From a virus, in IMG/VR virus record IMGVR_UViG_3300042197_004918, positions 1-64,000 of that record: a stretch of DNA of 64,000 nucleotides; one strand, written 5' to 3'. This document shows positions 1 through 64,000 of the stretch, piece after piece (positions within the stretch are counted from its first letter, which is position 1; the number at the start of each line of letters is the position of its first letter). The notes below the pieces were generated by a model. That model saw only the letters and a list, made by a program, of their open reading frames with translations. It had not been told where the DNA came from and made no database searches. A program made the translations under genes and the position numbers.

Positions 1-372
1 TCCGGAAGTTGGGCAGACTTCTCGTTGACTTCGAGTTATTCCGTCTCCGGAAGTTTCTCGGATTCCGGAAGTTGGGCAGACTTCTCGTTGACTTCGAGTT
101 ATTCCGTCTCCGGAAGTTTCTCGGATTCCGGAAGTTGGGCAGACTTCTCGTTGACTTCGAGTTATTCCGTCTCCGGAAGTTTCTCGGATTCCGGAAGTTG
201 GGCAGACTTCTCGTTGACTTCGAGTTATTCCGTCTCCGGAAGTTTCTCGGAGACTTCGAGTTATTCCGTCTCCGGAAGTTTCTCGGAGACTTCGAGTTAT
301 TCCGTCTCCGGAAGTTTCTCGGAGACTTCGAGTTATTCCGTCTCCGGAAGTTTCTCGGAGACTTCGAGTTAT
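1..372 (+). repeat. In-frame tandem repeats (63 bp, then 36 bp units)
   Basis: Near-identical 63-bp units begin at 61, 124 and 187, with a partial one before 61. From 250 the unit shortens to 36 bp (250-285, 286-321, 322-357) and fades out at 372. The 36-bp unit is the 3' part of the 63-bp unit with a GAG in place of a longer insert. Both lengths are multiples of three, so copy-number change keeps the reading frame. Confidence 0.95.
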
Positions 373-972
373 ACGAATATGATGTATTATGGGATTGTTC
401 CCACATTTGTAGATTCTGGGTCTATATGGATGGATACAGATAAAAAATCTGTTTTTGTCGGTAATAGTGGGTTGAATCATGCTTTAGCGGGGGTAGTCTA
501 TACTCAGACCTCAACGGTGAATGTGTCAAACACTGTAGATTTAATTTCATTGACAGGTTCGGGGGTAGGTCAGATGAGTTTTCCACCCAACTTTTTAACT
601 GTCGGAAAAACTGTGAGGTTCCGGGTCGTGGGGGTTCATTCTTCCACGGCCAGTCCTACGGTTTTCGTGAATGTTAAGTTGAATGAAGCAACAGGTTCTA
701 TAGTTCCGACGAATTCGGGAAATGGATCAAATGACACGTTTATTATTGAATCCGATGTAACATGTATTTCAGTTGGGTCCCCCGGATCGGTTAATATGAA
801 TGGATATTACATGGAACTTCATAATTCCGGTATTAGAAAAGGATTTTGTTTTTCAGCTGTTCCTATAGACACAACTGTTGAAATATTTCCTGATATAGAG
901 TTTGCTTGGGGCGTAGCGGATGCCGGAAATACACTGGAAACATCCACTTTCTCAATTGAAATTTTGAATTGA
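1..972 (+). CDS. Repeat-bearing tail fibre-like protein, 5' truncated
   Basis: The frame is open from base 1 and ends in TGA at 972, so the true start lies outside the window. The first ~124 residues are serine/aromatic tandem repeats: a 21-residue unit, then a 12-residue unit built from part of it (TSSYSVSGSFS-E). The remaining ~190 residues are non-repetitive, beta-rich and end in a hydrophobic strand, as in globular tips of phage appendages. Position beside the sheath and baseplate genes supports a virion role. Receptor binding is inference; no family was recognised. The TTG at 25 lies inside a repeat and is not a credible start. Confidence 0.6.
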   Translation, partial: SGSWADFSLTSSYSVSGSFSDSGSWADFSLTSSYSVSGSFSDSGSWADFSLTSSYSVSGSFSDSGSWADFSLTSSYSVSGSFSETSSYSVSGSFSETSSYSVSGSFSETSSYSVSGSFSETSSYTNMMYYGIVPTFVDSGSIWMDTDKKSVFVGNSGLNHALAGVVYTQTSTVNVSNTVDLISLTGSGVGQMSFPPNFLTVGKTVRFRVVGVHSSTASPTVFVNVKLNEATGSIVPTNSGNGSNDTFIIESDVTCISVGSPGSVNMNGYYMELHNSGIRKGFCFSAVPIDTTVEIFPDIEFAWGVADAGNTLETSTFSIEILN

Positions 973-1016
973 GGTTTATAAAAAAATTTAGGTCGGCAGA
1001 GTTTATATGTATTGGT

Positions 1017-1190
1017 ATGAATGAAACCGTTGATATTAAGAAGCTTTCTGATATTGAAATTAAAGCGTTGGCCTACGATGAACTGGCTAGGCTTGAGATG
1101 TGTCAAAATAATTTGAAGGTTTTGAATCAAGAGTTACAGTCACGAAACACTCGTTCCACCTCCCTTGATAGACCAATATCGACAAAGTGA
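1017..1190 (+). CDS. Small hypothetical protein (57 aa)
   Basis: I chose ATG 1017 over an upstream TTG at 969, which overlaps the previous stop. The product is mostly helical with charged residues (MNETVDIKKLSDIEIKALAY). No family recognised. It is followed after one base by the next gene (stop 1188-1190, ATG 1192), so the two are probably translated together. Tail-fibre clusters often carry such small assembly helpers, but that role is only a guess. Confidence 0.55.
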   Translation: MNETVDIKKLSDIEIKALAYDELARLEMCQNNLKVLNQELQSRNTRSTSLDRPISTK

Positions 1191-1191
1191 T

Positions 1192-1473
1192 ATGAATACC
1201 CAAAAATTTTCAGAAGAAGATATTGATTCGATTAAGTCGTTGCAATCCAAATATCAAGAAAAGCTTATATTTTTTGGTCAGCTTACCCTTGAGAGACTGT
1301 CTATTGAACAATCTATAAAAAACCTCAACGACGTTGAGAATAAGGCTAAAGCCGAGTATTTGGAGTTACAGAAAGAGGAGGAATCTTTGATCGAGTCTCT
1401 AAGTTCTAAGTATGGCGACGGAACGCTTAATCTAAAAGACGGAACGTTCACACCTTCCCAAATAATCCCATAA
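1192..1473 (+). CDS. Coiled-coil hypothetical protein (93 aa)
   Basis: The start ATG 1192 lies one base after the preceding stop; no strong Shine-Dalgarno is seen, so coupling is likely. Residues ~5-70 form a long amphipathic helix rich in E, K and L, consistent with a coiled coil. The C-terminus is a short G/T-rich stretch (YGDGTLNLKDGTFTP). It sits between tail-fibre and sheath genes, so a structural or chaperone role is possible but unproven. Confidence 0.65.
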   Translation: MNTQKFSEEDIDSIKSLQSKYQEKLIFFGQLTLERLSIEQSIKNLNDVENKAKAEYLELQKEEESLIESLSSKYGDGTLNLKDGTFTPSQIIP

Positions 1474-1498
1474 ATAGTTAAGGTTTCAAAAATTTGAG

Positions 1499-1508
1499 TA
1501 TATTTATA
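1499..1508 (+). promoter_or_regulatory. Late-promoter-like motif TATATTTATA
   Basis: Ten-base AT motif with core TATTTATA, 11 bases before ATG 1520. The same motif recurs before other late-looking genes at 7160, 7785, 10228, 19337 and 31341. Read on the opposite strand it is TATAAATA, the T4 late promoter consensus, so its orientation is unusual. Confidence 0.5.
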
Positions 1509-1519
1509 CTTAGATTTAA

Positions 1520-2191
1520 ATGAACCGTCCATACAAACTTATAGTTAAAAATGCTATAAATTCAGGAATAGTCACTTTTTCCGAAGGTAATTTCCTGTTG
1601 AAATGTGTAGAATGTTCGTGTGTCAGACTTCTCAAAACGAGAGAATCGGTTCGTAGAGCTTTGGTATCAAAACGGAGTTGTTTGTCGTGTTCTAATTCCA
1701 AAAAAGTAAAAGGAATTAAGTTTACCGATGAGAGGAAGTTAGTTAACTCGAACGCCCAGAAAAAAAGATATACAAATCCATCAGAGTCTCTTAGGACTTC
1801 GGTGGATGTGTCAACTGCAATGAATCGACCAGATGTCAAAAAAAGACATATGGATGCTTTGTTTAAGTCTGGATATCTCGGACCAAAAATGGATGTCGGT
1901 CAACCGGAGATGTTGGGTAAGTGGAATAGGTTGGGGTTTAATTTCGTTCCAAATTTCAAGTTAAAAGGAGAGGCTTCGTTATTTTACTTGGATGGTTATG
2001 ATGAAGAAAATAACGTCGTATTCGAGTATGATACCTCATATCATAAAAAACTTAGTCAGAAAGTTAAAGATACTTTCCGTCAAGATGTAATTATTAGAAT
2101 TTTAAATCCAAAATCATTTTGGAGATATGATGCAGTTGAAAAGAAGTTCAACTGTGTTTATAGAAACAATAACAGTGTTTTCAACACATAA
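1520..2191 (+). CDS. Zinc-ribbon nuclease-like protein (Vsr/EDxHD-like)
   Basis: 223 aa. The N-terminal part has a CxxCxC...CxxC cluster (C29, C32, C34, C54, C57) suggesting a zinc ribbon. The C-terminal part has D158, then NVVFEYD (E169, D171), H175 and D184, followed by RQDVIIRI. This arrangement resembles PD-(D/E)xK/Vsr-related nucleases, including the EDxHD group of free-standing homing endonucleases. It sits alone between a fibre-region gene and the sheath gene, typical of free-standing homing endonucleases in T4-like phages. A late-like motif precedes it. Nuclease activity is inferred from motifs. Confidence 0.5.
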   Translation: MNRPYKLIVKNAINSGIVTFSEGNFLLKCVECSCVRLLKTRESVRRALVSKRSCLSCSNSKKVKGIKFTDERKLVNSNAQKKRYTNPSESLRTSVDVSTAMNRPDVKKRHMDALFKSGYLGPKMDVGQPEMLGKWNRLGFNFVPNFKLKGEASLFYLDGYDEENNVVFEYDTSYHKKLSQKVKDTFRQDVIIRILNPKSFWRYDAVEKKFNCVYRNNNSVFNT

Positions 2192-2207
2192 ATAGAAAGA
2201 ACATCGC

Positions 2208-5200
2208 ATGCCAATCACTGAAGGTGGTAAATTTAGTCCCGTGGACCGCGTCGTTAGTCCCGGAGTTTTCACACGAGAGAACGACTTGAGCGGCCTCGCT
2301 CAAGGAGTCGCTGACATCGGTGGTGCTATCGTAGCGCCATTTGCAAAGGGTCCCGGTTTTGCACCAACATTAATCCGAAGCGTCTCTGAACTTGAAGAGA
2401 AATTCGGTGTCGCTGATGGTGTTTATTATGGACCTTACACCGCTAAAGAGTATCTTAAAGAACAAGGTCAAGTCACCGTCTGTCGTGTAGGAGCTTTGAC
2501 GGGATACAAGCAGAGCAACCCTCTGATGATTTATGCTATTCCGGGAAGCTGGACAAGGCTTGAAGTTTCCGCATCCGTAGAGACGGGTTCTATTGGAAAT
2601 GCTATTCCATCTTACGCTGAGAGCACCGGCGGTTCTACAACTGTAACTGATTTTATCACTCCTCACTCCTCAAGCTTTACCGCAAGTTTGACCACTGGTC
2701 ACATAAGCATGAGCGCAGTGTTGACGGTGACGTTCGAGAATAATACAAGTTCTTTCTTGCCAGCTGGTTCTGGAAGTTTGGAATACGCTGGTGTAACCGT
2801 TATCGCGGGAACTATCAACATCAACACCGGTTCCGCTGCAACAGTTTATATCACGTCCAGTATTCAGGGTAACTCGACCAAGACAGCAGCAGAGAAGTTT
2901 TCTCAGGCGTTGCTTGAGTCAACCGAAACGGTTTCTAACTTCTCGATGAGTTTCGTTACTCTGAACGTCACCGCGTCGTCAACATTTGACGTTGTGAGCG
3001 GCACATCATTGAAGCTTCAAAACGCAGTCTTTAAGGCCTACCGGTCTTCCGGTGGTTGTGGAACTGTATTGTATCTCGCAGCAGGACAGTTGAGTGGTTC
3101 TTTCGGACCTTACACTGGAACATTCACATCTTCAAGTGTTGTGAGTGCAGACCCATGTGCTTCGACCTCAAGTGCGGCTCTTCCTCAAGTTCTTGCTATT
3201 CTTGCTAACACACGAAATGCCACCCAAACGACCAGTGACTTGAGTGTTCCTGGTTTCAGTGGTTCTGTGTTGTCAACTATCACCGCCTCCTCTGGAGCTG
3301 CCGGTGTTTCGGAGAGGGCTACAGTTCTTAACTTCGCAATTCAGTTGAGCAGTTCAGCTGGTTCTGGTTTTGGAACATATGATTTCTCACTTGATCCAAA
3401 TAGCTCCAAGTATATAACCTCGGTGTTCGGAAACGACCCGACGGCTGGAAATCCTTCCACTCAAGTCAGTGGTCAAAAGATTGAGGCTGCCTATATCTAC
3501 CGTATCTTCGAGGATACTATCGCCCGTGTTAAGGCTGATAAGAAGAATTGGATGATTGGTATGGGAACCTCGGTTGAAGGTCAAGTTCGTGTTGGTGATG
3601 TATTGAACTTCACTGATGCAGCTTCTTTGACACCTTCTACGGCTGACAGTGAGTTTGCTTTGACTAACGCTTTCACCCCTTGGGTAACGTCTCAGACGGT
3701 TGCTCCTTGGAAGGGTGCAAGTGGAACGTCTGTTTCTACTAAGTATGACTTGTTCAAACTTCATACTCTTGGTGACGGAACGGCTGAAAACACCCGATTC
3801 AAGATTGAAATAAGTAACGTTCGTCTCGCTGGACAAGTTCCTGGCTCTGACTATGGTTCGTTCACCTTGAGCGTTCGTGATTTCAGTGACACGGAGAAAC
3901 GTCCTAAGATTTTGGAGACTTTCCAAAACTTGTCGATGGACCCAAATTCCGCCAACTTTATTGCTCGTAGGATCGGTGACAAGTATAACTACATCACCTT
4001 CGCTGGTAAGATTGTTGAGTTTGGAACATACTCCACATTGAGCAAGTATATCCGAGTCGAAATGACCACGGATACGTATCCTGTGGCAGCGGTTCCTTAT
4101 GGATTCCGTGCTTACTCGACACCTATTAACAGTAACTACAGCAGCTTCCTACCTCCTATGAAGTATACGAAGGCTTCCACATACAGTGAGTCGCCAGGTC
4201 GTTATGCCTCAGGTGTTATGATTGGTGATGTCCCGGTCGGTGCAAGTGATGACCTCGCTGCATTGTATCCAACGGCTTCCGCTGGAGTTGGTTGTGACAG
4301 AGATAACGAACAGTATTTCGCTCCTCTACCGGCGTTTGGTTCTAATGATTCAAACGGTGAGAATGAAGACTTCGATTTGGAGACAAATTATAGTTCAAGT
4401 GGAGTGACTGCCGGTAACGGAGTTCCTTCTTATTATGTCGCTGCTGATGAGGTAACTAACGTCAAGAAACGTAAGTTCATCATGGGTATGCAAGGTGGAT
4501 TTGATGGTCAATGGCCTGCCGTTCCTATAAATGTCGGTTCTGACATTATTGCTGGAAATACGCAGGGATTGAATTGCACAAGTATAACAAGCGCAGGAAG
4601 CGTCGGTTATAAACAGTGTGTGGCTGCTCTTGGAAATGCCGACGAGTTCGATATTAACCTTATCGTGACACCTGGTATCTTCTCAAGTCTCCACTCCTAC
4701 GTCACGAATCTTGTGATTGATATGTGTGAAGCTCGTGGTGATTGTTTCTACATCATGGATAACGTTGTGTTCCCTGCTTCAAATCAAAGCACAGGACTTA
4801 TTGACGCAGCAGTTGCTCAGGCGGAAACGTTTGACAGTAACTATGTCGCAACCTATTATCCTTGGGTGAAGATCCTTGACACGAATCTTAACAGAATCGT
4901 AAGTGTTCCTCCGTCTGTTGTGTTGCCTGCTGTATATGCCGCAAACGATAATTCGGCTGCCGAGTGGTTCGCTCCTGCTGGTTTGAACCGTGGTGGAATT
5001 AGTCAGGCTGTTCAAGTTATGGACAGGTTGACCCACCAGGAACGTGATACTCTCTACGAGGGACGTGTCAATCCTATCGCTGCTTTCCCTGGTCAGGGAA
5101 TTTCAGTGTGGGGTCAAAAGACCCTACAGGTCACCCCAAGTGCATTGGATCGTGTCAATGTTCGCCGTCTGCTTATCGCATTGAAGAAGTTTATTGCTTC

Positions 5201-5468
5201 GTCATCTAAGTTCTTGGTGTTCGAGCAGAACGTCGCTGTGACACGTAACAAGTTCTTGGCTATCGTCAATCCTTACTTGGAGAGTGTTCAACAGAGAAGT
5301 GGTTTGTATGCCTTCCAGGTGGTTATGGATGAGAGCAACAACACCCCTGACTTGGTGGACAGAAATGTTCTCTATGGACAGATTTATCTACAGCCTGCTA
5401 AGACTGCTGAATTCATCATCCTTGACTTCAACATTCTTCCTACTGGCGCTACTTTCCCAAGTGCTTAA
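2208..5468 (+). CDS. Tail sheath protein, gp18-like
   Basis: 1,086 aa. The N-terminus (SPGVFTRENDLSG, GPGFAPTLIRSVSELEEKFG, then YLKEQGQVTVCRV) and C-terminal ~120 residues (GISVWGQKTL, NVRRLLIALKKFI, LFVFEQN-like strand, FQVVMDESNNT) are the conserved sheath domain that polymerises around the tube and contracts. It is much longer than T4 gp18 (659 aa). The middle (~100-850) is rich in S, T, G and A and probably holds extra outward-facing domains. Start ATG 2208 follows a weak AGAAAG. A strong terminator follows, matching high monocistronic expression. Confidence 0.93.
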   Translation: MPITEGGKFSPVDRVVSPGVFTRENDLSGLAQGVADIGGAIVAPFAKGPGFAPTLIRSVSELEEKFGVADGVYYGPYTAKEYLKEQGQVTVCRVGALTGYKQSNPLMIYAIPGSWTRLEVSASVETGSIGNAIPSYAESTGGSTTVTDFITPHSSSFTASLTTGHISMSAVLTVTFENNTSSFLPAGSGSLEYAGVTVIAGTININTGSAATVYITSSIQGNSTKTAAEKFSQALLESTETVSNFSMSFVTLNVTASSTFDVVSGTSLKLQNAVFKAYRSSGGCGTVLYLAAGQLSGSFGPYTGTFTSSSVVSADPCASTSSAALPQVLAILANTRNATQTTSDLSVPGFSGSVLSTITASSGAAGVSERATVLNFAIQLSSSAGSGFGTYDFSLDPNSSKYITSVFGNDPTAGNPSTQVSGQKIEAAYIYRIFEDTIARVKADKKNWMIGMGTSVEGQVRVGDVLNFTDAASLTPSTADSEFALTNAFTPWVTSQTVAPWKGASGTSVSTKYDLFKLHTLGDGTAENTRFKIEISNVRLAGQVPGSDYGSFTLSVRDFSDTEKRPKILETFQNLSMDPNSANFIARRIGDKYNYITFAGKIVEFGTYSTLSKYIRVEMTTDTYPVAAVPYGFRAYSTPINSNYSSFLPPMKYTKASTYSESPGRYASGVMIGDVPVGASDDLAALYPTASAGVGCDRDNEQYFAPLPAFGSNDSNGENEDFDLETNYSSSGVTAGNGVPSYYVAADEVTNVKKRKFIMGMQGGFDGQWPAVPINVGSDIIAGNTQGLNCTSITSAGSVGYKQCVAALGNADEFDINLIVTPGIFSSLHSYVTNLVIDMCEARGDCFYIMDNVVFPASNQSTGLIDAAVAQAETFDSNYVATYYPWVKILDTNLNRIVSVPPSVVLPAVYAANDNSAAEWFAPAGLNRGGISQAVQVMDRLTHQERDTLYEGRVNPIAAFPGQGISVWGQKTLQVTPSALDRVNVRRLLIALKKFIASSSKFLVFEQNVAVTRNKFLAIVNPYLESVQQRSGLYAFQVVMDESNNTPDLVDRNVLYGQIYLQPAKTAEFIILDFNILPTGATFPSA

Positions 5469-5488
5469 TAGTAAATAAGAAATTCGAG

Positions 5489-5524
5489 AAGAACTCCGAG
5501 AGAAACACTCGGAGTTCTTTTTTT
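5489..5524 (+). terminator. Intrinsic terminator after sheath gene
   Basis: Perfect 12-bp stem (AAGAACTCCGAG at 5489-5500 with CTCGGAGTTCTT at 5508-5519), 7-base loop, and a T-run at 5518-5524. It lies 20 bases after the sheath stop. Confidence 0.93.
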
Positions 5525-5557
5525 GTCCAGTTAAATAAGAGTCTGTGCAATCTGTTT

Positions 5558-5567
5558 GATATTTATT
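5558..5567 (+). promoter_or_regulatory. Late-promoter-like motif GATATTTATT
   Basis: Variant of the recurrent TATTTATA motif, ending 3 bases before ATG 5571 and just after the sheath terminator. It could start a new short transcript for the next gene. Confidence 0.4.
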
Positions 5568-5570
5568 GCT

Positions 5571-5756
5571 ATGAAAAACGCAAGTTCAAATATTGAATTT
5601 GTCGAGTATAATGACAACGATTTAAGTCATGTTTTGTCTGGTCCTGATTTTGGGCAACCCACTTGTTCGGATTGGAGCATAGACTCTTCTTTTGAGAAAT
5701 TTTATCTCGATAGATATACCTTCGACGGATTTTCTTTCAGACTCCTATTAGCATAA
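5571..5756 (+). CDS. Small hypothetical protein (61 aa)
   Basis: ATG 5571 is chosen over a TTG at 5556 that lies inside the late-like motif. The product is acidic and aromatic (NIEFVEYNDNDLSHVLSGPD) and ends FRLLLA. No family recognised. It lies alone between the sheath terminator and a repeat-rich gap. Confidence 0.45.
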   Translation: MKNASSNIEFVEYNDNDLSHVLSGPDFGQPTCSDWSIDSSFEKFYLDRYTFDGFSFRLLLA

Positions 5757-5767
5757 TTGTCCCCAGG

Positions 5768-5834
5768 TGCTTGCTTATGCTTGATGCTTATTTCTATCTC
5801 TAGTTACTTTTGCTTGCTTATGCTTAGCTGCTTA
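5768..5834 (+). repeat. Cluster of TGCTT(A) short repeats in an intergenic gap
   Basis: Two blocks (5768-5790 and 5811-5834) each hold about four close copies of TGCTT or TGCTTA, and both contain TGCTTGCTTATGCTT. The gap 5757-5899 has no ORF. The repeated word resembles the core of the T4 MotA box (TGCTT followed by pyrimidine-A), which suggests a protein-binding array. The similarity is only to a short core. Confidence 0.6.
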
Positions 5835-5862
5835 TTGCTGTACACTACAACTTTAAATTAAA

Positions 5863-5890
5863 TTGTCAACTATTTATATTGTGGTATGAT
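5863..5890 (+). promoter_or_regulatory. Sigma70-like promoter TTGTCA-16-TATGAT
   Basis: The -35 TTGTCA (5863-5868) and -10 TATGAT (5885-5890) each match consensus at 5 of 6 bases with a 16-base spacer. The -10 ends only 9 bases before ATG 5900. A TATTTATA core (5871-5878) lies inside the spacer, so two classes of signal may overlap. Confidence 0.55.
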
Positions 5891-5899
5891 AATTTTATT

Positions 5900-6412
5900 A
5901 TGACTGATAAAGATGTAACGGTGTTTCTCGACATGGATGGTGTTCTCTGCACATTTGAAGAGGATTTCATCAGATTGACCGGTAAACACCCTGATGTATA
6001 TGAAGAAGAGTTTGGCGAAAAGAAATACTGGAATTTCATTCTTGACCAAGGTTCAAGTTTTTGGGAGAAACTGACTCCTACCCCAGATATGGAAGAACTT
6101 AAATCATATGTGTTCTCACATTTCCTGAGAATTGGTATCTTAAGCAGCTCAAGCAAGAAAAACCACGGGTCAAATGTGGTTAAACAGGGTAAGCTGAAGT
6201 GGTTAAAAAATCATGGATTCTTAGACAAGATACCGAACAACAATGTAATAATCGTTGATTCAGCTCAAGATAAAAAACGTCATGCTTGGAACAACAAAAT
6301 TTTGGTGGATGATTATGATAAGAATGTAAAGTCTTGGGTCGGTGCAGGAGGAATCGGGATCTTACACAAGTCCGCTAGGAATTCTATAAAAGAACTATCA
6401 CGCTATGCTTAA
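5900..6412 (+). CDS. HAD-superfamily phosphatase / 5'-nucleotidase-like
   Basis: 170 aa. The N-terminus has the HAD nucleophile motif FLDMDGVLCTF (D9 and D11 in DxDG). A later ILSSSSKKN segment fits motif II/III, and ILVDDYDKNVKSW gives the acidic motif IV. Length and the small cap fit deoxyribonucleotidase-like HAD enzymes, which remove phosphate from nucleotides. ATG 5900 is chosen because upstream codons overlap the promoter. The last bases overlap the next gene by 8 nt, pairing it with a nucleotidyltransferase. The substrate is unknown. Confidence 0.7.
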   Translation: MTDKDVTVFLDMDGVLCTFEEDFIRLTGKHPDVYEEEFGEKKYWNFILDQGSSFWEKLTPTPDMEELKSYVFSHFLRIGILSSSSKKNHGSNVVKQGKLKWLKNHGFLDKIPNNNVIIVDSAQDKKRHAWNNKILVDDYDKNVKSWVGAGGIGILHKSARNSIKELSRYA

Positions 6413-7103
6413 CCAACGGGTCTATAATCCAAAACTAAACCCAGCTATCTGGGATGAATCTGGCAACATCCACCCGGATGTTGCAGCACACCTGTTGAAG
6501 ATAGGCAAGGACTTCTATGCTGATGTAGAGCTTAAAGCTAAGCTCCAGGACGTAATTTTACTAGGCAGTTCAGCTAACTATAATTGGACCCCAGATAGCG
6601 ACATTGATATACATTTGGTCATAGACACAGATGAACTAGGGATGCCTGACGAGGAAACCACCGCAAACTACTTGGATGCTTTAAAATCTAAGTGGAACTC
6701 TGACCACAATATCACCGTTAAGGGTCATAAAGTGGAAACATACATCCAAGACGTTGAGCACAAGACCCATGCCACGGGAATCTTTTCTTTATTAAAGAAT
6801 CAGTGGTTGGTTAAACCCGTCCGGGAGAAGGTAGAATTGGATAGAGATTTGATAAAAAAGATGTTCGGAGAATACATCGGCAAGATAAACAAAGTAATAC
6901 AATCTCCCTCACCCGAAAAACTTAAAGCACTACTTGACGATATTTATCAAATGAGACAGAAAGGGCTTGACTCAAAGGGAGAATTAAGCACAGAAAATCT
7001 CGTCTTTAAACTTATCAGAAGTAAGGGGTATCTCGAAAAAATCCGTGAACTCAAGATTAAAATTTATGATAAGGGTGTAAGCTTGAATGAACGTCGAAAA
7101 TGA
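6405..7103 (+). CDS. Nucleotidyltransferase-fold protein
   Basis: 232 aa. The signature LLGSSANYNWTPDSDIDIHLVID is the GS...DxD metal-binding motif of the pol-beta nucleotidyltransferase superfamily, with a likely third acid in HKVETYIQD. The C-terminal third is helical. Overlap with the HAD gene suggests a two-step nucleotide or RNA-end function, comparable in logic to phage RNA repair modules, but no target can be named. It lies inside the tail region between sheath and tube. Confidence 0.65.
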   Translation: MLNQRVYNPKLNPAIWDESGNIHPDVAAHLLKIGKDFYADVELKAKLQDVILLGSSANYNWTPDSDIDIHLVIDTDELGMPDEETTANYLDALKSKWNSDHNITVKGHKVETYIQDVEHKTHATGIFSLLKNQWLVKPVREKVELDRDLIKKMFGEYIGKINKVIQSPSPEKLKALLDDIYQMRQKGLDSKGELSTENLVFKLIRSKGYLEKIRELKIKIYDKGVSLNERRK

Positions 7104-7159
7104 GAGACATAACAAAAACGTCGGTTTTCTTTATTTCTTATCTTTTTTTTGAAACGGTG

Positions 7160-7169
7160 TATATTTATA
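7160..7169 (+). promoter_or_regulatory. Late-promoter-like motif TATATTTATA before tube gene
   Basis: Same motif as at 1499 and 10228, 30 bases before the tube ATG. The leader carries an AAGGA Shine-Dalgarno at 7186-7190, the clearest ribosome site near any of these motifs. Confidence 0.55.
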
Positions 7170-7199
7170 ATTGACATTCTAATATAAGGAAACACACAT

Positions 7200-7694
7200 A
7201 TGGCTGACTTACTACAATCAAACGAGATCTTCTACTCAAGTTTTGAGCCGAAGGTTCAGAACAGATTTATCATGTATCTCGACGGAATCCCATCATTCCT
7301 AATCAAGAAGTGTGACCGACCAAAGCCAAACTCCGTGAAGAAAGTTTTGGACCATATCAATCTCCAGCGTTACTACAAGGGTAAGACCGTATGGGACCCA
7401 ATCACCATCGCTCTCTACGACCCAATCGCTCCGTCCGGTGCTCAAGCAGTCATGGAATGGGTTCGCTTACACCACGAGTCAGTGACCGGTCGCGACGGAT
7501 ATGCCGATTTCTACAAGAAGGATGTCACCATCAATGTGTTAGGCCCAGTCGGAGACAAGGTCGAGGAATGGACGCTCAAGGGCGCATGGATCAGCGGAGC
7601 CACAAACTTCGGAACACTGGAATGGTCAAACGACGGCGACCATATTCCGATTGAAATGGAACTCACTTACGATTACGCAATTTTACAGTTCTAA
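7200..7694 (+). CDS. Tail tube protein, gp19-like
   Basis: 164 aa, the size of T4 gp19 (163 aa). The fold is recognised from NRFIMYLDGIPSFLIKKCDRP, the loop LQRYYKGKTVWDPITIALYDP, and the C-terminal strands GAWISGATNFGTLEWSNDGD ... MELTYDYA. It forms the inner tail tube within the sheath. It has its own late-like motif, a Shine-Dalgarno and a terminator, fitting a high-copy virion protein. Codon use is more C-rich at third positions than in its neighbours, as expected for high expression. Confidence 0.93.
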   Translation: MADLLQSNEIFYSSFEPKVQNRFIMYLDGIPSFLIKKCDRPKPNSVKKVLDHINLQRYYKGKTVWDPITIALYDPIAPSGAQAVMEWVRLHHESVTGRDGYADFYKKDVTINVLGPVGDKVEEWTLKGAWISGATNFGTLEWSNDGDHIPIEMELTYDYAILQF

Positions 7695-7712
7695 TCGAAC
7701 AAAATCTTTCAG

Positions 7713-7743
7713 AAACCTCCAACCTCACGGTATGGAGGTTTTT
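7713..7743 (+). terminator. Intrinsic terminator after tube gene
   Basis: Stem AAACCTCC (7713-7720) with GGAGGTTT (7734-7741), 13-base loop, and five T's at 7739-7743. Confidence 0.8.
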
Positions 7744-7784
7744 GATGTCCCAACACAATATCTTACATCCTTCTTTAAATTTTT

Positions 7785-7794
7785 GATATTTATA
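7785..7794 (+). promoter_or_regulatory. Late-promoter-like motif GATATTTATA
   Basis: Ends 6 bases before ATG 7801 and lies just after the tube terminator, so it is well placed to restart transcription for 7801-9068. Confidence 0.5.
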
Positions 7795-7800
7795 GTTCAT

Positions 7801-8196
7801 ATGAATAAACTGAATCTAAAATCCCTAATAAAGTCTATTATCAAAGAATCTATAACAGAGGCCAATCGAGGAAATTTTAATATCCAATCGACAGTAGCTA
7901 AAGAATTGGGTGCTTTTAAAAAGGTGGTATCTTTAATAGATAGAAAAATAAGAGATTCATTGATAGGAAAACCAATGACAGGAGAGAAGGTATCTGGAGG
8001 AGATCCCTATGACAGAAACGCCCGCAGAAAATCAAAATCCACAACAATAAAAGACGTAAATGTAGAAATAAGCTGGAAATCTAAGAAAGAGTTTGGGTCG
8101 GCGGACAAAAATTCTGACAACCACCTTTATCTATATGTTTATGCTAAATCCGACGATGTGGATGCCGGAGAAGTAATATTTAGCGATTATGTATAA
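7801..8196 (+). CDS. Putative virion protein with N-terminal I-I-K-E tag
   Basis: 131 aa from ATG 7801; the upstream open frame overlaps the terminator and late motif. The N-terminus (LKSLIKSIIKES, residues 6-17) is a short basic amphipathic helix ending in I-K-E. The same pattern occurs in the proteins at 8199 and 31355. In T4, N-terminal capsid-targeting sequences end at the prohead protease consensus (L/I)-x-E, so this may be an internal head protein. The rest is lysine-rich with beta strands near the end (NHLYLYVYAKSDDVD). No family recognised. Confidence 0.55.
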   Translation: MNKLNLKSLIKSIIKESITEANRGNFNIQSTVAKELGAFKKVVSLIDRKIRDSLIGKPMTGEKVSGGDPYDRNARRKSKSTTIKDVNVEISWKSKKEFGSADKNSDNHLYLYVYAKSDDVDAGEVIFSDYV

Positions 8197-8198
8197 TA

Positions 8199-9068
8199 AT
8201 GAAAGTCTTTGCTATATACCCAGGTCGATTCCACCCTTTTCATAAAGGGCATAAAGGTGTATACGATTGGTTATCTGCAAAATTCGGACAAGAATCGGTT
8301 TACATTACAATGACTGGAGTTACCGACCCAATAAAATCTCCGTTCACATTTGAGGAACGGAAGAAGATGGTTGGGTTGACCGGTGTAGACCCGACCCATG
8401 TAATTCAAGTCACAAATAATTACAATTTAGCTCCTCTTGTAAATCAGTTACCGATTGACATCAACAAGGACGCAATATTCTTCACCGTATCACAGAAGGA
8501 TATGTCTGACGACCCACGATTTAAAAGTTTCACCAAGAAAGACGGTTCTCCATCATACCTTCAGCTTCTACCCAAGGATTCAAAGGAAATCAAACCCGCG
8601 ATAACACATGGGTATTTAATTGTGGCTCCAACGACTACATTTAAGGTTTTAGGTAAAGACGCAAGTTCTGCATCTGAACTCAGGAGCGACTTCATCGGAC
8701 TAGACGATGAGAGTAAAAAGAGGTTTGTGACAGACTTGTTCGGTAAATTCGATCAAGAGGTTTACGACATTATGAACAGTAAATTAAACCGTCAACTTAA
8801 AGAGATGATTAAGCGGATAATAAAGGAAGACTTCGACTCCGATATATTGGGCCTTACCAAGAAACGGGATACGATGGATTACGAAATTGAGAAACTACGT
8901 CTCAAGAAATCTCTCCTTGCAATGAAAACTCATGTTGAAAACATGAAAACGATAGAACAGAATGGTGGGGATATAGAGAATGCAAAGAAACAGTTGGATG
9001 CCATGAAAAAAGATGTGGATGTTGCTAAGAAGAGGGTATCTGCTGCGGGAATAAAACGGACTGCTTAA
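8199..9068 (+). CDS. HxGH nucleotidyltransferase with C-terminal tag and coiled coil
   Basis: 289 aa, starting 2 bases after the previous stop. Residues 1-~190 are a cytidylyltransferase/NMNAT-like Rossmann domain: IYPGRFHPFHKGHKGV (HxGH at 15-18) and SASELRSDF near 158-165 in place of the usual ISSTxIR. Such enzymes transfer a nucleotide to a phosphate or phosphorylated cofactor. Residues 200-210 (LKEMIKRIIKE) repeat the tag of the previous gene, and 213-289 is a long charged coiled coil. Enzyme plus structural-looking tail suggests a virion-associated enzyme; that is inference. Confidence 0.7.
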   Translation: MKVFAIYPGRFHPFHKGHKGVYDWLSAKFGQESVYITMTGVTDPIKSPFTFEERKKMVGLTGVDPTHVIQVTNNYNLAPLVNQLPIDINKDAIFFTVSQKDMSDDPRFKSFTKKDGSPSYLQLLPKDSKEIKPAITHGYLIVAPTTTFKVLGKDASSASELRSDFIGLDDESKKRFVTDLFGKFDQEVYDIMNSKLNRQLKEMIKRIIKEDFDSDILGLTKKRDTMDYEIEKLRLKKSLLAMKTHVENMKTIEQNGGDIENAKKQLDAMKKDVDVAKKRVSAAGIKRTA

Positions 9069-9100
9069 TCATAATAAAAAAACAAAAAATCCCACCCATA

Positions 9101-9114
9101 GACTATGTATAGTC
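9101..9114. promoter_or_regulatory. Inverted repeat GACTA-TGTA-TAGTC
   Basis: Perfect 5-bp arms with a 4-base loop, 9 bases before ATG 9124. It could be an operator or a small translational hairpin. No recognisable promoter lies with it. Confidence 0.35.
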
Positions 9115-9123
9115 AAATAGTTT

Positions 9124-9972
9124 ATGGATAACACCGACCAAACAATCTCTATTAAGAGGCCAGTTTCAACCAACGACAACGCAGTTAAACTTGCTCCGAA
9201 ACAATCGGAAAAACCCAAGTATCCTTCCGAAGTCATAGGGCTTCCAAGCGACGGATACTTCTATTCCGATTCGACGCCGTTACAACAAGGAACGGTCGAG
9301 ATAAAGTATATGACTGCCCGCGAGGAAGATATACTTACTTCTCAGAACCTAATCAAAAAAGGTGTAGTGTTGGAAAAACTTCTTGAGAGCCTCATTTTAT
9401 CTCCGGGCGTAAAAGTTGACGACCTCTTGATTGGTGACAAAAATGCTTTGTTCATCGCATCCAGACGATTGGCTTACGGTGATAGTTACGGCCCGCTCGA
9501 CATGAAGTGTCCTAAGTGTGGCAAGGATAATAAGTGCACGATTGACTTATCACTGATTAAGAACAAGGAATTTGATTTTTCAAAATACGAAAAGGGGACA
9601 AATCGGTTTGAATTTAAATTGCCTGCGAGTAAGAAGGTTGTCACATACAAACTCTTGACTCATAAGGATGAACAGTCTATTGAACAGGAGATAGCCAGTG
9701 TTAATAAGGCCACAAAATCAGGAACTTCTCCAGAAGTAACCACTCGTCTAAAGAGGATGATAACCGCTATAGATGGTGACGATGACCGCCAAACAATCAT
9801 CAAGTTTATCGACACAGAACTTCTATCCCGTGACAGTTTAGCGTTAAGGAATCAAGTTAAAGATAATACACCGGATATTGACATGGCTTTCGATTTTGTT
9901 TGTTCCGAGTGTTCTCACGAAGAAAGAGTGGGTGTGCCGATGGAGGTATCTTTCTTTTGGCCTAACACCTGA
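9124..9972 (+). CDS. Baseplate hub/tail chaperone protein, gp26-like, zinc-binding
   Basis: 282 aa. The core GLPSDGYFYSDS followed by VEIKYMTAREEDILTSQNLI and LLESLI is typical of the T4 base plate protein family that includes gp26. Two CxxC pairs (C129/C132 in CPKCGKDNKC and C260/C263 in CSECSHEE) suggest a bound zinc. It lies two reading frames before the tape measure gene, the place where tail assembly chaperones are found in other phages. The zero-frame product ends FFWPNT, but a TTTT run at 9955-9958 probably lets some ribosomes move into the next frame. Confidence 0.75.
   Translation: MDNTDQTISIKRPVSTNDNAVKLAPKQSEKPKYPSEVIGLPSDGYFYSDSTPLQQGTVEIKYMTAREEDILTSQNLIKKGVVLEKLLESLILSPGVKVDDLLIGDKNALFIASRRLAYGDSYGPLDMKCPKCGKDNKCTIDLSLIKNKEFDFSKYEKGTNRFEFKLPASKKVVTYKLLTHKDEQSIEQEIASVNKATKSGTSPEVTTRLKRMITAIDGDDDRQTIIKFIDTELLSRDSLALRNQVKDNTPDIDMAFDFVCSECSHEERVGVPMEVSFFWPNT
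9952..9960 (+). promoter_or_regulatory. Putative +1 ribosomal frameshift site (TTC TTT TGG)
   Basis: The codons are TTC TTT TGG CCT AAC ACC TGA. tRNA-Phe on TTT (9955-9957) can slip one base onto TTT (9956-9958) with full pairing. The next codon is then GGC, leading into the frame of 9959-10168. That frame has no convincing start of its own: upstream of the shift it only reads a shadow of the gp26-like gene. A -2 shift gives the same frame. Confidence 0.55.
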
Positions 9973-10168
9973 ATACCAAGTAGCCCTTCATAAACAAATC
10001 TTTGAACTGAGTTATTTCAGCCAAGGTGCGGTAAATGTGTCCATCGCCTACGATATACCCATCCACCTTAGAAACTTCTATTACAAGCAGTTGTCAGAGA
10101 TTAAAACCAGAGAAAATAAGCAATCTCAACCGGAACCCTCAAGCAAGAAGATTGCTAGACCGTTTTAA
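9959..10168 (+). CDS. Frameshift extension of the gp26-like protein (69 aa)
   Basis: This is the part read after the proposed shift: GLTPEYQVALHKQIFELSYF ... HLRNFYYKQLSEIKTRE. It is an ordinary helical protein segment with a basic tail (SSKKIARPF). The fused product would be about 347 aa. The only alternative start is GTG 9932, which would add unlikely residues (CRWRYLS). It ends 80 bases before the tape measure ATG. The arrangement matches the G/GT tail-chaperone pattern of lambda-type phages. Confidence 0.6.
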   Translation, partial: GLTPEYQVALHKQIFELSYFSQGAVNVSIAYDIPIHLRNFYYKQLSEIKTRENKQSQPEPSSKKIARPF

Positions 10169-10227
10169 TCGGTGATAAGTATCCACCTATTTTCTATAAA
10201 ACATAACCGATAAAAGTTGGGTTAGTC

Positions 10228-10237
10228 TATATTTATA
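10228..10237 (+). promoter_or_regulatory. Late-promoter-like motif TATATTTATA before tape measure
   Basis: Same 10-mer as at 1499 and 7160, 11 bases before ATG 10249. A TATAAT string at 10241-10246 lies too close to the start codon to be a usable -10. Confidence 0.5.
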
Positions 10238-10248
10238 GGGTATAATCT

Positions 10249-12726
10249 ATGGCAGACACCGCAACAGATACAGAGAAAAGTTCAGCAAAGACAGCTGAAC
10301 ACATTAATAAACAACGTGAAGCCATGCGCGATGTGGTTGATATGGCACGGAGGCTCTCTGTAGAATACGATGAACACACCGGAGCAGTCGGTTCCATAGT
10401 CAAAGATTTAACCAAGATAGAAAAACTTCAAGCACATATAAAGAACTTAGCATCCGAATCAAGGTCTATTGAGCTAAATATGGCAAATATCTTCAGAGAT
10501 CAAGTTTCTCTTGAGAAAGATTCTGACAATAGTTTACAGAATTCGATTAGTTTACGAACAAAGATATTGGATATTGAGGATAAAATATCGAAAGCGAAGT
10601 CAAAAGAAGCTAAAAAACTCGGAAAGGATAAAGTTGATTTAGAGAAACGACTCACCACGGAGAATTTGTATAGAAAGAATATAGAAGAAAGAATAAAGTT
10701 GAATTTAAAAGAATTTAATAACTCTAAGGAAATGCTAGAAAACGGCCGTCGCGAAACATCAATCCTTGATAAGAAATTAAATAATCATAAACTCATAAAA
10801 ACTGTTTCGGAGAAGATTGGAATTTCCACGGCTATAAACACCTTCAAGACCGGCGCGTGGATTAAACTTTTAGAAGAAGCTTGGCAGATTTTTAGAAAAA
10901 TGGACGATGCTTTATTCTCTGTTAGAAAACATTTAGGAACATTTCGTGGTGAATCTAAGGAAATAGAAAACACAACAAAATCGCTGGCGATGGATTTCGC
11001 AGGAGTGGGTGTGACGTTTGAGATAGCAGCGACCACAATGAATTCGATTGTAGATGACTTTGGCAGACTGTCATCGCATACGAAAAACATGGCTGCCACG
11101 GTAGCCACGTTTTCATCACAACTCGGAATCTCGGAGAAAACATCCACCGGGCTATTGAAAAATCTGGCTCAAGTTTCGGGAAAAACATCAGACTCAATGG
11201 AGGGTATGATAGGATTTACAAAGTCTCTGTCAAACGCAGCGGGTGTATCTTTACCAAAGGTTATGGAAGATATAGCCGGCGCATCAGATTCCGTCCGAGC
11301 AAATTTTCGTGGAAACACAACGGAACTAATCAAGGCCACCGTCGAAGCCAGGAGACTCGGATTGAGCCTTGAAAGCATGGGAAAAACTTCGGAATCACTC
11401 CTAGACTTCAACTCATCTGTAAATGCGGAAATGGAGGCAAGCGTTTTGTTAGGAAAAAACTTAAATCTCAATGCTGCTCGCAGAGCAGCATTCAGCGGTG
11501 ACTTGGTTAAACAAAATGAGGAAATTCTCAAAGTTTTAAAATCCGTAGGAGATTTTGAGAAATTGAATGCGTTCCAGAAAAAATCCTTGGCAGCAGCTTT
11601 AGGGAAGAGTGTAGAAGAACTACAGTCTATGAACCAACGAGAACAAGAAAGATTGTGGATTCTACAAAAGGGAACTAAAGAACAGAAGCAATTATTGGCT
11701 GACTATGAAAAGCAAAAGAAGCTCCGAGAGGGGGAGGCTAAAGATCTAGGAAAGATAGCAGAAGATCGGATTAAGCAGGAAAATCACCAGCAAAGGGTAA
11801 ACGCTTTACAACAACAGTTTCATAAATTGATAATGGAACTGTCGGGGCCAATACTAGATGCGATTGAACCGTTAATGGCACTCGCGGTTAAATGGATGCC
11901 TACGATATTTGAAGGATTTTCTAAACTGTTAATTCCCGCGACAATCTTATTTACGGTTTTTAAGTTAATATCCAGTCCAATAGACACCATTCTTTTGAAA
12001 TTGATGATGTGGAGCAAATATTTTGACAAGTTTATGTTATTTGTCGGAAATCTAGCCAGCCGCATGGCTTTTCTTGGGAAAGCTGTGGCATGGGTCGCCA
12101 CGGTATTCGGTAAGTGGCTGAACCCTATAGGATGGGTAATAACAGCATTTCAATTAATATACAGTTTATTTAAGAGGTTCTCAGATATAGAATTCGTTAA
12201 AGGAGACTGGACTGGAAATATATGGAAAGGTATCGAAGCAATAGGTGGTGCTTTATATGACACTTTAATAAAGCCGTTTGTTGACGTATACGACTGGATA
12301 AAAAAGAAGTTAATGGGGAATTCTCCATCCGAAATAGGAACCGGAATAGTAAACGGTTTAATTGCGGTAGGTTCCATGATATTGAAGGCACTGACATATC
12401 CATTCACATCCGCATTCACATTTATAACCGAACTGTTCGGAAAAATTCCTGAATTTATAACAAGCGTCTTTAAACGTGGTTTTGATTTCGTGACCAAACT
12501 TCCTGGGATGGGGTTGTTGACTAAAGCGATAGACACTTTCAGTGGAAATAAAACTGCGGATGTAAATCAGAAGGTTGAAACCGTCCAAACAAAACAAGAC
12601 GACACCAACCGACTAATTTTGGAAAAGTTAACAGAACTAACAAACTTGATGAAATCCGGTGGAATCGCAATTAATATGGATGGAAGACGTGTTAGTGAAG
12701 CACTAGCACACGCATCCTCACGATAA
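10249..12726 (+). CDS. Tape measure protein
   Basis: 825 aa. Residues 1-~190 are strongly coiled-coil. A middle region (~220-480) resembles tape measure helical domains (KTSTGLLKNLAQVSGK, SLSNAAGVSLPKVMEDIAGA). Residues ~545-740 hold several hydrophobic helices (PATILFTVFKLI, LGKAVAWVATVFGKWLNPIGWVI). The C-terminus has a short coil and GGIAINMDGRRVSEAL, common at tape measure ends. It sets tail length and is ejected with the DNA. Position after the chaperone and before LysM/hub genes supports this. Functionally equivalent to T4 gp29, although shared ancestry is not visible. Confidence 0.85.
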   Translation: MADTATDTEKSSAKTAEHINKQREAMRDVVDMARRLSVEYDEHTGAVGSIVKDLTKIEKLQAHIKNLASESRSIELNMANIFRDQVSLEKDSDNSLQNSISLRTKILDIEDKISKAKSKEAKKLGKDKVDLEKRLTTENLYRKNIEERIKLNLKEFNNSKEMLENGRRETSILDKKLNNHKLIKTVSEKIGISTAINTFKTGAWIKLLEEAWQIFRKMDDALFSVRKHLGTFRGESKEIENTTKSLAMDFAGVGVTFEIAATTMNSIVDDFGRLSSHTKNMAATVATFSSQLGISEKTSTGLLKNLAQVSGKTSDSMEGMIGFTKSLSNAAGVSLPKVMEDIAGASDSVRANFRGNTTELIKATVEARRLGLSLESMGKTSESLLDFNSSVNAEMEASVLLGKNLNLNAARRAAFSGDLVKQNEEILKVLKSVGDFEKLNAFQKKSLAAALGKSVEELQSMNQREQERLWILQKGTKEQKQLLADYEKQKKLREGEAKDLGKIAEDRIKQENHQQRVNALQQQFHKLIMELSGPILDAIEPLMALAVKWMPTIFEGFSKLLIPATILFTVFKLISSPIDTILLKLMMWSKYFDKFMLFVGNLASRMAFLGKAVAWVATVFGKWLNPIGWVITAFQLIYSLFKRFSDIEFVKGDWTGNIWKGIEAIGGALYDTLIKPFVDVYDWIKKKLMGNSPSEIGTGIVNGLIAVGSMILKALTYPFTSAFTFITELFGKIPEFITSVFKRGFDFVTKLPGMGLLTKAIDTFSGNKTADVNQKVETVQTKQDDTNRLILEKLTELTNLMKSGGIAINMDGRRVSEALAHASSR

Positions 12727-12733
12727 CGTATCT

Positions 12734-14869
12734 ATGCCAAACCCAACTCCACACGTAGGTAAAATTCAAGAATTGTATGATGCCAACAGTCGTAACATCT
12801 ACTCTCGTCCAAGTCCATACACCGAGAACTCCGGAGTATTCTCATTTGGCCCTCGTCAACCATTTGTTTATACAAAGATAGACGATGGTAAAAAAGGATT
12901 AAACCGGATGAAACGGTTTGATAGTCAAGCGTTCCCATTTGTCAGCAGTTTAATCGACACAAAAAGGATTGCAAAGTTCATGGTCACGGGTAACGGATTG
13001 GTATTCCTCACGAAGCAATTCTTTCTCCAAAAGAATCAAGCGTTCAATGAGACGCGGGTGTATAATCCACTAAGTCCGATTCTAGCCTCGTCAACCAGAT
13101 TAAATCCGTTCTCAGACAAGAATCCATCTAGGTTCATAGACACGTCAGGCGGACCAATGGGAATATTGAAATCTCTCATTGGCCTCCCAAGTAAGACGGT
13201 GCCTGCACCACCAGGAACTGTTGGATTGGGTGCCTTGTCAGAACAAAATAAAGCATCATCAAAAGGATTGATTAGAGCTCATACCGCTATAAATGGATAT
13301 TCAAGGATGGACCCGTCCTCAAAATCCGGAGGAACGTCTTTACTAGCAAGTTTAAAGAGTTTGTTTTCTTTCAAGCCTCAAAAGCAACCTACTAACGCAA
13401 GTTTCCGTGCAGATGAGGGTGGGTATGGGATTCAATTAAAGCCAGGTGCTGGAAAATATGACTATTTCGACAAAGATGGTTCTCCTGTAAAATGGGGTGA
13501 AGACTATTACATGAGGTTTGAGGCGGGAAAAAACAACGGAAACGCCAAAACAAACATTAAGAAAAAGGGCGAATCTTCCACTACGACATCCAATCGCAAG
13601 AAGAGCCTGTTGAGAATTTTCGGAAAATCAATCCCACGCTCTGCGACTTACTATGGTGCAGAGGTCGGTTATGAAGAGAAAGAGATTAATGGATATATCC
13701 GATATGGTGAGAATGTAGGTAGAGACAGAATAAAGGCTGAAGGCGGTTCTCCAACTTACAAATTCTCTGACATAATTTCAATTTATAAACTCTATACATC
13801 ACCAACGAAGGAGATAAAGAGTGAAAGCAAGTTCAATGACAAAACTGCCCAGTCTCTCAAGACTGTGGAGGATAGTCTCAAGAAACTGATTCGTGGCATT
13901 GAATCAGCCGGATATAAGTTCTCTCCGTTGAACGATGATGATTTGATGGTGAAACAATTCTCCCATTCAACATTGTCTGGAATGGATGAAATAACAGGAT
14001 TTACTAAAGACCCAAACTCCACGTCTACTGCGACGAATTACAACGGGTCATACGAGAGAGATACTAGAAACAGCGTTAGACACATAGACAGAGTGAAGGG
14101 GTTCTCTGGAACAAACAGAAAAGACAAGATAAATTCTCTAACAATTCTCGACAAGGATGGAGTTGATTTCATCACATCGAAGTCCAGAACAAAAAATTCT
14201 GACAAAGACGGTAACGATGTGGTTAGTAAATATAACCCTTATAAAGATGATCAGATAGCTTTCTATTTTCACGACCTCGTAAATGATAAATACATACCAT
14301 TTCGTGCCACCGTAAAGGGTTTGAACGAACAACTTTCATCCAACTGGTCCGACATTTCGTATATAGGAAGAGCTGATAAGTTATTCAACTACATAGGATT
14401 TACACGGTCTATAAACTTCTCATTTTCAATCTCCGCAATGAGCTTGACCGAACTTCTCCCTATGTGGGTGAGGATAAACTACCTTGCAACGATGGTGAAA
14501 CCATCCAAATACACCAGCACGGACGCTGGCGAGGCATACATAATTCCGCCGATGACAACTATAACCATTGGTGATCTTTATAAAGAACATCCATTTGTTT
14601 TAAAGACTGTAAGCATAACTATACCAGAAGATGCGTTGTGGGAGACGACTCCTGAAAACAACGATTCATCAGATTGGTCATATTTAAATGGTAAAATTGT
14701 TTACGAAAACTCTAAACGCAAGGGATTATTCGCACAGTTTCCGCGCGAATGTGAAATCGCCATCACCGGTGAACTACTTGAAAAAGAGCAACCGAGAGTT
14801 GGTCGATCAAACTTCGGAGGAATCAACGATAGTGGAAGATTCTCTGATAGACTCAAAACCATTATTTAA
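12734..14869 (+). CDS. Large baseplate/tube-initiator-like structural protein
   Basis: 711 aa, 7 bases after the tape measure stop. The N-terminal part has KRIAKFMVTGNGLVFLTKQFFLQ and NPLSPILASSTRLNPFSDKNP. The middle is low in recognisable features and lysine-rich. The C-terminal ~180 residues (FRATVKGLNEQLSSNWSDIS, GRADKLFNYIGFTRSINFSF, MWVRINYLATMVKP) look like tube-fold proteins that start the tail tube on the baseplate (T4 gp48/gp54 role). The role comes from this similarity and from its place between tape measure and LysM gene. It is twice the size of gp48 or gp54. Confidence 0.6.
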   Translation: MPNPTPHVGKIQELYDANSRNIYSRPSPYTENSGVFSFGPRQPFVYTKIDDGKKGLNRMKRFDSQAFPFVSSLIDTKRIAKFMVTGNGLVFLTKQFFLQKNQAFNETRVYNPLSPILASSTRLNPFSDKNPSRFIDTSGGPMGILKSLIGLPSKTVPAPPGTVGLGALSEQNKASSKGLIRAHTAINGYSRMDPSSKSGGTSLLASLKSLFSFKPQKQPTNASFRADEGGYGIQLKPGAGKYDYFDKDGSPVKWGEDYYMRFEAGKNNGNAKTNIKKKGESSTTTSNRKKSLLRIFGKSIPRSATYYGAEVGYEEKEINGYIRYGENVGRDRIKAEGGSPTYKFSDIISIYKLYTSPTKEIKSESKFNDKTAQSLKTVEDSLKKLIRGIESAGYKFSPLNDDDLMVKQFSHSTLSGMDEITGFTKDPNSTSTATNYNGSYERDTRNSVRHIDRVKGFSGTNRKDKINSLTILDKDGVDFITSKSRTKNSDKDGNDVVSKYNPYKDDQIAFYFHDLVNDKYIPFRATVKGLNEQLSSNWSDISYIGRADKLFNYIGFTRSINFSFSISAMSLTELLPMWVRINYLATMVKPSKYTSTDAGEAYIIPPMTTITIGDLYKEHPFVLKTVSITIPEDALWETTPENNDSSDWSYLNGKIVYENSKRKGLFAQFPRECEIAITGELLEKEQPRVGRSNFGGINDSGRFSDRLKTII

Positions 14870-14875
14870 TAGATT

Positions 14876-15175
14876 ATGACACGATACAATCCACAGAATA
14901 ATGTGAAAACCCGTTTCGACGGAAGGCGGTTTTTGGGAACTCGTCTCTATCCAACTATCACGGAATCGGATTCCGATGTGTTATACATAACAAATGACAC
15001 GGACTATTTGGATACACTCGCGCATAGATTTTACAAAGACAAGAGTTTGTGGTGGATAATAGCTTTGGCGAATAACTTAGGAAACGGTCGCCTCTCTATC
15101 ACCGGAGGTTTGCAGTTAAGAATACCTATGAGAATCGAGGAGATTGTTTCCAGATACAACAGAATAAATAGTTAA
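14876..15175 (+). CDS. Baseplate protein with LysM-like fold, gp53-like
   Basis: 99 aa. DTLAHRFYKDKSLWWIIALANNLGN followed by GLQLRIPMRIEEIVSRYN is the LysM-like pattern seen in T4 gp53 and in LysM tail proteins that sit before hub genes. It probably anchors baseplate parts by protein contact rather than binding sugar. T4 gp53 is about twice as long. The gene is tightly placed between two large baseplate genes. Confidence 0.75.
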   Translation: MTRYNPQNNVKTRFDGRRFLGTRLYPTITESDSDVLYITNDTDYLDTLAHRFYKDKSLWWIIALANNLGNGRLSITGGLQLRIPMRIEEIVSRYNRINS

Positions 15176-15176
15176 T

Positions 15177-17579
15177 ATGCCCAACGTATTGTTACCTCCG
15201 TTTTCATCAATCCCTATCCCTGAGTATATGCGAAAGGAGTTCCGTAGAAGATCCGGAACGTATGGATTGAATCCGTCTCTAGCTTCGTCGGGCAGTGTAA
15301 GTGAATATAGAGGGCAGTCAACTTCCTGGATTCGCGTTGCTTCCAATGGTATGAACGGTGAACACTCGGGATTTATTATGAAATCTACAAACGGTGTAGC
15401 CGATTCTTATGGAAGGGGTACAAATACAGTTTCCTTGTTATACGATAGAGAGAATATAGACAACACTATTCTAGGGTTAGATTACAATGGTTTTCCACAC
15501 GTCATACAAAATAGGGAACCGAGAACTTTACAGAAATATAGACCAACACTAGGAGTAGAGAGTATAGAAGTAGATATTAGAAAAAACGTCTACAGAGCTG
15601 CTTTTATAAAGTGGAAGTGTTACACCGTAGAACAGTTGGATTATATGATACCGTTTTTAATGACACCATACACCACGATTTTTCTCGAATGGGGGTGGAA
15701 CAATTTTAATCCAAACAGTCTGGTTCCTCTCGGAACACTTGGAAATGTTGCGTTGGTAGATGAAAATGGGAACCTAGAAACTGACGCAGATGATTTTGCA
15801 GTGGATCCGGGGAAAGGAATGTTAGGCTTTTACACGAACCCAACTCTGTTTGAAGATTCTCTGGAAAAATCGGAGGGGAGGTATGATGGAATGATTGGTC
15901 ACATAATAAACTACGATTACACATTCAATCCGTCTGAAATGTGTTTTAACTGCACGACTGAGATAGCATCTAACAGCAAATTTTATTTTGGCCTCGCGAT
16001 GGGAAGTTCTACAAACGAACCGGATTCTAGTAAAACCGACAAGTTCACTCAAAAAACCAAAGAAAATTTCTTTTCCGTAGACTTGTATTCCATTATGATG
16101 TCTTACCTATATAGGCTCCGAGATAATGGACAGATTATACACTCTGACAAAATTGATAACAAAAAGAATCCTATTGATAAGAGGATATTCGATATATTGA
16201 AAGGGAGACTTTTTTCACCTAATCTATATGGAAGACAGGAAGGCGGATGGGCCGCCTCCAAGACGGAGGGTTCTCCGTTGTATATAACGATGGGGTGTTT
16301 AGTGGACCTTCTAAACTACAACAACAGATTCTTGAAGACTCCGTATAAAATAAACATACGTGATACACGTATATGTGCTCATCCAAACTTAATATCTTGT
16401 TCGGATAAGTTTCTCATACCGAACACGACGGCTCCATATTTTAGCCCAGAAACAATATCTGACCCACAGGGAAGGGGTAGAATACCCAAGTCGGAGGTTC
16501 CTATATTCTCAAAACCATCGAAGAACAACGTAGCAGACGGACTTATGTCCAAGGTTTTGTTTAACACTCATCGGCAGGACTTGAATAGAATTATAAGCCA
16601 CTGGAGGATAACTTATGATGCAAAAAACGAAGCGGAATATCAGTTTCCAAGTTCCGATAATCAATACAGTGGGAAATTGGAAAATGTTTACATCAATTTT
16701 GACTTCATAAGGGACCAGTTAAAATCTACCCCAGATATTCGTGACTTTCTAAAAAGCATCTGCCAGGTGTTAAACGACAACATACCTATCTGGAGTTTAG
16801 AGATCGTGGATTGGAACGGAGATTTAAGTATCAGAGATGCCAATTACTTCGATAAAGGTCAGTTAGATTCACTGAAAGAATCCTTTGGTATAGATGCCAA
16901 CGATACGGTTGTCTATAATTTCGACGCGTTCAGTCAAAATTCCATTCTTAAAGAGTTTGGGTTTGGGGTTAAACTATCTGATGCTGTCGCGAATATGGTG
17001 ATTAACCAGGTGAACAATCAAATATCCAATGAACCTGGTGTGGTGGTAAATCAAAGATTGACATTCCCAAAATCAAATGATGTCATTTTAAGTGAACTGG
17101 AGACACAATCATTGGGAGCATCGACTGTAGTTCCAATTCAACTCACTGAAGCAGACGCGGCAGCTCGGCGTGCTGCCTTCGACAAGGATGGTGAGGCGAT
17201 AAAAAATATCACTGAGAAATCTATCACGTTCACAAAAAATTTAGGCGGAGAAAAAAAACAAGTCTCACGGTTAATCATGCCTGACGCTTCTGGGAAAGCA
17301 AAAGTTTCTCAGCTTCTTAATGATGAAAGTGAGATATTTTCTCAATTTAACACTCCACCTATTCCTGGTGTAAAAGTGGAATTCTCGATGCTCGGAATAG
17401 CAGGATTCAGAACGTTCCAGATAATAGGTGTTAAGAATTTGCCAAAACCATATGATAACGGAAAAGTGGTGTTTCAAATAATGGAGGTCAAACACAGTGT
17501 AGGTTCTGATGGGTGGGTGACCAGAGTTGTTGCTTTGATACGTCCGTTAAAATCATTAGAAACCACATTGAAGATATGA
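15177..17579 (+). CDS. Baseplate hub protein (gp27/gpD-like)
   Basis: 800 aa, starting one base after the previous stop. The C-terminal ~90 residues (KVEFSMLGIAGFRTFQIIGV ... IMEVKHSVGSDGWVTRVVAL) match the pattern of hub proteins: a barrel strand, then 'V-x-H-x-x-x-x-x-G-W-x-T'. The N-terminal half has TVEQLDYMIPFLMTPYTTIF and LEWGW, a strongly predicted structural core. The order tape measure, LysM, hub agrees with other contractile tails. Length is well above T4 gp27 (391 aa), so added domains are likely. No lysozyme motif was seen. Confidence 0.65.
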   Translation: MPNVLLPPFSSIPIPEYMRKEFRRRSGTYGLNPSLASSGSVSEYRGQSTSWIRVASNGMNGEHSGFIMKSTNGVADSYGRGTNTVSLLYDRENIDNTILGLDYNGFPHVIQNREPRTLQKYRPTLGVESIEVDIRKNVYRAAFIKWKCYTVEQLDYMIPFLMTPYTTIFLEWGWNNFNPNSLVPLGTLGNVALVDENGNLETDADDFAVDPGKGMLGFYTNPTLFEDSLEKSEGRYDGMIGHIINYDYTFNPSEMCFNCTTEIASNSKFYFGLAMGSSTNEPDSSKTDKFTQKTKENFFSVDLYSIMMSYLYRLRDNGQIIHSDKIDNKKNPIDKRIFDILKGRLFSPNLYGRQEGGWAASKTEGSPLYITMGCLVDLLNYNNRFLKTPYKINIRDTRICAHPNLISCSDKFLIPNTTAPYFSPETISDPQGRGRIPKSEVPIFSKPSKNNVADGLMSKVLFNTHRQDLNRIISHWRITYDAKNEAEYQFPSSDNQYSGKLENVYINFDFIRDQLKSTPDIRDFLKSICQVLNDNIPIWSLEIVDWNGDLSIRDANYFDKGQLDSLKESFGIDANDTVVYNFDAFSQNSILKEFGFGVKLSDAVANMVINQVNNQISNEPGVVVNQRLTFPKSNDVILSELETQSLGASTVVPIQLTEADAAARRAAFDKDGEAIKNITEKSITFTKNLGGEKKQVSRLIMPDASGKAKVSQLLNDESEIFSQFNTPPIPGVKVEFSMLGIAGFRTFQIIGVKNLPKPYDNGKVVFQIMEVKHSVGSDGWVTRVVALIRPLKSLETTLKI

Positions 17580-17923
17580 AAAAAGATATATTGGCGGAAT
17601 ATTCCAAACTAAATCCAGCTAATTCCATTTTTGTTTTTGCTGAAGAGTTTCTTCCAAAACCATCCCCCGACGATTATTCCGACGGTGGAATAAACAGATA
17701 TTTTGTTAGGAAGATTAACGAATCTTCTATTATAGAAGTTGACCGCCAGAATTACAAATCTACTACCCCCATGCTTTATGAGAAGGCTGAACTATGGTGG
17801 TTGATAAGCGGTTATCTTGAAGAAGTCGTGTCAAAAAATAAGAAAACATTAAAAGCCTCCCGTGATATAATGCCCGGCCTTGAAAAGAAACTGATAAACC
17901 CATATCAGTTTTTCAAACATTGA
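17576..17923 (+). CDS. Small baseplate-region protein (115 aa)
   Basis: ATG 17576 overlaps the hub stop as ATGA, which fixes the start and implies coupled translation. Sequence features are GGINRYFVRKINESSIIEVD, an aromatic YEKAELWWLISGYLEEV helix and a PYQFFK end. No family recognised. Linkage to the hub suggests a tail component. Confidence 0.7.
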   Translation: MKKDILAEYSKLNPANSIFVFAEEFLPKPSPDDYSDGGINRYFVRKINESSIIEVDRQNYKSTTPMLYEKAELWWLISGYLEEVVSKNKKTLKASRDIMPGLEKKLINPYQFFKH

Positions 17924-17929
17924 AACAAG

Positions 17930-17955
17930 TTGACTAACGGTTGAATTGATATAAC
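17930..17955 (+). promoter_or_regulatory. Possible promoter TTGACT-14-TATAAC
   Basis: Good -35 (17930-17935) and -10 (17950-17955), but the 14-base spacer is short. It lies 12 bases before the polymerase ATG, at the boundary between virion and replication genes, where a promoter is expected. Confidence 0.4.
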
Positions 17956-17967
17956 ATCCTTGATAAG

Positions 17968-19338
17968 ATGGTTATAGTCGATTCATCAACATACAAAAGC
18001 TTTATCCACGATGTTCGTGGAAACGAAGTTTTTATAGATTATGTTTTAAGGAAGAACGCCATCCATACCGCAGACAACAAACCGTCGGTGGTGTTCGTGA
18101 AGAATATCAAAAGTGATGTTACATACGTAATAAACGTAGACCATCAAGATTTCAAACCACTAAATGTTGATGTATTCAAATTAGTTGACCTCGTAATCCA
18201 ATTGACGTCGGAGGTTTTTGTTGTAGACAAAAAGAAGTTCTTGAACCTCTTCAAGAACAAAAATGTGAAAGACATATTGATATTCGACTTTCAAAGGGGG
18301 TATGAAATAACCGACCTCAAGGAACTGCGGACCAATTGCCACACATCCCTCCAGCATCAGTTCGGTGAAAATTATGTAGATTTGAATCTTGTCATACCGA
18401 TGTCAAAACACGTCGAACAGTTCGAGACAGTTTACAAGTTTTTCAGTGAAAGTTTTCAAGAATTTGAACTCGACTATTCGTTTGAAAAAATGAATGGTGT
18501 TATAACCGAAACTTTAAGTGAGGTAGAGTGTAACGGCATACACATTGACACTGAACTATTCAACACCCACTTTAGTTCTCGTGGTTTGGTTGAAACGGGG
18601 ACAACCGTGTTTTCCGAGTATAACCTCTTCACCTCAACCGGCAGACCAAGCAACAGGTTCGCAAAGGTGAATTACGCGGCTCTTAATAAAGATAATGGGT
18701 GTAGAACCGCATTCACCTCAAGATTTGGTGAAAATGGGGTTTTATTGGGTTTGGATTATAGAGCTTACCATCCTCATATAGTAGCTAACTTAATCAATTT
18801 TAAATTAGAGTTGGATACGGATGTCTATGAGTTTCTTGGGAAGTCGTATTTCCACAAGGATATTTTGACACCAGAAGAGATAAAGTTGTCAAAAAACCAG
18901 ACATTTCAGAACTTCTACGGTGGTATAAAGGACGAATATCTCGGTATCGACTTCTTCAAGAAGGTCCACGAATACGTCACTCATAGGTGGCAATTCTTTG
19001 AAAAGAATGGGTATGTCGAAACTCCTGTGTTCAAACGGAGAATAACAGAACACCATATATCAGACCCAAATCCAAACAAACTGTTCAATTATCTTCTCCA
19101 AGCAGCAGAAACCGAGTTTTCGATACAGAGCATAAGCAGAATAAACGACTTCTTGAGAAACCGTGAGTCAAAGGTCGTTTTATACACCTACGACTCAATA
19201 TTGGTGGATATGTCTAAGAACGATGGCATGGATTCCGTTCGGAGTATAAAAAGCACAATGGTCGATAATCAGTTCCCAGTAAAGTGTTACGTGGGTAAAA
19301 ATTATAATGATTTATGTGAAATTCAAATCAAGGCGTGA
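17968..19338 (+). CDS. Family A-like DNA polymerase, short form
   Basis: 456 aa. The core FTSTGRPSNRFAKVNYAAL is the template-binding start of family A palm domains. It is followed by LLGLDYRAYHPHIVANLI (motif A, D with YHP in place of SQIELR), KNQTFQNFYGGI (motif B region), NYLLQAAETEF, and VVLYTYDSILVDM (motif C, YDS in place of HDE). The N-terminal 160 residues may be a worn exonuclease domain; I see no clear DxE. T4 uses a family B polymerase, so this is unlike T4. Whether it is the replicative enzyme is unknown. Confidence 0.75.
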   Translation: MVIVDSSTYKSFIHDVRGNEVFIDYVLRKNAIHTADNKPSVVFVKNIKSDVTYVINVDHQDFKPLNVDVFKLVDLVIQLTSEVFVVDKKKFLNLFKNKNVKDILIFDFQRGYEITDLKELRTNCHTSLQHQFGENYVDLNLVIPMSKHVEQFETVYKFFSESFQEFELDYSFEKMNGVITETLSEVECNGIHIDTELFNTHFSSRGLVETGTTVFSEYNLFTSTGRPSNRFAKVNYAALNKDNGCRTAFTSRFGENGVLLGLDYRAYHPHIVANLINFKLELDTDVYEFLGKSYFHKDILTPEEIKLSKNQTFQNFYGGIKDEYLGIDFFKKVHEYVTHRWQFFEKNGYVETPVFKRRITEHHISDPNPNKLFNYLLQAAETEFSIQSISRINDFLRNRESKVVLYTYDSILVDMSKNDGMDSVRSIKSTMVDNQFPVKCYVGKNYNDLCEIQIKA

Positions 19339-19350
19339 TATTTATATCAC
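19336..19350 (+). promoter_or_regulatory. Late-like motif GATATTTATA inside an inverted repeat
   Basis: GATATTTATA (19337-19346) lies within arms TGATAT / ATATCA, immediately after the polymerase stop (TGA 19336-19338) and 7 bases before ATG 19354. The motif therefore overlaps the upstream stop codon. Confidence 0.5.
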
Positions 19351-19353
19351 ATA

Positions 19354-20934
19354 ATGGAGGAGAATCCGTTTCTAAAATCATTATTATCTGAATGGAGTGC
19401 TAAATCACCGACGGGCGTAATAGACGTCAGAGATTTGGATAGTATTCAATCCATACTAGAACAACTTTCTTTGGGGCCTGAATTTATATCCGAATTCCTC
19501 CAAAATTACAACTCAGTGGTGAATGAATTGACTATTCGTGACGACCAAGGAAAAGACCTAACCCTCACACTCAAAAAGATATTCATAGAGAAGTTAAGGG
19601 TGATTAATCCTGAGTGGGCTTCAAAACTGACCGAAGGTGACGAGATTGTTCGTCAGCCCTCCACCGTAACCGATGGAGAAAAAATCAAAATTACCCGTAG
19701 TTCATTGGTAAGGACTGACCAACCGGGAGACACGTCATGGTTAATACCAAGTCTTCCTGGCGTGGTGTTTTACATAGATTTTTCCATAGACGTAAACGGT
19801 GTTCTAAAGCGGTCTTCAAAACAATCTGAAAAGTTGTTATCCACCGACACCGAGGCTTTACATGAATGTTTCTTCGTCGTTGCCCTTGCATCTCAAATTG
19901 ATTCACAAGGAAACTCCAGTGGACTTGCTTCGGTGAATTCTCTAAGACCTCTCATCGAACTCATAAATTCGACTAGAATTCTTATAAAAGACAAAGAGAA
20001 AATTCACCACGTCTTTTCATCCAGAATTGGGAATGAACCATTTTCGTCAGAAGTGAATCTCAGAAAGGTTGATGCACAGAAATGTGCTGAAGCTGCCTAC
20101 AAGAAAATATCTGAACTCTATCACTCCCCTACATTCGACTACGTGACCCGTGTTTTCGAGGGATCCGATGGAAAGAAAGTTGTCGCCGACGCATCCATTA
20201 AAGTTGCTGGGGAGATATTAAGCATTTCACTGAAATACAAAAAGGGTCAACTGAACAATCTGAAAGCGACGACTGTATTGGATAGTTTATTCGGCATTGA
20301 TGTTCATGGAAAGTCGCTCATGGATTCGGTTTACGAGTTTGACCAAACGAAGATTGACCAGTTATTACAGTATTTCGTCCTTGGTATAAACACCCATCTT
20401 CCACCAAAGAACAGCAAATTCTTCATAGACAATAAAGGATTGACGTATCCGGCTTTCAAGAAACTTGTTTCAAAGAACGAATATTATCCATTAGCATATA
20501 CAACTGTTGCTACGGAACTTGTGAAAACAAAGCCGGAAGCAGCGGATTTTGTGGACAAATACAAGAAGCTTAAATCGGCAAATCTCACCGCAACAATCAC
20601 TCGTTACATAGAGTCTAACAAGACTCCTAAAAACAATTTCACCAAGTTCTTGACATATATTCTCAGATGTGAACCAGAGAAGAGTTATATGTATGTCGGG
20701 GATAGTGGAAAGTCGATATACACGATACCGTCTCAAGCAACTCTCGTAACGAAAGAAATTAACGTAAAAGTCGAACCAAAACCAGCAGTGGATTATTCAT
20801 CTCACGTCACAGTTTTTGTCAAAGAGGAACTCGCTTTCGAGTTTGATATGAATTTCAGATGGACAAAATCACAGTGGGTTGGTGATATGAGTCAAGTGGG
20901 AAGAAACCTGAAAGCATACGAAATAGATTGGTGA
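19354..20934 (+). CDS. Hypothetical protein (526 aa), possible PD-(D/E)xK core
   Basis: Starts behind a late-like motif with no Shine-Dalgarno. Around residues 270-300, VVADASIKVAGEILSISLKYKKGQL has the spacing of D...(S)xK strands found in some restriction-like nucleases and in nicking or packaging factors; this is weak. The end (FEFDMNFRWTKSQWVGDMSQ) is beta-rich. No family is recognised. The late signal and large size suggest a virion or DNA-handling protein. Confidence 0.6.
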   Translation: MEENPFLKSLLSEWSAKSPTGVIDVRDLDSIQSILEQLSLGPEFISEFLQNYNSVVNELTIRDDQGKDLTLTLKKIFIEKLRVINPEWASKLTEGDEIVRQPSTVTDGEKIKITRSSLVRTDQPGDTSWLIPSLPGVVFYIDFSIDVNGVLKRSSKQSEKLLSTDTEALHECFFVVALASQIDSQGNSSGLASVNSLRPLIELINSTRILIKDKEKIHHVFSSRIGNEPFSSEVNLRKVDAQKCAEAAYKKISELYHSPTFDYVTRVFEGSDGKKVVADASIKVAGEILSISLKYKKGQLNNLKATTVLDSLFGIDVHGKSLMDSVYEFDQTKIDQLLQYFVLGINTHLPPKNSKFFIDNKGLTYPAFKKLVSKNEYYPLAYTTVATELVKTKPEAADFVDKYKKLKSANLTATITRYIESNKTPKNNFTKFLTYILRCEPEKSYMYVGDSGKSIYTIPSQATLVTKEINVKVEPKPAVDYSSHVTVFVKEELAFEFDMNFRWTKSQWVGDMSQVGRNLKAYEIDW

Positions 20935-20937
20935 AAT

Positions 20938-21675
20938 ATGAAGACTATCGAAAAATTTATAAACCAAATATCATTGGATGAACGCATCACAGATGGTATC
21001 TTCAATCCCGAACTTGAGGAACACCTAAACGTATTTCAAGACCACCTTGAAAAGATGGGAGTATCGGCTGACGAAGCGCTTGAGGTAAGAAACCGGATGA
21101 TGGAGGGAAAGTTTCCAGAACGTCAAGCATACAACGCCAATGGAATCTTGGTTACATTTCCGACACCTGAGTATAAACAACGGGCCATTAAACGTGGAAC
21201 TCACTTTGAGAAAAACCCAAAACAAAAACAACCCAATGTAAGTTTTGACGACGCAGGTGCTTCACCGGAACCTAAAAAGGACGCGGAGCCTAAGCCGGAA
21301 CCGAAACCAGAGCCAAAGCCGGAACCGAAACCAGAGCCAAAGCCGGAACCGAAACCAGAGCCAAAGCCGGAACCGAAACCGGAGCCAGTTGAACCCCCAA
21401 AACCACAACTTCCATCCCCAACGGAGGGTGTCCCCGTTTTGGTTCTTCCTCCGGGAGAATTGAAAAAGCGTGAAGATGCTATAATCAAACAATCCCAAGA
21501 GGATTATGTAGAGAAGATTTTAGCAAACGAATCCACGAAAGTTAGATTCACATTAGATGAAGCGAGAACTAACAATTTCTACAATAAGGGATTTCGTTGG
21601 TATGATTCATCGGGGAATTTTGTAGGAGTCATGTGTTACGAAGAAAAGTCGAAGACGTGCTTCATAATCGGATAA
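20938..21675 (+). CDS. Protein with PEPK repeat linker (245 aa)
   Basis: Three parts. Residues 1-~95 are a helical domain (FINQISLDERITDGIFN, then FPERQAYNANGILVTFPTPEY and KRGTHFEKNP). Residues ~115-152 are a (PEPK)n stretch. Residues ~175-245 are a small C-terminal domain (FTLDEARTNNFYNKGFRWYD). The proline/charged repeat should be a stiff extended rod, like the TonB linker, but there is no membrane segment. It follows the 526-aa gene by 3 bases, so they probably act together. Function unknown. Confidence 0.65.
   Translation: MKTIEKFINQISLDERITDGIFNPELEEHLNVFQDHLEKMGVSADEALEVRNRMMEGKFPERQAYNANGILVTFPTPEYKQRAIKRGTHFEKNPKQKQPNVSFDDAGASPEPKKDAEPKPEPKPEPKPEPKPEPKPEPKPEPKPEPKPEPVEPPKPQLPSPTEGVPVLVLPPGELKKREDAIIKQSQEDYVEKILANESTKVRFTLDEARTNNFYNKGFRWYDSSGNFVGVMCYEEKSKTCFIIG
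21283..21390 (+). repeat. 24-bp tandem repeats coding PEPKPEPK
   Basis: About four copies of a 24-bp unit that alternates CCAGAGCCAAAG with CCGGAACCGAAA. DNA copies are almost identical, so the array is recent or kept uniform by recombination. Confidence 0.9.
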
Positions 21676-21676
21676 A

Positions 21677-22069
21677 ATGAGAACACAACTGCTTTGCACG
21701 TTTTCAGAAAAGTCTGAGTGTTCGTCGCTCCTAGAACAAATACTCGATTGTTACAAACTCTCCGATGGAAAATTTTTCGTCTTTGAGGATTGCAAAAATC
21801 CGCTGGTTTTGATGGTTACTTACAACGTCTTGATTGTTGATGGTGGATTGAGTAAGTTCCCCGCCACCATTTCAATTCATCGTAAAAAACAAACCAATAC
21901 TCTATACACGCTGAACGCCATGAATAAAATTATCATGGAAGAGAATGGCGGTGTGCTAGACAAAAGTTTTCAGTTGGATTGGGAGATTTATCGAAACTGT
22001 CTTATCATAACATCCGAGTCAGGATATAGAATAATTGACCTACGGTTGATTGATATAATACGTAGATAA
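21677..22069 (+). CDS. Hypothetical protein upstream of SSB gene (130 aa)
   Basis: ATG 21677 one base after the previous stop. Compact mixed alpha/beta protein ending ESGYRIIDLRLIDIIRR. T4 carries genes 33 and 59 just before gene 32, but I see no clear similarity to either product, so no function is given. It is followed by a 133-base gap with a hairpin before the SSB gene. Confidence 0.65.
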   Translation: MRTQLLCTFSEKSECSSLLEQILDCYKLSDGKFFVFEDCKNPLVLMVTYNVLIVDGGLSKFPATISIHRKKQTNTLYTLNAMNKIIMEENGGVLDKSFQLDWEIYRNCLIITSESGYRIIDLRLIDIIRR

Positions 22070-22142
22070 TTTCGAGTTAAAATAACTTTTCTTTGTAAGA
22101 AACGTCGTGTAGAGTGATAGTTATTAGGTGATAGGAAATGAA

Positions 22143-22159
22143 TTAACTACTGTAGTTAA
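22143..22159 (+). promoter_or_regulatory. Hairpin TTAACTA-CTG-TAGTTAA in SSB leader
   Basis: Perfect 7-bp arms and a 3-base loop, 44 bases before the SSB ATG. T4 gene 32 is autoregulated through a structured leader bound by its own product, so this is a candidate site of the same kind. The A/T-rich run 22186-22202 up to the ATG would be an unstructured SSB-binding track. A TTGACT at 22163 has no clear -10. Confidence 0.45.
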
Positions 22160-22202
22160 CGATTGACTTATTTACTAATTAACAACTAAAAAACTAAACA
22201 TT

Positions 22203-23045
22203 ATGGCGTTAAACCTTGATCGCATCAAGAGTCGTTTGAGCTCTCTCTCAAACACAAATTCAAAATCAACCCTCATTTGGAAGCCAAGTCCAGGAAAGCA
22301 GGTTGTTCGTATTGTTCCCTATAAGTTCAATGTCGAAAACCCTTTCATTGAATTGAAGTTCCACTATGGGCTTAACGGTAAGACCTACCTTTCCCCAGAC
22401 AGTTTCAACCGTCCTGACCCGATTGTTGAGTTTAGCAATAAGCTCAAGAAGTCCGGAGACAAGGAAGAGTGGAAGTTTGGTAAGAAGATTGAACCGAAGA
22501 TGAGAACGTTCGTCCCGGTCCTCGTTCGTGGTGAAGAGGGCCAAGGCGTCCGCTTCTGGGGATTCGGTAAAAACGTTTACCAAGAGATTCTCTCCATCAT
22601 TTCCGACCCCGATTACGGTGATATTACCGACGTCTCGAACGGTCGTGATATTGTGGTCGAGTTCAAGACTGCTGAGGAAACTGGCAAGTCTTTCCCTGAG
22701 ACATCTATCCGTGTCAAACCTAACACTTCTACCGCCGTTCCTCCGGCCGAGAAGGATTTGATTGCTAAACTTTCAAATCAGACAAACATCCTTGAACTCT
22801 TCCCAGAACTCAGTTATGACGAGTTGAAGGGCGTCATGGAGGCTTGGTTACATAGTTCAGAGAACAGTGAAGAATCGGCGTCGCCAAGTGCGACTGCTTC
22901 TTCTGAAACGAAGGCTTCGCTCGAAGAGTCTGCTGCACCAAAAGTAGCAACAACCGCAGCTCCAGCAAAGTCTCCTTCGGCCGTAGCATCCAAGGCAAAT
23001 ACGGATGACGTGTCGAAAGCGTTTGACAATCTGTTCAACTCGTAA
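22203..23045 (+). CDS. 32: Single-stranded DNA-binding protein, gp32-like
   Basis: 280 aa. N-terminal LNLDRIKSRLSSL is the self-interaction region. The OB-type core has TLIWKPSPGKQVVRIVPYKF, FHYGLNGKTYLSPDSF and VRFWGFGKNVYQEIL. An Ala/Ser/Glu linker precedes the acidic/aromatic tail DDVSKAFDNLFNS, as in gp32 proteins, where the tail recruits partners. The cysteine/histidine zinc site of T4 gp32 is absent. It coats ssDNA in replication and recombination. A strong terminator follows. Gene symbol by homology. Confidence 0.9.
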   Translation: MALNLDRIKSRLSSLSNTNSKSTLIWKPSPGKQVVRIVPYKFNVENPFIELKFHYGLNGKTYLSPDSFNRPDPIVEFSNKLKKSGDKEEWKFGKKIEPKMRTFVPVLVRGEEGQGVRFWGFGKNVYQEILSIISDPDYGDITDVSNGRDIVVEFKTAEETGKSFPETSIRVKPNTSTAVPPAEKDLIAKLSNQTNILELFPELSYDELKGVMEAWLHSSENSEESASPSATASSETKASLEESAAPKVATTAAPAKSPSAVASKANTDDVSKAFDNLFNS

Positions 23046-23060
23046 TAAATTACATGAAAC

Positions 23061-23093
23061 ACGGGGAGGGGAAGTTTCTCCCCTCCCCGTTTT
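23061..23093 (+). terminator. Strong intrinsic terminator after SSB gene
   Basis: Perfect 12-bp GC-rich stem (23061-23072 with 23079-23090), 6-base loop, then TTT. It separates the SSB transcript from uvsX. Confidence 0.88.
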
Positions 23094-23112
23094 CGTATAA
23101 ACACATAAATTT

Positions 23113-24270
23113 ATGGCAAAAACAAAAAGCACAACAAAAGTAGAATTCGACGCGAAGGGTCGTAGAGACGATCTTCTCGTGGACCTCCAAACGGAGATAA
23201 ATAAGTCGTCCAAAGAAGGGAAACAGGCATTCTTCCTTGACGAGCAGGACGATCCTTCAACTGTAAGCGAGTGGATTTCAACCGGTTCCTCAACTTTAGA
23301 TTTGGCAATAAGCAATCGCCCTAACGGTGGGTTGCCTGTAGGTAGAATGGTTGAGTTTAACGGACTTGAGGGAACGGGTAAGAGTCTCGTTTCCGCACAC
23401 ATCGTAGCCGACACCCAGAAAAAGGGAGGCGTAGCAGTGGTGATTGACACCGAGAACGCAGCTGCACCTGAGTTTTGGGCAAGTCTAGGAGTGGATTTAA
23501 AGAATCTCCTATACATCCAATCAGATACAGTCGAAGACGTATTTGAAAAGATGGAGAACATCATCGCGGTGGTCAGAAAATCCAACAAGAAGAGGATTCT
23601 CACTATCATTGTCGATTCGGTTGCAGGCGTTTCTACTAAAGCTGAATTGGAGAGCGACCACGGAAAAGATGGTTGGTCAACCGGCAAGGCTATCATCATA
23701 GGAAAGGCCATGAGAAAAATCACAAGCATGGTAGGACGACAGCAGGTTCTTATCGTCTTCACAAACCAACTCAGGCAAAACCTAAACGCAGCGATGTTCG
23801 GAGATAAGTGGATTGTTTCCGGTGGAAAAGCTCTGGCATTCCATTGTTCAGTTCGCGTCCGACTAGCTAACGCTGGTATGTTAAAACGTGGAACGATGGT
23901 CATCGGAAACAAGTGTAAAGCGAAAGTGGTCAAGAACAGAATGGGTCCGCCTCAACGAGTTGCTGAGTTTGACATCTATCACGACAGCGGAATCGCTGAC
24001 TTCGGAAGTTGGTTGGAGGTTATGAAGGTTCACGACATTGTTAAATACAGTGCTCCAAATTACACATACCATCAAGATGTTGGTGACGCCGTGAAGTTCA
24101 CAGCGAAGGAATTCGTTGGACTTATGCGGGAAAATGCGGTTCTAAAGGACGAGTTGTATAACAAGATTTGCAACGCTGTCATTATGAAGTATAAAGACCC
24201 TAACTCAAATATTGTCGAAGATGCGACAGTGGACGAGAATGAAGATGGGGTAGTTTCATCCGACGAATAA
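23113..24270 (+). CDS. uvsX: UvsX/RecA-family recombinase
   Basis: 385 aa, close to T4 UvsX (391 aa). Walker A is GLEGTGKS at 84-91 within RMVEFNGLEGTGKSLVSAHI. Walker B is LTIIVDSVAG. A RecA L2-like region has FTNQLRQNLNAAMFGDKWIV and GGKALAFHCSVRVRL. The C-terminus is acidic. It forms filaments on ssDNA for strand exchange and recombination-dependent replication. Neighbours SSB, exonuclease and helicase form the replisome core. Start ATG 23113 lies 20 bases past the terminator. Confidence 0.93.
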   Translation: MAKTKSTTKVEFDAKGRRDDLLVDLQTEINKSSKEGKQAFFLDEQDDPSTVSEWISTGSSTLDLAISNRPNGGLPVGRMVEFNGLEGTGKSLVSAHIVADTQKKGGVAVVIDTENAAAPEFWASLGVDLKNLLYIQSDTVEDVFEKMENIIAVVRKSNKKRILTIIVDSVAGVSTKAELESDHGKDGWSTGKAIIIGKAMRKITSMVGRQQVLIVFTNQLRQNLNAAMFGDKWIVSGGKALAFHCSVRVRLANAGMLKRGTMVIGNKCKAKVVKNRMGPPQRVAEFDIYHDSGIADFGSWLEVMKVHDIVKYSAPNYTYHQDVGDAVKFTAKEFVGLMRENAVLKDELYNKICNAVIMKYKDPNSNIVEDATVDENEDGVVSSDE

Positions 24271-24271
24271 T

Positions 24272-25348
24272 ATGGACCCACTGAACACTGACGACAAGAA
24301 GAGGTTGTATTCTTTATTTTCAAACGTAAAGGACGACATGACCGGCAAGGTCTTGGATAAGAAGGACACATCGGATGTCTTAATTATTGACGCTCTAAAT
24401 TTGTTCATCCGTGTTTGGTCGGTTTCTCCATATATGAATGAAGACGGTATTCACACGGGTGGCGTCTCCGGGTTCCTAAAGAGCCTCGGAGCCGCCATCC
24501 GTCTCCTTTCTCCAACAAAATGTATTTTGGTATTCGATGGAAACGGTGGAAGCTTGAAACGCAGGAAGATTTATCCTGAGTATAAAAACAAACGGAGGAC
24601 TAAGGTTCGGTTGAATAGAACCTACGTTGACAACTGTTCCAACGATGATGAAGAGAAGAACCTAAAGAAACAGTTAATAAGAACGGTAAATTATCTGGAC
24701 TATTTGCCATTGACTGTAATGGCGGTCGATAATGTGGAAGCCGACGATGTGATTGCATATCTGGCCTTAGATAAGTTTAAAGACAGTTCCATAACCATCA
24801 TGTCGTCCGACAAGGATTTCCTCCAGTTGGCGAGCGATAGAATCAAGATTTGGAGCCCGGTTAAGAAGAAGCTGTATGGTTGCGCTGAACTTCTGACGGA
24901 GTATGGCATAAGCTGTCAGAACTTCATAAACTATAGAATTTTGGAGGGCGATACGAGCGACAATATCAGTGGTATTCCTGGCGCAGGGTTAAAGACCATA
25001 ATCAAGTGTTTTCCGATTTTCACTGACCCTAAACGATATACAACGGATGAAATATGTAATTACGCTGACACACATAAGGGCCGATACAAGTTATATGACA
25101 CAATCTTGGAAAACAAATCCATCCTTGAGCGTAATTATGCTTTAATGCAATTGAATGTAAGCGAGATGCAGGGATTCACCCAATTAAGAGTGAACGAGAT
25201 CATAGATGCTAACGTCGCCCGATTAAATCGGTTTGAATTTAGCAAGCTCGTGACGGAAGATAAGATATGGAACAACATTCCCAACTACCAAATATGGCTG
25301 TCTGAAAACTTTGGAAAGTTGGACAATTTTGTTAAAGTAGTGAAGTAA
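24272..25348 (+). CDS. rnh: 5'-3' exonuclease / RNase H (FEN-type)
   Basis: 358 aa, starting one base after uvsX. DVLIIDALNLFIRV, LVFDGNGGSLKRRKIYPEYK, VEADDVIAYLAL, SSDKDFLQLAS and GDTSDNISGIPGAGLKT are in order the acidic active-site motifs and the helix-hairpin-helix of the FEN/T4 RNase H family. It removes RNA primers and trims 5' flaps on the lagging strand. Length is a little above T4 RNase H (305 aa). Gene symbol by homology. Confidence 0.88.
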   Translation: MDPLNTDDKKRLYSLFSNVKDDMTGKVLDKKDTSDVLIIDALNLFIRVWSVSPYMNEDGIHTGGVSGFLKSLGAAIRLLSPTKCILVFDGNGGSLKRRKIYPEYKNKRRTKVRLNRTYVDNCSNDDEEKNLKKQLIRTVNYLDYLPLTVMAVDNVEADDVIAYLALDKFKDSSITIMSSDKDFLQLASDRIKIWSPVKKKLYGCAELLTEYGISCQNFINYRILEGDTSDNISGIPGAGLKTIIKCFPIFTDPKRYTTDEICNYADTHKGRYKLYDTILENKSILERNYALMQLNVSEMQGFTQLRVNEIIDANVARLNRFEFSKLVTEDKIWNNIPNYQIWLSENFGKLDNFVKVVK

Positions 25349-25351
25349 GGA

Positions 25352-25361
25352 TATATTTATA
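25352..25361. promoter_or_regulatory. Orphan late-like motif TATATTTATA
   Basis: Same 10-mer as before tail genes, but no + strand gene follows; the next feature is a terminator and the end of a minus-strand gene. It may be a remnant left when that gene was inserted. Confidence 0.4.
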
Positions 25362-25391
25362 CTTGGAGGCTATACAACCGTCGGCAACAAA

Positions 25392-25419
25392 AAGGCCCGC
25401 TCATCACTGAGCGGGCCTT
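25392..25419 (-). terminator. Terminator of the minus-strand gene
   Basis: Perfect 11-bp stem AAGGCCCGCTC / GAGCGGGCCTT with a 6-base loop. On the minus strand it is followed by a T-run (the A's at 25389-25393), so it serves the minus-strand gene ending at 25437. It may also stop + strand readthrough, with a poorer tail. Confidence 0.88.
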
Positions 25420-25436
25420 CCGATTTCAATTGTCAA

Positions 25437-26264
25437 TTACTCTATCCAACCACTCGGCGGCTTCGCATACTTTGGGAAACTTTTAGGAAAAGCCACTTGA
25501 TTCATCTTTGGTTGTATAACACCCATGTCAATCAACGCCTCTCTCGAAGCATAGTAAATCTCAAATCGTTGGGTTTTAGTCCCACGAGTGAATTCCGTGC
25601 TTGTGACCTTACTCTCCTTCGCCTTCCCCCAACCAGACCCCATATCAAATGAACGAAGAACGTTGGATGTGTTGCTGTAGTTGACCGCTGTGCCAGCACT
25701 AAGACTATTACAGGAGACCGTTTTCGACATCCCCGATGAATAATCCGCGTCTAATCCACAACTATCTGCTGTGGTGGTGTATTGTTGGTCCATCCATTTT
25801 AACGGAGCACCAGTTCCACCGTCTCGTTGATTATAGAAACCATTGTTAGTGGTCGTGATAACCCAATCTGCATAAGGTTGGTGTTCGTCATATACAACCA
25901 CTCCGATGACTCCACAATTCACAACCGAACCGTCTTTTTTAGATTTAGCATAAGACTGTGATTTCTTCACAAACTTAAACGCTCCAACCTTTTCATCGTT
26001 GTATCTAAATCCCTTGATTCTGCAAGCAGAATAGCCAGCAATGACATAACCAGAGTCTTCGGTTGAGGCCTGTTCTCCGGTTAATACATTCAAACCATCT
26101 ACACTTGTAACGGCTAGAATTCGGGATGAACCGTGGTTTTTTATTGAGATTTCGTATTCGCTACCCTCTTTGGCTTCGACATACACTTTTCCGTCTTTGT
26201 GGTGCTTGGCGACGGAGTTTCCATTTACGAGGATTGTTACCTCGGACAATGCATAGTTTAACAT
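25437..26264 (-). CDS. Isolated minus-strand conserved hypothetical (275 aa)
   Basis: The clearest gene on the minus strand. ATG at 26264 is chosen because an AGAGAAAG ribosome site precedes it; an upstream ATG adds an unlikely basic stretch. The N-terminal half (VTILVNGNSVAKHHKDGKVYVEAKEGSEYEISIKNH split across strands, then SVDGLNVLTGEQAS and GYVIAGYSACRIKGFR) resembles a conserved hypothetical domain found in bacteria and phages. The end is proline-rich (SFPKYAKPPSGWIE). Own terminator and opposite orientation suggest a moron acquired by transfer. Function unknown. Confidence 0.8.
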   Translation of the reverse strand: MLNYALSEVTILVNGNSVAKHHKDGKVYVEAKEGSEYEISIKNHGSSRILAVTSVDGLNVLTGEQASTEDSGYVIAGYSACRIKGFRYNDEKVGAFKFVKKSQSYAKSKKDGSVVNCGVIGVVVYDEHQPYADWVITTTNNGFYNQRDGGTGAPLKWMDQQYTTTADSCGLDADYSSGMSKTVSCNSLSAGTAVNYSNTSNVLRSFDMGSGWGKAKESKVTSTEFTRGTKTQRFEIYYASREALIDMGVIQPKMNQVAFPKSFPKYAKPPSGWIE

Positions 26265-26365
26265 AATTTTATCTTTCTCTTTACGAAAGCTGGTCATACA
26301 CCAGATTCCAGATATAAGTATGGGCAAAAAGTTAAAACAATTTGTGTTTTATTTGTTATAGAGTT

Positions 26366-26379
26366 ATTGTCAATTGACA
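26366..26379. promoter_or_regulatory. Palindrome TGTCAATTGACA in the divergent gap
   Basis: Perfect 12-bp palindrome (26368-26379) between the minus-strand gene and the helicase, touching the helicase ATG. It carries TTGACA on both strands and could be an operator. Its ATTGTCAATT (26366-26375) also occurs at 25429-25438, at the far end of the minus-strand gene. Confidence 0.4.
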
Positions 26380-27761
26380 TGGATACACAAATCATCGACA
26401 ACCTAAAAAAATACGGCGCAGAGTTTCAGTTGAAGTGCATATCGAGCCTCCTCAGCGACAAGTCATTCTTAGAAAGAATTTCTGACATAGTAGACCCGCA
26501 GAGTTTCGAGTCGGACGCCCATCAGTGGATAGTTAAGACCATTATCGAGTATTTTATGAAATACAAAGACATTCCGACGTTGAATGTCTTCAAGGTTCAA
26601 GTTGACACAATCGAGGTCGAAACCTTGAAAAGAGCCGCCGTCGAACAGTTGAAGTTCGTATATCAGAAGATCAGCGACAGCGACATCAACTTCGTTAAGG
26701 AACAGTATTTGGAATTCTGTAAGAATCAAAAGATGAAGAGCGCTATTATGGATAGCGTGGATTTGATTAAACAGGGAGAATACGATAAAATCTCTCATGT
26801 AGTTCAAGATGCACTTAAAGCCGGTATGGAACGAAACGTCGGTCACACGTATATGACAGATATTGATTCTCGTATGAGTGTCATGGCGAGAAATACCACC
26901 AAAACGAATTGGGTAGAAATTGATTCAATCATGGATGGTGGATTGGCGCCAGGAGAACTCGGTGTCATAACGGCCTGTGCCGGTAGCGGAAAGAGTTGGG
27001 TCTTGGCCAAGATTGGGACCGAGACGATGAAACAAGGAAAAAACGTCGTTCACTTCACACTCGAACTTAACGAGAACTATGTTGGTCTTAGATACGATGC
27101 TTGTTTCACGGGAATTGATTTCCAAAACGTCCGTAAGAACATCGACATCGTTAAAGCGAAGATTTCTCAAGTTCCTGGAAAGCTCATCATAAAATACTTT
27201 CCAATCAAAACCGTCTCCGCCCATAATTTAAAACTCCACATCGAAAGAATACAGATGCTTGGAACAAAGGTTGACTTGGTGATTGTTGACTACGCTGACA
27301 TATTGAGGCCAAGTCAGTCCGACAAGAACAGTAACAGTTATAGTGAAGCCGGTGGTATCTATGAAGAACTCCGTGGTGTCGCCGGAGAACTACAGATTCC
27401 GATATGGACTGCATCTCAGAGCAACAGAGCTGCCATGGACGAAGATATTATTCAGGCGAACAACATTTCGGACAGTTACCGGAAGATAATGACTGCTGAC
27501 TTCGTTATGAGTCTTTCACGTAAAGTAAACGATAAAGTCAGTAACACTGCTAGGTTCCATATAATCAAAAACCGTTTCGGACCGGACGGAATGACATTCC
27601 CAAGTAGAATGAATGCGGGATGTGGAGACATTCAAATATTCTCCGAATCTTCGAGAGAAGGTCTTGCTGCCATGGGAGAGATGAACGAGGGCGAGAACAT
27701 CGTCAAGAAGATGATCTCTAATAAGTGGAAATCACATATGGGAGACAACGATAACGAATAA
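26379..27761 (+). CDS. 41: Replicative DNA helicase, gp41/DnaB-like
   Basis: 460 aa, similar to T4 gp41 (475 aa). The N-terminal ~150 residues are the helical collar domain. Walker A is AGSGKSWVLAKIG (~201-213), Walker B VDLVIVDYADIL, then the conserved IPIWTASQSNRAAMD and the arginine-finger region TARFHIIKNRFGPDG. It unwinds DNA at the fork as a hexamer. ATG 26379 was chosen over TTG 26367, which lies in the palindrome. Codon use is normal for the phage. Confidence 0.9.
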   Translation: MDTQIIDNLKKYGAEFQLKCISSLLSDKSFLERISDIVDPQSFESDAHQWIVKTIIEYFMKYKDIPTLNVFKVQVDTIEVETLKRAAVEQLKFVYQKISDSDINFVKEQYLEFCKNQKMKSAIMDSVDLIKQGEYDKISHVVQDALKAGMERNVGHTYMTDIDSRMSVMARNTTKTNWVEIDSIMDGGLAPGELGVITACAGSGKSWVLAKIGTETMKQGKNVVHFTLELNENYVGLRYDACFTGIDFQNVRKNIDIVKAKISQVPGKLIIKYFPIKTVSAHNLKLHIERIQMLGTKVDLVIVDYADILRPSQSDKNSNSYSEAGGIYEELRGVAGELQIPIWTASQSNRAAMDEDIIQANNISDSYRKIMTADFVMSLSRKVNDKVSNTARFHIIKNRFGPDGMTFPSRMNAGCGDIQIFSESSREGLAAMGEMNEGENIVKKMISNKWKSHMGDNDNE

Positions 27762-27876
27762 ATACTATCAAACTGCTTTCACAAAATGAGAACTTTTTTT
27801 GCTAAAAGTTTCTAACAAAGTGGAAGCAATAGTATATTGAACAATAATTATTTCTCACAAAGGATTTTTAGTTACT

Positions 27877-29850
27877 ATGACCGAGATTATTACGAAGGAA
27901 TTTTTAGACAAATACAGGAAATTACAACCGAATTGGGGATTTAACGAACTTGGATACGTTGTTTACAAAAGAACATATTCAAGAACAAAGCCGGATGGAA
28001 CAAGTGAAGAGTGGTTTGAGACTGTCGCGAGATGTATAAACGGTGCGCAGAAAATTGGAGCATCATATACAAAGAAAGAAGCGGAGACACTCTACGATTT
28101 AGTTTTCAATCTGAAATGCAACTTTGCAGGCAGAATGCTTTGGCAGTTAGGCACATCCACAGTTGACAGATTTGGAGCTAATAGTTTATTGAACTGTTGG
28201 TATGTTTCCATGAAAGAACCAAAGGCATTCACGTTTCTTTTTGAAAACCTGATGCTAGGTGGTGGAGTGGGATATAGTATTCGTCGTGAAGACGTTCACG
28301 AACTCCCCAAGATACACAAGTCAGTATCCGTCACGCACTTGAATACAAAGGATGCTGATTTTATCGTTCCCGACACGAGAGAAGGTTGGGTGAAGTTATT
28401 AGACTACACATTGGAAGCGTTCTACAAGAACGGCAAGTCTTTCACCTATTCTACAATTTTGATTCGAGGTGCCGGTGAGAAGATAAGTGGCTTCGGTGGA
28501 AAAGCATCCGGTCCAGCAATTCTTGTAGAGGGTATAAGAAAAATCGCGTCGATATTTCAATCCAGGGAGGGAAAGAAATTAAGAAGCGTCGATGTGTTGG
28601 ATATTTGTAACATAATCGGAAGTGTTGTCGTAGCTGGAAACGTTCGCAGGTCTGCTGAAATTGCATTGGGGGATCCTGATGACGTTCTATACCTCAGAGC
28701 TAAAAACTGGAACACCGGAACAATACCAAATTGGCGAGCGATGTCTAACAACACGATTTACGCCGACGACTATGAACACATAATGCCGGAAGTTTGGGAG
28801 AACGGATATGTCGTCAATCCAGTCTTGAAGACTGCAAATGGAGAACCATATGGATTTTTCAACCTACCACTCTCTCAAAAATTTGGAAGAATTTCCGATG
28901 GACCTATGAAGTCGTCTAACATATATCCTACCGACTTTGATAATGTGGTCGGAACGAATCCGTGTGGAGAAATATCCCTCGCAGATTATGAATGTTGTAA
29001 TTTGTGCGAACTTTATTTGAATAATATCGAATCTGAGGAGGAATTGTTCACTGCTGCCAAACTTTTATACAAGGCACAAAAAGCCATAGCAGCTCTTCCG
29101 TTCATCCACGAGGAGACGAATAAGATCGTCCATAAAAATATGAGGTTGGGTTTGGGAGTAACGGGAATCTGTCAATCTCTTGATAAAGTTAAATGGTTGG
29201 ATAGTTGTTACGTGAATCTTAGAAAGTTTGATAAAGAGTGGAGTAAGGAAAGGGGTTTCCCAGAGAGTATAAAATTGACTACGATAAAACCGTCGGGAAC
29301 TCTGTCAATATTAGGTGGGTCAACTCCTGGAATCCACCCAGCATACAGCAAACATTATTTCAGAACCATCCGCGTTGCTAGCTCAGATAAACTCGTGAAG
29401 GCTTGTAGGGATGCAGGATACAGAACGGAGTTTTTATTAGAACTTGATGGTAAAGAAAATCACGACACGGTTGTTATATATTTCCCATGTGTGACGCCTG
29501 ATGGAGCGGTCTTAGCAAAAGATATGTCGGTCTTTAAACAGCTTGAAATGGTGAAAGAATTACAGAGTGTGTGGAGTGACAACGCGGTAAGTGTAACTGC
29601 ATATTACAAACCAGAGGAACTCGAATCCCTCAAAGAGTGGTTAAAGGTTAACTACGAGAAGAACATAAAAAGTGTAAGTTTTCTACTTCATAAAGACCAC
29701 GGATTCAAACAGGCACCTTACATAGAAATAACTGAACAAGAGTATCTTGAAGCAAAAAAACATCTCAAACACATTGTCGTAAACGAGACGTCGGTATCAG
29801 AAATGATTCAGGGGATCGAATGCGACGGCGGCGCCTGCCCAATTCGTTAA
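27877..29850 (+). CDS. Class II (adenosylcobalamin-dependent) ribonucleotide reductase
   Basis: 657 aa. NSLLNCWYVSM and MLGGGVGYSIRREDV in the N-terminal half, NPCGEISLADYECCNLCEL (active-site N-x-C-x-E), KPSGTLSILGGSTPGIHPAY, and a C-terminal redox pair CDGGACPIR identify a monomeric B12-dependent reductase of the Lactobacillus leichmannii type. It makes deoxynucleotides without a separate radical subunit. AAAGGA at about 27860 is a spaced ribosome site. T4 itself has class Ia and III enzymes, so this points to a B12-using host or B12 supply. Confidence 0.88.
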   Translation: MTEIITKEFLDKYRKLQPNWGFNELGYVVYKRTYSRTKPDGTSEEWFETVARCINGAQKIGASYTKKEAETLYDLVFNLKCNFAGRMLWQLGTSTVDRFGANSLLNCWYVSMKEPKAFTFLFENLMLGGGVGYSIRREDVHELPKIHKSVSVTHLNTKDADFIVPDTREGWVKLLDYTLEAFYKNGKSFTYSTILIRGAGEKISGFGGKASGPAILVEGIRKIASIFQSREGKKLRSVDVLDICNIIGSVVVAGNVRRSAEIALGDPDDVLYLRAKNWNTGTIPNWRAMSNNTIYADDYEHIMPEVWENGYVVNPVLKTANGEPYGFFNLPLSQKFGRISDGPMKSSNIYPTDFDNVVGTNPCGEISLADYECCNLCELYLNNIESEEELFTAAKLLYKAQKAIAALPFIHEETNKIVHKNMRLGLGVTGICQSLDKVKWLDSCYVNLRKFDKEWSKERGFPESIKLTTIKPSGTLSILGGSTPGIHPAYSKHYFRTIRVASSDKLVKACRDAGYRTEFLLELDGKENHDTVVIYFPCVTPDGAVLAKDMSVFKQLEMVKELQSVWSDNAVSVTAYYKPEELESLKEWLKVNYEKNIKSVSFLLHKDHGFKQAPYIEITEQEYLEAKKHLKHIVVNETSVSEMIQGIECDGGACPIR

Positions 29851-29878
29851 GTTAAACTGGTCGTTTTCAAAGAATGTC

Positions 29879-29888
29879 GATATTTATT
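29879..29888 (+). promoter_or_regulatory. Late-promoter-like motif GATATTTATT
   Basis: 13 bases before ATG 29902; the last base differs from the common form of the motif. Confidence 0.4.
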
Positions 29889-29901
29889 ATAGAATATCAA
29901 T

Positions 29902-30507
29902 ATGCCAGACATTGACCTCGAAATAATTGTTTCAGCACTAACTATCATAGGTATTTTGGCCAAAGCTGGATGGTGGTCGTTCAAGTGGCTTCGTGAACAG
30001 TATAAGACTGTAATGAGGGTTCATGGTCAAGTGGACCTCATATTCAAAGAGTTGACCCCCAACGGCGGAGGCTCCATAAAAGATAAAGTAAATTTGATGG
30101 CAAAGGAGATAACTGCAAATACGCAGATGACGGAACAAATATTTTACCGTCAGAGATGGATGATGGACCATAGGCAGGAAGCTATATTTGAGGCTCAAGA
30201 TACCGGAGAGATTTCATGGGTAAATAAACCATACTGTAACCTCACTGGCCGAGACTCTACCGACCTGTTGGGACATAATTGGAAAAACACCATTCACGAA
30301 GAAGACCGTGAAAGAGTTGTGTCAAATTGGGAGGCTTGCATCAAAGACGCCCGGCAGTTTGAAGACGAGTATCGAATCATAGTTGCTAACGGCAACACAA
30401 TAAAAGTATTCTGTTCCGCTTCTCACGTTCAAGGACACGGATACCTTGGTAGTATTCAACTAGCTACCGCATCAAGAGGTTCCGAACCGATGGGACATAA
30501 ATCCTAA
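29902..30507 (+). CDS. Membrane-anchored PAS-domain protein
   Basis: 201 aa. Residues 8-27 (IIVSALTIIGILAKAGWWSF) form one membrane segment. Residues ~30-95 are a helical linker (ELTPNGGGSIKDKVNLMAKE). Residues ~95-190 are a PAS fold: AIFEAQDTGEISWVNKPYCN, LTGRDSTDLLGHNWKNTIHE, EDRERVVSNWEACIKDA, then EYRIIVANGNTIKVFCSAS. No kinase or output domain is present. It probably sits in the inner membrane with PAS in the cytoplasm. A late-like motif suggests late expression. A role in lysis timing or host sensing is speculation. Confidence 0.72.
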   Translation: MPDIDLEIIVSALTIIGILAKAGWWSFKWLREQYKTVMRVHGQVDLIFKELTPNGGGSIKDKVNLMAKEITANTQMTEQIFYRQRWMMDHRQEAIFEAQDTGEISWVNKPYCNLTGRDSTDLLGHNWKNTIHEEDRERVVSNWEACIKDARQFEDEYRIIVANGNTIKVFCSASHVQGHGYLGSIQLATASRGSEPMGHKS

Positions 30508-30513
30508 AAAAAG

Positions 30514-30541
30514 TTGTAATCTGACCCCATCCATGTAATAT
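30514..30541 (+). promoter_or_regulatory. Possible promoter TTGTAA-16-TAATAT
   Basis: The -10-like element ends 6 bases before ATG 30548, implying a nearly leaderless transcript. CCATG (30531-30535) and CATGG (30547-30551) form an inverted repeat that includes the start codon. Confidence 0.35.
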
Positions 30542-30547
30542 GGTTGC

Positions 30548-31339
30548 ATGGAAGTTCCTCCACGAAATTCGGAAGCACCGTTTGATTCATCTAAAGTCTA
30601 TTTGAGACAGATTTCAAAGAGTGTAGCCAAAGACATAATTGTAAAGAATCACTACACCCACAAGTGGAGTCTATGTCAGGTGGCGTATGGAGTATTCTAC
30701 AAGACTAATGAATGTAGCGAACACTTTACCGGAACCGAAGATAAGTTGATAGGATGTTTAATATACGGCCAGCCAGTCGGAAGAAGTGCAGCAGCGTCAC
30801 TATCGGATTCTTTACGGATAGATGAAGTTTTTGAACTAACCAGACTTTTCATTCACGACGGTTTTGGACGGAATATAGAAAGTTATAGCATAGTCCAATC
30901 GTTCAAACTCCTCAACCGAGAGTTCCCTAAAATAAAGGCGGTGTTAAGTTACGCAGACGGAGAACAAGGCCATGTCGGAGTGATATACCAAGCAACCGGG
31001 TTTCTGTATCAAGGAAACTCGTCCCTCGCCTTGATGCCCAATTATAGTTTAAGTTTGAAGGGGCCACCAAACTATGAATGGATGCATAGTAGGTCGGTTA
31101 CGTCAAGATGGGGAAGTTGTAATATAGACCACTTAAAGCGATGTATAGGAAAGACCTTTTATAGAAAGAAGGAATCGACAAAACATAGGTATGTGATTTT
31201 TATAGGTTCTCGTGTGGAGAAGAAGAAACTCACAAAATCTCTTAAACATCCGATATTACCGTATCCCAAGTCTTGTCACCATGTTGATGAAATAGAAGAA
31301 ATTGTAGTGGAAAATAATGCAACCGAAACCTTTTTTTAA
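30548..31339 (+). CDS. Mom-like DNA modification/acyltransferase-fold protein
   Basis: 263 aa. KDIIVKNHYTHKW ... VAYGVFYK, FELTRLFIHDGFGRNIESYS, FKLLNREFPKIKAVLSYADG and QGHVGVIYQATGFLYQG follow the order seen in phage Mu Mom-family proteins (a GNAT-like fold). Mom modifies adenine in phage DNA and blocks restriction. Substrate specificity cannot be read here. The C-terminal ~80 residues are basic and may bind DNA. Possible anti-restriction gene with its own promoter-like element. Confidence 0.7.
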   Translation: MEVPPRNSEAPFDSSKVYLRQISKSVAKDIIVKNHYTHKWSLCQVAYGVFYKTNECSEHFTGTEDKLIGCLIYGQPVGRSAAASLSDSLRIDEVFELTRLFIHDGFGRNIESYSIVQSFKLLNREFPKIKAVLSYADGEQGHVGVIYQATGFLYQGNSSLALMPNYSLSLKGPPNYEWMHSRSVTSRWGSCNIDHLKRCIGKTFYRKKESTKHRYVIFIGSRVEKKKLTKSLKHPILPYPKSCHHVDEIEEIVVENNATETFF

Positions 31340-31340
31340 A

Positions 31341-31350
31341 GATATTTATA
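31341..31350 (+). promoter_or_regulatory. Late-promoter-like motif GATATTTATA
   Basis: Directly after the preceding stop (TAA 31337-31339) and 4 bases before ATG 31355; AGGA (31350-31353) may act as the ribosome site. Confidence 0.5.
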
Positions 31351-31354
31351 GGAT

Positions 31355-32425
31355 ATGAAGCTCAAACTGTCCGAATTGAAGAAAATTATCCGTGAAAATG
31401 TTGATGCAGTTATCCGTGAAAAATTCGGCCACGGAGAAGTAGACCCGTCCGGACAAGGTGAATCGGCGGTCAATGCTTTGTTCGAGAAGGGAAGCATGGT
31501 TGTTGCTTTCTCTGAAATAGAAGACTTGTCGTATGAGATGGAAAAGGACGTAGACCGTGCCGAAGCTCTGTATGAGAAACTTGTGGAGTATGCACGTGAG
31601 GCCGCTCCGGAGTTGGGATATTTGCCCGACGCTCGTGGAGAGTTCTTTGTAAAACGGAATACCACACAGAAGTTTGCGAAAGATTATCCCCAGTTAAAGA
31701 AACCTGCTGTTAAGGCTGACGACGACGGATTTGTTGGAAACACAGAACTTCAAGAATCGAAACTTTCCATCTTGAAGAAGATTATAAAAGAGGCTATTGA
31801 AGAAGTAAAGTCTGAGGATTCTAAGTCAATCGAAGAGTCGATGAAAGCGGTTCTTAGAATGCTTAAAGAACAGAATAAGTCGCTGTCTTTACGTAAGAAC
31901 CGTGCTGGAAACTTTGAAGTCGGCGGATGTTCCCCTACACAAATCGAAATCCGTCCAATGATGAAAGACGCATTTGATGTCATTTTCATCAAAAATGGAA
32001 CCGACCGTGAGAAGAAGATGAACCTCGATTTAAAGGGTGTAAAGGATTATTTGAAGGAGAAGTTGGACGACAAGAAATTGGATTACAAACAAACCGCCTT
32101 CAACAAAGCGGCTTCTCAGGTTGAAGATGAAACCAAAAAGACAACCGGTTTGCCCGACAGCAAGATTAAAGATTTGAAAAAAGTCGGTGACACGAAGAAA
32201 GACGACCTCGATTTCAACAAGAAAGAAGTTGAAAAAGAAGCCGACCTTCCCGACCAGCCCCTCGCTGAAGTTGGAGAAGTGAAGGGTCAATCATCCCACG
32301 ACAGCGACTCTGGTAAAGCAAAGTATACGTTTCCAAAACAAGATAAAGAAGAGAAAAAGCACGTTTTGAAGGGTGGCAAGGGTAAAGAGTTGAAACTGCC
32401 AGAGAAGAAGATAAAAAAGAAGTGA
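31355..32425 (+). CDS. Putative virion protein with two I-I-(K/R)-E tags
   Basis: 356 aa, very rich in Lys and Glu. The N-terminus LKLSELKKIIREN (3-15) and an internal LSILKKIIKEA (137-147) repeat the tag of the genes at 7801 and 8199. Between them is a compact helical domain (~38-115). The C-terminal third is low-complexity and charged (KKDDLDFNKKEVEKEADLPD) and ends KKIKKK. The pattern fits a cleaved internal head or scaffold-associated protein packed with DNA. Late-like motif supports this. No family recognised. Confidence 0.6.
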   Translation: MKLKLSELKKIIRENVDAVIREKFGHGEVDPSGQGESAVNALFEKGSMVVAFSEIEDLSYEMEKDVDRAEALYEKLVEYAREAAPELGYLPDARGEFFVKRNTTQKFAKDYPQLKKPAVKADDDGFVGNTELQESKLSILKKIIKEAIEEVKSEDSKSIEESMKAVLRMLKEQNKSLSLRKNRAGNFEVGGCSPTQIEIRPMMKDAFDVIFIKNGTDREKKMNLDLKGVKDYLKEKLDDKKLDYKQTAFNKAASQVEDETKKTTGLPDSKIKDLKKVGDTKKDDLDFNKKEVEKEADLPDQPLAEVGEVKGQSSHDSDSGKAKYTFPKQDKEEKKHVLKGGKGKELKLPEKKIKKK

Positions 32426-32442
32426 GTTATTTTAATTAGGGG

Positions 32443-32470
32443 TTGACTCTACCGAATATCGTGATAGACT
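32443..32470 (+). promoter_or_regulatory. Promoter-like TTGACT-16-TAGACT
   Basis: The -35 at 32443-32448 and -10 at 32465-32470 end 7 bases before ATG 32478. The predicted transcript would begin at or next to the start codon. Confidence 0.45.
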
Positions 32471-32477
32471 GTATCAA

Positions 32478-33446
32478 ATGAAACAGTCTGACGACATTAA
32501 AAAGAAACTCTCCAAGTGTAGTTCCCTTATTCCACCATCGCTTATAATAAGCGACTTGAAGTGGAAATACCTATGTAGGAGTGTTTTACGTGGAAAGAAT
32601 GTTTTAGTGGTAGGTCCGACTGGATGTGGAAAAACGTTGGCTGCCAAGAGTGTTGCCAAAGCACTGGCCTCTGATGAACAGTTCTTCTATTTCAATCTCG
32701 GCAGCACACAAGATTCCAGAAGTTCCCTCATTGGAAATACACACTTCGATAAATCCACAGGAACAATTTTTAACGAATCCACCTTCGTCACAGCAATCCG
32801 AACCCCCGGTGCAATAATTCTGTTGGATGAAATTTCTCGTGCTCATCCAGATGCATGGAACATCCTTATGACGGTATTGGATGATTTACAGAGATATTTG
32901 AGGTTGGATGAAAAGCGTGACAGCGAGGTTGTCCATGTCGCCGATGGTGTCACCTTCATCGCAACGGCTAACATAGGAAACGAATACACTTCCACGAAAA
33001 TAATGGATAGGGCGTTATTGAACCGATTTAGTGTAAAGATTGAAATGGAACCGTTGGACGCCGAAAATGAATTCAATCTGTTAAAATCTAGGTTTGACAT
33101 AACTGACGACTCTCTTCTCGAAACGCTTAAACATATGGTGGAGATTGCCGGTCACACAAGAAAGGCTCTAAAACAAGAGGATTCGTCCTTGACGAATTTC
33201 CTTTCAACTCGTGACACGGTTGAGATGGCTGAATTGTTGACTGACGGTTTTAGCCTTTTGGAAATTGCGGAGAACGTAATATATCCGAACTTTGAACAAG
33301 AGGGTGGTGCCGACAGTGAACGGACGTATATAAAACAACTGGTCCAAAAATATGTGGTAGACCCTAACCTACCGAAAAATCTGTTCAAGACGCCGCCTGC
33401 AAAAACCGGAACTCCATCCGCACCGACGAGTAAGGTGCCATTCTGA
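32478..33446 (+). CDS. MoxR/CobS-type AAA+ ATPase
   Basis: 322 aa. Walker A VVGPTGCGKTLAAKSVAKAL (46-53), Walker B AIILLDEISRAHPDAWNILM, sensor 1 VTFIATANIGNEYT, and an arginine finger in DRALLNRFSVKIEM. The domain order matches MoxR-clade ATPases, which include CobS of cobaltochelatase. They remodel a vWA-domain partner, and that partner is encoded one base downstream. It may mature a metal centre or a structural complex. A direct link to B12 for the phage ribonucleotide reductase is possible but unproven. Confidence 0.83.
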   Translation: MKQSDDIKKKLSKCSSLIPPSLIISDLKWKYLCRSVLRGKNVLVVGPTGCGKTLAAKSVAKALASDEQFFYFNLGSTQDSRSSLIGNTHFDKSTGTIFNESTFVTAIRTPGAIILLDEISRAHPDAWNILMTVLDDLQRYLRLDEKRDSEVVHVADGVTFIATANIGNEYTSTKIMDRALLNRFSVKIEMEPLDAENEFNLLKSRFDITDDSLLETLKHMVEIAGHTRKALKQEDSSLTNFLSTRDTVEMAELLTDGFSLLEIAENVIYPNFEQEGGADSERTYIKQLVQKYVVDPNLPKNLFKTPPAKTGTPSAPTSKVPF

Positions 33447-33447
33447 T

Positions 33448-35532
33448 ATGGAACCAACAGTCTATTCCGATTTTTGGATGGGTGATGACGGCATCAAACA
33501 AGATGAACCCGCAGAGTATTTACACCTAATCCGTCTTGCTCAATACAGAAAAGCCATAAGCAACTTTGTAAACATTTTGACCGGACGAAACATTCCCGTC
33601 CACTTCAATGTTAAAGACAAAAATGCCACCGATGGTGAAATCGTCTATCTTTCACCTAATATAAAGCAAAAAAAGGATTTTGACGTTGCGGTGGGGTTGT
33701 CTCTCCATGAAGGTGCCCATATAGTCCATAGTGATTTCTTGATACTAAAAACTCTCTGGCAAAGAACTCCCCGTAAGCTATACGACCTGGCGGTCAAGAA
33801 GAATATAACAAAATCCCGTGTAGCAGCTTTGGTAAAAACCATGCTTAATTACGTGGAGGATAGGTTCATAGATTCTCTGATTTATAGGGATGCTCCTGGT
33901 TACAGAGGATATTACATTTCATTGTATGACAGGTATTTTAACCTAGAAGACAACTCGACAGCGTTGAAGTCAAACGTCTATAGGTTTCCCAGCCTTTCAG
34001 CGTATGAGTTTCGTATCATAAACTTCACAAACCCTGCAACAGATTTGTCAGCTTTGCCTGGCCTTGAAGAGATTTACAATCTGATTGATATACCAACGGT
34101 TCTTAGACTCAAAACTCCAAATGATAGATTCTTGGTAGCTGTAGACATCTGTGAGATAATACTGAAAAATTTAGGAAAACAAAAGGGTGAATCCGCTGGA
34201 AAAAACTCAAAACCTGCCACCGGCGCTCCCGGCCCCTCGGACGGAAAATCTAACGGTGACAGTTCATCTCCGCCACCGGAGGAACCATCTGAACCCGAAG
34301 ATTCAACGAAACCGTCTGAAAAGCCCGAGGAGAAGCCCGGTGATGAAGAACCTAAAAAAGACGACATAGGTGGGTCTGACGCAGAAAACACGGTCACTGA
34401 TAAAGATGCGGCTAAAAGTGAGGACGATTTAGAATCTGGCACCGGTGATACATCCGGTGTAAACATTGATAAGTTAAACAAAGTCGTTGATCGCCAAAAA
34501 GCGTTTATTAACGGTGAACTAAAGAAACCCATATTGAATGACGCAGATAGTCAAACGGTATCTTCGATTGATAAGAGCGGCATGGTTTTAATACGTGTTG
34601 GAAAATCGTTATCAAAACAGTCTGATTTCAAAGGAATCGAATGTGTGTTAGTCAAAGAACTGACCAACGAACTGTTGGAAGATGCTGCCTTTCCAATGTT
34701 TACGTTCAAACTCAATTCTCCTTCACCTCACGAACCAGCTGTGCGTGCAGGATTAGTGATGGGCAGATTGTTAGGAAAGCGTTTACAGATACGTGACGAA
34801 GTAAGATCCACAAAGTATAATAGACAACCATCCGGTAAAATAGATAGAAGGCTTCTATCGGAACTTGGTCACGACATCTATAACGTATTTTATACAACCA
34901 AGGTAGACAAATTTAATGAAATATCAATTCATATTTCAGTTGACGCCAGCAGTTCAATGGCTGGAAAGAAGTGGTCTAAGACACTCACCAGCGTAGTTGC
35001 TATATGCAAAGCGGCGTCTATGATTTCTAATATAAAGGTGTCAGTGAGCTTCAGAACTACCCTACGGACGTCCTCCGGAGAGGTTCCTTATGTGGTAATG
35101 GCCTACGATTCCACGAAAGACTCAATCACCAAGGTAATAACTCAATTCAAGTATCTTTCCCCCAATAATACCACTCCTGAGGGTTTGGCGTTTGAGGCTA
35201 TTTTAACAAACTTGCCGCAACCAAAAATCGGTGAGGATAGATATTTTCTTAACTTCTCGGACGGTCAACCGTGCTTCCAAGGGAGCAGAGATGGTAAAAT
35301 ACTGTATATCGGTGCCCCAGCGGTAGAACACACACGCATTCAAGTTTCGGAGATAAGGAGGCTTGGATACAAGATACTGTCATACTTCATAGAATCCGAC
35401 CAGGCCGAGTTATCCGAAGAACTGAAAAAGGATTTTAGAAAAATGTATGGGAAAGATGCCGCATTCGTAGATGTAAATAATGTGGTGAAAATCTCAAACA
35501 CAATGAATGCCATGTTTTTGAAAAAAGACTGA
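33448..35532 (+). CDS. vWA-domain protein with zincin-like HEGAH motif (CobT-like partner)
   Basis: 694 aa. Near residue 80, DFDVAVGLSLHEGAHIVHSD has HExxH (87-91), followed by NYVEDRFIDSLI with a downstream glutamate, as in metallopeptidase-like domains joined to vWA domains. Residues ~245-335 are an acidic, Pro/Ser-rich linker. The C-terminal ~200 residues are a vWA domain with the MIDAS sequence SVDASSSMAGKKW near 495 and NFSDGQPCF later. The linker plus C-terminal vWA resembles CobT. The ATPase/vWA pair lies in one unit. Confidence 0.78.
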   Translation: MEPTVYSDFWMGDDGIKQDEPAEYLHLIRLAQYRKAISNFVNILTGRNIPVHFNVKDKNATDGEIVYLSPNIKQKKDFDVAVGLSLHEGAHIVHSDFLILKTLWQRTPRKLYDLAVKKNITKSRVAALVKTMLNYVEDRFIDSLIYRDAPGYRGYYISLYDRYFNLEDNSTALKSNVYRFPSLSAYEFRIINFTNPATDLSALPGLEEIYNLIDIPTVLRLKTPNDRFLVAVDICEIILKNLGKQKGESAGKNSKPATGAPGPSDGKSNGDSSSPPPEEPSEPEDSTKPSEKPEEKPGDEEPKKDDIGGSDAENTVTDKDAAKSEDDLESGTGDTSGVNIDKLNKVVDRQKAFINGELKKPILNDADSQTVSSIDKSGMVLIRVGKSLSKQSDFKGIECVLVKELTNELLEDAAFPMFTFKLNSPSPHEPAVRAGLVMGRLLGKRLQIRDEVRSTKYNRQPSGKIDRRLLSELGHDIYNVFYTTKVDKFNEISIHISVDASSSMAGKKWSKTLTSVVAICKAASMISNIKVSVSFRTTLRTSSGEVPYVVMAYDSTKDSITKVITQFKYLSPNNTTPEGLAFEAILTNLPQPKIGEDRYFLNFSDGQPCFQGSRDGKILYIGAPAVEHTRIQVSEIRRLGYKILSYFIESDQAELSEELKKDFRKMYGKDAAFVDVNNVVKISNTMNAMFLKKD

Positions 35533-35550
35533 TCTTTTTAAGTTTACTGG

Positions 35551-35578
35551 TTGACATAAAACTTTCTTATGATAAGAT
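35551..35578 (+). promoter_or_regulatory. Sigma70-like promoter TTGACA-16-TAAGAT
   Basis: Perfect -35 and a 4/6 -10 with a 16-base spacer; 25 bases to ATG 35604. Probably an early host-type promoter. Confidence 0.55.
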
Positions 35579-35603
35579 TAGGTCGTAGGTAAAAAACAAA
35601 ATT

Positions 35604-36026
35604 ATGAAACAAACAAACCAAACCGATACAACCACCTCAACGACACCCTCAACGACACCCTCAACCAAGACTGGTCGCAAGAACAGAACCAAGTTGGAGG
35701 TCACGTTGCCTAAGAGTGGTTTTTATACAAATGAGTCTCTCTACAAGGAATTCAATTCCGGGTTCGTTCCTATCACTCTGAGAGTTCGCGTCAAGAAGTT
35801 CGTCGCCACCGGTAAGATTGTCGAAGTCGGAACGCTCCATCAGCCAAAGGGCCGCCCATCCATTATCATGGCGACCACTCCCGTTAGCAAGGACACGTGG
35901 GCAGCCATCAATGCTGCTGGTGTGTTGTTGAACGAGAAGTATTCCGTGAACGTCGTTTCCATCGGCGCTCAGACCGAGGCCGCACCTGCTGAAACCGTCG
36001 CTTCCGCTGAGGCAGTGGTCGCCTAA
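35604..36026 (+). CDS. Small protein with possible DNA-binding fold (140 aa)
   Basis: The N-terminal 25 residues are a Thr/Ser/Pro repeat (TTSTTPSTTPST). The core (SLYKEFNSGFVPITLRVRVKKFVATGKIVEVGTL ... broken here) reads like a winged-helix element followed by QPKGRPSIIM, a basic GRP turn. The C-terminus is Ala/Glu-rich. It has its own promoter and terminator and more C-ending codons than its neighbours, suggesting high expression. DNA binding is a guess. Confidence 0.6.
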   Translation: MKQTNQTDTTTSTTPSTTPSTKTGRKNRTKLEVTLPKSGFYTNESLYKEFNSGFVPITLRVRVKKFVATGKIVEVGTLHQPKGRPSIIMATTPVSKDTWAAINAAGVLLNEKYSVNVVSIGAQTEAAPAETVASAEAVVA

Positions 36027-36048
36027 TCTAACACCAAATAACGAGAGA

Positions 36049-36078
36049 AGAGGGGCACATCAGTGTCCCTTTCTTTTT
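36049..36078 (+). terminator. Intrinsic terminator after the 140-aa gene
   Basis: Stem GGGGCAC (36052-36058) with GTGTCCC (36063-36069), one G-T pair, 4-base loop, then TTTCTTTTTT. Confidence 0.78.
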
Positions 36079-36293
36079 TCGTAAATCTTCCCAATCTTTA
36101 TAAAATCTGTGTCGAGAGTGTAATAGTTTATCCGTATGGAAGGACTTAGGTTTTTTATCACCGCCGCCACACGATTTTTACTTCCACGAATCAAGGGAAC
36201 GTCCAATTCAGAGTCAAACAATACACAGTTCGTAGCGTCTATTTCTATATAATGAAACAGAGTTTCTTTTACATTGATTTTCTTGAATGTCAT
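36060..36293 (-). CDS. Possible small minus-strand gene (77 aa)
   Basis: This fills most of the 284-base gap 36027-36310, which has no + strand gene. The translation looks protein-like, with alternating hydrophobic strands (LFHYIEIDATNCVLFDSELD, then NRVAAVIKNLSPS). Against it, the stop codon lies in the loop of the + strand terminator and any promoter would lie inside the next gene. No ribosome site is evident. It may be a real small gene or chance. Confidence 0.4.
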   Translation of the reverse strand: MTFKKINVKETLFHYIEIDATNCVLFDSELDVPLIRGSKNRVAAVIKNLSPSIRINYYTLDTDFIKIGKIYEKRKGH

Positions 36294-36310
36294 GGTATCG
36301 TAGAATACAT

Positions 36311-37492
36311 ATGAGTTCTCCTAACGATTTTTTCGACGTAATTGAATTCGATTACGAACTAGAGAAGAAAAGGTTCGTAGATAACATGAATTTGTTAAAG
36401 TCTATGGATGTCCGTGAACAGACATTCTATAAGAAGTGGTATGAACTACAAACTTACAGAAGCTTAGTAGCAAATTCGTCTATAACGAAGTCGAAAATTT
36501 GGGTTCCAAACGATATACAAGACGAGAAGGAGACTGTTAATCAGTTGGAATCCATGAATCCAACCATTGAACTTGTCACCAACTCCACGGAGAACGATTG
36601 GTTAATGCTGAGGCTTTTCTGTCACACGATGGAGTTCAGCCAAACGCCGGGAAGGTTTTTAAAACTAATCATACACGATGGAACACCTGAACGACGATTG
36701 TTGGGTGGGATTTCCATATCAAGCGACGTCATAGCCATAACTGACAGAGATAATTACATTGGATGGACTTCCGACGATAGGCTCAAGGGTGACAAGAGAA
36801 TCAACAATAGTGCGATTGGAAGCTGCATTATGTCTACACAACCCTTTGGATACAATTTCTTGGGTGGAAAACTTTCGGCTTGTTTGGTCACGACCGATGT
36901 TGTAAGAGACGCCTGGAAGAACGGATATAACAATGTAATGGCGGGCATGACCACCACGAGTTTATACGGAAGTTACAGTATGTATAATAGTCTGAAGTGG
37001 TGGCATAAATGTGGAACAAGTGCTGGAAAGATGCCCATAAAACCGGATGACACGGTTTATGAAGTCTGGCACCACTGGTTACAGGAAAATAAACCCCATG
37101 AGTATGCTGAGATGATGAAGCAGAAGGATGGAGTATCCGGCCCCGTGACAGGAGCGAAACAGAGGGTAATATCCAAGATATTCTCTCAGTTAAAGATGAA
37201 GACGTCGGATTACGTCCACGGATTTGAACGGGGAACATACTACAGTTCCTTCTATGAAAATACCAGAGAATTTCTTTGTAACAAGATTAAAGAGTCGGAT
37301 TTGAGAATGAAACCGCTCTACGCATCTGGGAAAACTTCCATATTAGATTGGTGGAGGCCCAAGGCCATAGACCGATACAAGAAGCTTAGAGCGGAGTCAA
37401 ATTTAAAGGGTGACATTCTCTATTACAATGATATGATCGGGATGGAATATAAAGAAGCCAAGGAGAAATACTTAAATGAAGTCGGAAGATAA
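36311..37492 (+). CDS. DUF4338/DruA-like protein A
   Basis: 393 aa from ATG 36311; ATG 36287 would overlap the opposite ORF. The central part, LLGGISISSDVIAITDRDNY ... IGWTSDDR, then IGSCIMSTQPFGYNFLGGKL, VVRDAWKNGY and SMYNSLKWWHKCGTSAGKMP, follows the order of the DUF4338 family that contains DruA of the Druantia defence system. The C-terminal ~130 residues are a different helical domain. The phage role is unknown. A second, shorter relative is at 40422. It overlaps the next gene by 17 bases. Confidence 0.65.
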   Translation: MSSPNDFFDVIEFDYELEKKRFVDNMNLLKSMDVREQTFYKKWYELQTYRSLVANSSITKSKIWVPNDIQDEKETVNQLESMNPTIELVTNSTENDWLMLRLFCHTMEFSQTPGRFLKLIIHDGTPERRLLGGISISSDVIAITDRDNYIGWTSDDRLKGDKRINNSAIGSCIMSTQPFGYNFLGGKLSACLVTTDVVRDAWKNGYNNVMAGMTTTSLYGSYSMYNSLKWWHKCGTSAGKMPIKPDDTVYEVWHHWLQENKPHEYAEMMKQKDGVSGPVTGAKQRVISKIFSQLKMKTSDYVHGFERGTYYSSFYENTREFLCNKIKESDLRMKPLYASGKTSILDWWRPKAIDRYKKLRAESNLKGDILYYNDMIGMEYKEAKEKYLNEVGR

Positions 37493-37880
37493 AAAGCAAA
37501 TCAAAATACCCGACGTTGGTGATGACACGACGTTGTTCTTGACAAAAAATGGATACCGATTAGCGCAAGGATATAATCGTGTAGTTTTTGGAGGGCGAGG
37601 AGCCTATGTTGAGTTTCAACCGAAACACGTATTTCACACAAACATCCACATACCAGAAAATCAATTGTTTAGGTTAAGCGACCCCCGAATCTATTACATA
37701 GAGTTTAGAAGCGGTGATGAATCGAACGTGAAGGTTTATTATCAAATGAGAAGCGTAGCGTATGCCGACTACAAAATAGGTATGTTTTACATATGTCCGA
37801 CGCAACTCAAACTTCTCGATGGGGCTAGTGTGTTAAATCGGTCAACTGAAAATGAAAGAAGCGTAGACTTTTTTGAATAA
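37476..37880 (+). CDS. Hypothetical beta-rich protein (134 aa)
   Basis: Overlaps the end of the DruA-like gene by 17 bases and is followed after 2 bases by the metallo-beta-lactamase gene. Segments such as RVVFGGRGAYVEFQPKHVFH and YIEFRSGDESNVKVYYQMRS alternate as beta strands. No family recognised; linkage suggests it works with its neighbours. Confidence 0.65.
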   Translation: MKSEDKKQIKIPDVGDDTTLFLTKNGYRLAQGYNRVVFGGRGAYVEFQPKHVFHTNIHIPENQLFRLSDPRIYYIEFRSGDESNVKVYYQMRSVAYADYKIGMFYICPTQLKLLDGASVLNRSTENERSVDFFE

Positions 37881-37882
37881 TT

Positions 37883-38740
37883 ATGAAAACCATACAACTA
37901 GAAGACAGCGCGAAGGTTCCCACGTTAGACCAAATAAAGAAACACAGTGAGGACGGGTTAGTCCTGTGCTTCGCTGGTGTTGGTAATGCGTGGGCTAGAA
38001 AAAACGCCAACACGAGTTTGATTGTAGCGAAATACGGTAAGACAATATTGGTTGACTTAGGAACCAGTGTTCCTGTCTCATTGGAGTCACGCGGGGTGAG
38101 TATGTTAGATTTCGACTACTATCATTTTACCCATTCTCACGCCGACCACGTAGGCGCAGTCGAAGAACTTCTTCTAAAGTTGAGGTATATTAAGAAGAAG
38201 AAGGCAAAGGTGATTATCACACACGAATATCAACAGACGCTTTGGAACGAGACTTTGAAGGGTGGGTGTGAGATAAATGAAGACGGACTTTTGCGATTCA
38301 CGGATTTGATAGATGTAGTCCGACCTAATTGGGAATCGTGCCAACCGAGAGAGAAGTATCACATCAAACTTGACGGAATTTTGGATTTTGAGATTTTTAG
38401 AACATTCCATGTTCCGGGAGACGTAAACAGTTGGGAAAAAGCATTTTGGTCCACGGGATTACAATTGGACGGGAAGGTTGTATTTACAGCCGATACTCGA
38501 TTCGATTTGAGTATCTTTGAACATCTGGATTTTAGTTCGGTTGAAGCCATATTCCATGACTGTCAGTTATCCGGCCCAGGTTCAGTTCACGCAACGTATG
38601 AAGAACTTTCTCGACTTCTACCGTCATACAAGGAAAGAATGTATCTTACACACTACGGAGACAATTTTGATAAATTCTCTCCTGAGAAAGACGAGTTCGC
38701 TGGATTTGCTAAACCGTGGGTTTTGTATAAATTCGACTAA
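37883..38740 (+). CDS. Metallo-beta-lactamase-fold hydrolase, RNase Z-like
   Basis: 285 aa. The zinc motif HFTHSHADHVGAVEE (H84, H86, D88, H89), FTADTRFDLS (metal-bridging Asp), EAIFHDCQL ... VHATYEEL and LTHYGD give the usual set of metal ligands. The VHATYEEL and HDCQ pattern is nearest to RNase Z/phosphodiesterase-type members. It may cut RNA 3' ends, cyclic nucleotides or signal molecules. A role against cyclic-nucleotide defence is possible but not shown. Last gene of the 36311 unit. Confidence 0.75.
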   Translation: MKTIQLEDSAKVPTLDQIKKHSEDGLVLCFAGVGNAWARKNANTSLIVAKYGKTILVDLGTSVPVSLESRGVSMLDFDYYHFTHSHADHVGAVEELLLKLRYIKKKKAKVIITHEYQQTLWNETLKGGCEINEDGLLRFTDLIDVVRPNWESCQPREKYHIKLDGILDFEIFRTFHVPGDVNSWEKAFWSTGLQLDGKVVFTADTRFDLSIFEHLDFSSVEAIFHDCQLSGPGSVHATYEELSRLLPSYKERMYLTHYGDNFDKFSPEKDEFAGFAKPWVLYKFD

Positions 38741-38768
38741 TATAAGAAACAAAATCGTAGAAATGTTG

Positions 38769-38797
38769 TTGACAGTTAATAACTCTGGTGGTAAAGT
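38769..38797 (+). promoter_or_regulatory. Sigma70-like promoter TTGACA-17-TAAAGT
   Basis: Perfect -35 at 38769-38774 and a 4/6 -10 at 38792-38797 with a 17-base spacer. The leader to ATG 38862 is about 60 bases, the longest of the predicted leaders. Confidence 0.55.
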
Positions 38798-38861
38798 CTT
38801 AAACATAAGTTCGATATAACACTGTTGTTAGAGTCGAAACAAAAAAACAAACACAAAACAT

Positions 38862-39077
38862 ATGATCGCACGTAAAAACAAGAAAAACCGCACAGCATTC
38901 GTCTATGATACCGTTGGCAATTTTGAAGCCTTCGTTTCCCAGACATTCCGTGGAGCCAAACAGGGAAGTCAATTGACCCTTCGCACTGAAACCGACCGCG
39001 TTGACATCTCCGGCCGCGAACTCCGCGTCCTTCGTAACGTATTGACCAAGGCGAACGCATTGGCAGCTCGCGCCTAA
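38862..39077 (+). CDS. Small basic protein (71 aa)
   Basis: Basic N-terminus (MIARKNKKNRTAF) followed by a compact alpha/beta segment (TVGNFEAFVSQTFRGAKQGS) and a helical end. Codons are unusually C-ending (GCC, CGC, ATC), so it is probably highly expressed, like other genes here with their own promoters. No family recognised. A small early host-takeover or nucleic-acid-binding protein is plausible. Confidence 0.7.
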   Translation: MIARKNKKNRTAFVYDTVGNFEAFVSQTFRGAKQGSQLTLRTETDRVDISGRELRVLRNVLTKANALAARA

Positions 39078-39131
39078 CCAAATTCCCACGATTGATTAAA
39101 CGAATTTCAATTTCGGTGATCGTGGGTTTGG
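39078..39131 (+). terminator. Long stem-loop after the 71-aa gene
   Basis: CCAAA-tt-CCCACGAT (39078-39092) pairs with ATCGTGGGTTTGG (39119-39131), a 13-bp stem with a 2-base bulge and a 26-base loop. It may be a terminator with a poor T-tail or an mRNA stability element. It covers the candidate TTG start of the next frame. Confidence 0.5.
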
Positions 39132-39382
39132 CGTGTTGGTTGTTTCCAAAATGTATGCCGGTAATCTTCGGATTGTCGGCATACATCTTTTTTGCATATA
39201 AATCCTCGGTGGAGGCAAACCTGATAAATCAAGACGAGAACAATAAAATTTTCCGAAGGGATATAAGTTCTTTGAATCAGCACATCAACGTGATACAGTC
39301 GTCTCTTAACAAGACATCCGCTCTGAATAGATATGGCAAAACCAAAAAAGAAAAGTTCGACAGAAGACGCTCCCAAGTATAA
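39092..39382 (+). CDS. Small membrane protein with coiled coil
   Basis: 96 aa if it starts at TTG 39092; GTG 39116 is an alternative because the TTG lies in a hairpin. An N-terminal hydrophobic segment (SVIVGLACWLFPKCMPVIFG and on to FFAY) is followed by a polar helix (FRRDISSLNQHINVIQSSLN). One membrane helix plus coiled coil is the layout of phage inner-membrane lysis accessory proteins, but also of others. It overlaps the clamp loader gene by 50 bases. No Shine-Dalgarno. Confidence 0.45.
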   Translation: MIKRISISVIVGLACWLFPKCMPVIFGLSAYIFFAYKSSVEANLINQDENNKIFRRDISSLNQHINVIQSSLNKTSALNRYGKTKKEKFDRRRSQV

Positions 39383-39821
39383 GTCTCTATTCGACCATAT
39401 CAATCAGATAAGGAACGTAAAAAGCCCCAAGTATTTCGACTCCCTCACCGATGGAGACAAAAAATCCTTCAATCATTACATGATATGTAGGTTTTTGAGC
39501 ATGGATAGTTCGTGCATCAACGAAGTCTCGTATCTTACCAAGATTTTTGATAAAATGGATAGTAAATCGTTTTACAAAGTTGCGTGTGCGTTGGTAAGTC
39601 CTGTAAAATACACACCATACATAAAGAGCAAAAACAAGAAATTTAATCCCACTCTTGTAGGATATATCTCCTCTAAATATGAAGTGAGCAGGTCAGATGC
39701 AAATGATTATTGCAAAACGTTGGTGTCAATAGAAGGTGGGATCGAAGAACTCGCCGAGATATGTAGGGGATATGGTTTGTCGGATAAAGAAATAGAAAAG
39801 ATTTTGAATGATGAAGACTAA
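39333..39821 (+). CDS. 62: Clamp-loader small subunit, gp62-like
   Basis: 162 aa, near T4 gp62 (187 aa). SLFDHINQIRNVKSPKYFD, FNHYMICRFLSMDSSCINEV, FYKVACALVSPVKYTPYIKS and ISSKYEVSRSDANDYCKTL follow the family pattern of an N-terminal helical domain with an aromatic 'P-x-x-x' strand and a C-terminal collar helix. With the gp44 ATPase (not in this window) it would load the sliding clamp. Next gene overlaps by 14 bases. Gene symbol by homology. Confidence 0.72.
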   Translation: MAKPKKKSSTEDAPKYKSLFDHINQIRNVKSPKYFDSLTDGDKKSFNHYMICRFLSMDSSCINEVSYLTKIFDKMDSKSFYKVACALVSPVKYTPYIKSKNKKFNPTLVGYISSKYEVSRSDANDYCKTLVSIEGGIEELAEICRGYGLSDKEIEKILNDED

Positions 39822-40425
39822 ATACATAGGAATTTCCGGTGTCGCTAGAGTTGGAAAGAACTTATTCTGTGACATCGCGAGTGACATCTTAAAAGAAGAA
39901 TACGGAAAACGGTCGGAAACTTTCGCCTTGGCCACGTATCTCAAACGTGACTGTGAACCATTTTTGAAGGAAAAGTTCGGTCTAAACGTCTGGTCGGAAG
40001 TCACCGAGGAGAAAACCATTTTTAGACCATTTCTAATATGGTATGGTGGCGTTAAGAGAAACTGGTCAAAAGGTAGGTGCTGGATAGATATGTTAGACCC
40101 TGAGATTCGTGCCAGTAAAGCTGATGTATGCTTTGTCAGCGACGTCCGATTTGCTAAATATGCAAACGACGAAGCATTCTGGATTCAGTCGGAGTTATCC
40201 GGTAAACTCGTTCACTTGTCAAGATATAAAGGTTATCCCGGCAGCGAGTTGAGAGATTATACGCCGCCCGCATCAACTGATGAAAGCGAAAACGACCCGA
40301 TGTTAAAACGTATTTCGGATGCATCCTTAGAGTGGAAAGACTCTGGTTGTAAAACCCATGAAGACGCCAGAAAAAACTTGACTCTAAGAGAGAATGTCCG
40401 CCAGATATTATACAAGGTTTTGTGA
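39808..40425 (+). CDS. Deoxynucleoside monophosphate kinase, T4 gp1-like
   Basis: 205 aa. The N-terminal IGISGVARVGKNLFCDIASD is a P-loop in the form seen in phage dNMP kinases. WYGGVKRNWSKGRCWIDML and VCFVSDVRFAKYANDEAFW match the nucleotide-binding core. It phosphorylates dNMPs for DNA synthesis. ATG 39808 is followed at once by ATG 39811; either may be used. It overlaps the gp62-like gene upstream and the DUF4338 gene downstream (GTGA). Confidence 0.72.
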   Translation: MMKTKYIGISGVARVGKNLFCDIASDILKEEYGKRSETFALATYLKRDCEPFLKEKFGLNVWSEVTEEKTIFRPFLIWYGGVKRNWSKGRCWIDMLDPEIRASKADVCFVSDVRFAKYANDEAFWIQSELSGKLVHLSRYKGYPGSELRDYTPPASTDESENDPMLKRISDASLEWKDSGCKTHEDARKNLTLRENVRQILYKVL

Positions 40426-41189
40426 AAGAGAATCTATACAATAATGGAGACACGTTTTTTGACATAGAGAAGTCTAAACTGCAAATCCAACTTATACAAT
40501 GCACTACGCCTGTGCAAAATAAGCTATTTCGTGATACCATAAATAAACACCACTCGTATGTAAAATACAAAGATTCTCCGACGAGGAATCTTAGATACTT
40601 GGTCTACGAAGGCGTGAGTGGAAATCACGTAGGAGCCGTGGGATTGAGCAGTGCCACAATTGCGGTGGCTTGCCGAGATGCATTTGTTGGGTGGAACAAT
40701 GAAACTAAGATGCGTCACCTAAACGAAGTCGCTAACAATAGTAGATTTTGCTTAATAAGAGACAACATCACCATAAAGAATGTGGCAAGTATGTGTCTTC
40801 GCCAGCTGCGCGAAGTTGGTGCAGTGGACTGGAAGAATCGTTACAACGACAGATTAATACTGCTTGAGACGTTTGTTCAGCCCGACAGAGATGTTTCATT
40901 AGACGGACACGTATCGAGAAACGGCAGTTGTTATAGAAGTGATAACTGGGTCGAGGTCGGAATGACATCTGGTGCAAGTATCCAAAAGTCTCCGTTATTG
41001 TTATGGGCGAAGGAGAAGGGAGAAAGAGGAAGGCTTGCCAGAGAAAACAAAGAGGAGTGTCTAAAGATATATGGAAAGTATCTTGGAGAACACAATGGTA
41101 GCGGATATAAAGTAACTGAAAGTAAGAAAAAAATTGTGTTTGTAAGACCTCTGGTCCATAATTGGAAAACCTTATTGAACCATGAGTGA
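40422..41189 (+). CDS. DUF4338/DruA-like protein B
   Basis: 255 aa, GTG start overlapping the previous stop (GTGA). YLVYEGVSGNHVGAVGLSSA ... TIAVACRDAFVGWNNET, NNSRFCLIRDNITIKNVASM, VDWKNRYNDRLILLETFVQP, and GSCYRSDNWVEVGMTSG show the full DUF4338 core more cleanly than the gene at 36311. Members include DruA of the Druantia defence system. It overlaps the first glycosyltransferase by 8 bases, so it is in the same unit. The role in a phage is unknown. Confidence 0.72.
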   Translation: MKENLYNNGDTFFDIEKSKLQIQLIQCTTPVQNKLFRDTINKHHSYVKYKDSPTRNLRYLVYEGVSGNHVGAVGLSSATIAVACRDAFVGWNNETKMRHLNEVANNSRFCLIRDNITIKNVASMCLRQLREVGAVDWKNRYNDRLILLETFVQPDRDVSLDGHVSRNGSCYRSDNWVEVGMTSGASIQKSPLLLWAKEKGERGRLARENKEECLKIYGKYLGEHNGSGYKVTESKKKIVFVRPLVHNWKTLLNHE

Positions 41190-42510
41190 TTTTTTTGAAT
41201 ACGACAATCCGGAGGTAGAGTGTAAATATAGAATTTTGGTGTGGCCAAACATAACCTACTCCGAGGATTTGGAGAAGGATTCCTACGTGGTAGTGTTGTC
41301 AAACGTCATTCGTGAAGTCAACAAGATGGTTCCGGGAATATTTTGGTCTATAGTCACACCAAAAGAAGTCAAGAGTTTGAAATTCCCAAACACAGAACAA
41401 CTCATATTGGATTTTCCGACGTATCCAAATTCGATGAGGATAAATTTCGACTTCAAGAAAGTGATGAACCTTGTCGATTGGCGGAAAAACGATTACGACA
41501 TCATTTACAGCCATTTGCCAGAACACACGCTTCAACTTTCAAACCTCTTCAACAACCAGACTAATATACGTCCCAAGTTTTTGGGATACTGTCATTGGTA
41601 TGAAGTAGAGGAAAACACTGCCTACGAGAAGAACGTGTTTATGAACAACATCGCGGGAACTCTTGAAATGCAAGAGTGTGGGGTGAACTCGAACTGGCTG
41701 AAGAACCTCATTCTAAAGAAGGCTTCCAAATTCTACTCTGATTCTGTGTTGAAAGACTTGGAGAGAATAATTCAGCCTCACTATCTCGGAACGGATGTAG
41801 ATTTCGGAAACAATACGAACTTGATTCATAAATCCATTCTTTTCAACCACCGACCAAATGAGTATACGGGTTGGAATGAGTTTTTGAAATCAATGGATAA
41901 GTTATACGAAACTCGTCAAGACTTCACTGTGTATGTGACTCTTGCGGAAGTCGAACGGCCCTACATCAAGAAAGTGTGCCTCAATCGTAAAGACTACACG
42001 AATTTCTTAAAACAGATGCACGTTGGAGTTGGGTTCTTCAAAGACTACAGCGCATGGTCTATTTCCGCTACGGATGGGATGAGCCGTGGACTTCCATATC
42101 TTCTGCCTAAAAGACTTTGTTATCCCGAAATGGTTGGTGAGGATTATCCGTTGTTCTTCACAACCGACGCAGACTTTCTTTCAAAAATTGGAACCATTCT
42201 CGACGACCCTACCTTTAGAAAGACCCATACGGAAACTCTAAAATCCGTGGTTACAGACCTCTCGTGGAATAACACGGTCAAGGAGTGGTTTGGTGGGTGG
42301 AATGTCTTTGAGTTCGACAAACTCACCAAGGATACTCCTAGATACAATGATATTTTAAAATTGATAAAGACCAAAGGGTTTGTGTCAAAAGAAACCTTGA
42401 TGGATTTCCTCGGTTGGGGTGTCAATATCTCCATGTCTCCTTATAGAAATAGACTCCGAGACGAACCAAATATAACCCTCTTAAAGTCCGGTTATCAATA
42501 TAATAATTGA
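41182..42510 (+). CDS. GT-B glycosyltransferase with winged-helix-like tail
   Basis: 442 aa, first gene of the glycan island. The N-terminal half (YDIIYSHLPEHTLQLSNLF, KFLGYCHWYEVEENTAY) is an acceptor Rossmann domain. The second half has ILFNHRPNEYTGWNEFLKSM and HVGVGFFKDYSAWSISATDG ... RGLPYLLPKRLCYPEM, the donor-domain pattern of GT4-like enzymes. The last ~55 residues (LIKTKGFVSKETLMDFLGWG) look like a small winged helix, unusual for a glycosyltransferase. It probably transfers a sugar from a nucleotide donor; substrate unknown. Confidence 0.72.
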   Translation: MSDFFEYDNPEVECKYRILVWPNITYSEDLEKDSYVVVLSNVIREVNKMVPGIFWSIVTPKEVKSLKFPNTEQLILDFPTYPNSMRINFDFKKVMNLVDWRKNDYDIIYSHLPEHTLQLSNLFNNQTNIRPKFLGYCHWYEVEENTAYEKNVFMNNIAGTLEMQECGVNSNWLKNLILKKASKFYSDSVLKDLERIIQPHYLGTDVDFGNNTNLIHKSILFNHRPNEYTGWNEFLKSMDKLYETRQDFTVYVTLAEVERPYIKKVCLNRKDYTNFLKQMHVGVGFFKDYSAWSISATDGMSRGLPYLLPKRLCYPEMVGEDYPLFFTTDADFLSKIGTILDDPTFRKTHTETLKSVVTDLSWNNTVKEWFGGWNVFEFDKLTKDTPRYNDILKLIKTKGFVSKETLMDFLGWGVNISMSPYRNRLRDEPNITLLKSGYQYNN

Positions 42511-42514
42511 TAAT

Positions 42515-42540
42515 CTAATCTTTTCTAATCTTTTCTAATG
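42515..42540 (+). repeat. Direct repeats CTAATCTTTT before RHH gene
   Basis: Two exact 10-bp copies (42515-42524, 42525-42534) and a partial third (42535-42540), one helical turn apart. They lie 23 bases before ATG 42564. Spacing by one turn is typical of ribbon-helix-helix operator arrays. Confidence 0.65.
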
Positions 42541-42563
42541 TAGACCAATATGTATGGTGCATA

Positions 42564-42743
42564 ATGGTTACAGAAGAAGAAAAAACTTCAATACAAGTCT
42601 CGGTTTCAATCCGAGATCTTCTTCGGGAATTTTGTGACGAAAACGGATTCAAAATGAATCGTTTCGTCGAAAAAGCCATCCTACAAGCCATCTCAGGAAG
42701 TTACAGAATATCAAATTATGAAAATGACAAAAGCACAAGCTGA
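42564..42743 (+). CDS. Ribbon-helix-helix DNA-binding protein (59 aa)
   Basis: A short gene from ATG 42564 to TGA 42741. KTSIQVSVSIRDLL is the RHH beta strand and first helix, REFCDENGFKMNRFVEKAIL the turn and second helix, as in Arc/MetJ/CopG dimers. Such proteins repress promoters, often their own. Direct repeats just upstream are candidate operators. The 3' end overlaps the next gene by 26 bases. It may control the glycan-island genes downstream; that is inference. Confidence 0.65.
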   Translation: MVTEEEKTSIQVSVSIRDLLREFCDENGFKMNRFVEKAILQAISGSYRISNYENDKSTS

Positions 42744-42903
42744 AGCGAAGGTCTACGAACTAACCGAATCTCTTCTCATAACTAAGCGAGATCAAAAAGA
42801 CGTTAATTCTGGTTACAAGGAAAAGATTAAGGACATCGAGTCTGAGATTAAAGCCATAATCGAAGAATATGACTCAACAGGTTCGGCACCAGCAAAACCA
42901 TAA
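42718..42903 (+). CDS. Small coiled-coil protein (61 aa)
   Basis: ATG 42718 (MKMTKAQAEAKVYELTESLL) overlaps the RHH gene. It is one long charged helix with a short Gly/Ser/Pro tail (DSTGSAPAKP). The next gene starts 7 bases after the stop. No family recognised. Confidence 0.55.
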   Translation: MKMTKAQAEAKVYELTESLLITKRDQKDVNSGYKEKIKDIESEIKAIIEEYDSTGSAPAKP

Positions 42904-42909
42904 TTATCT

Positions 42910-43464
42910 ATGAAAAAGAAAAAGATACTACTCTTATCAGACGACCTCCGAATGTTTAGTGGCGTCGCGTGCCAGTCTCGTGAAATTGTTTTGAACACTA
43001 TCCATCACTATGATTGGGTTCAAATTGCAGGTGCTATCCATCACCCAGAGGCCAACAAGATAGTTGATATGTCACAGGCGGCAGCGGAATACGCGAAGAC
43101 TAAGAAGGAAGAAACATATCTTAAACTTTATCCGGTTGATGGATACGGTAACGAAGATATGTTGCTGTCAGTTATGGATATGGAAAAGCCGGATGCTTTG
43201 ATGCACTTCACCGACCCTCGTTTTTGGGGATGGTTGTATCAGATTGAGAGAAAGATTAGACAGAAGATTCCATTGACGTATCTAAATATTTGGGATGACC
43301 TACCATATCCAATGTGGAACCGGCCATTTTATGAGAGCTGTGACTCATTGTTCAGCATCAGCAAGCAGACCATGAACATCAACAAGTGGGTATTGGGGCC
43401 CGAAAACTGTCGTTTAATCGAAGGTGATCTTGACAAGGACGGAAATTTGGTTAAACTCCAATAA
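42910..43464 (+). CDS. Split GT-B glycosyltransferase, N-terminal half
   Basis: 184 aa. ILLLSDDLRMFSGVACQSRE is the first Rossmann strand and glycine-containing loop of GT4 enzymes. PDALMHFTDPRFWGWLYQIE and LTYLNIWDDLPYPMWNRPFY complete an acceptor-binding domain. It stops at the usual interdomain linker (SKQTMNINKWVLGPENCRL), with no donor domain. The missing half is encoded at 44313-45293. The stop codon is clean, not a frameshift remnant. The two halves may associate as a two-subunit enzyme. Confidence 0.75.
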   Translation: MKKKKILLLSDDLRMFSGVACQSREIVLNTIHHYDWVQIAGAIHHPEANKIVDMSQAAAEYAKTKKEETYLKLYPVDGYGNEDMLLSVMDMEKPDALMHFTDPRFWGWLYQIERKIRQKIPLTYLNIWDDLPYPMWNRPFYESCDSLFSISKQTMNINKWVLGPENCRLIEGDLDKDGNLVKLQ

Positions 43465-43467
43465 GTT

Positions 43468-43815
43468 ATGGAAACCATTGCAGAAAAAAACCTAAAATCA
43501 GTTATAGAACTCTACACTTGTTCGAGACAAGTCGGACATACCACCGCCGTAGTCGCCGCTGCTGAGGCTTGTGGTGCCGTAGTCGTGGTTCATAATGAGA
43601 GGATGAGAAGTCACATCGAAGATATGTCAGAGGAATATATCTCTACTGTATCCATAGATTCTCTGGACAAGTTGAGGGGTGTTTCTAAAGCAGTGGTGTT
43701 TGATAACGCGGCCATATTAGTCTTGGCCCAAGACTCTCTTCAAGAGATAAATAGACTTAATAGAATAATCTCAAAACTAAAACAGAACATTCAGTTTCAG
43801 TTGGACCAGGTCTGA
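43468..43815 (+). CDS. Small P-loop-like protein (115 aa)
   Basis: LYTCSRQVGHTTAVVAAAEA has a degenerate Walker A (R-Q-x-G-H-T-T instead of GxGKT), then GAVVVVHNERMRSHIED and SKAVVFDNAAILVLAQ with a Walker B-like aspartate. This resembles small phage NTPase-like proteins. It lies between the two halves of a split glycosyltransferase. The C-terminus is a helix (EINRLNRIISKLKQNI). Function unknown. Confidence 0.6.
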   Translation: METIAEKNLKSVIELYTCSRQVGHTTAVVAAAEACGAVVVVHNERMRSHIEDMSEEYISTVSIDSLDKLRGVSKAVVFDNAAILVLAQDSLQEINRLNRIISKLKQNIQFQLDQV

Positions 43816-43819
43816 ACCT

Positions 43820-43987
43820 ATGAAAAAACACTCTGTAGAAATGACTATAACCGATTCGTGTGGAAAAAAGTTGACGGGAACAATGGAATCTGACGCAATT
43901 TCCAAATTAAAGGAACTTCATGGATTGGATGGAACATCTGAGATGTATGAGGTTTTGATGGAAGAATTAAATTCAAACGAAAAGTAA
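43820..43987 (+). CDS. Small acidic protein (55 aa)
   Basis: Short gene from ATG 43820 to TAA 43985-43987, 4 bases after the previous stop and 3 before the next start. Sequence begins MKKHSVEMTITDSCGKKLTG and ends EVLMEELNSNEK. No family recognised; accepted for its tight fit between neighbours and its protein-like codon use. Confidence 0.5.
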   Translation: MKKHSVEMTITDSCGKKLTGTMESDAISKLKELHGLDGTSEMYEVLMEELNSNEK

Positions 43988-43990
43988 AAT

Positions 43991-44308
43991 ATGCCACTAA
44001 TAGAATCTACACTTAAACGTCTGATGGGAACCAAAGAAGAAGTATCGGGTTGGTTCGACCGAGCGCGTGAGTCGTATGCCAAAACGATGTTTACCAAATC
44101 AACCGCATTGGACGACACCGAACTAGGTTCTCCCTACGCACAGTTGGACCAGATAAATGGTCAGGAGAAAAAACAAGGATTGGTCTTTTACATGACCGCA
44201 AAAAAGAAGTCTGACGACTTTCTTCCCGGACGAATTCCTGATATAGAGGTGAGACTAGAATCCGTATTCGTATCGTTGCTTGAAACATCTATACCGAACC
44301 CAGAATAA
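43991..44308 (+). CDS. Hypothetical protein (105 aa)
   Basis: ATG 43991. The N-terminal helix (LIESTLKRLMGTKEEVSGWF) is followed by a basic/aromatic stretch (GLVFYMTAKKKSDDFLPGRI) and an acidic beta end (IEVRLESVFVSLLETS). It ends 4 bases before the C-terminal half of the split glycosyltransferase. No family recognised. Confidence 0.6.
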   Translation: MPLIESTLKRLMGTKEEVSGWFDRARESYAKTMFTKSTALDDTELGSPYAQLDQINGQEKKQGLVFYMTAKKKSDDFLPGRIPDIEVRLESVFVSLLETSIPNPE

Positions 44309-44312
44309 ATTT

Positions 44313-45293
44313 ATGCCAATCAAAGGAAAACATCTACTACATTATTTGCCACACGGAATTAACGGCACGGTTTTTAAACCGTTGCCAGATAACGACCCGT
44401 CGGTGGTTAAACTTCGCAAGAACGTCTTCAAAGACAAGGAATATGATTTCATGTTCTTTTATAACAGCCGAAACATAAATCGGAAGAGAACGGCCAACAT
44501 CATGTTGGCCTTCAGAACATTCTGTGACAATCTCCCGAAGGAGAAATCCGACAAGTGTATTTTGGTATTACATACCGAAAAGGTGTTGGATGCTGGAACA
44601 GATTTGAACGCGTGCGGCGAAGCGTTCCTCACGGGAATCAACCACATTGTTCTTGAAAACAGATATTCTCCGGAAGAAATGAATATCCTCTACAACATGG
44701 CCGATGTGACAATTAACGTGAGTTCAAATGAAGGTTTCGGTCTTAGCGTAGCTGAGTCAATTATGAGTGGAACTCCTGTGATTGTAAATGTCACCGGAGG
44801 ACTTCAAGACCAAATCGGTCAAGTGGACGACGAGGGGAAGCCGGTGGAATTCTCCAGAGACTTTGGCTCCAATAACGTCCGTAAGTATTCACGTCATGGA
44901 ATTTGGGCAAAACCAGTCTGGCCCGTAACACGAGTTATACAGGGTTCCCCGCCGACACCATACATCTTCGATGACTTGTGTAAGTGGGAAGACGTAGCCG
45001 ACGCCATGATGTATTGGTATACCGCCGGAAAGACGAAGTGCTCAGAATGCGGAGCCGTGGGGAGAGAGTGGGCACTCGGCGAAGGTGGACTCAACCATCT
45101 AAACCTGGCCGACCAGTTTATAAAGGCCATGGATTTCACGTTAGAAAACTTCACTCCACGTTCGAGGTTCAGTCTTCATACCGATTCCGAATATGTGGGT
45201 CACAAGATGCCAGGTAATAGCATGGGATGTGATATTCCAAAGATAGATGTTGATAAAATACACAACGAGTTGAGAGAGAGTAAAATAACTTGA
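44313..45293 (+). CDS. Split GT-B glycosyltransferase, C-terminal half
   Basis: 326 aa from ATG 44313; a TTG at 44280 is less likely. It starts at the domain linker (LLHYLPHGINGTVFKPL) and carries the donor domain: FMFFYNSRNINRKRTANIML, VLENRYSPEEMNILYNMADV, VSSNEGFGLSVAESIMSGTP (EGFGLSVAE, the E-x7-E motif) and VTGGLQDQIG. A late insertion has CSECGAVGREW, perhaps a metal-binding hairpin. Alone it lacks an acceptor domain. The natural partner is the gene at 42910. Confidence 0.78.
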   Translation: MPIKGKHLLHYLPHGINGTVFKPLPDNDPSVVKLRKNVFKDKEYDFMFFYNSRNINRKRTANIMLAFRTFCDNLPKEKSDKCILVLHTEKVLDAGTDLNACGEAFLTGINHIVLENRYSPEEMNILYNMADVTINVSSNEGFGLSVAESIMSGTPVIVNVTGGLQDQIGQVDDEGKPVEFSRDFGSNNVRKYSRHGIWAKPVWPVTRVIQGSPPTPYIFDDLCKWEDVADAMMYWYTAGKTKCSECGAVGREWALGEGGLNHLNLADQFIKAMDFTLENFTPRSRFSLHTDSEYVGHKMPGNSMGCDIPKIDVDKIHNELRESKIT

Positions 45294-45317
45294 ATCCAAC
45301 ACATTAGTTGGTAATAT
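45290..45317 (+). promoter_or_regulatory. Possible promoter TTGAAT-16-TAATAT
   Basis: Ends 7 bases before the dUTPase ATG. Its spacer is occupied by the inverted repeat CCAAC-6-GTTGG (45296-45311), a possible operator between -35 and -10. Confidence 0.35.
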
Positions 45318-45324
45318 ATCACAG

Positions 45325-45990
45325 ATGATACTACAAGTTTTAAAGAATGACACGTTTCTGGTCGAACCGTTATTACCTACTCGTGGGACAGAGAAATCCA
45401 CTGGGTATGACATAAAGGCCATATCTGAACCAGAAATAGTCGGTGTGAAAGATGCCGATAAAGAGTATTACTCTGAATATTACTCCTCGATAGATTATAT
45501 CCAATATAGGACTGGGTTGTTTGTTTCACCAAAATCCTCCACGAGCTTTACTCCGTTTGGAAACGATGTCGTTGAGTATGACATTCTATTGATGCCTAGG
45601 TCATCTATATCAAAATACAATTTATCCCTTGCAAATTCCGTGGGCCTCATAGACACTGATTATAGAAACGAAATCTTAGTTAGATTCAACTATATTTGGC
45701 AGCCGGAAGATTACACCGTCATCAATGGTAGGATTTTTGGAAAACCAAATCTTTCTAAAATCTACAAACGTGGAGACGCGGTGGCTCAGATTAAAGTCAC
45801 CGTGGTTGAGAGGGTAACTTTTCATCTAACCGATTCGTTAGATTCTACCACTCGGACCGGAGGATTTGGGAGCACTGATTCCAGTGCAAAGGAAACATTG
45901 CTCGAAAAGTTTAACTTAAAAACGCAAGAGTCAGCCGTATCTAAGAGATATTTGGACAACATCAAAGAAAGAGAAAAACAGTTTATATGA
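45325..45990 (+). CDS. dut: dUTPase (trimeric type)
   Basis: 221 aa. The five motifs are present in order: STGYDIKA (1), LLMPRSSISKYNL (2), ANSVGLIDTDYRNEILV (3), YKRGDAVAQI (4) and TRTGGFGSTD (5). It hydrolyses dUTP to dUMP and keeps uracil out of DNA. It is longer than usual (~150 aa): an insert near residues 33-62 (DADKEYYSEYYSS) and a ~35-residue helical C-terminal extension. It stands inside the glycan island, probably under its own promoter-like element. Confidence 0.87.
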   Translation: MILQVLKNDTFLVEPLLPTRGTEKSTGYDIKAISEPEIVGVKDADKEYYSEYYSSIDYIQYRTGLFVSPKSSTSFTPFGNDVVEYDILLMPRSSISKYNLSLANSVGLIDTDYRNEILVRFNYIWQPEDYTVINGRIFGKPNLSKIYKRGDAVAQIKVTVVERVTFHLTDSLDSTTRTGGFGSTDSSAKETLLEKFNLKTQESAVSKRYLDNIKEREKQFI

Positions 45991-47312
45991 ACAAACCATT
46001 ATGTATTTTACAGTCAGCATTATTCACCCGTAGTGGATACGGTGAATGGTCATTAGCGATGGCTAAATCGTTGCTTAGATACGGTAAGTTGGATTTGAAG
46101 ATCGTCCCTACTCGTTGGGGAGGATGTCCGTCCAAGACGTCGCTTTCCGACATGGAGACTCCTGAGGACATCGAATTGTTTAATCGTATTCTTCGACAGC
46201 CGTTACAAAAGCAGCCGGAAGTATTCATTCAAATGACTATTCCAAACGAATATCAGGCCCCCGCAAAGGTGAATATTGGTATGACCGCTGGAATTGAAAC
46301 CACAGTTCCACCGGGAGAGTGGATAGAGGGGATGAACCGGATGACGGCGAATTTCGTTTTATCCAATTTCGTCAAGGATGTGTTTCAAAAAACGGTATTG
46401 ACAAAACAAAACCCAAATGGGACGAAAGAAGAGATTAAACTGAAGAAACCCATCGAAGTAGTCAACTGGGGCGCAGACACATCCATCTATAAAAAGACGG
46501 ACGAGAAGTGTCCAACCTTAGATTCAGAACTTTCTGCGGTAAAGGAAGATTTTTGCTTTTTATTCGTAGGACAGTGGACGCACAGCAATGGATTGTTCAG
46601 TGACAGAAAAGACATCGGAATGTTGATTAAGACGTTCTGTGAAGCCTTCGCGAATCAGAAGAACAAGCCTGCTCTCATACTTAAAACCAGTGGAGTAGCG
46701 TTCTCTCAGGTAGATAAACACGAGTGTCTACGGAGGATAAACGCTATTAAGGCCACTGTCCAGGGTGACCTTCCAAACGTGTATCTTCTTCACGGAGAAT
46801 TGTCCGATGTCGAAATGAACGCACTATTCAATCACGAGAAGGTCAAGTGCCACGTAAGCTTCACTCACGGTGAGGGCTACGGCCATCCACTTTTACTGGC
46901 CTCTTTGAGCGGTAAACCGATAATGGCGTCGGATTGGAGTGGACATTTGGATTTCTTGAACAGAGACAATTCCTATCTTCTCCCAGGAGAAATCAAACCG
47001 GTCAGAGGAGATTCTGTAAATCAGTGGATAATCAGAGAATCGTCTTGGTTCCATGTAAACTATGAGAAAGCCAAGGAAAAGTTGAGAGGAATGGTCACGA
47101 ACTATGACAAACTAACTGAGAAAGCACTCGTAGCAAGCATAGTAAACAAAGATAAGTTCAGCAAGGAAGCGATAGACGTCCAATTCCATGCTATGTTGGA
47201 TAAATACATTCCGGAGTTTCCAACTACTAGCCAGATTGTTCTTCCGAAGTTGAAAAAACTTGAACTTCCTACGTTGAAGAAGATAGAATTGCCAACTTTG
47301 AAGAAAGTGTAA
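45987..47312 (+). CDS. GT-B glycosyltransferase with C-terminal LPxLKK repeats
   Basis: 441 aa, ATGA overlap with dut. N-terminal LCILQSALFTRSGYGEWSLA and NIGMTAGIETTVPPGEWIEG; C-terminal donor domain CFLFVGQWTHSNGLFSDRKD, VYLLHGELSDVEMNALF and SFTHGEGYGHPLLLASLSGK (E-x7-L/E region). The last ~23 residues are three copies of a (L-P-x-L-K-K-x-E) heptad-like unit, whose codons differ between copies, so the peptide is kept by selection. The tail may bind a membrane or a partner. Confidence 0.77.
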   Translation: MNKPLCILQSALFTRSGYGEWSLAMAKSLLRYGKLDLKIVPTRWGGCPSKTSLSDMETPEDIELFNRILRQPLQKQPEVFIQMTIPNEYQAPAKVNIGMTAGIETTVPPGEWIEGMNRMTANFVLSNFVKDVFQKTVLTKQNPNGTKEEIKLKKPIEVVNWGADTSIYKKTDEKCPTLDSELSAVKEDFCFLFVGQWTHSNGLFSDRKDIGMLIKTFCEAFANQKNKPALILKTSGVAFSQVDKHECLRRINAIKATVQGDLPNVYLLHGELSDVEMNALFNHEKVKCHVSFTHGEGYGHPLLLASLSGKPIMASDWSGHLDFLNRDNSYLLPGEIKPVRGDSVNQWIIRESSWFHVNYEKAKEKLRGMVTNYDKLTEKALVASIVNKDKFSKEAIDVQFHAMLDKYIPEFPTTSQIVLPKLKKLELPTLKKIELPTLKKV

Positions 47313-47313
47313 A

Positions 47314-47985
47314 ATGAATGATGTCATAATATCTTATCTGGTTACGTGTAAGAACGAAGGGGAACAGCTTAGGGATCTTTTACGAGTTCTATCGAATTAC
47401 AGTCTGGGTTGTGAGTGCGTCATCCTCGATGATTACACTGACCACGAACTCACCCGAGCGGTGCTTAACGAAACTAAGAACGACCCGTTTTTTAGAATAG
47501 AATTACACCACCTAAATAAGAATTATTCGGAACACAAGAATTACGGAAAGTCTCTCTGTAGAGGCAAATGGGTGTTTCAGATTGACGCCGATGAAATTCC
47601 TTCCGAGACATTGCTCCAGAATTTGCAGGAAATACTCCTTTCAAATGAAAGTGTGGAATTGTTTTGGCTTCCACGGATAAACAACTTCATCGGAGTGACC
47701 GACGCCCATGCGAAGCAGTGGGGATGGAATATAAACAATCCTAATAAGTGGGTAAACTGGAACAACGGAGATTATCAAGGTAGACTTTTCAAAAATCTCC
47801 CTCACTTGGAGTGGAAGCGACCGCTGCACGAAAAAATAGAAGGGTTCAGGGTAGAATCTTGGTTTCCGAAAGAAGAAGACTTCGCGTTGATTCACACGAA
47901 GACAATAGAGAAACAGATAGAGACTAATTTGGGTTACAACAAAAATTTCAGTGAAGAGTTGAATAAGGGGCATAACCTAAAATGA
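47314..47985 (+). CDS. GT2-type (GT-A) glycosyltransferase
   Basis: 223 aa. SYLVTCKNEGEQLRDLLRVL and CECVILDDYTDHELTRAVL are the N-terminal nucleotide-binding part. GKWVFQIDADEIPSETLLQN holds the DxD metal motif, and HLEWKRPLHEKIEGF the usual acceptor-side segment. It is a short GT2 enzyme without membrane helices. One base separates it from the previous gene; ATGA overlap with the next. Confidence 0.78.
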   Translation: MNDVIISYLVTCKNEGEQLRDLLRVLSNYSLGCECVILDDYTDHELTRAVLNETKNDPFFRIELHHLNKNYSEHKNYGKSLCRGKWVFQIDADEIPSETLLQNLQEILLSNESVELFWLPRINNFIGVTDAHAKQWGWNINNPNKWVNWNNGDYQGRLFKNLPHLEWKRPLHEKIEGFRVESWFPKEEDFALIHTKTIEKQIETNLGYNKNFSEELNKGHNLK

Positions 47986-48452
47986 ACGACAACAAGGTGA
48001 GATATTTACAAGAGACTCGTTGCCACGTCCGATCCGTGCAACTGTATCTAAGCGAGTTCTCAGGAGAGCTTTACCGCAGGGGAATCCTTCACGACAATTC
48101 AAAGTTTTATGAACCAGAGTTGACGGGATTTTCTGAAAACATAGACAACGTTCCGAATATTGTTTATGGGAGCGAAGAACACTCCAGGAAATTGCTGGAG
48201 ATGAAGCCTATTATAGATGTTCATCACGAAGAAAACCGACACCACCCGGAACACTGGGATAACGGTGTGGATGATATGTCATTGTTGGATATAATCGAGA
48301 TGTTGATTGATTGGAAGTGTGCATCGCAACGATACAAAGATGGAAGCCTACGAAAGTCGGTAGACATAAATTGTGAAAAATATAACATATCCCCACAACT
48401 CAAAAAGATACTCTTGAATACGATTCGAGATCATTTCCCGGAGGACGCGTGA
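47982..48452 (+). CDS. DUF5662-like metal-dependent helical protein
   Basis: 156 aa. YRRGILHDNSKFYEPELTGF, IIDVHHEENRHHPEHWDN, and DMSLLDIIEMLIDWKCASQR match a small family (DUF5662) with HD-type histidine/aspartate ligands. An HD-like phosphohydrolase activity is possible but unproven. ATGA overlap before it and GTGA after it tie it to glycosyltransferase genes on both sides. Confidence 0.7.
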   Translation: MNDNKVRYLQETRCHVRSVQLYLSEFSGELYRRGILHDNSKFYEPELTGFSENIDNVPNIVYGSEEHSRKLLEMKPIIDVHHEENRHHPEHWDNGVDDMSLLDIIEMLIDWKCASQRYKDGSLRKSVDINCEKYNISPQLKKILLNTIRDHFPEDA

Positions 48453-49198
48453 AAACTTTGATTTACACCACAGCAATAGACTCCGATTCAACGAAGGTCA
48501 AGAACTCTGATTACAGCAGTTATGGTATCAAGAGTTGGGAACGTTGGTGTAACAAAAACCACATAGACTTTCATGTGATTCGTGACAATCATCCTAGATA
48601 TAAGTTCCCGGTTTGGAATAAGGACAGGATTTTCGAGATAGTCGGTGACACTTATGATAAGATTGGATATGTTGATTCCGACACGATTGTTAAATGGGAT
48701 TGCCCGAATCCGTTCGACCTCTACACCGATGAGTTCTGTGGTGTTAAGGAGATAAGCTCCCTCCGATGGATTTACAATTCAATACAATCGTATGGACACT
48801 TCTATAAGGGGGGTGTTGAACTACCACTCGATGAATACATAAACAGTGGGGTGGTATTCTTTAATAAAGAACACCGTTATATCTACGACGAACTGATAGA
48901 ACTCTACATCAAGAACCAAAGTGAACTGGATACCATAAAAGGTGTAGGGAAGGTCCAAACATTGCTTAACCTGTGTCTTAAAAAGAACCGGGTAAAACAG
49001 AAATATCTTGATGACCGATGGAATCTCTTCTCTATTCACAAGAAGAATATGTTCACTCACAACTGGCAATTGAATGAAGATATGGAACCGTTTTTTGTAA
49101 AGTATGCATATATCTGGCATTTTACCGGATTCCCAATCGAAAGTAGAACGGAAGTTATGAGAAAAGTATGGGAGGGATTTGAAAATCGTTATGAATAA
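48449..49198 (+). CDS. GT-A glycosyltransferase (GT8-like), copy 1
   Basis: 249 aa. GTG start with GGAGG at 48440-48444. KSWERWCNKNHIDFHVIRDN, KDRIFEIVGDTYDKIGYVDSDTIV (DSD motif; written in parts), the cysteine segment FCGVKEISSLRWIYNS and YINSGVVFFNKEH follow small GT-A folds with a central DxD. It ends with HFTGFPIESRTEVMRKVWEG. Clearly related in order of motifs to the next gene, so probably a tandem duplicate. Confidence 0.72.
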   Translation: MKTLIYTTAIDSDSTKVKNSDYSSYGIKSWERWCNKNHIDFHVIRDNHPRYKFPVWNKDRIFEIVGDTYDKIGYVDSDTIVKWDCPNPFDLYTDEFCGVKEISSLRWIYNSIQSYGHFYKGGVELPLDEYINSGVVFFNKEHRYIYDELIELYIKNQSELDTIKGVGKVQTLLNLCLKKNRVKQKYLDDRWNLFSIHKKNMFTHNWQLNEDMEPFFVKYAYIWHFTGFPIESRTEVMRKVWEGFENRYE

Positions 49199-49946
49199 CA
49201 TCGTCTTCATAATAAACGTAAAGAACGCCGGAAAACCAAAGCCGGAGTATGACCTTTCTATAAAGAGTTGGAAGAAGTTCTGTGAAAAACACGGTCACGA
49301 ACTATTCGTTCTGGATTCTCCGATTGTAGACCAAGAACAAATGGGCATAATCTGGCAGAGATACTTCCTATTTGATTTGTTGGATCACAATCAGATAAAA
49401 TACAATCAGATTTTGATAGTTGATGCGGATACGATTGTTCATCCACAGTGTCCAGATTTCTTTGAATTTACCGAGAACAAATACACTCTCGTTAAAGATG
49501 ACGGTGACTATGATTGGATACTTCGGTCTATGGAGAACTACAAGAAATTTGTATTTCCAGACGAACCGATGTTCGAGTGGTTTAATTACTACAACAGCGG
49601 ATTCCAGATAGTTAACTCGACCCACCGACCTTTTTTTGACACAATGCGTGGATTTTATGCGGAAAACCACGAAGCGATACGTTGGTGTCAAAAGACATTT
49701 GGTGTAGGAACTGACCAAACTCCACTTAATTTTCTTTTAAGACGTGAGAAGGTGGAGATTAAAGAATTGTCATATAAATACAATTGTGTTTGCCTAAATA
49801 AGAAGGAAGTGTTAGACTCCGATATGTTACATACTAAGGTAGCACACGTTATGCATTTTAACGGGCTGCCGGATAAGGATAAAAGTGTTCCGTATTGGAT
49901 GGAACTAACTTACAACCATTTATATGAAGATAGGAATAGTAGGTAG
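49191..49946 (+). CDS. GT-A glycosyltransferase (GT8-like), copy 2
   Basis: 251 aa from ATG 49191, overlapping copy 1 by 8 bases. KSWKKFCEKHGHELFVLDSP, ILIVDADTIVHPQCPDFFEF (DAD motif), YYNSGFQIVNSTHRPFFDTM and HVMHFNGLPDKDKSVPYW parallel the motifs of copy 1 closely. Substrate unknown. It overlaps the oxidoreductase fusion by 23 bases. Confidence 0.72.
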   Translation: MNNIVFIINVKNAGKPKPEYDLSIKSWKKFCEKHGHELFVLDSPIVDQEQMGIIWQRYFLFDLLDHNQIKYNQILIVDADTIVHPQCPDFFEFTENKYTLVKDDGDYDWILRSMENYKKFVFPDEPMFEWFNYYNSGFQIVNSTHRPFFDTMRGFYAENHEAIRWCQKTFGVGTDQTPLNFLLRREKVEIKELSYKYNCVCLNKKEVLDSDMLHTKVAHVMHFNGLPDKDKSVPYWMELTYNHLYEDRNSR

Positions 49947-51717
49947 GGGATATTTTGGGACCAAAATATATGAGACGTTAAAGGATTCGCATGAGATCGT
50001 TTTCTTTACCGGACGAGAACTGCTTATTGATTACGACATAGATTGGGCCATCATCGCGTCTTCAAACGACTCTCATTACAAGTTGGTTGATGAGTTTATC
50101 AACCGTGAGATAGATGTATTTTGTGAAAAACCATTAACAACAAATTTCTCCGATGCAATTGAACTCTTAAACCGTGCAAAACGAACCGGTGTGAAGTTGT
50201 ATGTGGACGACATATTCTTATACAATTCCGAATATCTGGCGAAACGGGAAGAGATGCGCAATTCGTCAGAATTGACGTTCAGTTGGAAAAAATTCGGTTC
50301 GTTCAAAGATAACATCGTAAACAATCTGACTTATCACGACTTGTATCTATTGGTAGATTTGTTCGGATACCAACGGATTCGGGGACTACAATCCACTGTT
50401 AACCGTATAAACGAGAAGGTCTGCACGTTCTTGTATGGTTCCAAAAAAATCACGTTGGAATATAATCGACTTTTCATGGGAAAATCCGAGAAGACGGTGA
50501 CGTATGACAAAAATGTATGTGATTTCACAAAGAGTGATAACAACTCTCTGTTAGATATGTTCGCAGCCGTGTTTTCCGAAAAAGCGGATTTTAACAGAAA
50601 TGAAGAACTAACACGGTCGGTGCAATCTCTGATGCGTGCAAACTTTTCTGGTTACAACTCTAAACCGCAACTTGCCGTAGTCGGCGGCGGAATCTTCGGT
50701 GTGACCGCAGCGTTAGAACTTATGAAGGATTTTAACGTAACCCTTTACGAGTCTAATTATGGATTATTGAACAATGCGAGTTCTATAAATCAATATCGAA
50801 TCCACCGAGGGTATCACTACCCAAGAAGCAAGGAGACTGCACACTCATCAAAATCAGGAAACGACTCTTTTCTTAAAACATACAACTGCCTAAGTGATAC
50901 GGTTACTAAGAATTATTACTGCATCGCAAAGGTTGGGTCAAAAACTGATGCTGAGGGGTATTTGAAATTCTTGAAGGAAGCTGGATTGGAGTTCTGCCCG
51001 TTAAATCTGGACGTCTTAAAGTCGGAAAATTTAAGTCTGACTGTGGAGGTTTCGGAGAAACTGTTCGATGCAAAGAAGTTGCTGACGTCGGTTTATAACC
51101 TAATTGATTCATATGAACTTCCATGTATTCTCGGTTCGACTTTTACGAGGGATATGAAAGCGAACTATGATTATGTTGTGAACTGTTCTTACGCAAACCT
51201 TAATTACATTTTGGAGGACGAACAACAGTTCGATTGCCAGTTTGAGTTGTGTGAGAAACCTGTAGTAAAGATGCCTGCCTCCTATAAAGGAAAGAGTATT
51301 GTGGTGATGGACGGTCCATTTATGTGTGTGGACCCGTATGGTTCAACTGACAATCATGTGCTTGGAAATGTGGTTCACGCTATACATTGTTCTAATATTG
51401 GCAAGTTCCCAATAATACCCGACAAATACACTTCCTTACTAAATCGAGGTGTAATCCCATCAAATGAGTTGGTAGGAATCACCAAATTTGATAAATTTAT
51501 CACATCCGCAAGACCGTTTTTTAAGGATATAGAATCTTCGGAACACATCGGTTCTATGTTCACAGTTAGAACTGTTTTGCCGATGAAAGAACATGACGAT
51601 GCACGGCCGAGTTTGATAAAGAAACATGACGACAAGGTTTACACCATTTTTTCAGGAAAAATAGCGACGTGTGTAGATTGTGCAAAAAATTTGAAAGAAA
51701 CTCTTCTTAAACAATAA
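49924..51717 (+). CDS. Gfo/Idh/MocA dehydrogenase fused to FAD-dependent oxidoreductase
   Basis: 597 aa with two redox domains. Residues 1-~245: MKIGIVGRGYFG (GxGxxG at 7-12) and DVFCEKPLTT (EKP at 68-70), the NAD(P)-binding domain of sugar dehydrogenases. Residues ~250-597: QLAVVGGGIFGVTAALEL (GxGxxG at 254-259), INQYRIHRGYHYPRSKETA and a C-terminal SGKIATCVDCAKNL, as in D-amino-acid-oxidase-like flavoenzymes. No stop or start separates them. They may act in turn on a sugar or amino sugar. The fusion is unusual. Confidence 0.78.
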   Translation: MKIGIVGRGYFGTKIYETLKDSHEIVFFTGRELLIDYDIDWAIIASSNDSHYKLVDEFINREIDVFCEKPLTTNFSDAIELLNRAKRTGVKLYVDDIFLYNSEYLAKREEMRNSSELTFSWKKFGSFKDNIVNNLTYHDLYLLVDLFGYQRIRGLQSTVNRINEKVCTFLYGSKKITLEYNRLFMGKSEKTVTYDKNVCDFTKSDNNSLLDMFAAVFSEKADFNRNEELTRSVQSLMRANFSGYNSKPQLAVVGGGIFGVTAALELMKDFNVTLYESNYGLLNNASSINQYRIHRGYHYPRSKETAHSSKSGNDSFLKTYNCLSDTVTKNYYCIAKVGSKTDAEGYLKFLKEAGLEFCPLNLDVLKSENLSLTVEVSEKLFDAKKLLTSVYNLIDSYELPCILGSTFTRDMKANYDYVVNCSYANLNYILEDEQQFDCQFELCEKPVVKMPASYKGKSIVVMDGPFMCVDPYGSTDNHVLGNVVHAIHCSNIGKFPIIPDKYTSLLNRGVIPSNELVGITKFDKFITSARPFFKDIESSEHIGSMFTVRTVLPMKEHDDARPSLIKKHDDKVYTIFSGKIATCVDCAKNLKETLLKQ

Positions 51718-51718
51718 T

Positions 51719-52288
51719 ATGACATTAGATTCAATATTGGAAATGGTTCCGGATAAATTTTCGGATATAACGACGACATCAAAGAAATTCAAGACTGACG
51801 TTTATACGTTTTTCAATACACCCGAGTTTTCTGACAAAACGTGTCTTGAGATAGGGTGTAAGAACGGGTATACAACACTTGTGCTTACATATTTGTTTAA
51901 AATGGTGTATGGGATAAACTACGATACGATTGTATCTCCGAACAATTTTTTGGTATCCAAGGATAGGAGTAATTTTAAACTATTTGCTCAGGACGTATAT
52001 AAACTCGGTCTTCCTGTGAACGACTCTGATGTGATTTTTGTGGATGCTATTCATACCTATCAAGCCGTTCTTATAGATATAGAGAATTCATTAAAACTGA
52101 AATCAGTTGGTAAAAAATATTTCATTTTCGACGACATTGGGTTATACCCAGAGGTGAGAGCGGCTGTATATGAGTGTGTCGATGCTGGGTTGTTGAAGGT
52201 GGAGAAGAAAATTGGGTATGGTCCGTTCGACGGGGACTTTGTAAGATTGCTGAGCGACTATGAAGGGGTGATTTGTTCTGAAAAATGA
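51719..52288 (+). CDS. Class I SAM-dependent methyltransferase
   Basis: 189 aa. CLEIGCKNGYTTLVLTYLF is the SAM-binding motif I, MVYGINYDTI motif II, and VIFVDAIHTYQAVLIDIENS the motif IV/V region seen in methyltransferases of polysaccharide clusters. FIFDDIGLYPEVRAAVYECV resembles the metal-site segment of TylF-type enzymes. It starts one base after the fusion gene and overlaps the next by ATGA. Confidence 0.75.
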   Translation: MTLDSILEMVPDKFSDITTTSKKFKTDVYTFFNTPEFSDKTCLEIGCKNGYTTLVLTYLFKMVYGINYDTIVSPNNFLVSKDRSNFKLFAQDVYKLGLPVNDSDVIFVDAIHTYQAVLIDIENSLKLKSVGKKYFIFDDIGLYPEVRAAVYECVDAGLLKVEKKIGYGPFDGDFVRLLSDYEGVICSEK

Positions 52289-53292
52289 ATATCAAGATAT
52301 TAGAATTGGATAAGCACAGAAACGAAACTACGTTTCGACCATACCTTGCAGCTCAGAGTGAGTTCGAGAAAAACGGAATTTTCTTTGTAGAATCGGAAAG
52401 AGATGCCGATGTTCTCTTTGTTGGACAGGCCTCCATAATAGATAAGAAAATTCCCTTGCAGGAATCCGCAATGAAGGGGGTCAATTTTTTGAAAGAGTTG
52501 GATAAGCCTTACATCGTATTCGATGGACAGGATTCGTCAAGTTTGATTGGAGTTTGGGATGCCTGTAAATGGTTTTCCGGTATAAAGTGTGTGAAGAACG
52601 TGATATTGAAAGATTTGAATGGATATGGAAAAAGGTATCCGAATGGCAGATGGTTTTGGGGCAGAACCACTGATGGATATTCTTTGACAGAAGAATCGGT
52701 CAAAGAGTTGGATTCGTTTTTGGTTCCTGGCGCAACCAATTGGCTTAATACGTATGGGAACAAATTTCCACTACAGAAAATAAATAGAAACAAGAAATAC
52801 GACGTGGCCATATTGATTGGATTGGCTAAAGAAGGGGCTGAACATGGGTTTCATAGTGCCGATTATTATAACGAATCTCGACTGAATTTATTTGAGGTCG
52901 CAAAGAGGTTGAAGTGTAAAGTCATAACCACTGAGAAAACCGGGAAATTGGATCGCCAAAAATACTTGGAAACTTTGTGGGACAGCAAGTTCTGTATATC
53001 TCCATTTGGTTTCGGTGAGGTAAACATTCGTGAAATCGAAGCGTTAATGGTCGGAAGCGTAATCGTTAAACCTAACATCGAAAGTGTCATCACGACACCG
53101 AATATATACGGTCAGGGTATGTCTATTACGTGTAAGGATAATTACAGTGATTTACCTGACCTCATGGATGAATTGTTACCAGAATATTACGATTTCGCCG
53201 AAGCGATGATTGAGAACCAGTATGCTAAGTTCCAATACGAGTCAGCGGATTCAACGTTGGTGGCCAGAACGATTAAAAGTATATTAACATGA
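52285..53292 (+). CDS. Exostosin/GT-B-like glycosyltransferase
   Basis: 335 aa. The N-terminal half is Rossmann-like (DADVLFVGQASI, PYIVFDGQDSSSLIG). The C-terminal part has DSKFCISPFGFGEVNIREIE and ALMVGSVIVKPNI, the donor-side pattern found in exostosin-like and related GT-B enzymes. ATGA overlap on both ends. Substrate unknown. Confidence 0.62.
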   Translation: MNIKILELDKHRNETTFRPYLAAQSEFEKNGIFFVESERDADVLFVGQASIIDKKIPLQESAMKGVNFLKELDKPYIVFDGQDSSSLIGVWDACKWFSGIKCVKNVILKDLNGYGKRYPNGRWFWGRTTDGYSLTEESVKELDSFLVPGATNWLNTYGNKFPLQKINRNKKYDVAILIGLAKEGAEHGFHSADYYNESRLNLFEVAKRLKCKVITTEKTGKLDRQKYLETLWDSKFCISPFGFGEVNIREIEALMVGSVIVKPNIESVITTPNIYGQGMSITCKDNYSDLPDLMDELLPEYYDFAEAMIENQYAKFQYESADSTLVARTIKSILT

Positions 53293-54278
53293 AATACAAA
53301 TACTCCATTGGCACCCATGTAATGTTCTATGAGATAGAAATGCTCAATGATTTCATCTCTGGGCTCATAAACCTGATGCACGACGTGGAGACTAAGGAAC
53401 GTGTATATATTGACCTCGCCTTCAACGTATCACAGTTTTTTGAAGAAGTGGATTTTTACAAAATCTCGAAGGACGAACTCATAAATAAGTTCAATAAACA
53501 GTTGGATAGACTGAAACCTTTTATACACGAACCCAATTTATCCACCCGGGTTATTAACAATGACAATGAGTTTTATACTCAAACGGATTATAGACGTGAA
53601 TACAACTCAAAGTTCTGCAAGATTGTTGATTTCGTGATGTGGGGTGAAACGGACAGCTTTTTTCCAAAACAAGCGTTCTCTTGTTTGGAGGTTCTAGGAG
53701 ACTATTCCCGTGAGGTTGGTGTGAACCGATTTGTAGCAAGTTTTGCCGACAGAAAGATGTGGGATTCTAGTTGGGATGCAACAGTTCATCCAAATTTCCT
53801 CGACCACAAGTTCGTAGAGGACGACTTTGAAAACAAAAATCAGGCAAAGTCATTCATGTCAATCGAAGAAATGAATAGGATAAACGAGTCGGCTAAGAGC
53901 TTGGACCTAATCCACATAAACTACCCAAAGATAGACGGTTCGTGTTTGGTGTTAAGTTCGGATTTTATACGTTCCGGTATAAACATACCACCGTGTTTTA
54001 TTCACAACGACGACGAAAGTTTGTCTTTGGTTGCGAAGCAGATGCTTGGTGACCAGTATTATCAATTTATTTTCAAAAACATACTGAAGGTTCATGCGAG
54101 GAGACACCCTAGAAAGAGAACATATGTGTTAAATGAGAACAATCCCAACGGTTTTTGTAATGAGAAAAAGGGGGATTGGTGGAAACGTTTCATACAGATG
54201 TCTCAACATAATGTCGCGATTCTCATAAAAAACCAAGGTAAGTTTTTGACCTTTGAAGACTTTAAAAACAGCGTATGA
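53289..54278 (+). CDS. Probable GT-A-like protein of the glycan island
   Basis: 329 aa. VDFVMWGETDSFFPKQAFSC has an acidic GET-D motif where GT-A folds carry DxD, and IDGSCLVLSSDFIRSGINIP then FIHNDDESLSLVAKQM resemble the late GT2 acceptor region. The match is partial. ATGA-overlapped with both neighbours. Confidence 0.55.
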   Translation: MKYKYSIGTHVMFYEIEMLNDFISGLINLMHDVETKERVYIDLAFNVSQFFEEVDFYKISKDELINKFNKQLDRLKPFIHEPNLSTRVINNDNEFYTQTDYRREYNSKFCKIVDFVMWGETDSFFPKQAFSCLEVLGDYSREVGVNRFVASFADRKMWDSSWDATVHPNFLDHKFVEDDFENKNQAKSFMSIEEMNRINESAKSLDLIHINYPKIDGSCLVLSSDFIRSGINIPPCFIHNDDESLSLVAKQMLGDQYYQFIFKNILKVHARRHPRKRTYVLNENNPNGFCNEKKGDWWKRFIQMSQHNVAILIKNQGKFLTFEDFKNSV

Positions 54279-54952
54279 ACGAATTGAATGTTGTAATTTG
54301 TATAGATGACGTCCATCCACAGAAAAACTGGAGGATTCACGGAGATGTAGTCGAATCCTATCTGGATTCTCTGAACAGCACCTTTGGAGCCAAGTTCAAT
54401 CTGTTTATACCGTCATATTACCATTCCCTCACACCCCTTCGTTTATACCGAGATTGGGTAACTTGGATGAAGGATATGGGATACTTTGAGTTATGCGCCC
54501 ACGGCCATTTTCACAGTTGCAAAAATTCTATGTTAGGCGAACAAGAGTTCCTTGAGATAGACTACATTGATGCCAAGGAGAGGGTGTCGATGATAGTTGA
54601 TGAATGGGATAAGGTGGGGGTCAAACCGAGGGGATTTAGAATGCCTGGCTGGGGATGCTCTCAAGGGTCAGCTCAAGCGGTGGGTGAGTCGTTCGACTAT
54701 GTTGCGGCCCACTCCGAGATAAACTATAACATCACATTTCCGACAAAGACTTTCTACGGTTGTGATGGAATCCACGAAACGTCCGGTATGACAATTCAAA
54801 AAAATCAAACCGTGGTGTTTCAGTCTCACATATTCGGTGACTGGAATAAGAATGTGTGGAACGAAAAGAATTACGAGAACTTCTTTATGGTTCTTGACTA
54901 CCTGAGAAATACCTATACTGTTAACTTTACAACTTTCGGCGAATTGACATGA
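54275..54952 (+). CDS. NodB-like polysaccharide deacetylase
   Basis: 225 aa. VVICIDDVHPQKN (D11, D12), LCAHGHFHSC (H76, H78, H80), GFRMPGWGCSQGS (arginine/tryptophan motif) and VFQSHIFGDWNKN match the five-motif pattern of carbohydrate esterase family 4 and relatives, which remove N-acetyl groups. No signal peptide, so it acts in the cytoplasm, probably on a precursor. ATGA overlap with the next gene. Confidence 0.72.
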   Translation: MNELNVVICIDDVHPQKNWRIHGDVVESYLDSLNSTFGAKFNLFIPSYYHSLTPLRLYRDWVTWMKDMGYFELCAHGHFHSCKNSMLGEQEFLEIDYIDAKERVSMIVDEWDKVGVKPRGFRMPGWGCSQGSAQAVGESFDYVAAHSEINYNITFPTKTFYGCDGIHETSGMTIQKNQTVVFQSHIFGDWNKNVWNEKNYENFFMVLDYLRNTYTVNFTTFGELT

Positions 54953-55887
54953 AAATAGCATTTGTAACTGAGATGGGGTTCTTTGGAAAAGTTCCTAGAA
55001 ATCATAGGAACATGCGTGTGGAGTTTGCGTGGATGTGTGCGTTGGGAGCGGAGCATTTATGTTGTAACGCATCGGCGATAGATTCTTACGATTTAATTGT
55101 GGTTATTCTTCCTAAGAAAAATCTCAACGTATGGATACAGGAAGATTACATAGAAAAGTTCAGGAAACACACCAAACGCCTCGCGGTGATGCAAGAGGGG
55201 CCTCATTGGTATTTTCAAGATTACGATATACCGACTCAATTTTGGTTTTACAACATTTTGATGTCAGCGGATATACTGTTCACTCATAATCAGAACGATA
55301 AACGTTATTATGAGGGAATCACTTGTCATCCGATGGTGAAGGTTATGCCATCGCTTATGATAGAAGACCTTGTTTCTAACACTCAACCGAAGAAGTCTGC
55401 TGGAACCATGATAGGTGGAAACTTTGTCAACTGGTATGGTGGATTTGATTCATACATTGTAGCACAAGATATTGGAGAAAATATATACTGCCCAAGTATG
55501 GGTAGAAAACAGCCGAATGAGGATGCTATAGAAAACATTCAACATTTGCCATATCTCGATTGGGCGGGGTGGATGGATAATCTATCGGTTATGAAGTATG
55601 GCATCCATCTTATGCGAACCCACGCGGCGGGAACATTTGCTTTAAATTGTGCTTACTTCGGAATACCGTGTATAGGATACAAGGGGTTGGATACTCAAGA
55701 TATATGTCATCCGAGTTTAACGGTGGAGGTTGCCGATGTTAAACGTGCTAGGGAGCTGGCTAGAGAACTTTTGGATGAACGGTTTTACAAAAAGTGTTCG
55801 GAAGAGAGTCGGCATTTATACGAAAAAAACTACAGAGAACCCACCTTTATCTCTTACATGAATGAAATATTCTCTGCGTTGAATTAA
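54949..55887 (+). CDS. GT-B-like glycosyltransferase
   Basis: 312 aa. Begins MKIAFVTEMGFFGKVPRNHR (Rossmann strand with a G-rich turn). RLAVMQEGPHWYFQDYDIPT and ADILFTHNQNDKRYYEG form the acceptor side; YGIHLMRTHAAGTFALNCAYFGIP and DDICHP-like text (QDICHPSLTVEVADV) the donor side. Family not certain. The end is followed by a 45-base gap, the only break in the second half of the island. Confidence 0.62.
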   Translation: MKIAFVTEMGFFGKVPRNHRNMRVEFAWMCALGAEHLCCNASAIDSYDLIVVILPKKNLNVWIQEDYIEKFRKHTKRLAVMQEGPHWYFQDYDIPTQFWFYNILMSADILFTHNQNDKRYYEGITCHPMVKVMPSLMIEDLVSNTQPKKSAGTMIGGNFVNWYGGFDSYIVAQDIGENIYCPSMGRKQPNEDAIENIQHLPYLDWAGWMDNLSVMKYGIHLMRTHAAGTFALNCAYFGIPCIGYKGLDTQDICHPSLTVEVADVKRARELARELLDERFYKKCSEESRHLYEKNYREPTFISYMNEIFSALN

Positions 55888-55932
55888 AAGAAAATTCGCA
55901 AGTTTTTCGGCGGTATATATTTAGTGAAATCT

Positions 55933-56799
55933 ATGAAATACACATTTGAAGACAAACTTTTTTTAGTTACGGGCGGCAGCGGATTTTTGGGAAAACCTCT
56001 CGTTGAGAGGCTTTTGAAATCCGGTGCTCGCGTCAGAATATTAGCGAGGGACGAGGGAAAGCTCATCGAGACGAAACAACTATACCCATCGGTGGAAATT
56101 CTCACCGGAGATGTATCGGATGAATTCGAGGTTAAACAAGCAATGGTTGGGGTCAATGGAGTATTCCATTTAGCCGCATCGAAACACATTGGAATCGCTG
56201 AAAAACAAGTCCGTGAGTGCATCAAATCAAACACGATAGGTTCCATGAACATCCTATCAGAATCGCTTGAAAACTCTAACCTTGAATTTGTTATAGGCAT
56301 TAGCACTGACAAGACCGCACAAGTATCTGGGGTTTATGGGGCGTCTAAGTTTTTGATGGAACGTCTGTTCAAACAGTATGAAAGATTGAATCCGACGTGC
56401 GATTACCGAATAGTCAGATACGGAAACGTATTATACTCCACGGGGTCTGTATTGTGTAAGTGGAAGGATTTGATACAAGATGGGAAACAGATAACCATAA
56501 CTGACCCGAGAGCCACTAGGTTTTTTTGGACGGTTGACCAGGCGATAGATTTAATCTACGATTGCTTGACTAATGCCAAGGATGCCTCTCCGTATGTGCC
56601 GACCATGAAAGGTATGAACATGGAGAATTTGTTGCTGGCGATGGAGCAGAAATACGCGCCGAATGATGCACCGATGCCTCCCTGGAATATAATCGGACTT
56701 CAACCTGGTGAAAATCTACACGAAAAGATTTTAGAAAATGGATTGAATTCAAGCGAAGTCGAACAATACACCATTGAAGAAATTAAACAACTTATATGA
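55933..56799 (+). CDS. UDP-HexNAc 4,6-dehydratase-like extended SDR
   Basis: 288 aa from ATG 55933 (a GTG at 55924 also fits). LFLVTGGSGFLGKPLVERLL is the NAD-binding loop; STDKTAQVSGVYGASK has the YxxxK catalytic pair with the STDK motif typical of FlaA1/PseB/CapD enzymes. RYGNVLYSTGSVLCKWKDLI and RFFWTVDQAIDL are also characteristic. It would make a UDP-4-keto-6-deoxy-HexNAc, the entry point to aminodideoxy sugars. A TATATATTTA string lies just upstream. Confidence 0.82.
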   Translation: MKYTFEDKLFLVTGGSGFLGKPLVERLLKSGARVRILARDEGKLIETKQLYPSVEILTGDVSDEFEVKQAMVGVNGVFHLAASKHIGIAEKQVRECIKSNTIGSMNILSESLENSNLEFVIGISTDKTAQVSGVYGASKFLMERLFKQYERLNPTCDYRIVRYGNVLYSTGSVLCKWKDLIQDGKQITITDPRATRFFWTVDQAIDLIYDCLTNAKDASPYVPTMKGMNMENLLLAMEQKYAPNDAPMPPWNIIGLQPGENLHEKILENGLNSSEVEQYTIEEIKQLI

Positions 56800-57461
56800 A
56801 AATTGTTCAAATAGGAACAAACTCCGGATTTGACACTACAAATAGATTTTTGAAGTCATACGCTCTCACATACGATGTGAGTATGGATTTGGTCCTTCTA
56901 ATAGAACCTCTTAGAAAGTTGAATGCCAATATAATTTCCAATTATCAGGGGATGAATAATGTTCATATAGAAAACGTCGCTATAGTCAGTAATAATGACA
57001 CTAACTTTGTAGATTTTTTTTGCAATTTCTCTAAAGTCGGCCTTGACGAACACTCGTCGTTGAGTAAGTCACATCTTTTGTATAAAATTGGAAAAGACAG
57101 TGGACACGTTGAAGAAACGGTTGAAAAAATAACAGTTCCATGTGAAACTATAATGTCTATGTTGAACAGACATTTTGTAAAACATTTAGATATTCTTTTT
57201 ATTGACGCCGAGGGTAGTGACGGTGACATAATTATGTCTATAGACTTTGCATCTGTATCAATACACACAATTATTTACGAGGATCGTTTCCTTGAAACGG
57301 AGATGTCCAAAAAAATACAATCTTTATTAAAAGACAAAGGTTACTCTTCTTATTTGTTATCCAACGGTGATGTAATTGCTACAACTTTGGATATATACGA
57401 GAATCACATTATTCACCATTTATCCTCTGTTTATAAATCTAATTTTGAGACGAAAATATGA
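56796..57461 (+). CDS. FkbM-family methyltransferase
   Basis: 221 aa, ATGA overlap. MKIVQIGTNSGFDTTNRFL replaces the usual N-terminal SAM loop, and HLDILFIDAEGSDGDIIMSI followed by HTIIYEDRF is the FkbM signature (DxEG ... E). Members O-methylate sugars. Base composition is more AT-rich than its neighbours, hinting at separate acquisition. Confidence 0.78.
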   Translation: MKIVQIGTNSGFDTTNRFLKSYALTYDVSMDLVLLIEPLRKLNANIISNYQGMNNVHIENVAIVSNNDTNFVDFFCNFSKVGLDEHSSLSKSHLLYKIGKDSGHVEETVEKITVPCETIMSMLNRHFVKHLDILFIDAEGSDGDIIMSIDFASVSIHTIIYEDRFLETEMSKKIQSLLKDKGYSSYLLSNGDVIATTLDIYENHIIHHLSSVYKSNFETKI

Positions 57462-58282
57462 AAATTCTTATATTGGGCGGAAACCGGTTCATAGGAAAGA
57501 AACTTGCTTCGAGATTATCCATAGAGGGTCACGATGTAACAGTGTTGAATAGAAGCGGCACCGGTCCAGAGGGGTGTGAAATCATAAAATCAGACAGAGA
57601 CGGGCTATCTAAAGTCGATAACGATTTTAACGTGGTCATAGATTTCTGTCTATTCAAACCGGCCCAAGCAGAAGCTTTAAAGTCTTTCCTAAAGCCTACC
57701 CAACATTATCTGTTTGTAAGTAGTGCAGCCGCATATTTAGATGATAATCGTCAGTGTTATGACGAGAGTATGAAAATCGGCGGGAGGGCTGGTTTTGGAG
57801 ACTACGGTAAAGAGAAGGCTGAGTGTGAATCCATAATATCAAACTCCAGTGCATACGAACTCATAGTTCGCCCACCTTATATCGTTGGGAATGATTGCCC
57901 TCGGCCCCGACTTAGGTTTTACATAGAGAAGATTTTGTCTGATGGAAAGTGTCCCGTCGCTGGTGACGGAAACGCTTTGTTTAGCATTGTATGGTCGGGA
58001 GATGTAGTGGATACTTTACATGATATGGTCGTCCAACCGTGGAAATACCTACATGGTTCCGCATACAACATATCATCATCTGACGTGTATTCTACGAAAA
58101 CCTTGATTAAGGAGATTGCTACATTTCTAAATCGTCCGTATGAAATTGTAGAAAACTCCAAGGACGTCCCGTTCTTGAATGAAAATTTGATAACATCTCC
58201 GGTCAAATTAAACAGAAAATTTAAACCGATAAAATATAGACTAAAAGAGTTCTGTGAGTATAGTAGGATAAGTTATGAATAA
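57458..58282 (+). CDS. Extended SDR epimerase/reductase
   Basis: 274 aa. MKILILGGNRFIGKKLASRL is the NAD(P) loop, LFVSSAAAYLDDNRQCYDES the catalytic serine strand, and FGDYGKEKAECESI the YxxxK pair. VRPPYIVGNDCPRPRLRFYI is typical of nucleotide-sugar reductases. It could reduce or epimerise the keto sugar made by the neighbouring dehydratase. ATGA overlap upstream and 8-base overlap downstream. Confidence 0.78.
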   Translation: MKILILGGNRFIGKKLASRLSIEGHDVTVLNRSGTGPEGCEIIKSDRDGLSKVDNDFNVVIDFCLFKPAQAEALKSFLKPTQHYLFVSSAAAYLDDNRQCYDESMKIGGRAGFGDYGKEKAECESIISNSSAYELIVRPPYIVGNDCPRPRLRFYIEKILSDGKCPVAGDGNALFSIVWSGDVVDTLHDMVVQPWKYLHGSAYNISSSDVYSTKTLIKEIATFLNRPYEIVENSKDVPFLNENLITSPVKLNRKFKPIKYRLKEFCEYSRISYE

Positions 58283-59417
58283 GTTACTAAGATCAAAACC
58301 ATACATTCCAGAGGAAACTATCCCATCCATAATGAGGAACTTGGAGGAAGTCATACGAAGCGGTATGTTCATTCAGGGGAAATACGTCTCACAGCTTGAG
58401 AAGATGTTCGCTGAATACTGTGGGACAAAATATGCTGTTGCAACAAACTCCGGTGCTACCGCATTGGAGGTCGCTTTAAGAGCAACCGGTGTAGAGGGGA
58501 AGAAAATCATTGTCCCGACCCAAACGTTCGTAGCGTCTGTAAGCGCCATAGTGAGGTCAAATAATATCCCCGTGATTGTTGATGTGGAGGAAGACACACA
58601 GAGTTTGAGTGCTAGGATTATTCGTGAGAATGTTGATAATGATGTTTTTGCTGTCATGTGGATTCATATGGCTGGCTTTATAAGTCCGGATTATTACAAC
58701 ATAAAGAAGTTGTGTGATTCTCTTGGGATTCTTTTAATTGAGGACGCATCTCATGCTGTAGGAGCTTCCATAGATGGAATTAAAGCTGGAAACCTTGGTT
58801 TCGCAGGATGTTTTTCATTGTTTGCCACCAAGATTATAACAAGTGGTGAGGGTGGAATCATAACCACCAACGATCACCAGTTCGCGGAGGAATGTAAGGT
58901 GATACGAAACCACGGTTGCGTCCGAAATCCCGCACCTTACGAGGGGATTGATTTTGGAGTAAACTGCACCTATGCGTCATCAAATTATAGGATGCCGGAG
59001 TTGTCGGCAGTGGTCGGTGTCAGTCAGGTTCCGATGATAGACCAGTTTGTGTTAAAGAGGAATTGCCTAGCCACTGCCTATGATTTGTATATTACGAATC
59101 CGAAGGTGACTAAACCGAAGATACCTTCAAACACGGTTATGACGTGGTGGCAGTATATAATTTCTCTTCCAGTTGGAACAAAGTTGGAAGAAAGGACGGC
59201 TCTTTGCACGGAGTTATTGAAAACACATGGTATTGCCACCGCAAATGCGTATTGGCCAGCCTGTCACGAACAACCTGCGTTTCTGAAGTATATAGATGGG
59301 CAGAAATACGAAGTCACCGACAGCCTCCTAAAAAGACACTTGTCGTTGCCACTTTATGTCGAAATGGATCTCGAACAGGTGAAGTATGTTTCTGATGTCG
59401 TCAATCACATTATATGA
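58275..59417 (+). CDS. DegT/DnrJ/EryC1 sugar aminotransferase
   Basis: 380 aa, full family length. KYAVATNSGATALEVALRAT binds PLP phosphate; LLIEDASHAVGASIDGIKAG has the aspartate (D157); and FSLFATKIITSGEGGIITTN holds the PLP lysine (K186). The end SLLKRHLSLPLYVEMDLEQV is also typical. It places an amino group on a 4-keto sugar nucleotide. With the dehydratase at 55933 it forms the core of an aminodideoxy-sugar route. ATGA overlap with the WbqC-like gene. Confidence 0.87.
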   Translation: MNKLLRSKPYIPEETIPSIMRNLEEVIRSGMFIQGKYVSQLEKMFAEYCGTKYAVATNSGATALEVALRATGVEGKKIIVPTQTFVASVSAIVRSNNIPVIVDVEEDTQSLSARIIRENVDNDVFAVMWIHMAGFISPDYYNIKKLCDSLGILLIEDASHAVGASIDGIKAGNLGFAGCFSLFATKIITSGEGGIITTNDHQFAEECKVIRNHGCVRNPAPYEGIDFGVNCTYASSNYRMPELSAVVGVSQVPMIDQFVLKRNCLATAYDLYITNPKVTKPKIPSNTVMTWWQYIISLPVGTKLEERTALCTELLKTHGIATANAYWPACHEQPAFLKYIDGQKYEVTDSLLKRHLSLPLYVEMDLEQVKYVSDVVNHII

Positions 59418-60109
59418 AAACCGTAGGAATCCATCAGCCTAACTATCTCCCTTGGTTGGGATACTTTGACAAAATTGCCAAAAGCGATACGTTTGTTGTA
59501 TTCGATAATGTTCAGTTTCCGAGAGGGAAACAACACTTCGGTCATAGAAACTTGATAAAATCTCCATCCGGTGAAGGAAAGTGGTTAACTGTTCCTCTTG
59601 TCGGTAAGAGTGACATGAAGAATTTCAACGAAATTGCAATAAACTACAATGGGTGGAACGACGACCATTTGAATCTTATGAAGTCGTATTATGCCAAAGC
59701 ACCTCATTTCAAGACATATTTTCCGCACATCGAGAATAAATTGAAAGTTCAATACACAACCTTATCGGAAATGAACGTGGAATTGATAAAGATGTTTTTG
59801 GGTTTGATGGAAATAAACACCGAAGTAGTTCTGTGTTCAGATTTGTGTAAGGATGAAGTTTCGGGTGGAGATAGAATAATGCATCTACTAAAGAAGTTGG
59901 GTGCAACTCACTACATTTCGGGAACAGGTACTGGCTCAATGAGATACATAAACGAGGAATCGTTCAAAGCCAATCAAATAGAACTTCGGTGGCAACACTA
60001 CCAACATCCACACTACACTCAACTTTTCGGAGAGTTTAAGGAAAATATGTCCATTGTGGATTTGATTTTCAATCGTGGAAAAGATAGCCGAGAAATTTTG
60101 GTAAATTGA
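59414..60109 (+). CDS. WbqC-like family protein
   Basis: 231 aa. The opening TVGIHQPNYLPWLGYFDKIA, then VVFDNVQFPRGKQHFGHRNL and KWLTVPLVGK, is the standard WbqC start, and HYISGTGTGSMRYI and LRWQHYQHPHYTQLFGEF the usual end. The family occurs in O-antigen and flagellin-glycan clusters and is thought to help attach or modify a substituent on an amino sugar; the reaction is not settled. Confidence 0.85.
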   Translation: MKTVGIHQPNYLPWLGYFDKIAKSDTFVVFDNVQFPRGKQHFGHRNLIKSPSGEGKWLTVPLVGKSDMKNFNEIAINYNGWNDDHLNLMKSYYAKAPHFKTYFPHIENKLKVQYTTLSEMNVELIKMFLGLMEINTEVVLCSDLCKDEVSGGDRIMHLLKKLGATHYISGTGTGSMRYINEESFKANQIELRWQHYQHPHYTQLFGEFKENMSIVDLIFNRGKDSREILVN

Positions 60110-60110
60110 T

Positions 60111-60764
60111 ATGAAGAATGTAATGGCAATAGGAGCGCATCCTGACGACATTGAATTTGGTTGTGCAGGGACACTGATTCGTCACCGAGAGGTTGGCGAT
60201 ACAATCGTCTATGTGTGCATGACCGATACGGAGTCCCAGGACGGGACAACGGGTGAGATAATAAGGAGTGCTGAACAAGTCAGAAACGAAACGGTTGCAG
60301 CAGCGAAGGAGATAGGTTGCACCACGTTGAAATTTCTTCCGTTCAAGGATTTACACGTTCCGTTCTCATTTCAATCGGTTAGTATGCTTGAATCCATAAT
60401 AAAAGAGTATAAAATAGACACTCTATATACACATTGGGCTGGAGATGCCAACCAAGACCATATAGCCACATTTAAGTCTACTATGGCTGCCGCAAGATAC
60501 GTTCCTAATGTATTTTGTTACGAACAGATACCTATATCGAGAATGACCGACAATCAGATGGAAATCAATTACTATGTCGATGTAGAAAAACAATTTGAAA
60601 AGAAGATACGTGCGGCGCTGTGTCACGAAAGTCAGATAAGGAAATATTCAAAAATAGGATTGGATGTTGAGGAAAATTTGACCACGTTGGCAAAATTTAG
60701 AGCGATACAGGCTAAGTGCAAATACGCAGAAGCGTTTAAAATCCTAAAAATGGTAAATCACTGA
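60111..60764 (+). CDS. PIG-L/LmbE-type de-N-acetylase
   Basis: 217 aa. MAIGAHPDDIEFGCAGTLIR has the zinc motif HPDD (10-13), ETVAAAKEIGCTTLKFL the middle helix, and YTHWAGDANQDHIATFKSTM the H-xx-H end. These enzymes deacetylate GlcNAc-type sugars linked to a carrier. One base after the WbqC-like gene, so probably one module. It is the second deacetylase family in the island. Confidence 0.85.
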   Translation: MKNVMAIGAHPDDIEFGCAGTLIRHREVGDTIVYVCMTDTESQDGTTGEIIRSAEQVRNETVAAAKEIGCTTLKFLPFKDLHVPFSFQSVSMLESIIKEYKIDTLYTHWAGDANQDHIATFKSTMAAARYVPNVFCYEQIPISRMTDNQMEINYYVDVEKQFEKKIRAALCHESQIRKYSKIGLDVEENLTTLAKFRAIQAKCKYAEAFKILKMVNH

Positions 60765-60767
60765 ATT

Positions 60768-61835
60768 ATGAATATCGAATTTGACGTAACACTGAACTGC
60801 AATTTTAGTTGTCTGAACTGTAATCGACACAGCAATTTCAACTCACTAACAAACCCATACGATTCGGAAAAATCTGCTGGGTTGAATTATTACGGAAACA
60901 CAAACGTTTCTCTTGAAGCTGTTGACAAACTTATCTCGGATATAAAGGAGAATAGGAACGTCGAGAAGATTCATATCATAGGTGGTGAACCACTCACACA
61001 CCCTAAGATTGACATGATAGTTGACCGATTGAGAGATGAATTGCTTGGCAATTATGTCCCCGATATTGTGATAATATCCAATCTCCATCCCAAGATGTTA
61101 AAAGCGGGAACGCTCGACACGCCTGAACAGTTTTTGAAGTTTTATCGTTTTGATAGACATGAACAAATAAAGTGGGGTTATTCACCGGAATTTCTTCCGA
61201 ATCTTCTAACATCCATAAAGAATTATATGAATTCGGAGAATGTGAGTGTAGAAAAATTCTCTGAGATGGCGAGTCTCATTAAAATCGAAGAATCTCCTAA
61301 TGGAGACATGAGCATCGCTGATATACTATCCAGAGTGAGGGCCTTTAGAGGGGTATTGGTGAGTAATTTTACTCCATTAGATGAGAAATCTGACGTTCAT
61401 AGATGTTCATTGGTATCACCGTATGACTCTGGTCAGGAGATGATTCCTCTTTGTAATATACCAAATCGTTGTGGAACCAATTATTCCTTCGATGGATATT
61501 GGCCGTGTTCCCAAGGAGCAGCCATTGCCCGTCTTTTTAATTTGAAACAGTTCAATAGAAAAGATATTCCCAAGTCATTTGAGGATTGGCCTGGTGTGGA
61601 TAAAAAAGGAAACGCTGCGGTTAACAAAAATTCTCCTATATGGGAACTGTGTAAACACTGTCAGTTGGCTGCCAAATCTAAGATGTTAGAAAAAGACCAC
61701 GGCCGGCCTATATCTGTGAGCTATAGAAAAGCTTTGGGTATAGAGGCAGGAGAAACCTCTAATTCCGAATATGTTGTAGCTGCACACAAGAAAAACCTCG
61801 CCTCATCAATATACTTAGACTCTGATAAAATTTAA
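60768..61835 (+). CDS. Radical SAM enzyme with extra cysteines
   Basis: 355 aa. LNCNFSCLNC is the CxxxCxxC [4Fe-4S] motif (C11, C15, C18); HIIGGEPLTHPKIDMIVDRL is the GGEP SAM-binding segment. The C-terminal part has further cysteines (HRCSLVSPY, LCNIPNRCG, YWPCSQGAA, CKHCQL), enough for an auxiliary cluster as in SPASM-like proteins. It lies between a deacetylase and a methyltransferase. Substrate is likely the island's sugar or its carrier; unproven. Confidence 0.8.
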   Translation: MNIEFDVTLNCNFSCLNCNRHSNFNSLTNPYDSEKSAGLNYYGNTNVSLEAVDKLISDIKENRNVEKIHIIGGEPLTHPKIDMIVDRLRDELLGNYVPDIVIISNLHPKMLKAGTLDTPEQFLKFYRFDRHEQIKWGYSPEFLPNLLTSIKNYMNSENVSVEKFSEMASLIKIEESPNGDMSIADILSRVRAFRGVLVSNFTPLDEKSDVHRCSLVSPYDSGQEMIPLCNIPNRCGTNYSFDGYWPCSQGAAIARLFNLKQFNRKDIPKSFEDWPGVDKKGNAAVNKNSPIWELCKHCQLAAKSKMLEKDHGRPISVSYRKALGIEAGETSNSEYVVAAHKKNLASSIYLDSDKI

Positions 61836-61838
61836 ATT

Positions 61839-62447
61839 ATGCATACATTTTTACCAAAAAAACGACTGGACTCTTTATTAGCTGTAGCTAAAAGGTCGTC
61901 CGCTCTATCCGGCCAAATGGCCGAATTAGGTGTGGCCTACGGATATGTTTGTGAAGAACTGGCAAAATCTTACACCGACAAAACGGTTTATGCGTTCGAT
62001 ACCTTTGAGGGGTTTTCTTTATTGCCCGACAGTTATTTTAACGCATCACCGAATTTCGACGTTAAGATCTATAAAGAGAGATTTGAAAGAACTACTGAGT
62101 GGGATAAAAACTGGGGATCTGAATTTCCTTGGGAGAAAATTTTGGAAAACTTGAACCGATATTCAAACATAGTAGTCAAGAAGGGACTCTTTCCGGATAC
62201 AGCAGTAGGATTAAACGAGTCGTTCTGTTTCGTTCACCTAGATGTAGATATTTATAAAAGCACTCTTCTCGGCCTCGAATACTTTTACGAAAGATTGGTT
62301 CCCGGTGGAAGTATTGTTATTGACGATTATTTCGAGGAACATCGTTATCCCGGAGTTAAAGACGCGGTTGATGAGTGTCGTAAAAAATTTGACATAAAAC
62401 ACGTCGATGCAAGCGTGTCAGGTCAGGGTATCATAATAAAACCATGA
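61839..62447 (+). CDS. TylF/MycF-type O-methyltransferase
   Basis: 202 aa. GQMAELGVAYGYVCEELAKS is the SAM loop, VYAFDTFEGFSLLPDSYF the FDTFEG segment of TylF enzymes, FVHLDVDIYKSTLLGLEYFY the metal-binding DVDxY, and GSIVIDDYFEEHRYPGVKDA the second metal site. It methylates a sugar hydroxyl using Mg2+. ATGA overlap with the next gene. Confidence 0.84.
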   Translation: MHTFLPKKRLDSLLAVAKRSSALSGQMAELGVAYGYVCEELAKSYTDKTVYAFDTFEGFSLLPDSYFNASPNFDVKIYKERFERTTEWDKNWGSEFPWEKILENLNRYSNIVVKKGLFPDTAVGLNESFCFVHLDVDIYKSTLLGLEYFYERLVPGGSIVIDDYFEEHRYPGVKDAVDECRKKFDIKHVDASVSGQGIIIKP

Positions 62448-63388
62448 ACCTAAGTGTAAATCCTGAATTTGGTATAGAACTTACACTGGCGGTTCCCTAC
62501 GCACATTTCTTGCATAAGAATGGTCAATTAGAATCAGTGGAAACCTCAATGGGGATGAAACCGTTCTATTTTTTCTGTAAAGATGTCAGAGAGGTTTATC
62601 GGGGAAGAAGTTTAGATAATTTAGCCGCGTTAAAACAGGTTCCTAACAAATGGATACACCATAACGCCGAGGCAGTTCTGGGAAAAGATTATAGTCTCCT
62701 TACCGACGAAGAGAAAGCGTCTGTAAATGGGGTTCTTGACTACTCGGAATGGCTGCCGGTCGATTTCAAATCCCATTACAGAAACGAAGAATTCAAGTTT
62801 GATAAACCAATGGTCTTTGTGACCAATAAGTTTAATATAGAACATGGAGAAGTTCCAATGGGATACTTTGACATAGAATGTCTGTGTTGGATGTTCGACT
62901 TTTTTAAAAACAAAGGATACACAGTTATTTATAAACGGGCGACAAACCGAGAAACGGAATTTTCTAAGGATGCCAATGAAATTCAGTCTCTCGAAAATGG
63001 ATACGAAGACATATGCGCCGATGTTGCTGGTATAGGAGTCATTACCGACTTCCAGTTGACAAAATACTTTGATAATGTTATTCTCCTCTCTGATATTGTG
63101 GGAAAATCAAAACAGCCTTATAATGAAGTTCAACTGAAGGTTTTGGCTAACTGTGATAAGTTTGTAAGCGTATGTGGTGGAAATTCGATATTATCTTCCA
63201 TGTTCGGCGGAACCGTGATAAGTTACATTCATAAGGGAAAAGAACTCCGACCAAATTACTTTGGTGTAAATAGTTACTTCAGAAAGTTGTCAGGAGCAAA
63301 CGTAATACCTACAGTAGATAGAACAGTCATGTTTAACGGTGAACATGATTATTCTGAATTGAAGAGTGCAATAGAAAAGAATTTTTAA
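62444..63388 (+). CDS. Glycosyltransferase-like protein, family uncertain
   Basis: 314 aa. MVFVTNKFNIEHGEVPMGYF begins a second Rossmann-like domain; GYTVIYKRATNRETEF and CDKFVSVCGGNSILSSMFGG with TVISYIHKGKELRPN look like a donor-binding domain of a GT-B enzyme. The N-terminal domain (ELTLAVPYAHFLHKNGQLES) is weaker. Function inferred mainly from position. Confidence 0.55.
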   Translation: MNLSVNPEFGIELTLAVPYAHFLHKNGQLESVETSMGMKPFYFFCKDVREVYRGRSLDNLAALKQVPNKWIHHNAEAVLGKDYSLLTDEEKASVNGVLDYSEWLPVDFKSHYRNEEFKFDKPMVFVTNKFNIEHGEVPMGYFDIECLCWMFDFFKNKGYTVIYKRATNRETEFSKDANEIQSLENGYEDICADVAGIGVITDFQLTKYFDNVILLSDIVGKSKQPYNEVQLKVLANCDKFVSVCGGNSILSSMFGGTVISYIHKGKELRPNYFGVNSYFRKLSGANVIPTVDRTVMFNGEHDYSELKSAIEKNF

Positions 63389-63391
63389 AAT

Positions 63392-64000
63392 ATGAACATT
63401 AGCTTCATTCAACCATCGCGGGACAATCTGAAATATCTTAAATGGTCTTACGACGCATTAAGAACCAATCTCAGTCACAGAAATCACGAGATATGCGTTG
63501 CCGACGATTTTAGTTCCGATGGAACGGAGGAGTGGTGTAAGGAGATGTCGGAAAAAGACCCACACTTTAAATACATTCGTAATAATGGCCCTAAACGAGT
63601 TGGACATACAATTCTTTACGATAGATTGATAAACGAAGTTGCCACTAATGATGTGGTGATGATTTATCATGCGGATATGTGGGCGTGCCCAAACTTCGAC
63701 CTAGCGGTGGAGAAACACATCAAGCCTGGGACGGTTGTAAGTTTGACCAGAATAGAACCACCGTTGCACCCACCGGGTCCAGAAAAGATTGTTGCGGGAT
63801 TTGGAACCGAACCGGAAGATTTTGACCCAGAGAAGTTTTTGACGTGGTTTAAGTCGCTCAAGAATACATACGAAAACGTCACCACAGAAGGAATCTTCGC
63901 TCCTTGGGCAATATACAAGGCAGATTTTCAATCAATCGGTGGTCACGATAAACTCTTCGCTCCACAGTCTAAGGAAGATAGTGACATCTTTAACAGATTT
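63392..64000 (+). CDS. GT2-like glycosyltransferase, 3' truncated by window
   Basis: ATG 63392 with the frame open to the last base (at least 203 codons). NISFIQPSRDNLKYLKWSYD, ICVADDFSSDGTEEWCKEM, VVMIYHADMWACPNFDLAVE (HAD in place of DxD) and IFAPWAIYKADFQSIGGHDK give the GT-A order: nucleotide-binding strand, acidic motif, then the acceptor GG-D segment. Last visible gene of the glycan island, which therefore continues beyond the window. Confidence 0.75.
   Translation, partial: MNISFIQPSRDNLKYLKWSYDALRTNLSHRNHEICVADDFSSDGTEEWCKEMSEKDPHFKYIRNNGPKRVGHTILYDRLINEVATNDVVMIYHADMWACPNFDLAVEKHIKPGTVVSLTRIEPPLHPPGPEKIVAGFGTEPEDFDPEKFLTWFKSLKNTYENVTTEGIFAPWAIYKADFQSIGGHDKLFAPQSKEDSDIFNRF

What the first reader, a model, noticed from the sequence alone, without database searches (positions are those of the whole stretch)
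9124..10168. Probable programmed +1 (or -2) frameshift just before the tape measure gene
The gp26-like gene ends FFWPNT-stop. A second open frame continues as a normal protein (GLTPEYQVALHKQIFEL) but has no credible start, and before 9959 it is only a shadow of the first gene. TTT-T at 9955-9958 allows tRNA-Phe to slip +1 with full pairing. Two overlapping frames before the tape measure is the classic G/GT tail-chaperone layout. T4 is not usually described this way.
Basis: partly seen in the sequence, partly recalled or inferred. Interest (0 to 1): 0.7.

Follow-up and report, generated by a model that had tools for sequence, protein, structure and literature searches.

The report
Conserved +1 frameshift in tail-chaperone gene
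In a large group of T4-like aquatic viruses, ribosomes appear to skip one base at a conserved UUU-U/C site to make a short and a long form of a tail-building helper protein, a job that phage T4 itself does with two separate genes.

Summary
The gp26-like gene (9124-9972, Pfam T4_baseplate) ends FFWPNT-stop, and a second frame, +1, carries the protein on from 9959 to 10165.

It is not a sequencing error. In all 159 related loci with enough sequence (75 nucleotide clusters) the same domain lies in the +1 frame, starting at the same point; the frame must change within as few as 23 nt. Every cluster has a UUU_Y site, the Pro codon of the FF[WY]P end is always CCT, and a -1 heptamer is absent from all 75. 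ORF2 is under purifying selection (median pairwise dN/dS 0.16).

A P-site +1 slip fits every site variant; -2 slip, transcriptional slippage and internal initiation do not.

The same gene family uses -1 in cyanophages, jumbo phages and phiAS5, while T4 has a short gene (gp26) plus a fused long gene (gp51). So this is the short/long tail-assembly-chaperone system with a +1 shift. A Shine-Dalgarno-like element about 25 nt upstream is under strong synonymous constraint; its role is unexplained.

The kind is known (lambda G/GT; T4-like chaperones, Vladimirov 2022, which I could not read). The conserved +1 form in T4-like phages looks like a new variant. The frameshift is inferred, not measured.

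The parts
9124..9972 (+). ORF1: short tail assembly chaperone (TAC-N), gp26-like, 282 aa
   Evidence: Pfam T4_baseplate PF12322 61.9 bits, cut-off 24.5; phrog_150 baseplate hub; AlphaFold2 model pLDDT 86.7
9942..9947 (+). GGAGGU, Shine-Dalgarno-like, 7 nt before the slip codon; possible stimulator
   Evidence: -10.6 kcal/mol with the anti-SD. Most relatives have their element about 25 nt upstream instead
9955..9958 (+). slip site UUU_U: peptidyl-tRNA-Phe moves from 9955-9957 to 9956-9958
   Evidence: UUU_Y in 75/75 clusters; -1 heptamer absent in 75/75
9959..10168 (+). ORF2: +1-frame extension, 69 aa plus stop, making the long form (TAC-NC, about 347 aa)
   Evidence: 159/159 relatives; dN/dS 0.16; three-helix model pLDDT 82.5; HHalign to cyanophage gp51 27.7, shuffled maximum 18.2
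9970..9972 (+). TGA stop of the short form
10249..12726 (+). tail length tape measure protein gene, directly downstream
   Evidence: phrog_167 E 6.6e-12, phrog_991 E 1.7e-10
7200..7694 (+). tail tube protein gene upstream (context)
   Evidence: phrog_4542 E 4.7e-21

Best explanation
One gene makes two proteins. Most ribosomes stop at TGA 9970 and release the short chaperone (282 aa). A minority pause with peptidyl-tRNA-Phe on UUU 9955-9957; the tRNA slips one base forward onto UUU 9956-9958, GGC enters the A site, and translation runs to 10165, giving a fusion of about 347 aa. By analogy with lambda gpG/gpGT, many short and few long copies would coat the tape measure protein, and the extension would recruit tail tube subunits. 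Shown here: a conserved +1 extension, a conserved slip site, selection on both frames, a single copy per genome record, the gene context, and homology to T4 gp26/gp51. Inferred: that the shift occurs, its efficiency, and the chaperone function.
For: +1 ORF2 in 159/159 long-enough relatives down to about 44% identity in ORF1. Slip site UUU_Y in 75/75 clusters; minimum shift window 23 nt. FF column TTT in 74/75 and the next Pro CCT in 75/75. Last seven codons have 0.33 of the expected synonymous change, the lowest in the gene. T before the slip codons in 1 cluster against 33.7 expected, and that one (the window) has TTC first, so no T_TTT_TTT. ORF2 dN/dS 0.16. UUU_Ynn is described as especially prone to +1 shifting in bacteria (PMC5009743). 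The same join carries a -1 shift in other phages and a gene fusion in T4.
Against: No protein or ribosome data. No conserved downstream RNA structure. The Shine-Dalgarno-like element in most relatives lies about 25 nt upstream, outside known stimulator spacings, so the stimulator is not understood. ORF2 of clade A matches T4 gp51 only through the cyanophage extension, not directly. Structural similarity to solved chaperones is not significant. Clusters are not phylogenetically independent.
Confidence: 0.92

Rival explanations
1. -2 slippage instead of +1, reaching the same frame with one extra residue.
For: In relatives with TTT TTT T, tRNA-Phe could also re-pair two bases back; phage Mu uses -2 (own knowledge).
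Against: Not possible with good pairing in the window (UCU) or in LR756508 (TTT CTA TTC). The only feature shared by all 75 clusters is UUU_Y, which suits +1.
Confidence: 0.03
2. Transcriptional slippage on the T run removes one U in some mRNAs.
For: 46 of 75 clusters have a run of seven T.
Against: 28 clusters have runs of only three T and the window has four, with ORF2 equally conserved.
Confidence: 0.015
3. ORF2 is a separate small gene started by internal initiation, perhaps from the Shine-Dalgarno-like element.
For: 57 of 75 clusters have a canonical start codon (ATG, GTG or TTG) somewhere in the +1 frame before or just after the join; a strong Shine-Dalgarno-like element lies upstream.
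Against: 18 clusters have no canonical start there and 7 no near-cognate one either. In six clusters a +1-frame stop lies within 23 nt of the ORF1 stop, between the element and ORF2, and the element is still present. The window has no credible start. Selection on the slip codons is unexplained.
Confidence: 0.025
4. Sequencing or assembly error (one extra base).
For: The site is a short homopolymer in metagenome data.
Against: Same frame relation in 159/159 loci and in cultured phages immuto, Mel-JY01, SP-15, LIS04 and BRock.
Confidence: 0.002

Closest known systems
Lambda gpG/gpGT tail assembly chaperone frameshift (reviewed in PMC5009743)
   Same: Short and long form from one gene, just before the tape measure gene; [quoted passage not shown]
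   Different: Lambda shifts -1; no detectable sequence relation was tested or found; here the shift is +1 at UUU_Y.
T4 gp26 / gp51 (Vladimirov, Gautam and Davidson 2022, known here only through PMC10885494 and PMC12846349)
   Same: ORF1 and both T4 proteins are PF12322; the short form ends at the same join and the long form carries an extra C-terminal part.
   Different: T4 uses two separate genes on opposite strands; here one gene with a +1 extension.
Cyanophage (S-PM2, P-SSM2) gp26 with the 57-aa 'gp51'
   Same: Same gene, same join, extension homologous to ORF2 (HHalign 27.7 against shuffled maximum 18.2).
   Different: Shift is -1 at T_TTT_TTC in 38/38 clusters, with a Shine-Dalgarno-like element 7-12 nt upstream.
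HSTV-2 and actinobacteriophage tail chaperone genes with forward shifts (PMC5009743; PMC10885494)
   Same: +1 shift in a myovirus (HSTV-2, 'very likely') and in forward-shift training cases of PRFect.
   Different: Other phage lineages; relation to the T4-like family not shown.
E. coli prfB +1 frameshift and UUU_Y +1 sites (PMC5009743)
   Same: Single-tRNA P-site +1 slip; the immuto site contains CUU_U as well as UUU_C.
   Different: No stop codon in the A site (TGG or TAC here); Shine-Dalgarno-like element not at 3 nt.

Membership tests
Tail assembly chaperone with programmed frameshift (G/GT layout) | Two overlapping frames between tail tube and tape measure genes | tested here: met
   Tube 7200-7694, chaperone 9124-9972 with ORF2, tape measure 10249-12726; two other genes lie between tube and chaperone
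Tail assembly chaperone with programmed frameshift (G/GT layout) | Second frame conserved and coding, without its own start | tested here: met
   159/159 loci, dN/dS 0.16, no canonical start in 18 clusters
Tail assembly chaperone with programmed frameshift (G/GT layout) | Conserved slippery sequence near the end of the first frame | tested here: met
   UUU_Y in 75/75 clusters
Tail assembly chaperone with programmed frameshift (G/GT layout) | Both forms made, in a set ratio, and needed for tail assembly | not testable with these tools
   Needs expression and genetics
Tail assembly chaperone with programmed frameshift (G/GT layout) | Chaperone fold like HK97 2OB9 | tested here: inconclusive
   2OB9 (0.20, 0.18) and YqbN 3KLU (0.10) have the highest Foldseek probabilities in the PDB list, but all with E above 1
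T4 gp26/gp51 family (PF12322) | PF12322 match over the curated cut-off | tested here: met
   61.9 bits against 24.5
T4 gp26/gp51 family (PF12322) | Separate short and long genes, as in T4 | tested here: not met
   One PF12322 copy and one ORF2 copy in 173.8 kb, which may be incomplete
T4 gp26/gp51 family (PF12322) | C-terminal extension homologous to the gp51 C terminus | tested here: inconclusive
   ORF2 to cyanophage gp51 27.7 (shuffled maximum 18.2), cyanophage gp51 to T4 48.9; ORF2 to T4 directly 12.0, not above shuffles
prfB-type +1 frameshift | Stop codon in the A site and Shine-Dalgarno 3 nt before the slip codon | tested here: not met
   A-site codon TGG, TAC or another sense codon; element about 25 nt upstream in most relatives, 7 nt in the window

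The most novel reading that the evidence does not exclude
The Shine-Dalgarno-like element about 25 nt before the slip, the strongest signal of that kind in the gene, is a long-range 5' stimulator of +1 frameshifting not described before (or starts a third product at the conserved Ile codon 8 nt after it, in frame 0). The direction of shift has changed within this one gene family, with matching changes in slip site and in the spacing of this element.
Probability: 0.3. Interest if true: 0.7.

Novelty: new variant of a known kind. Interest (0 to 1): 0.55.

Why it matters
A 2016 review names T4 as the exception to conserved tail-chaperone frameshifting (PMC5009743). Here a large clade of T4-like aquatic viruses seems to use it in the +1 direction, their relatives use -1, and T4 uses two genes: three solutions at the same join in one protein family. 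That makes the switch between recoding directions testable, gives a natural set of varied UUU_Y +1 sites, and corrects the annotation of many environmental viruses and several cultured phages in which the extension is missing or listed as a separate small gene.

Tried and rejected
Sequencing error, -2 slip, transcriptional slippage and internal initiation: see rivals. Downstream stimulatory structure: z -0.48 for the window; RNAalifold finds no conserved fold except a weak helix upstream in the immuto subclade; no Rfam match. Both flanks fold better than synonymous controls, which may only reflect higher G+C there, so I do not build on it. Pfam, PHROGs and NCBIfam on ORF2: no significant family for the window protein. 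PDB sequence profiles: nothing. Foldseek of ORF2: no significant match. No similar DNA in cultured phages. No tRNA genes in the window. Scans with SP-15 and XacN1 queries added one and no loci. Vladimirov et al. 2022 is not held.

Full report
OBSERVATION. ORF1 9124-9972 encodes 282 aa ending ..GVPMEVSFFWPNT-TGA. The +1 frame is open from 9848 to the stop at 10166-10168; after TTT_T 9955-9958 it reads GLTPEYQVALHKQIFELSYFSQGAVNVSIAYDIPIHLRNFYYKQL... ORF1 is Pfam T4_baseplate (61.9 bits, cut-off 24.5) and phrog_150. The next gene is a tape measure protein, and 7200-7694 is a tail tube protein. The record of 173,817 bases holds one copy of each part.

CONSERVATION. IMG/VR searches with ORF1 and with the gp26-like protein of Flavobacterium phage immuto gave 160 loci; annotated phage records added immuto, Microcystis phage Mel-JY01 and others. 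In the clade of the window and immuto ('clade A') every locus with enough sequence, 159 of 159, has at least 40 codons open in +1 from the ORF1 stop; the four that fall short end within 100 nt of it. The shift must occur between the last upstream +1 stop and the ORF1 stop; this span is 23 nt in six clusters. It always holds UUU followed by U or C: TTTTTTTGG in 26 clusters, TTTCTTTGG 24, TTTTTTTAC 20, TTTCTATGG 2, and TTCTTTTGG (the window), TTTCTATTC and TTTCTTTAC once each. The Pro codon after W/Y is CCT in 75/75, as expected if it codes in both frames. Synonymous change over the last seven codons is 0.33 of expectation, the lowest in the gene. ORF2 has median pairwise dN/dS 0.16 over 312 pairs. 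These counts are not phylogenetically independent; clustering lessens but does not remove that.

DIRECTION. UUU_Y is what all variants share. The review literature calls UUU_Ynn especially prone to +1 shifting in bacteria (PMC5009743). The base before the two slip codons is T in 1 of 75 clusters where codon usage predicts 33.7; that one is the window, whose first codon is TTC. A -1 heptamer T_TTT_TTT is thus absent from all 75. In cyanophages the codon before TTT TTC ends in T in 38/38 clusters and the extension lies in -1. A -2 slip fails in the window (UCU) and in LR756508. T runs are only three or four long in 29 clusters, so transcriptional slippage is not general.

FAMILY-WIDE VIEW. I read the same join in other phages. 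+1: SP-15, LIS04, GXN1, BRock. -1: XacN1, RAS14, LR756511, 121Q, RaK2, GAP32, PA5oct, Atu_ph07, phiAS5, and cyanophages S-PM2 and P-SSM2. In the cyanophages the -1 extension is annotated as a separate 57-aa gp51. T4 gp51 is itself PF12322 over about residues 1-201, plus a C-terminal part that matches the cyanophage extension (HHalign 48.9, shuffled maximum 16.3; phrog_634 covers both). ORF2 of clade A matches the cyanophage extension (27.7 against 18.2) but not T4 directly (12.0). On a tree of the N-terminal domain the three states (+1, -1, two genes) need three changes, against 14.8 after shuffling; phiAS5 (-1) joins T4 with support 83/81, but long branches make the deep joins unsure.

STIMULATORS. 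No conserved downstream structure was found. The surprise is a Shine-Dalgarno-like GGAGG element. In clade A, anti-SD affinity of 9-mers ending 24 nt before the slip codon averages -8.75 kcal/mol against -4.68 under synonymous resampling, the largest such excess in the gene. The codon there shows no synonymous change where 31 are expected. Different amino acids make it in different subclades (Glu-Glu, Gly-Gly). In cyanophages the element ends 7-12 nt before the TTT codon, close to the spacing known to help -1 shifting in dnaX (own knowledge). I know of no precedent for 25 nt. The window lacks it there but has GGAGGU 7 nt before its slip codon. It cannot start ORF2 in six clusters where a +1 stop intervenes.

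STRUCTURE. ORF1 model: pLDDT 86.7. In the viral library it matches gp26-like proteins such as that of SP-15, E 7e-18. In the PDB the highest probabilities are HK97 tail assembly chaperone 2OB9 (0.20, 0.18) and YqbN 3KLU (0.10), all with E above 1: suggestive only. ORF2 model: three helices, pLDDT 82.5.

PRIOR ART. Atkins et al. 2016 say G-T frameshifting is widely conserved 'except T4' and that HSTV-2 very likely uses +1. PRFect cites Vladimirov et al. 2022 for T4-like phages carrying a short gene and a fused long gene, and the Adele paper cites it for poly-T -1 signals in T4-like TAC-N genes; the paper itself is not held. I found no held paper describing a +1 chaperone frameshift in T4-like phages.

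VERDICT. A programmed +1 frameshift, inferred with high confidence and not measured; a new variant of a known kind.

Noticed in passing
L082:3679-3685 and equivalents about 25 nt before the slip codon in most clade A loci: Shine-Dalgarno-like GGAGG element under strong synonymous constraint, 7-8 nt before a conserved Ile (ATH) codon in frame 0. Role unknown: stimulator, pause, or near-cognate internal start.
   Followed up: partly
L113:3218-3391 (P-SSM2) and L114:3191-3364 (S-PM2): Cyanophage 'gp51' is annotated as a separate gene, but a T_TTT_TTC -1 heptamer four codons before the gp26 stop (TTT TTC GTA/GCA TAA) would fuse it to gp26; same in 82/82 IMG/VR and phage loci.
   Followed up: yes
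L276, L277, L278, L279, L281, L282, L283, L088: Jumbo phages (121Q, PA5oct, Atu_ph07, RaK2, GAP32, RAS14, XacN1) and Straboviridae phage phiAS5 carry a -1 version of the same shift.
   Followed up: partly
L082:3848-3958, L086:3794-3913, L089:3692-3874, L283:1849-2016: Small 'hypothetical protein' genes in immuto, SP-15, BRock and RAS14 are probably C-terminal fragments of the frameshift extension.
   Followed up: partly
L090:4803-6229: T4 gp51 is PF12322 plus an extension, and gp26 ends near the corresponding join (EFFELL-stop against VFKLLVNPDE), as if the gene had been duplicated and one copy fused.
   Followed up: partly
window 9124-9972, residues 129-132 and 260-263: Two CxxC motifs (CPKC, CSEC) suggest a zinc ribbon in this lineage; T4 gp26 has similar motifs, while many clade A relatives lack them.
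   Followed up: no
window 8199-9068: Gene between tail tube and chaperone starts with a nucleotidyltransferase-like motif (YPGRFHPFHKGH), unusual in a tail gene cluster.
   Followed up: no
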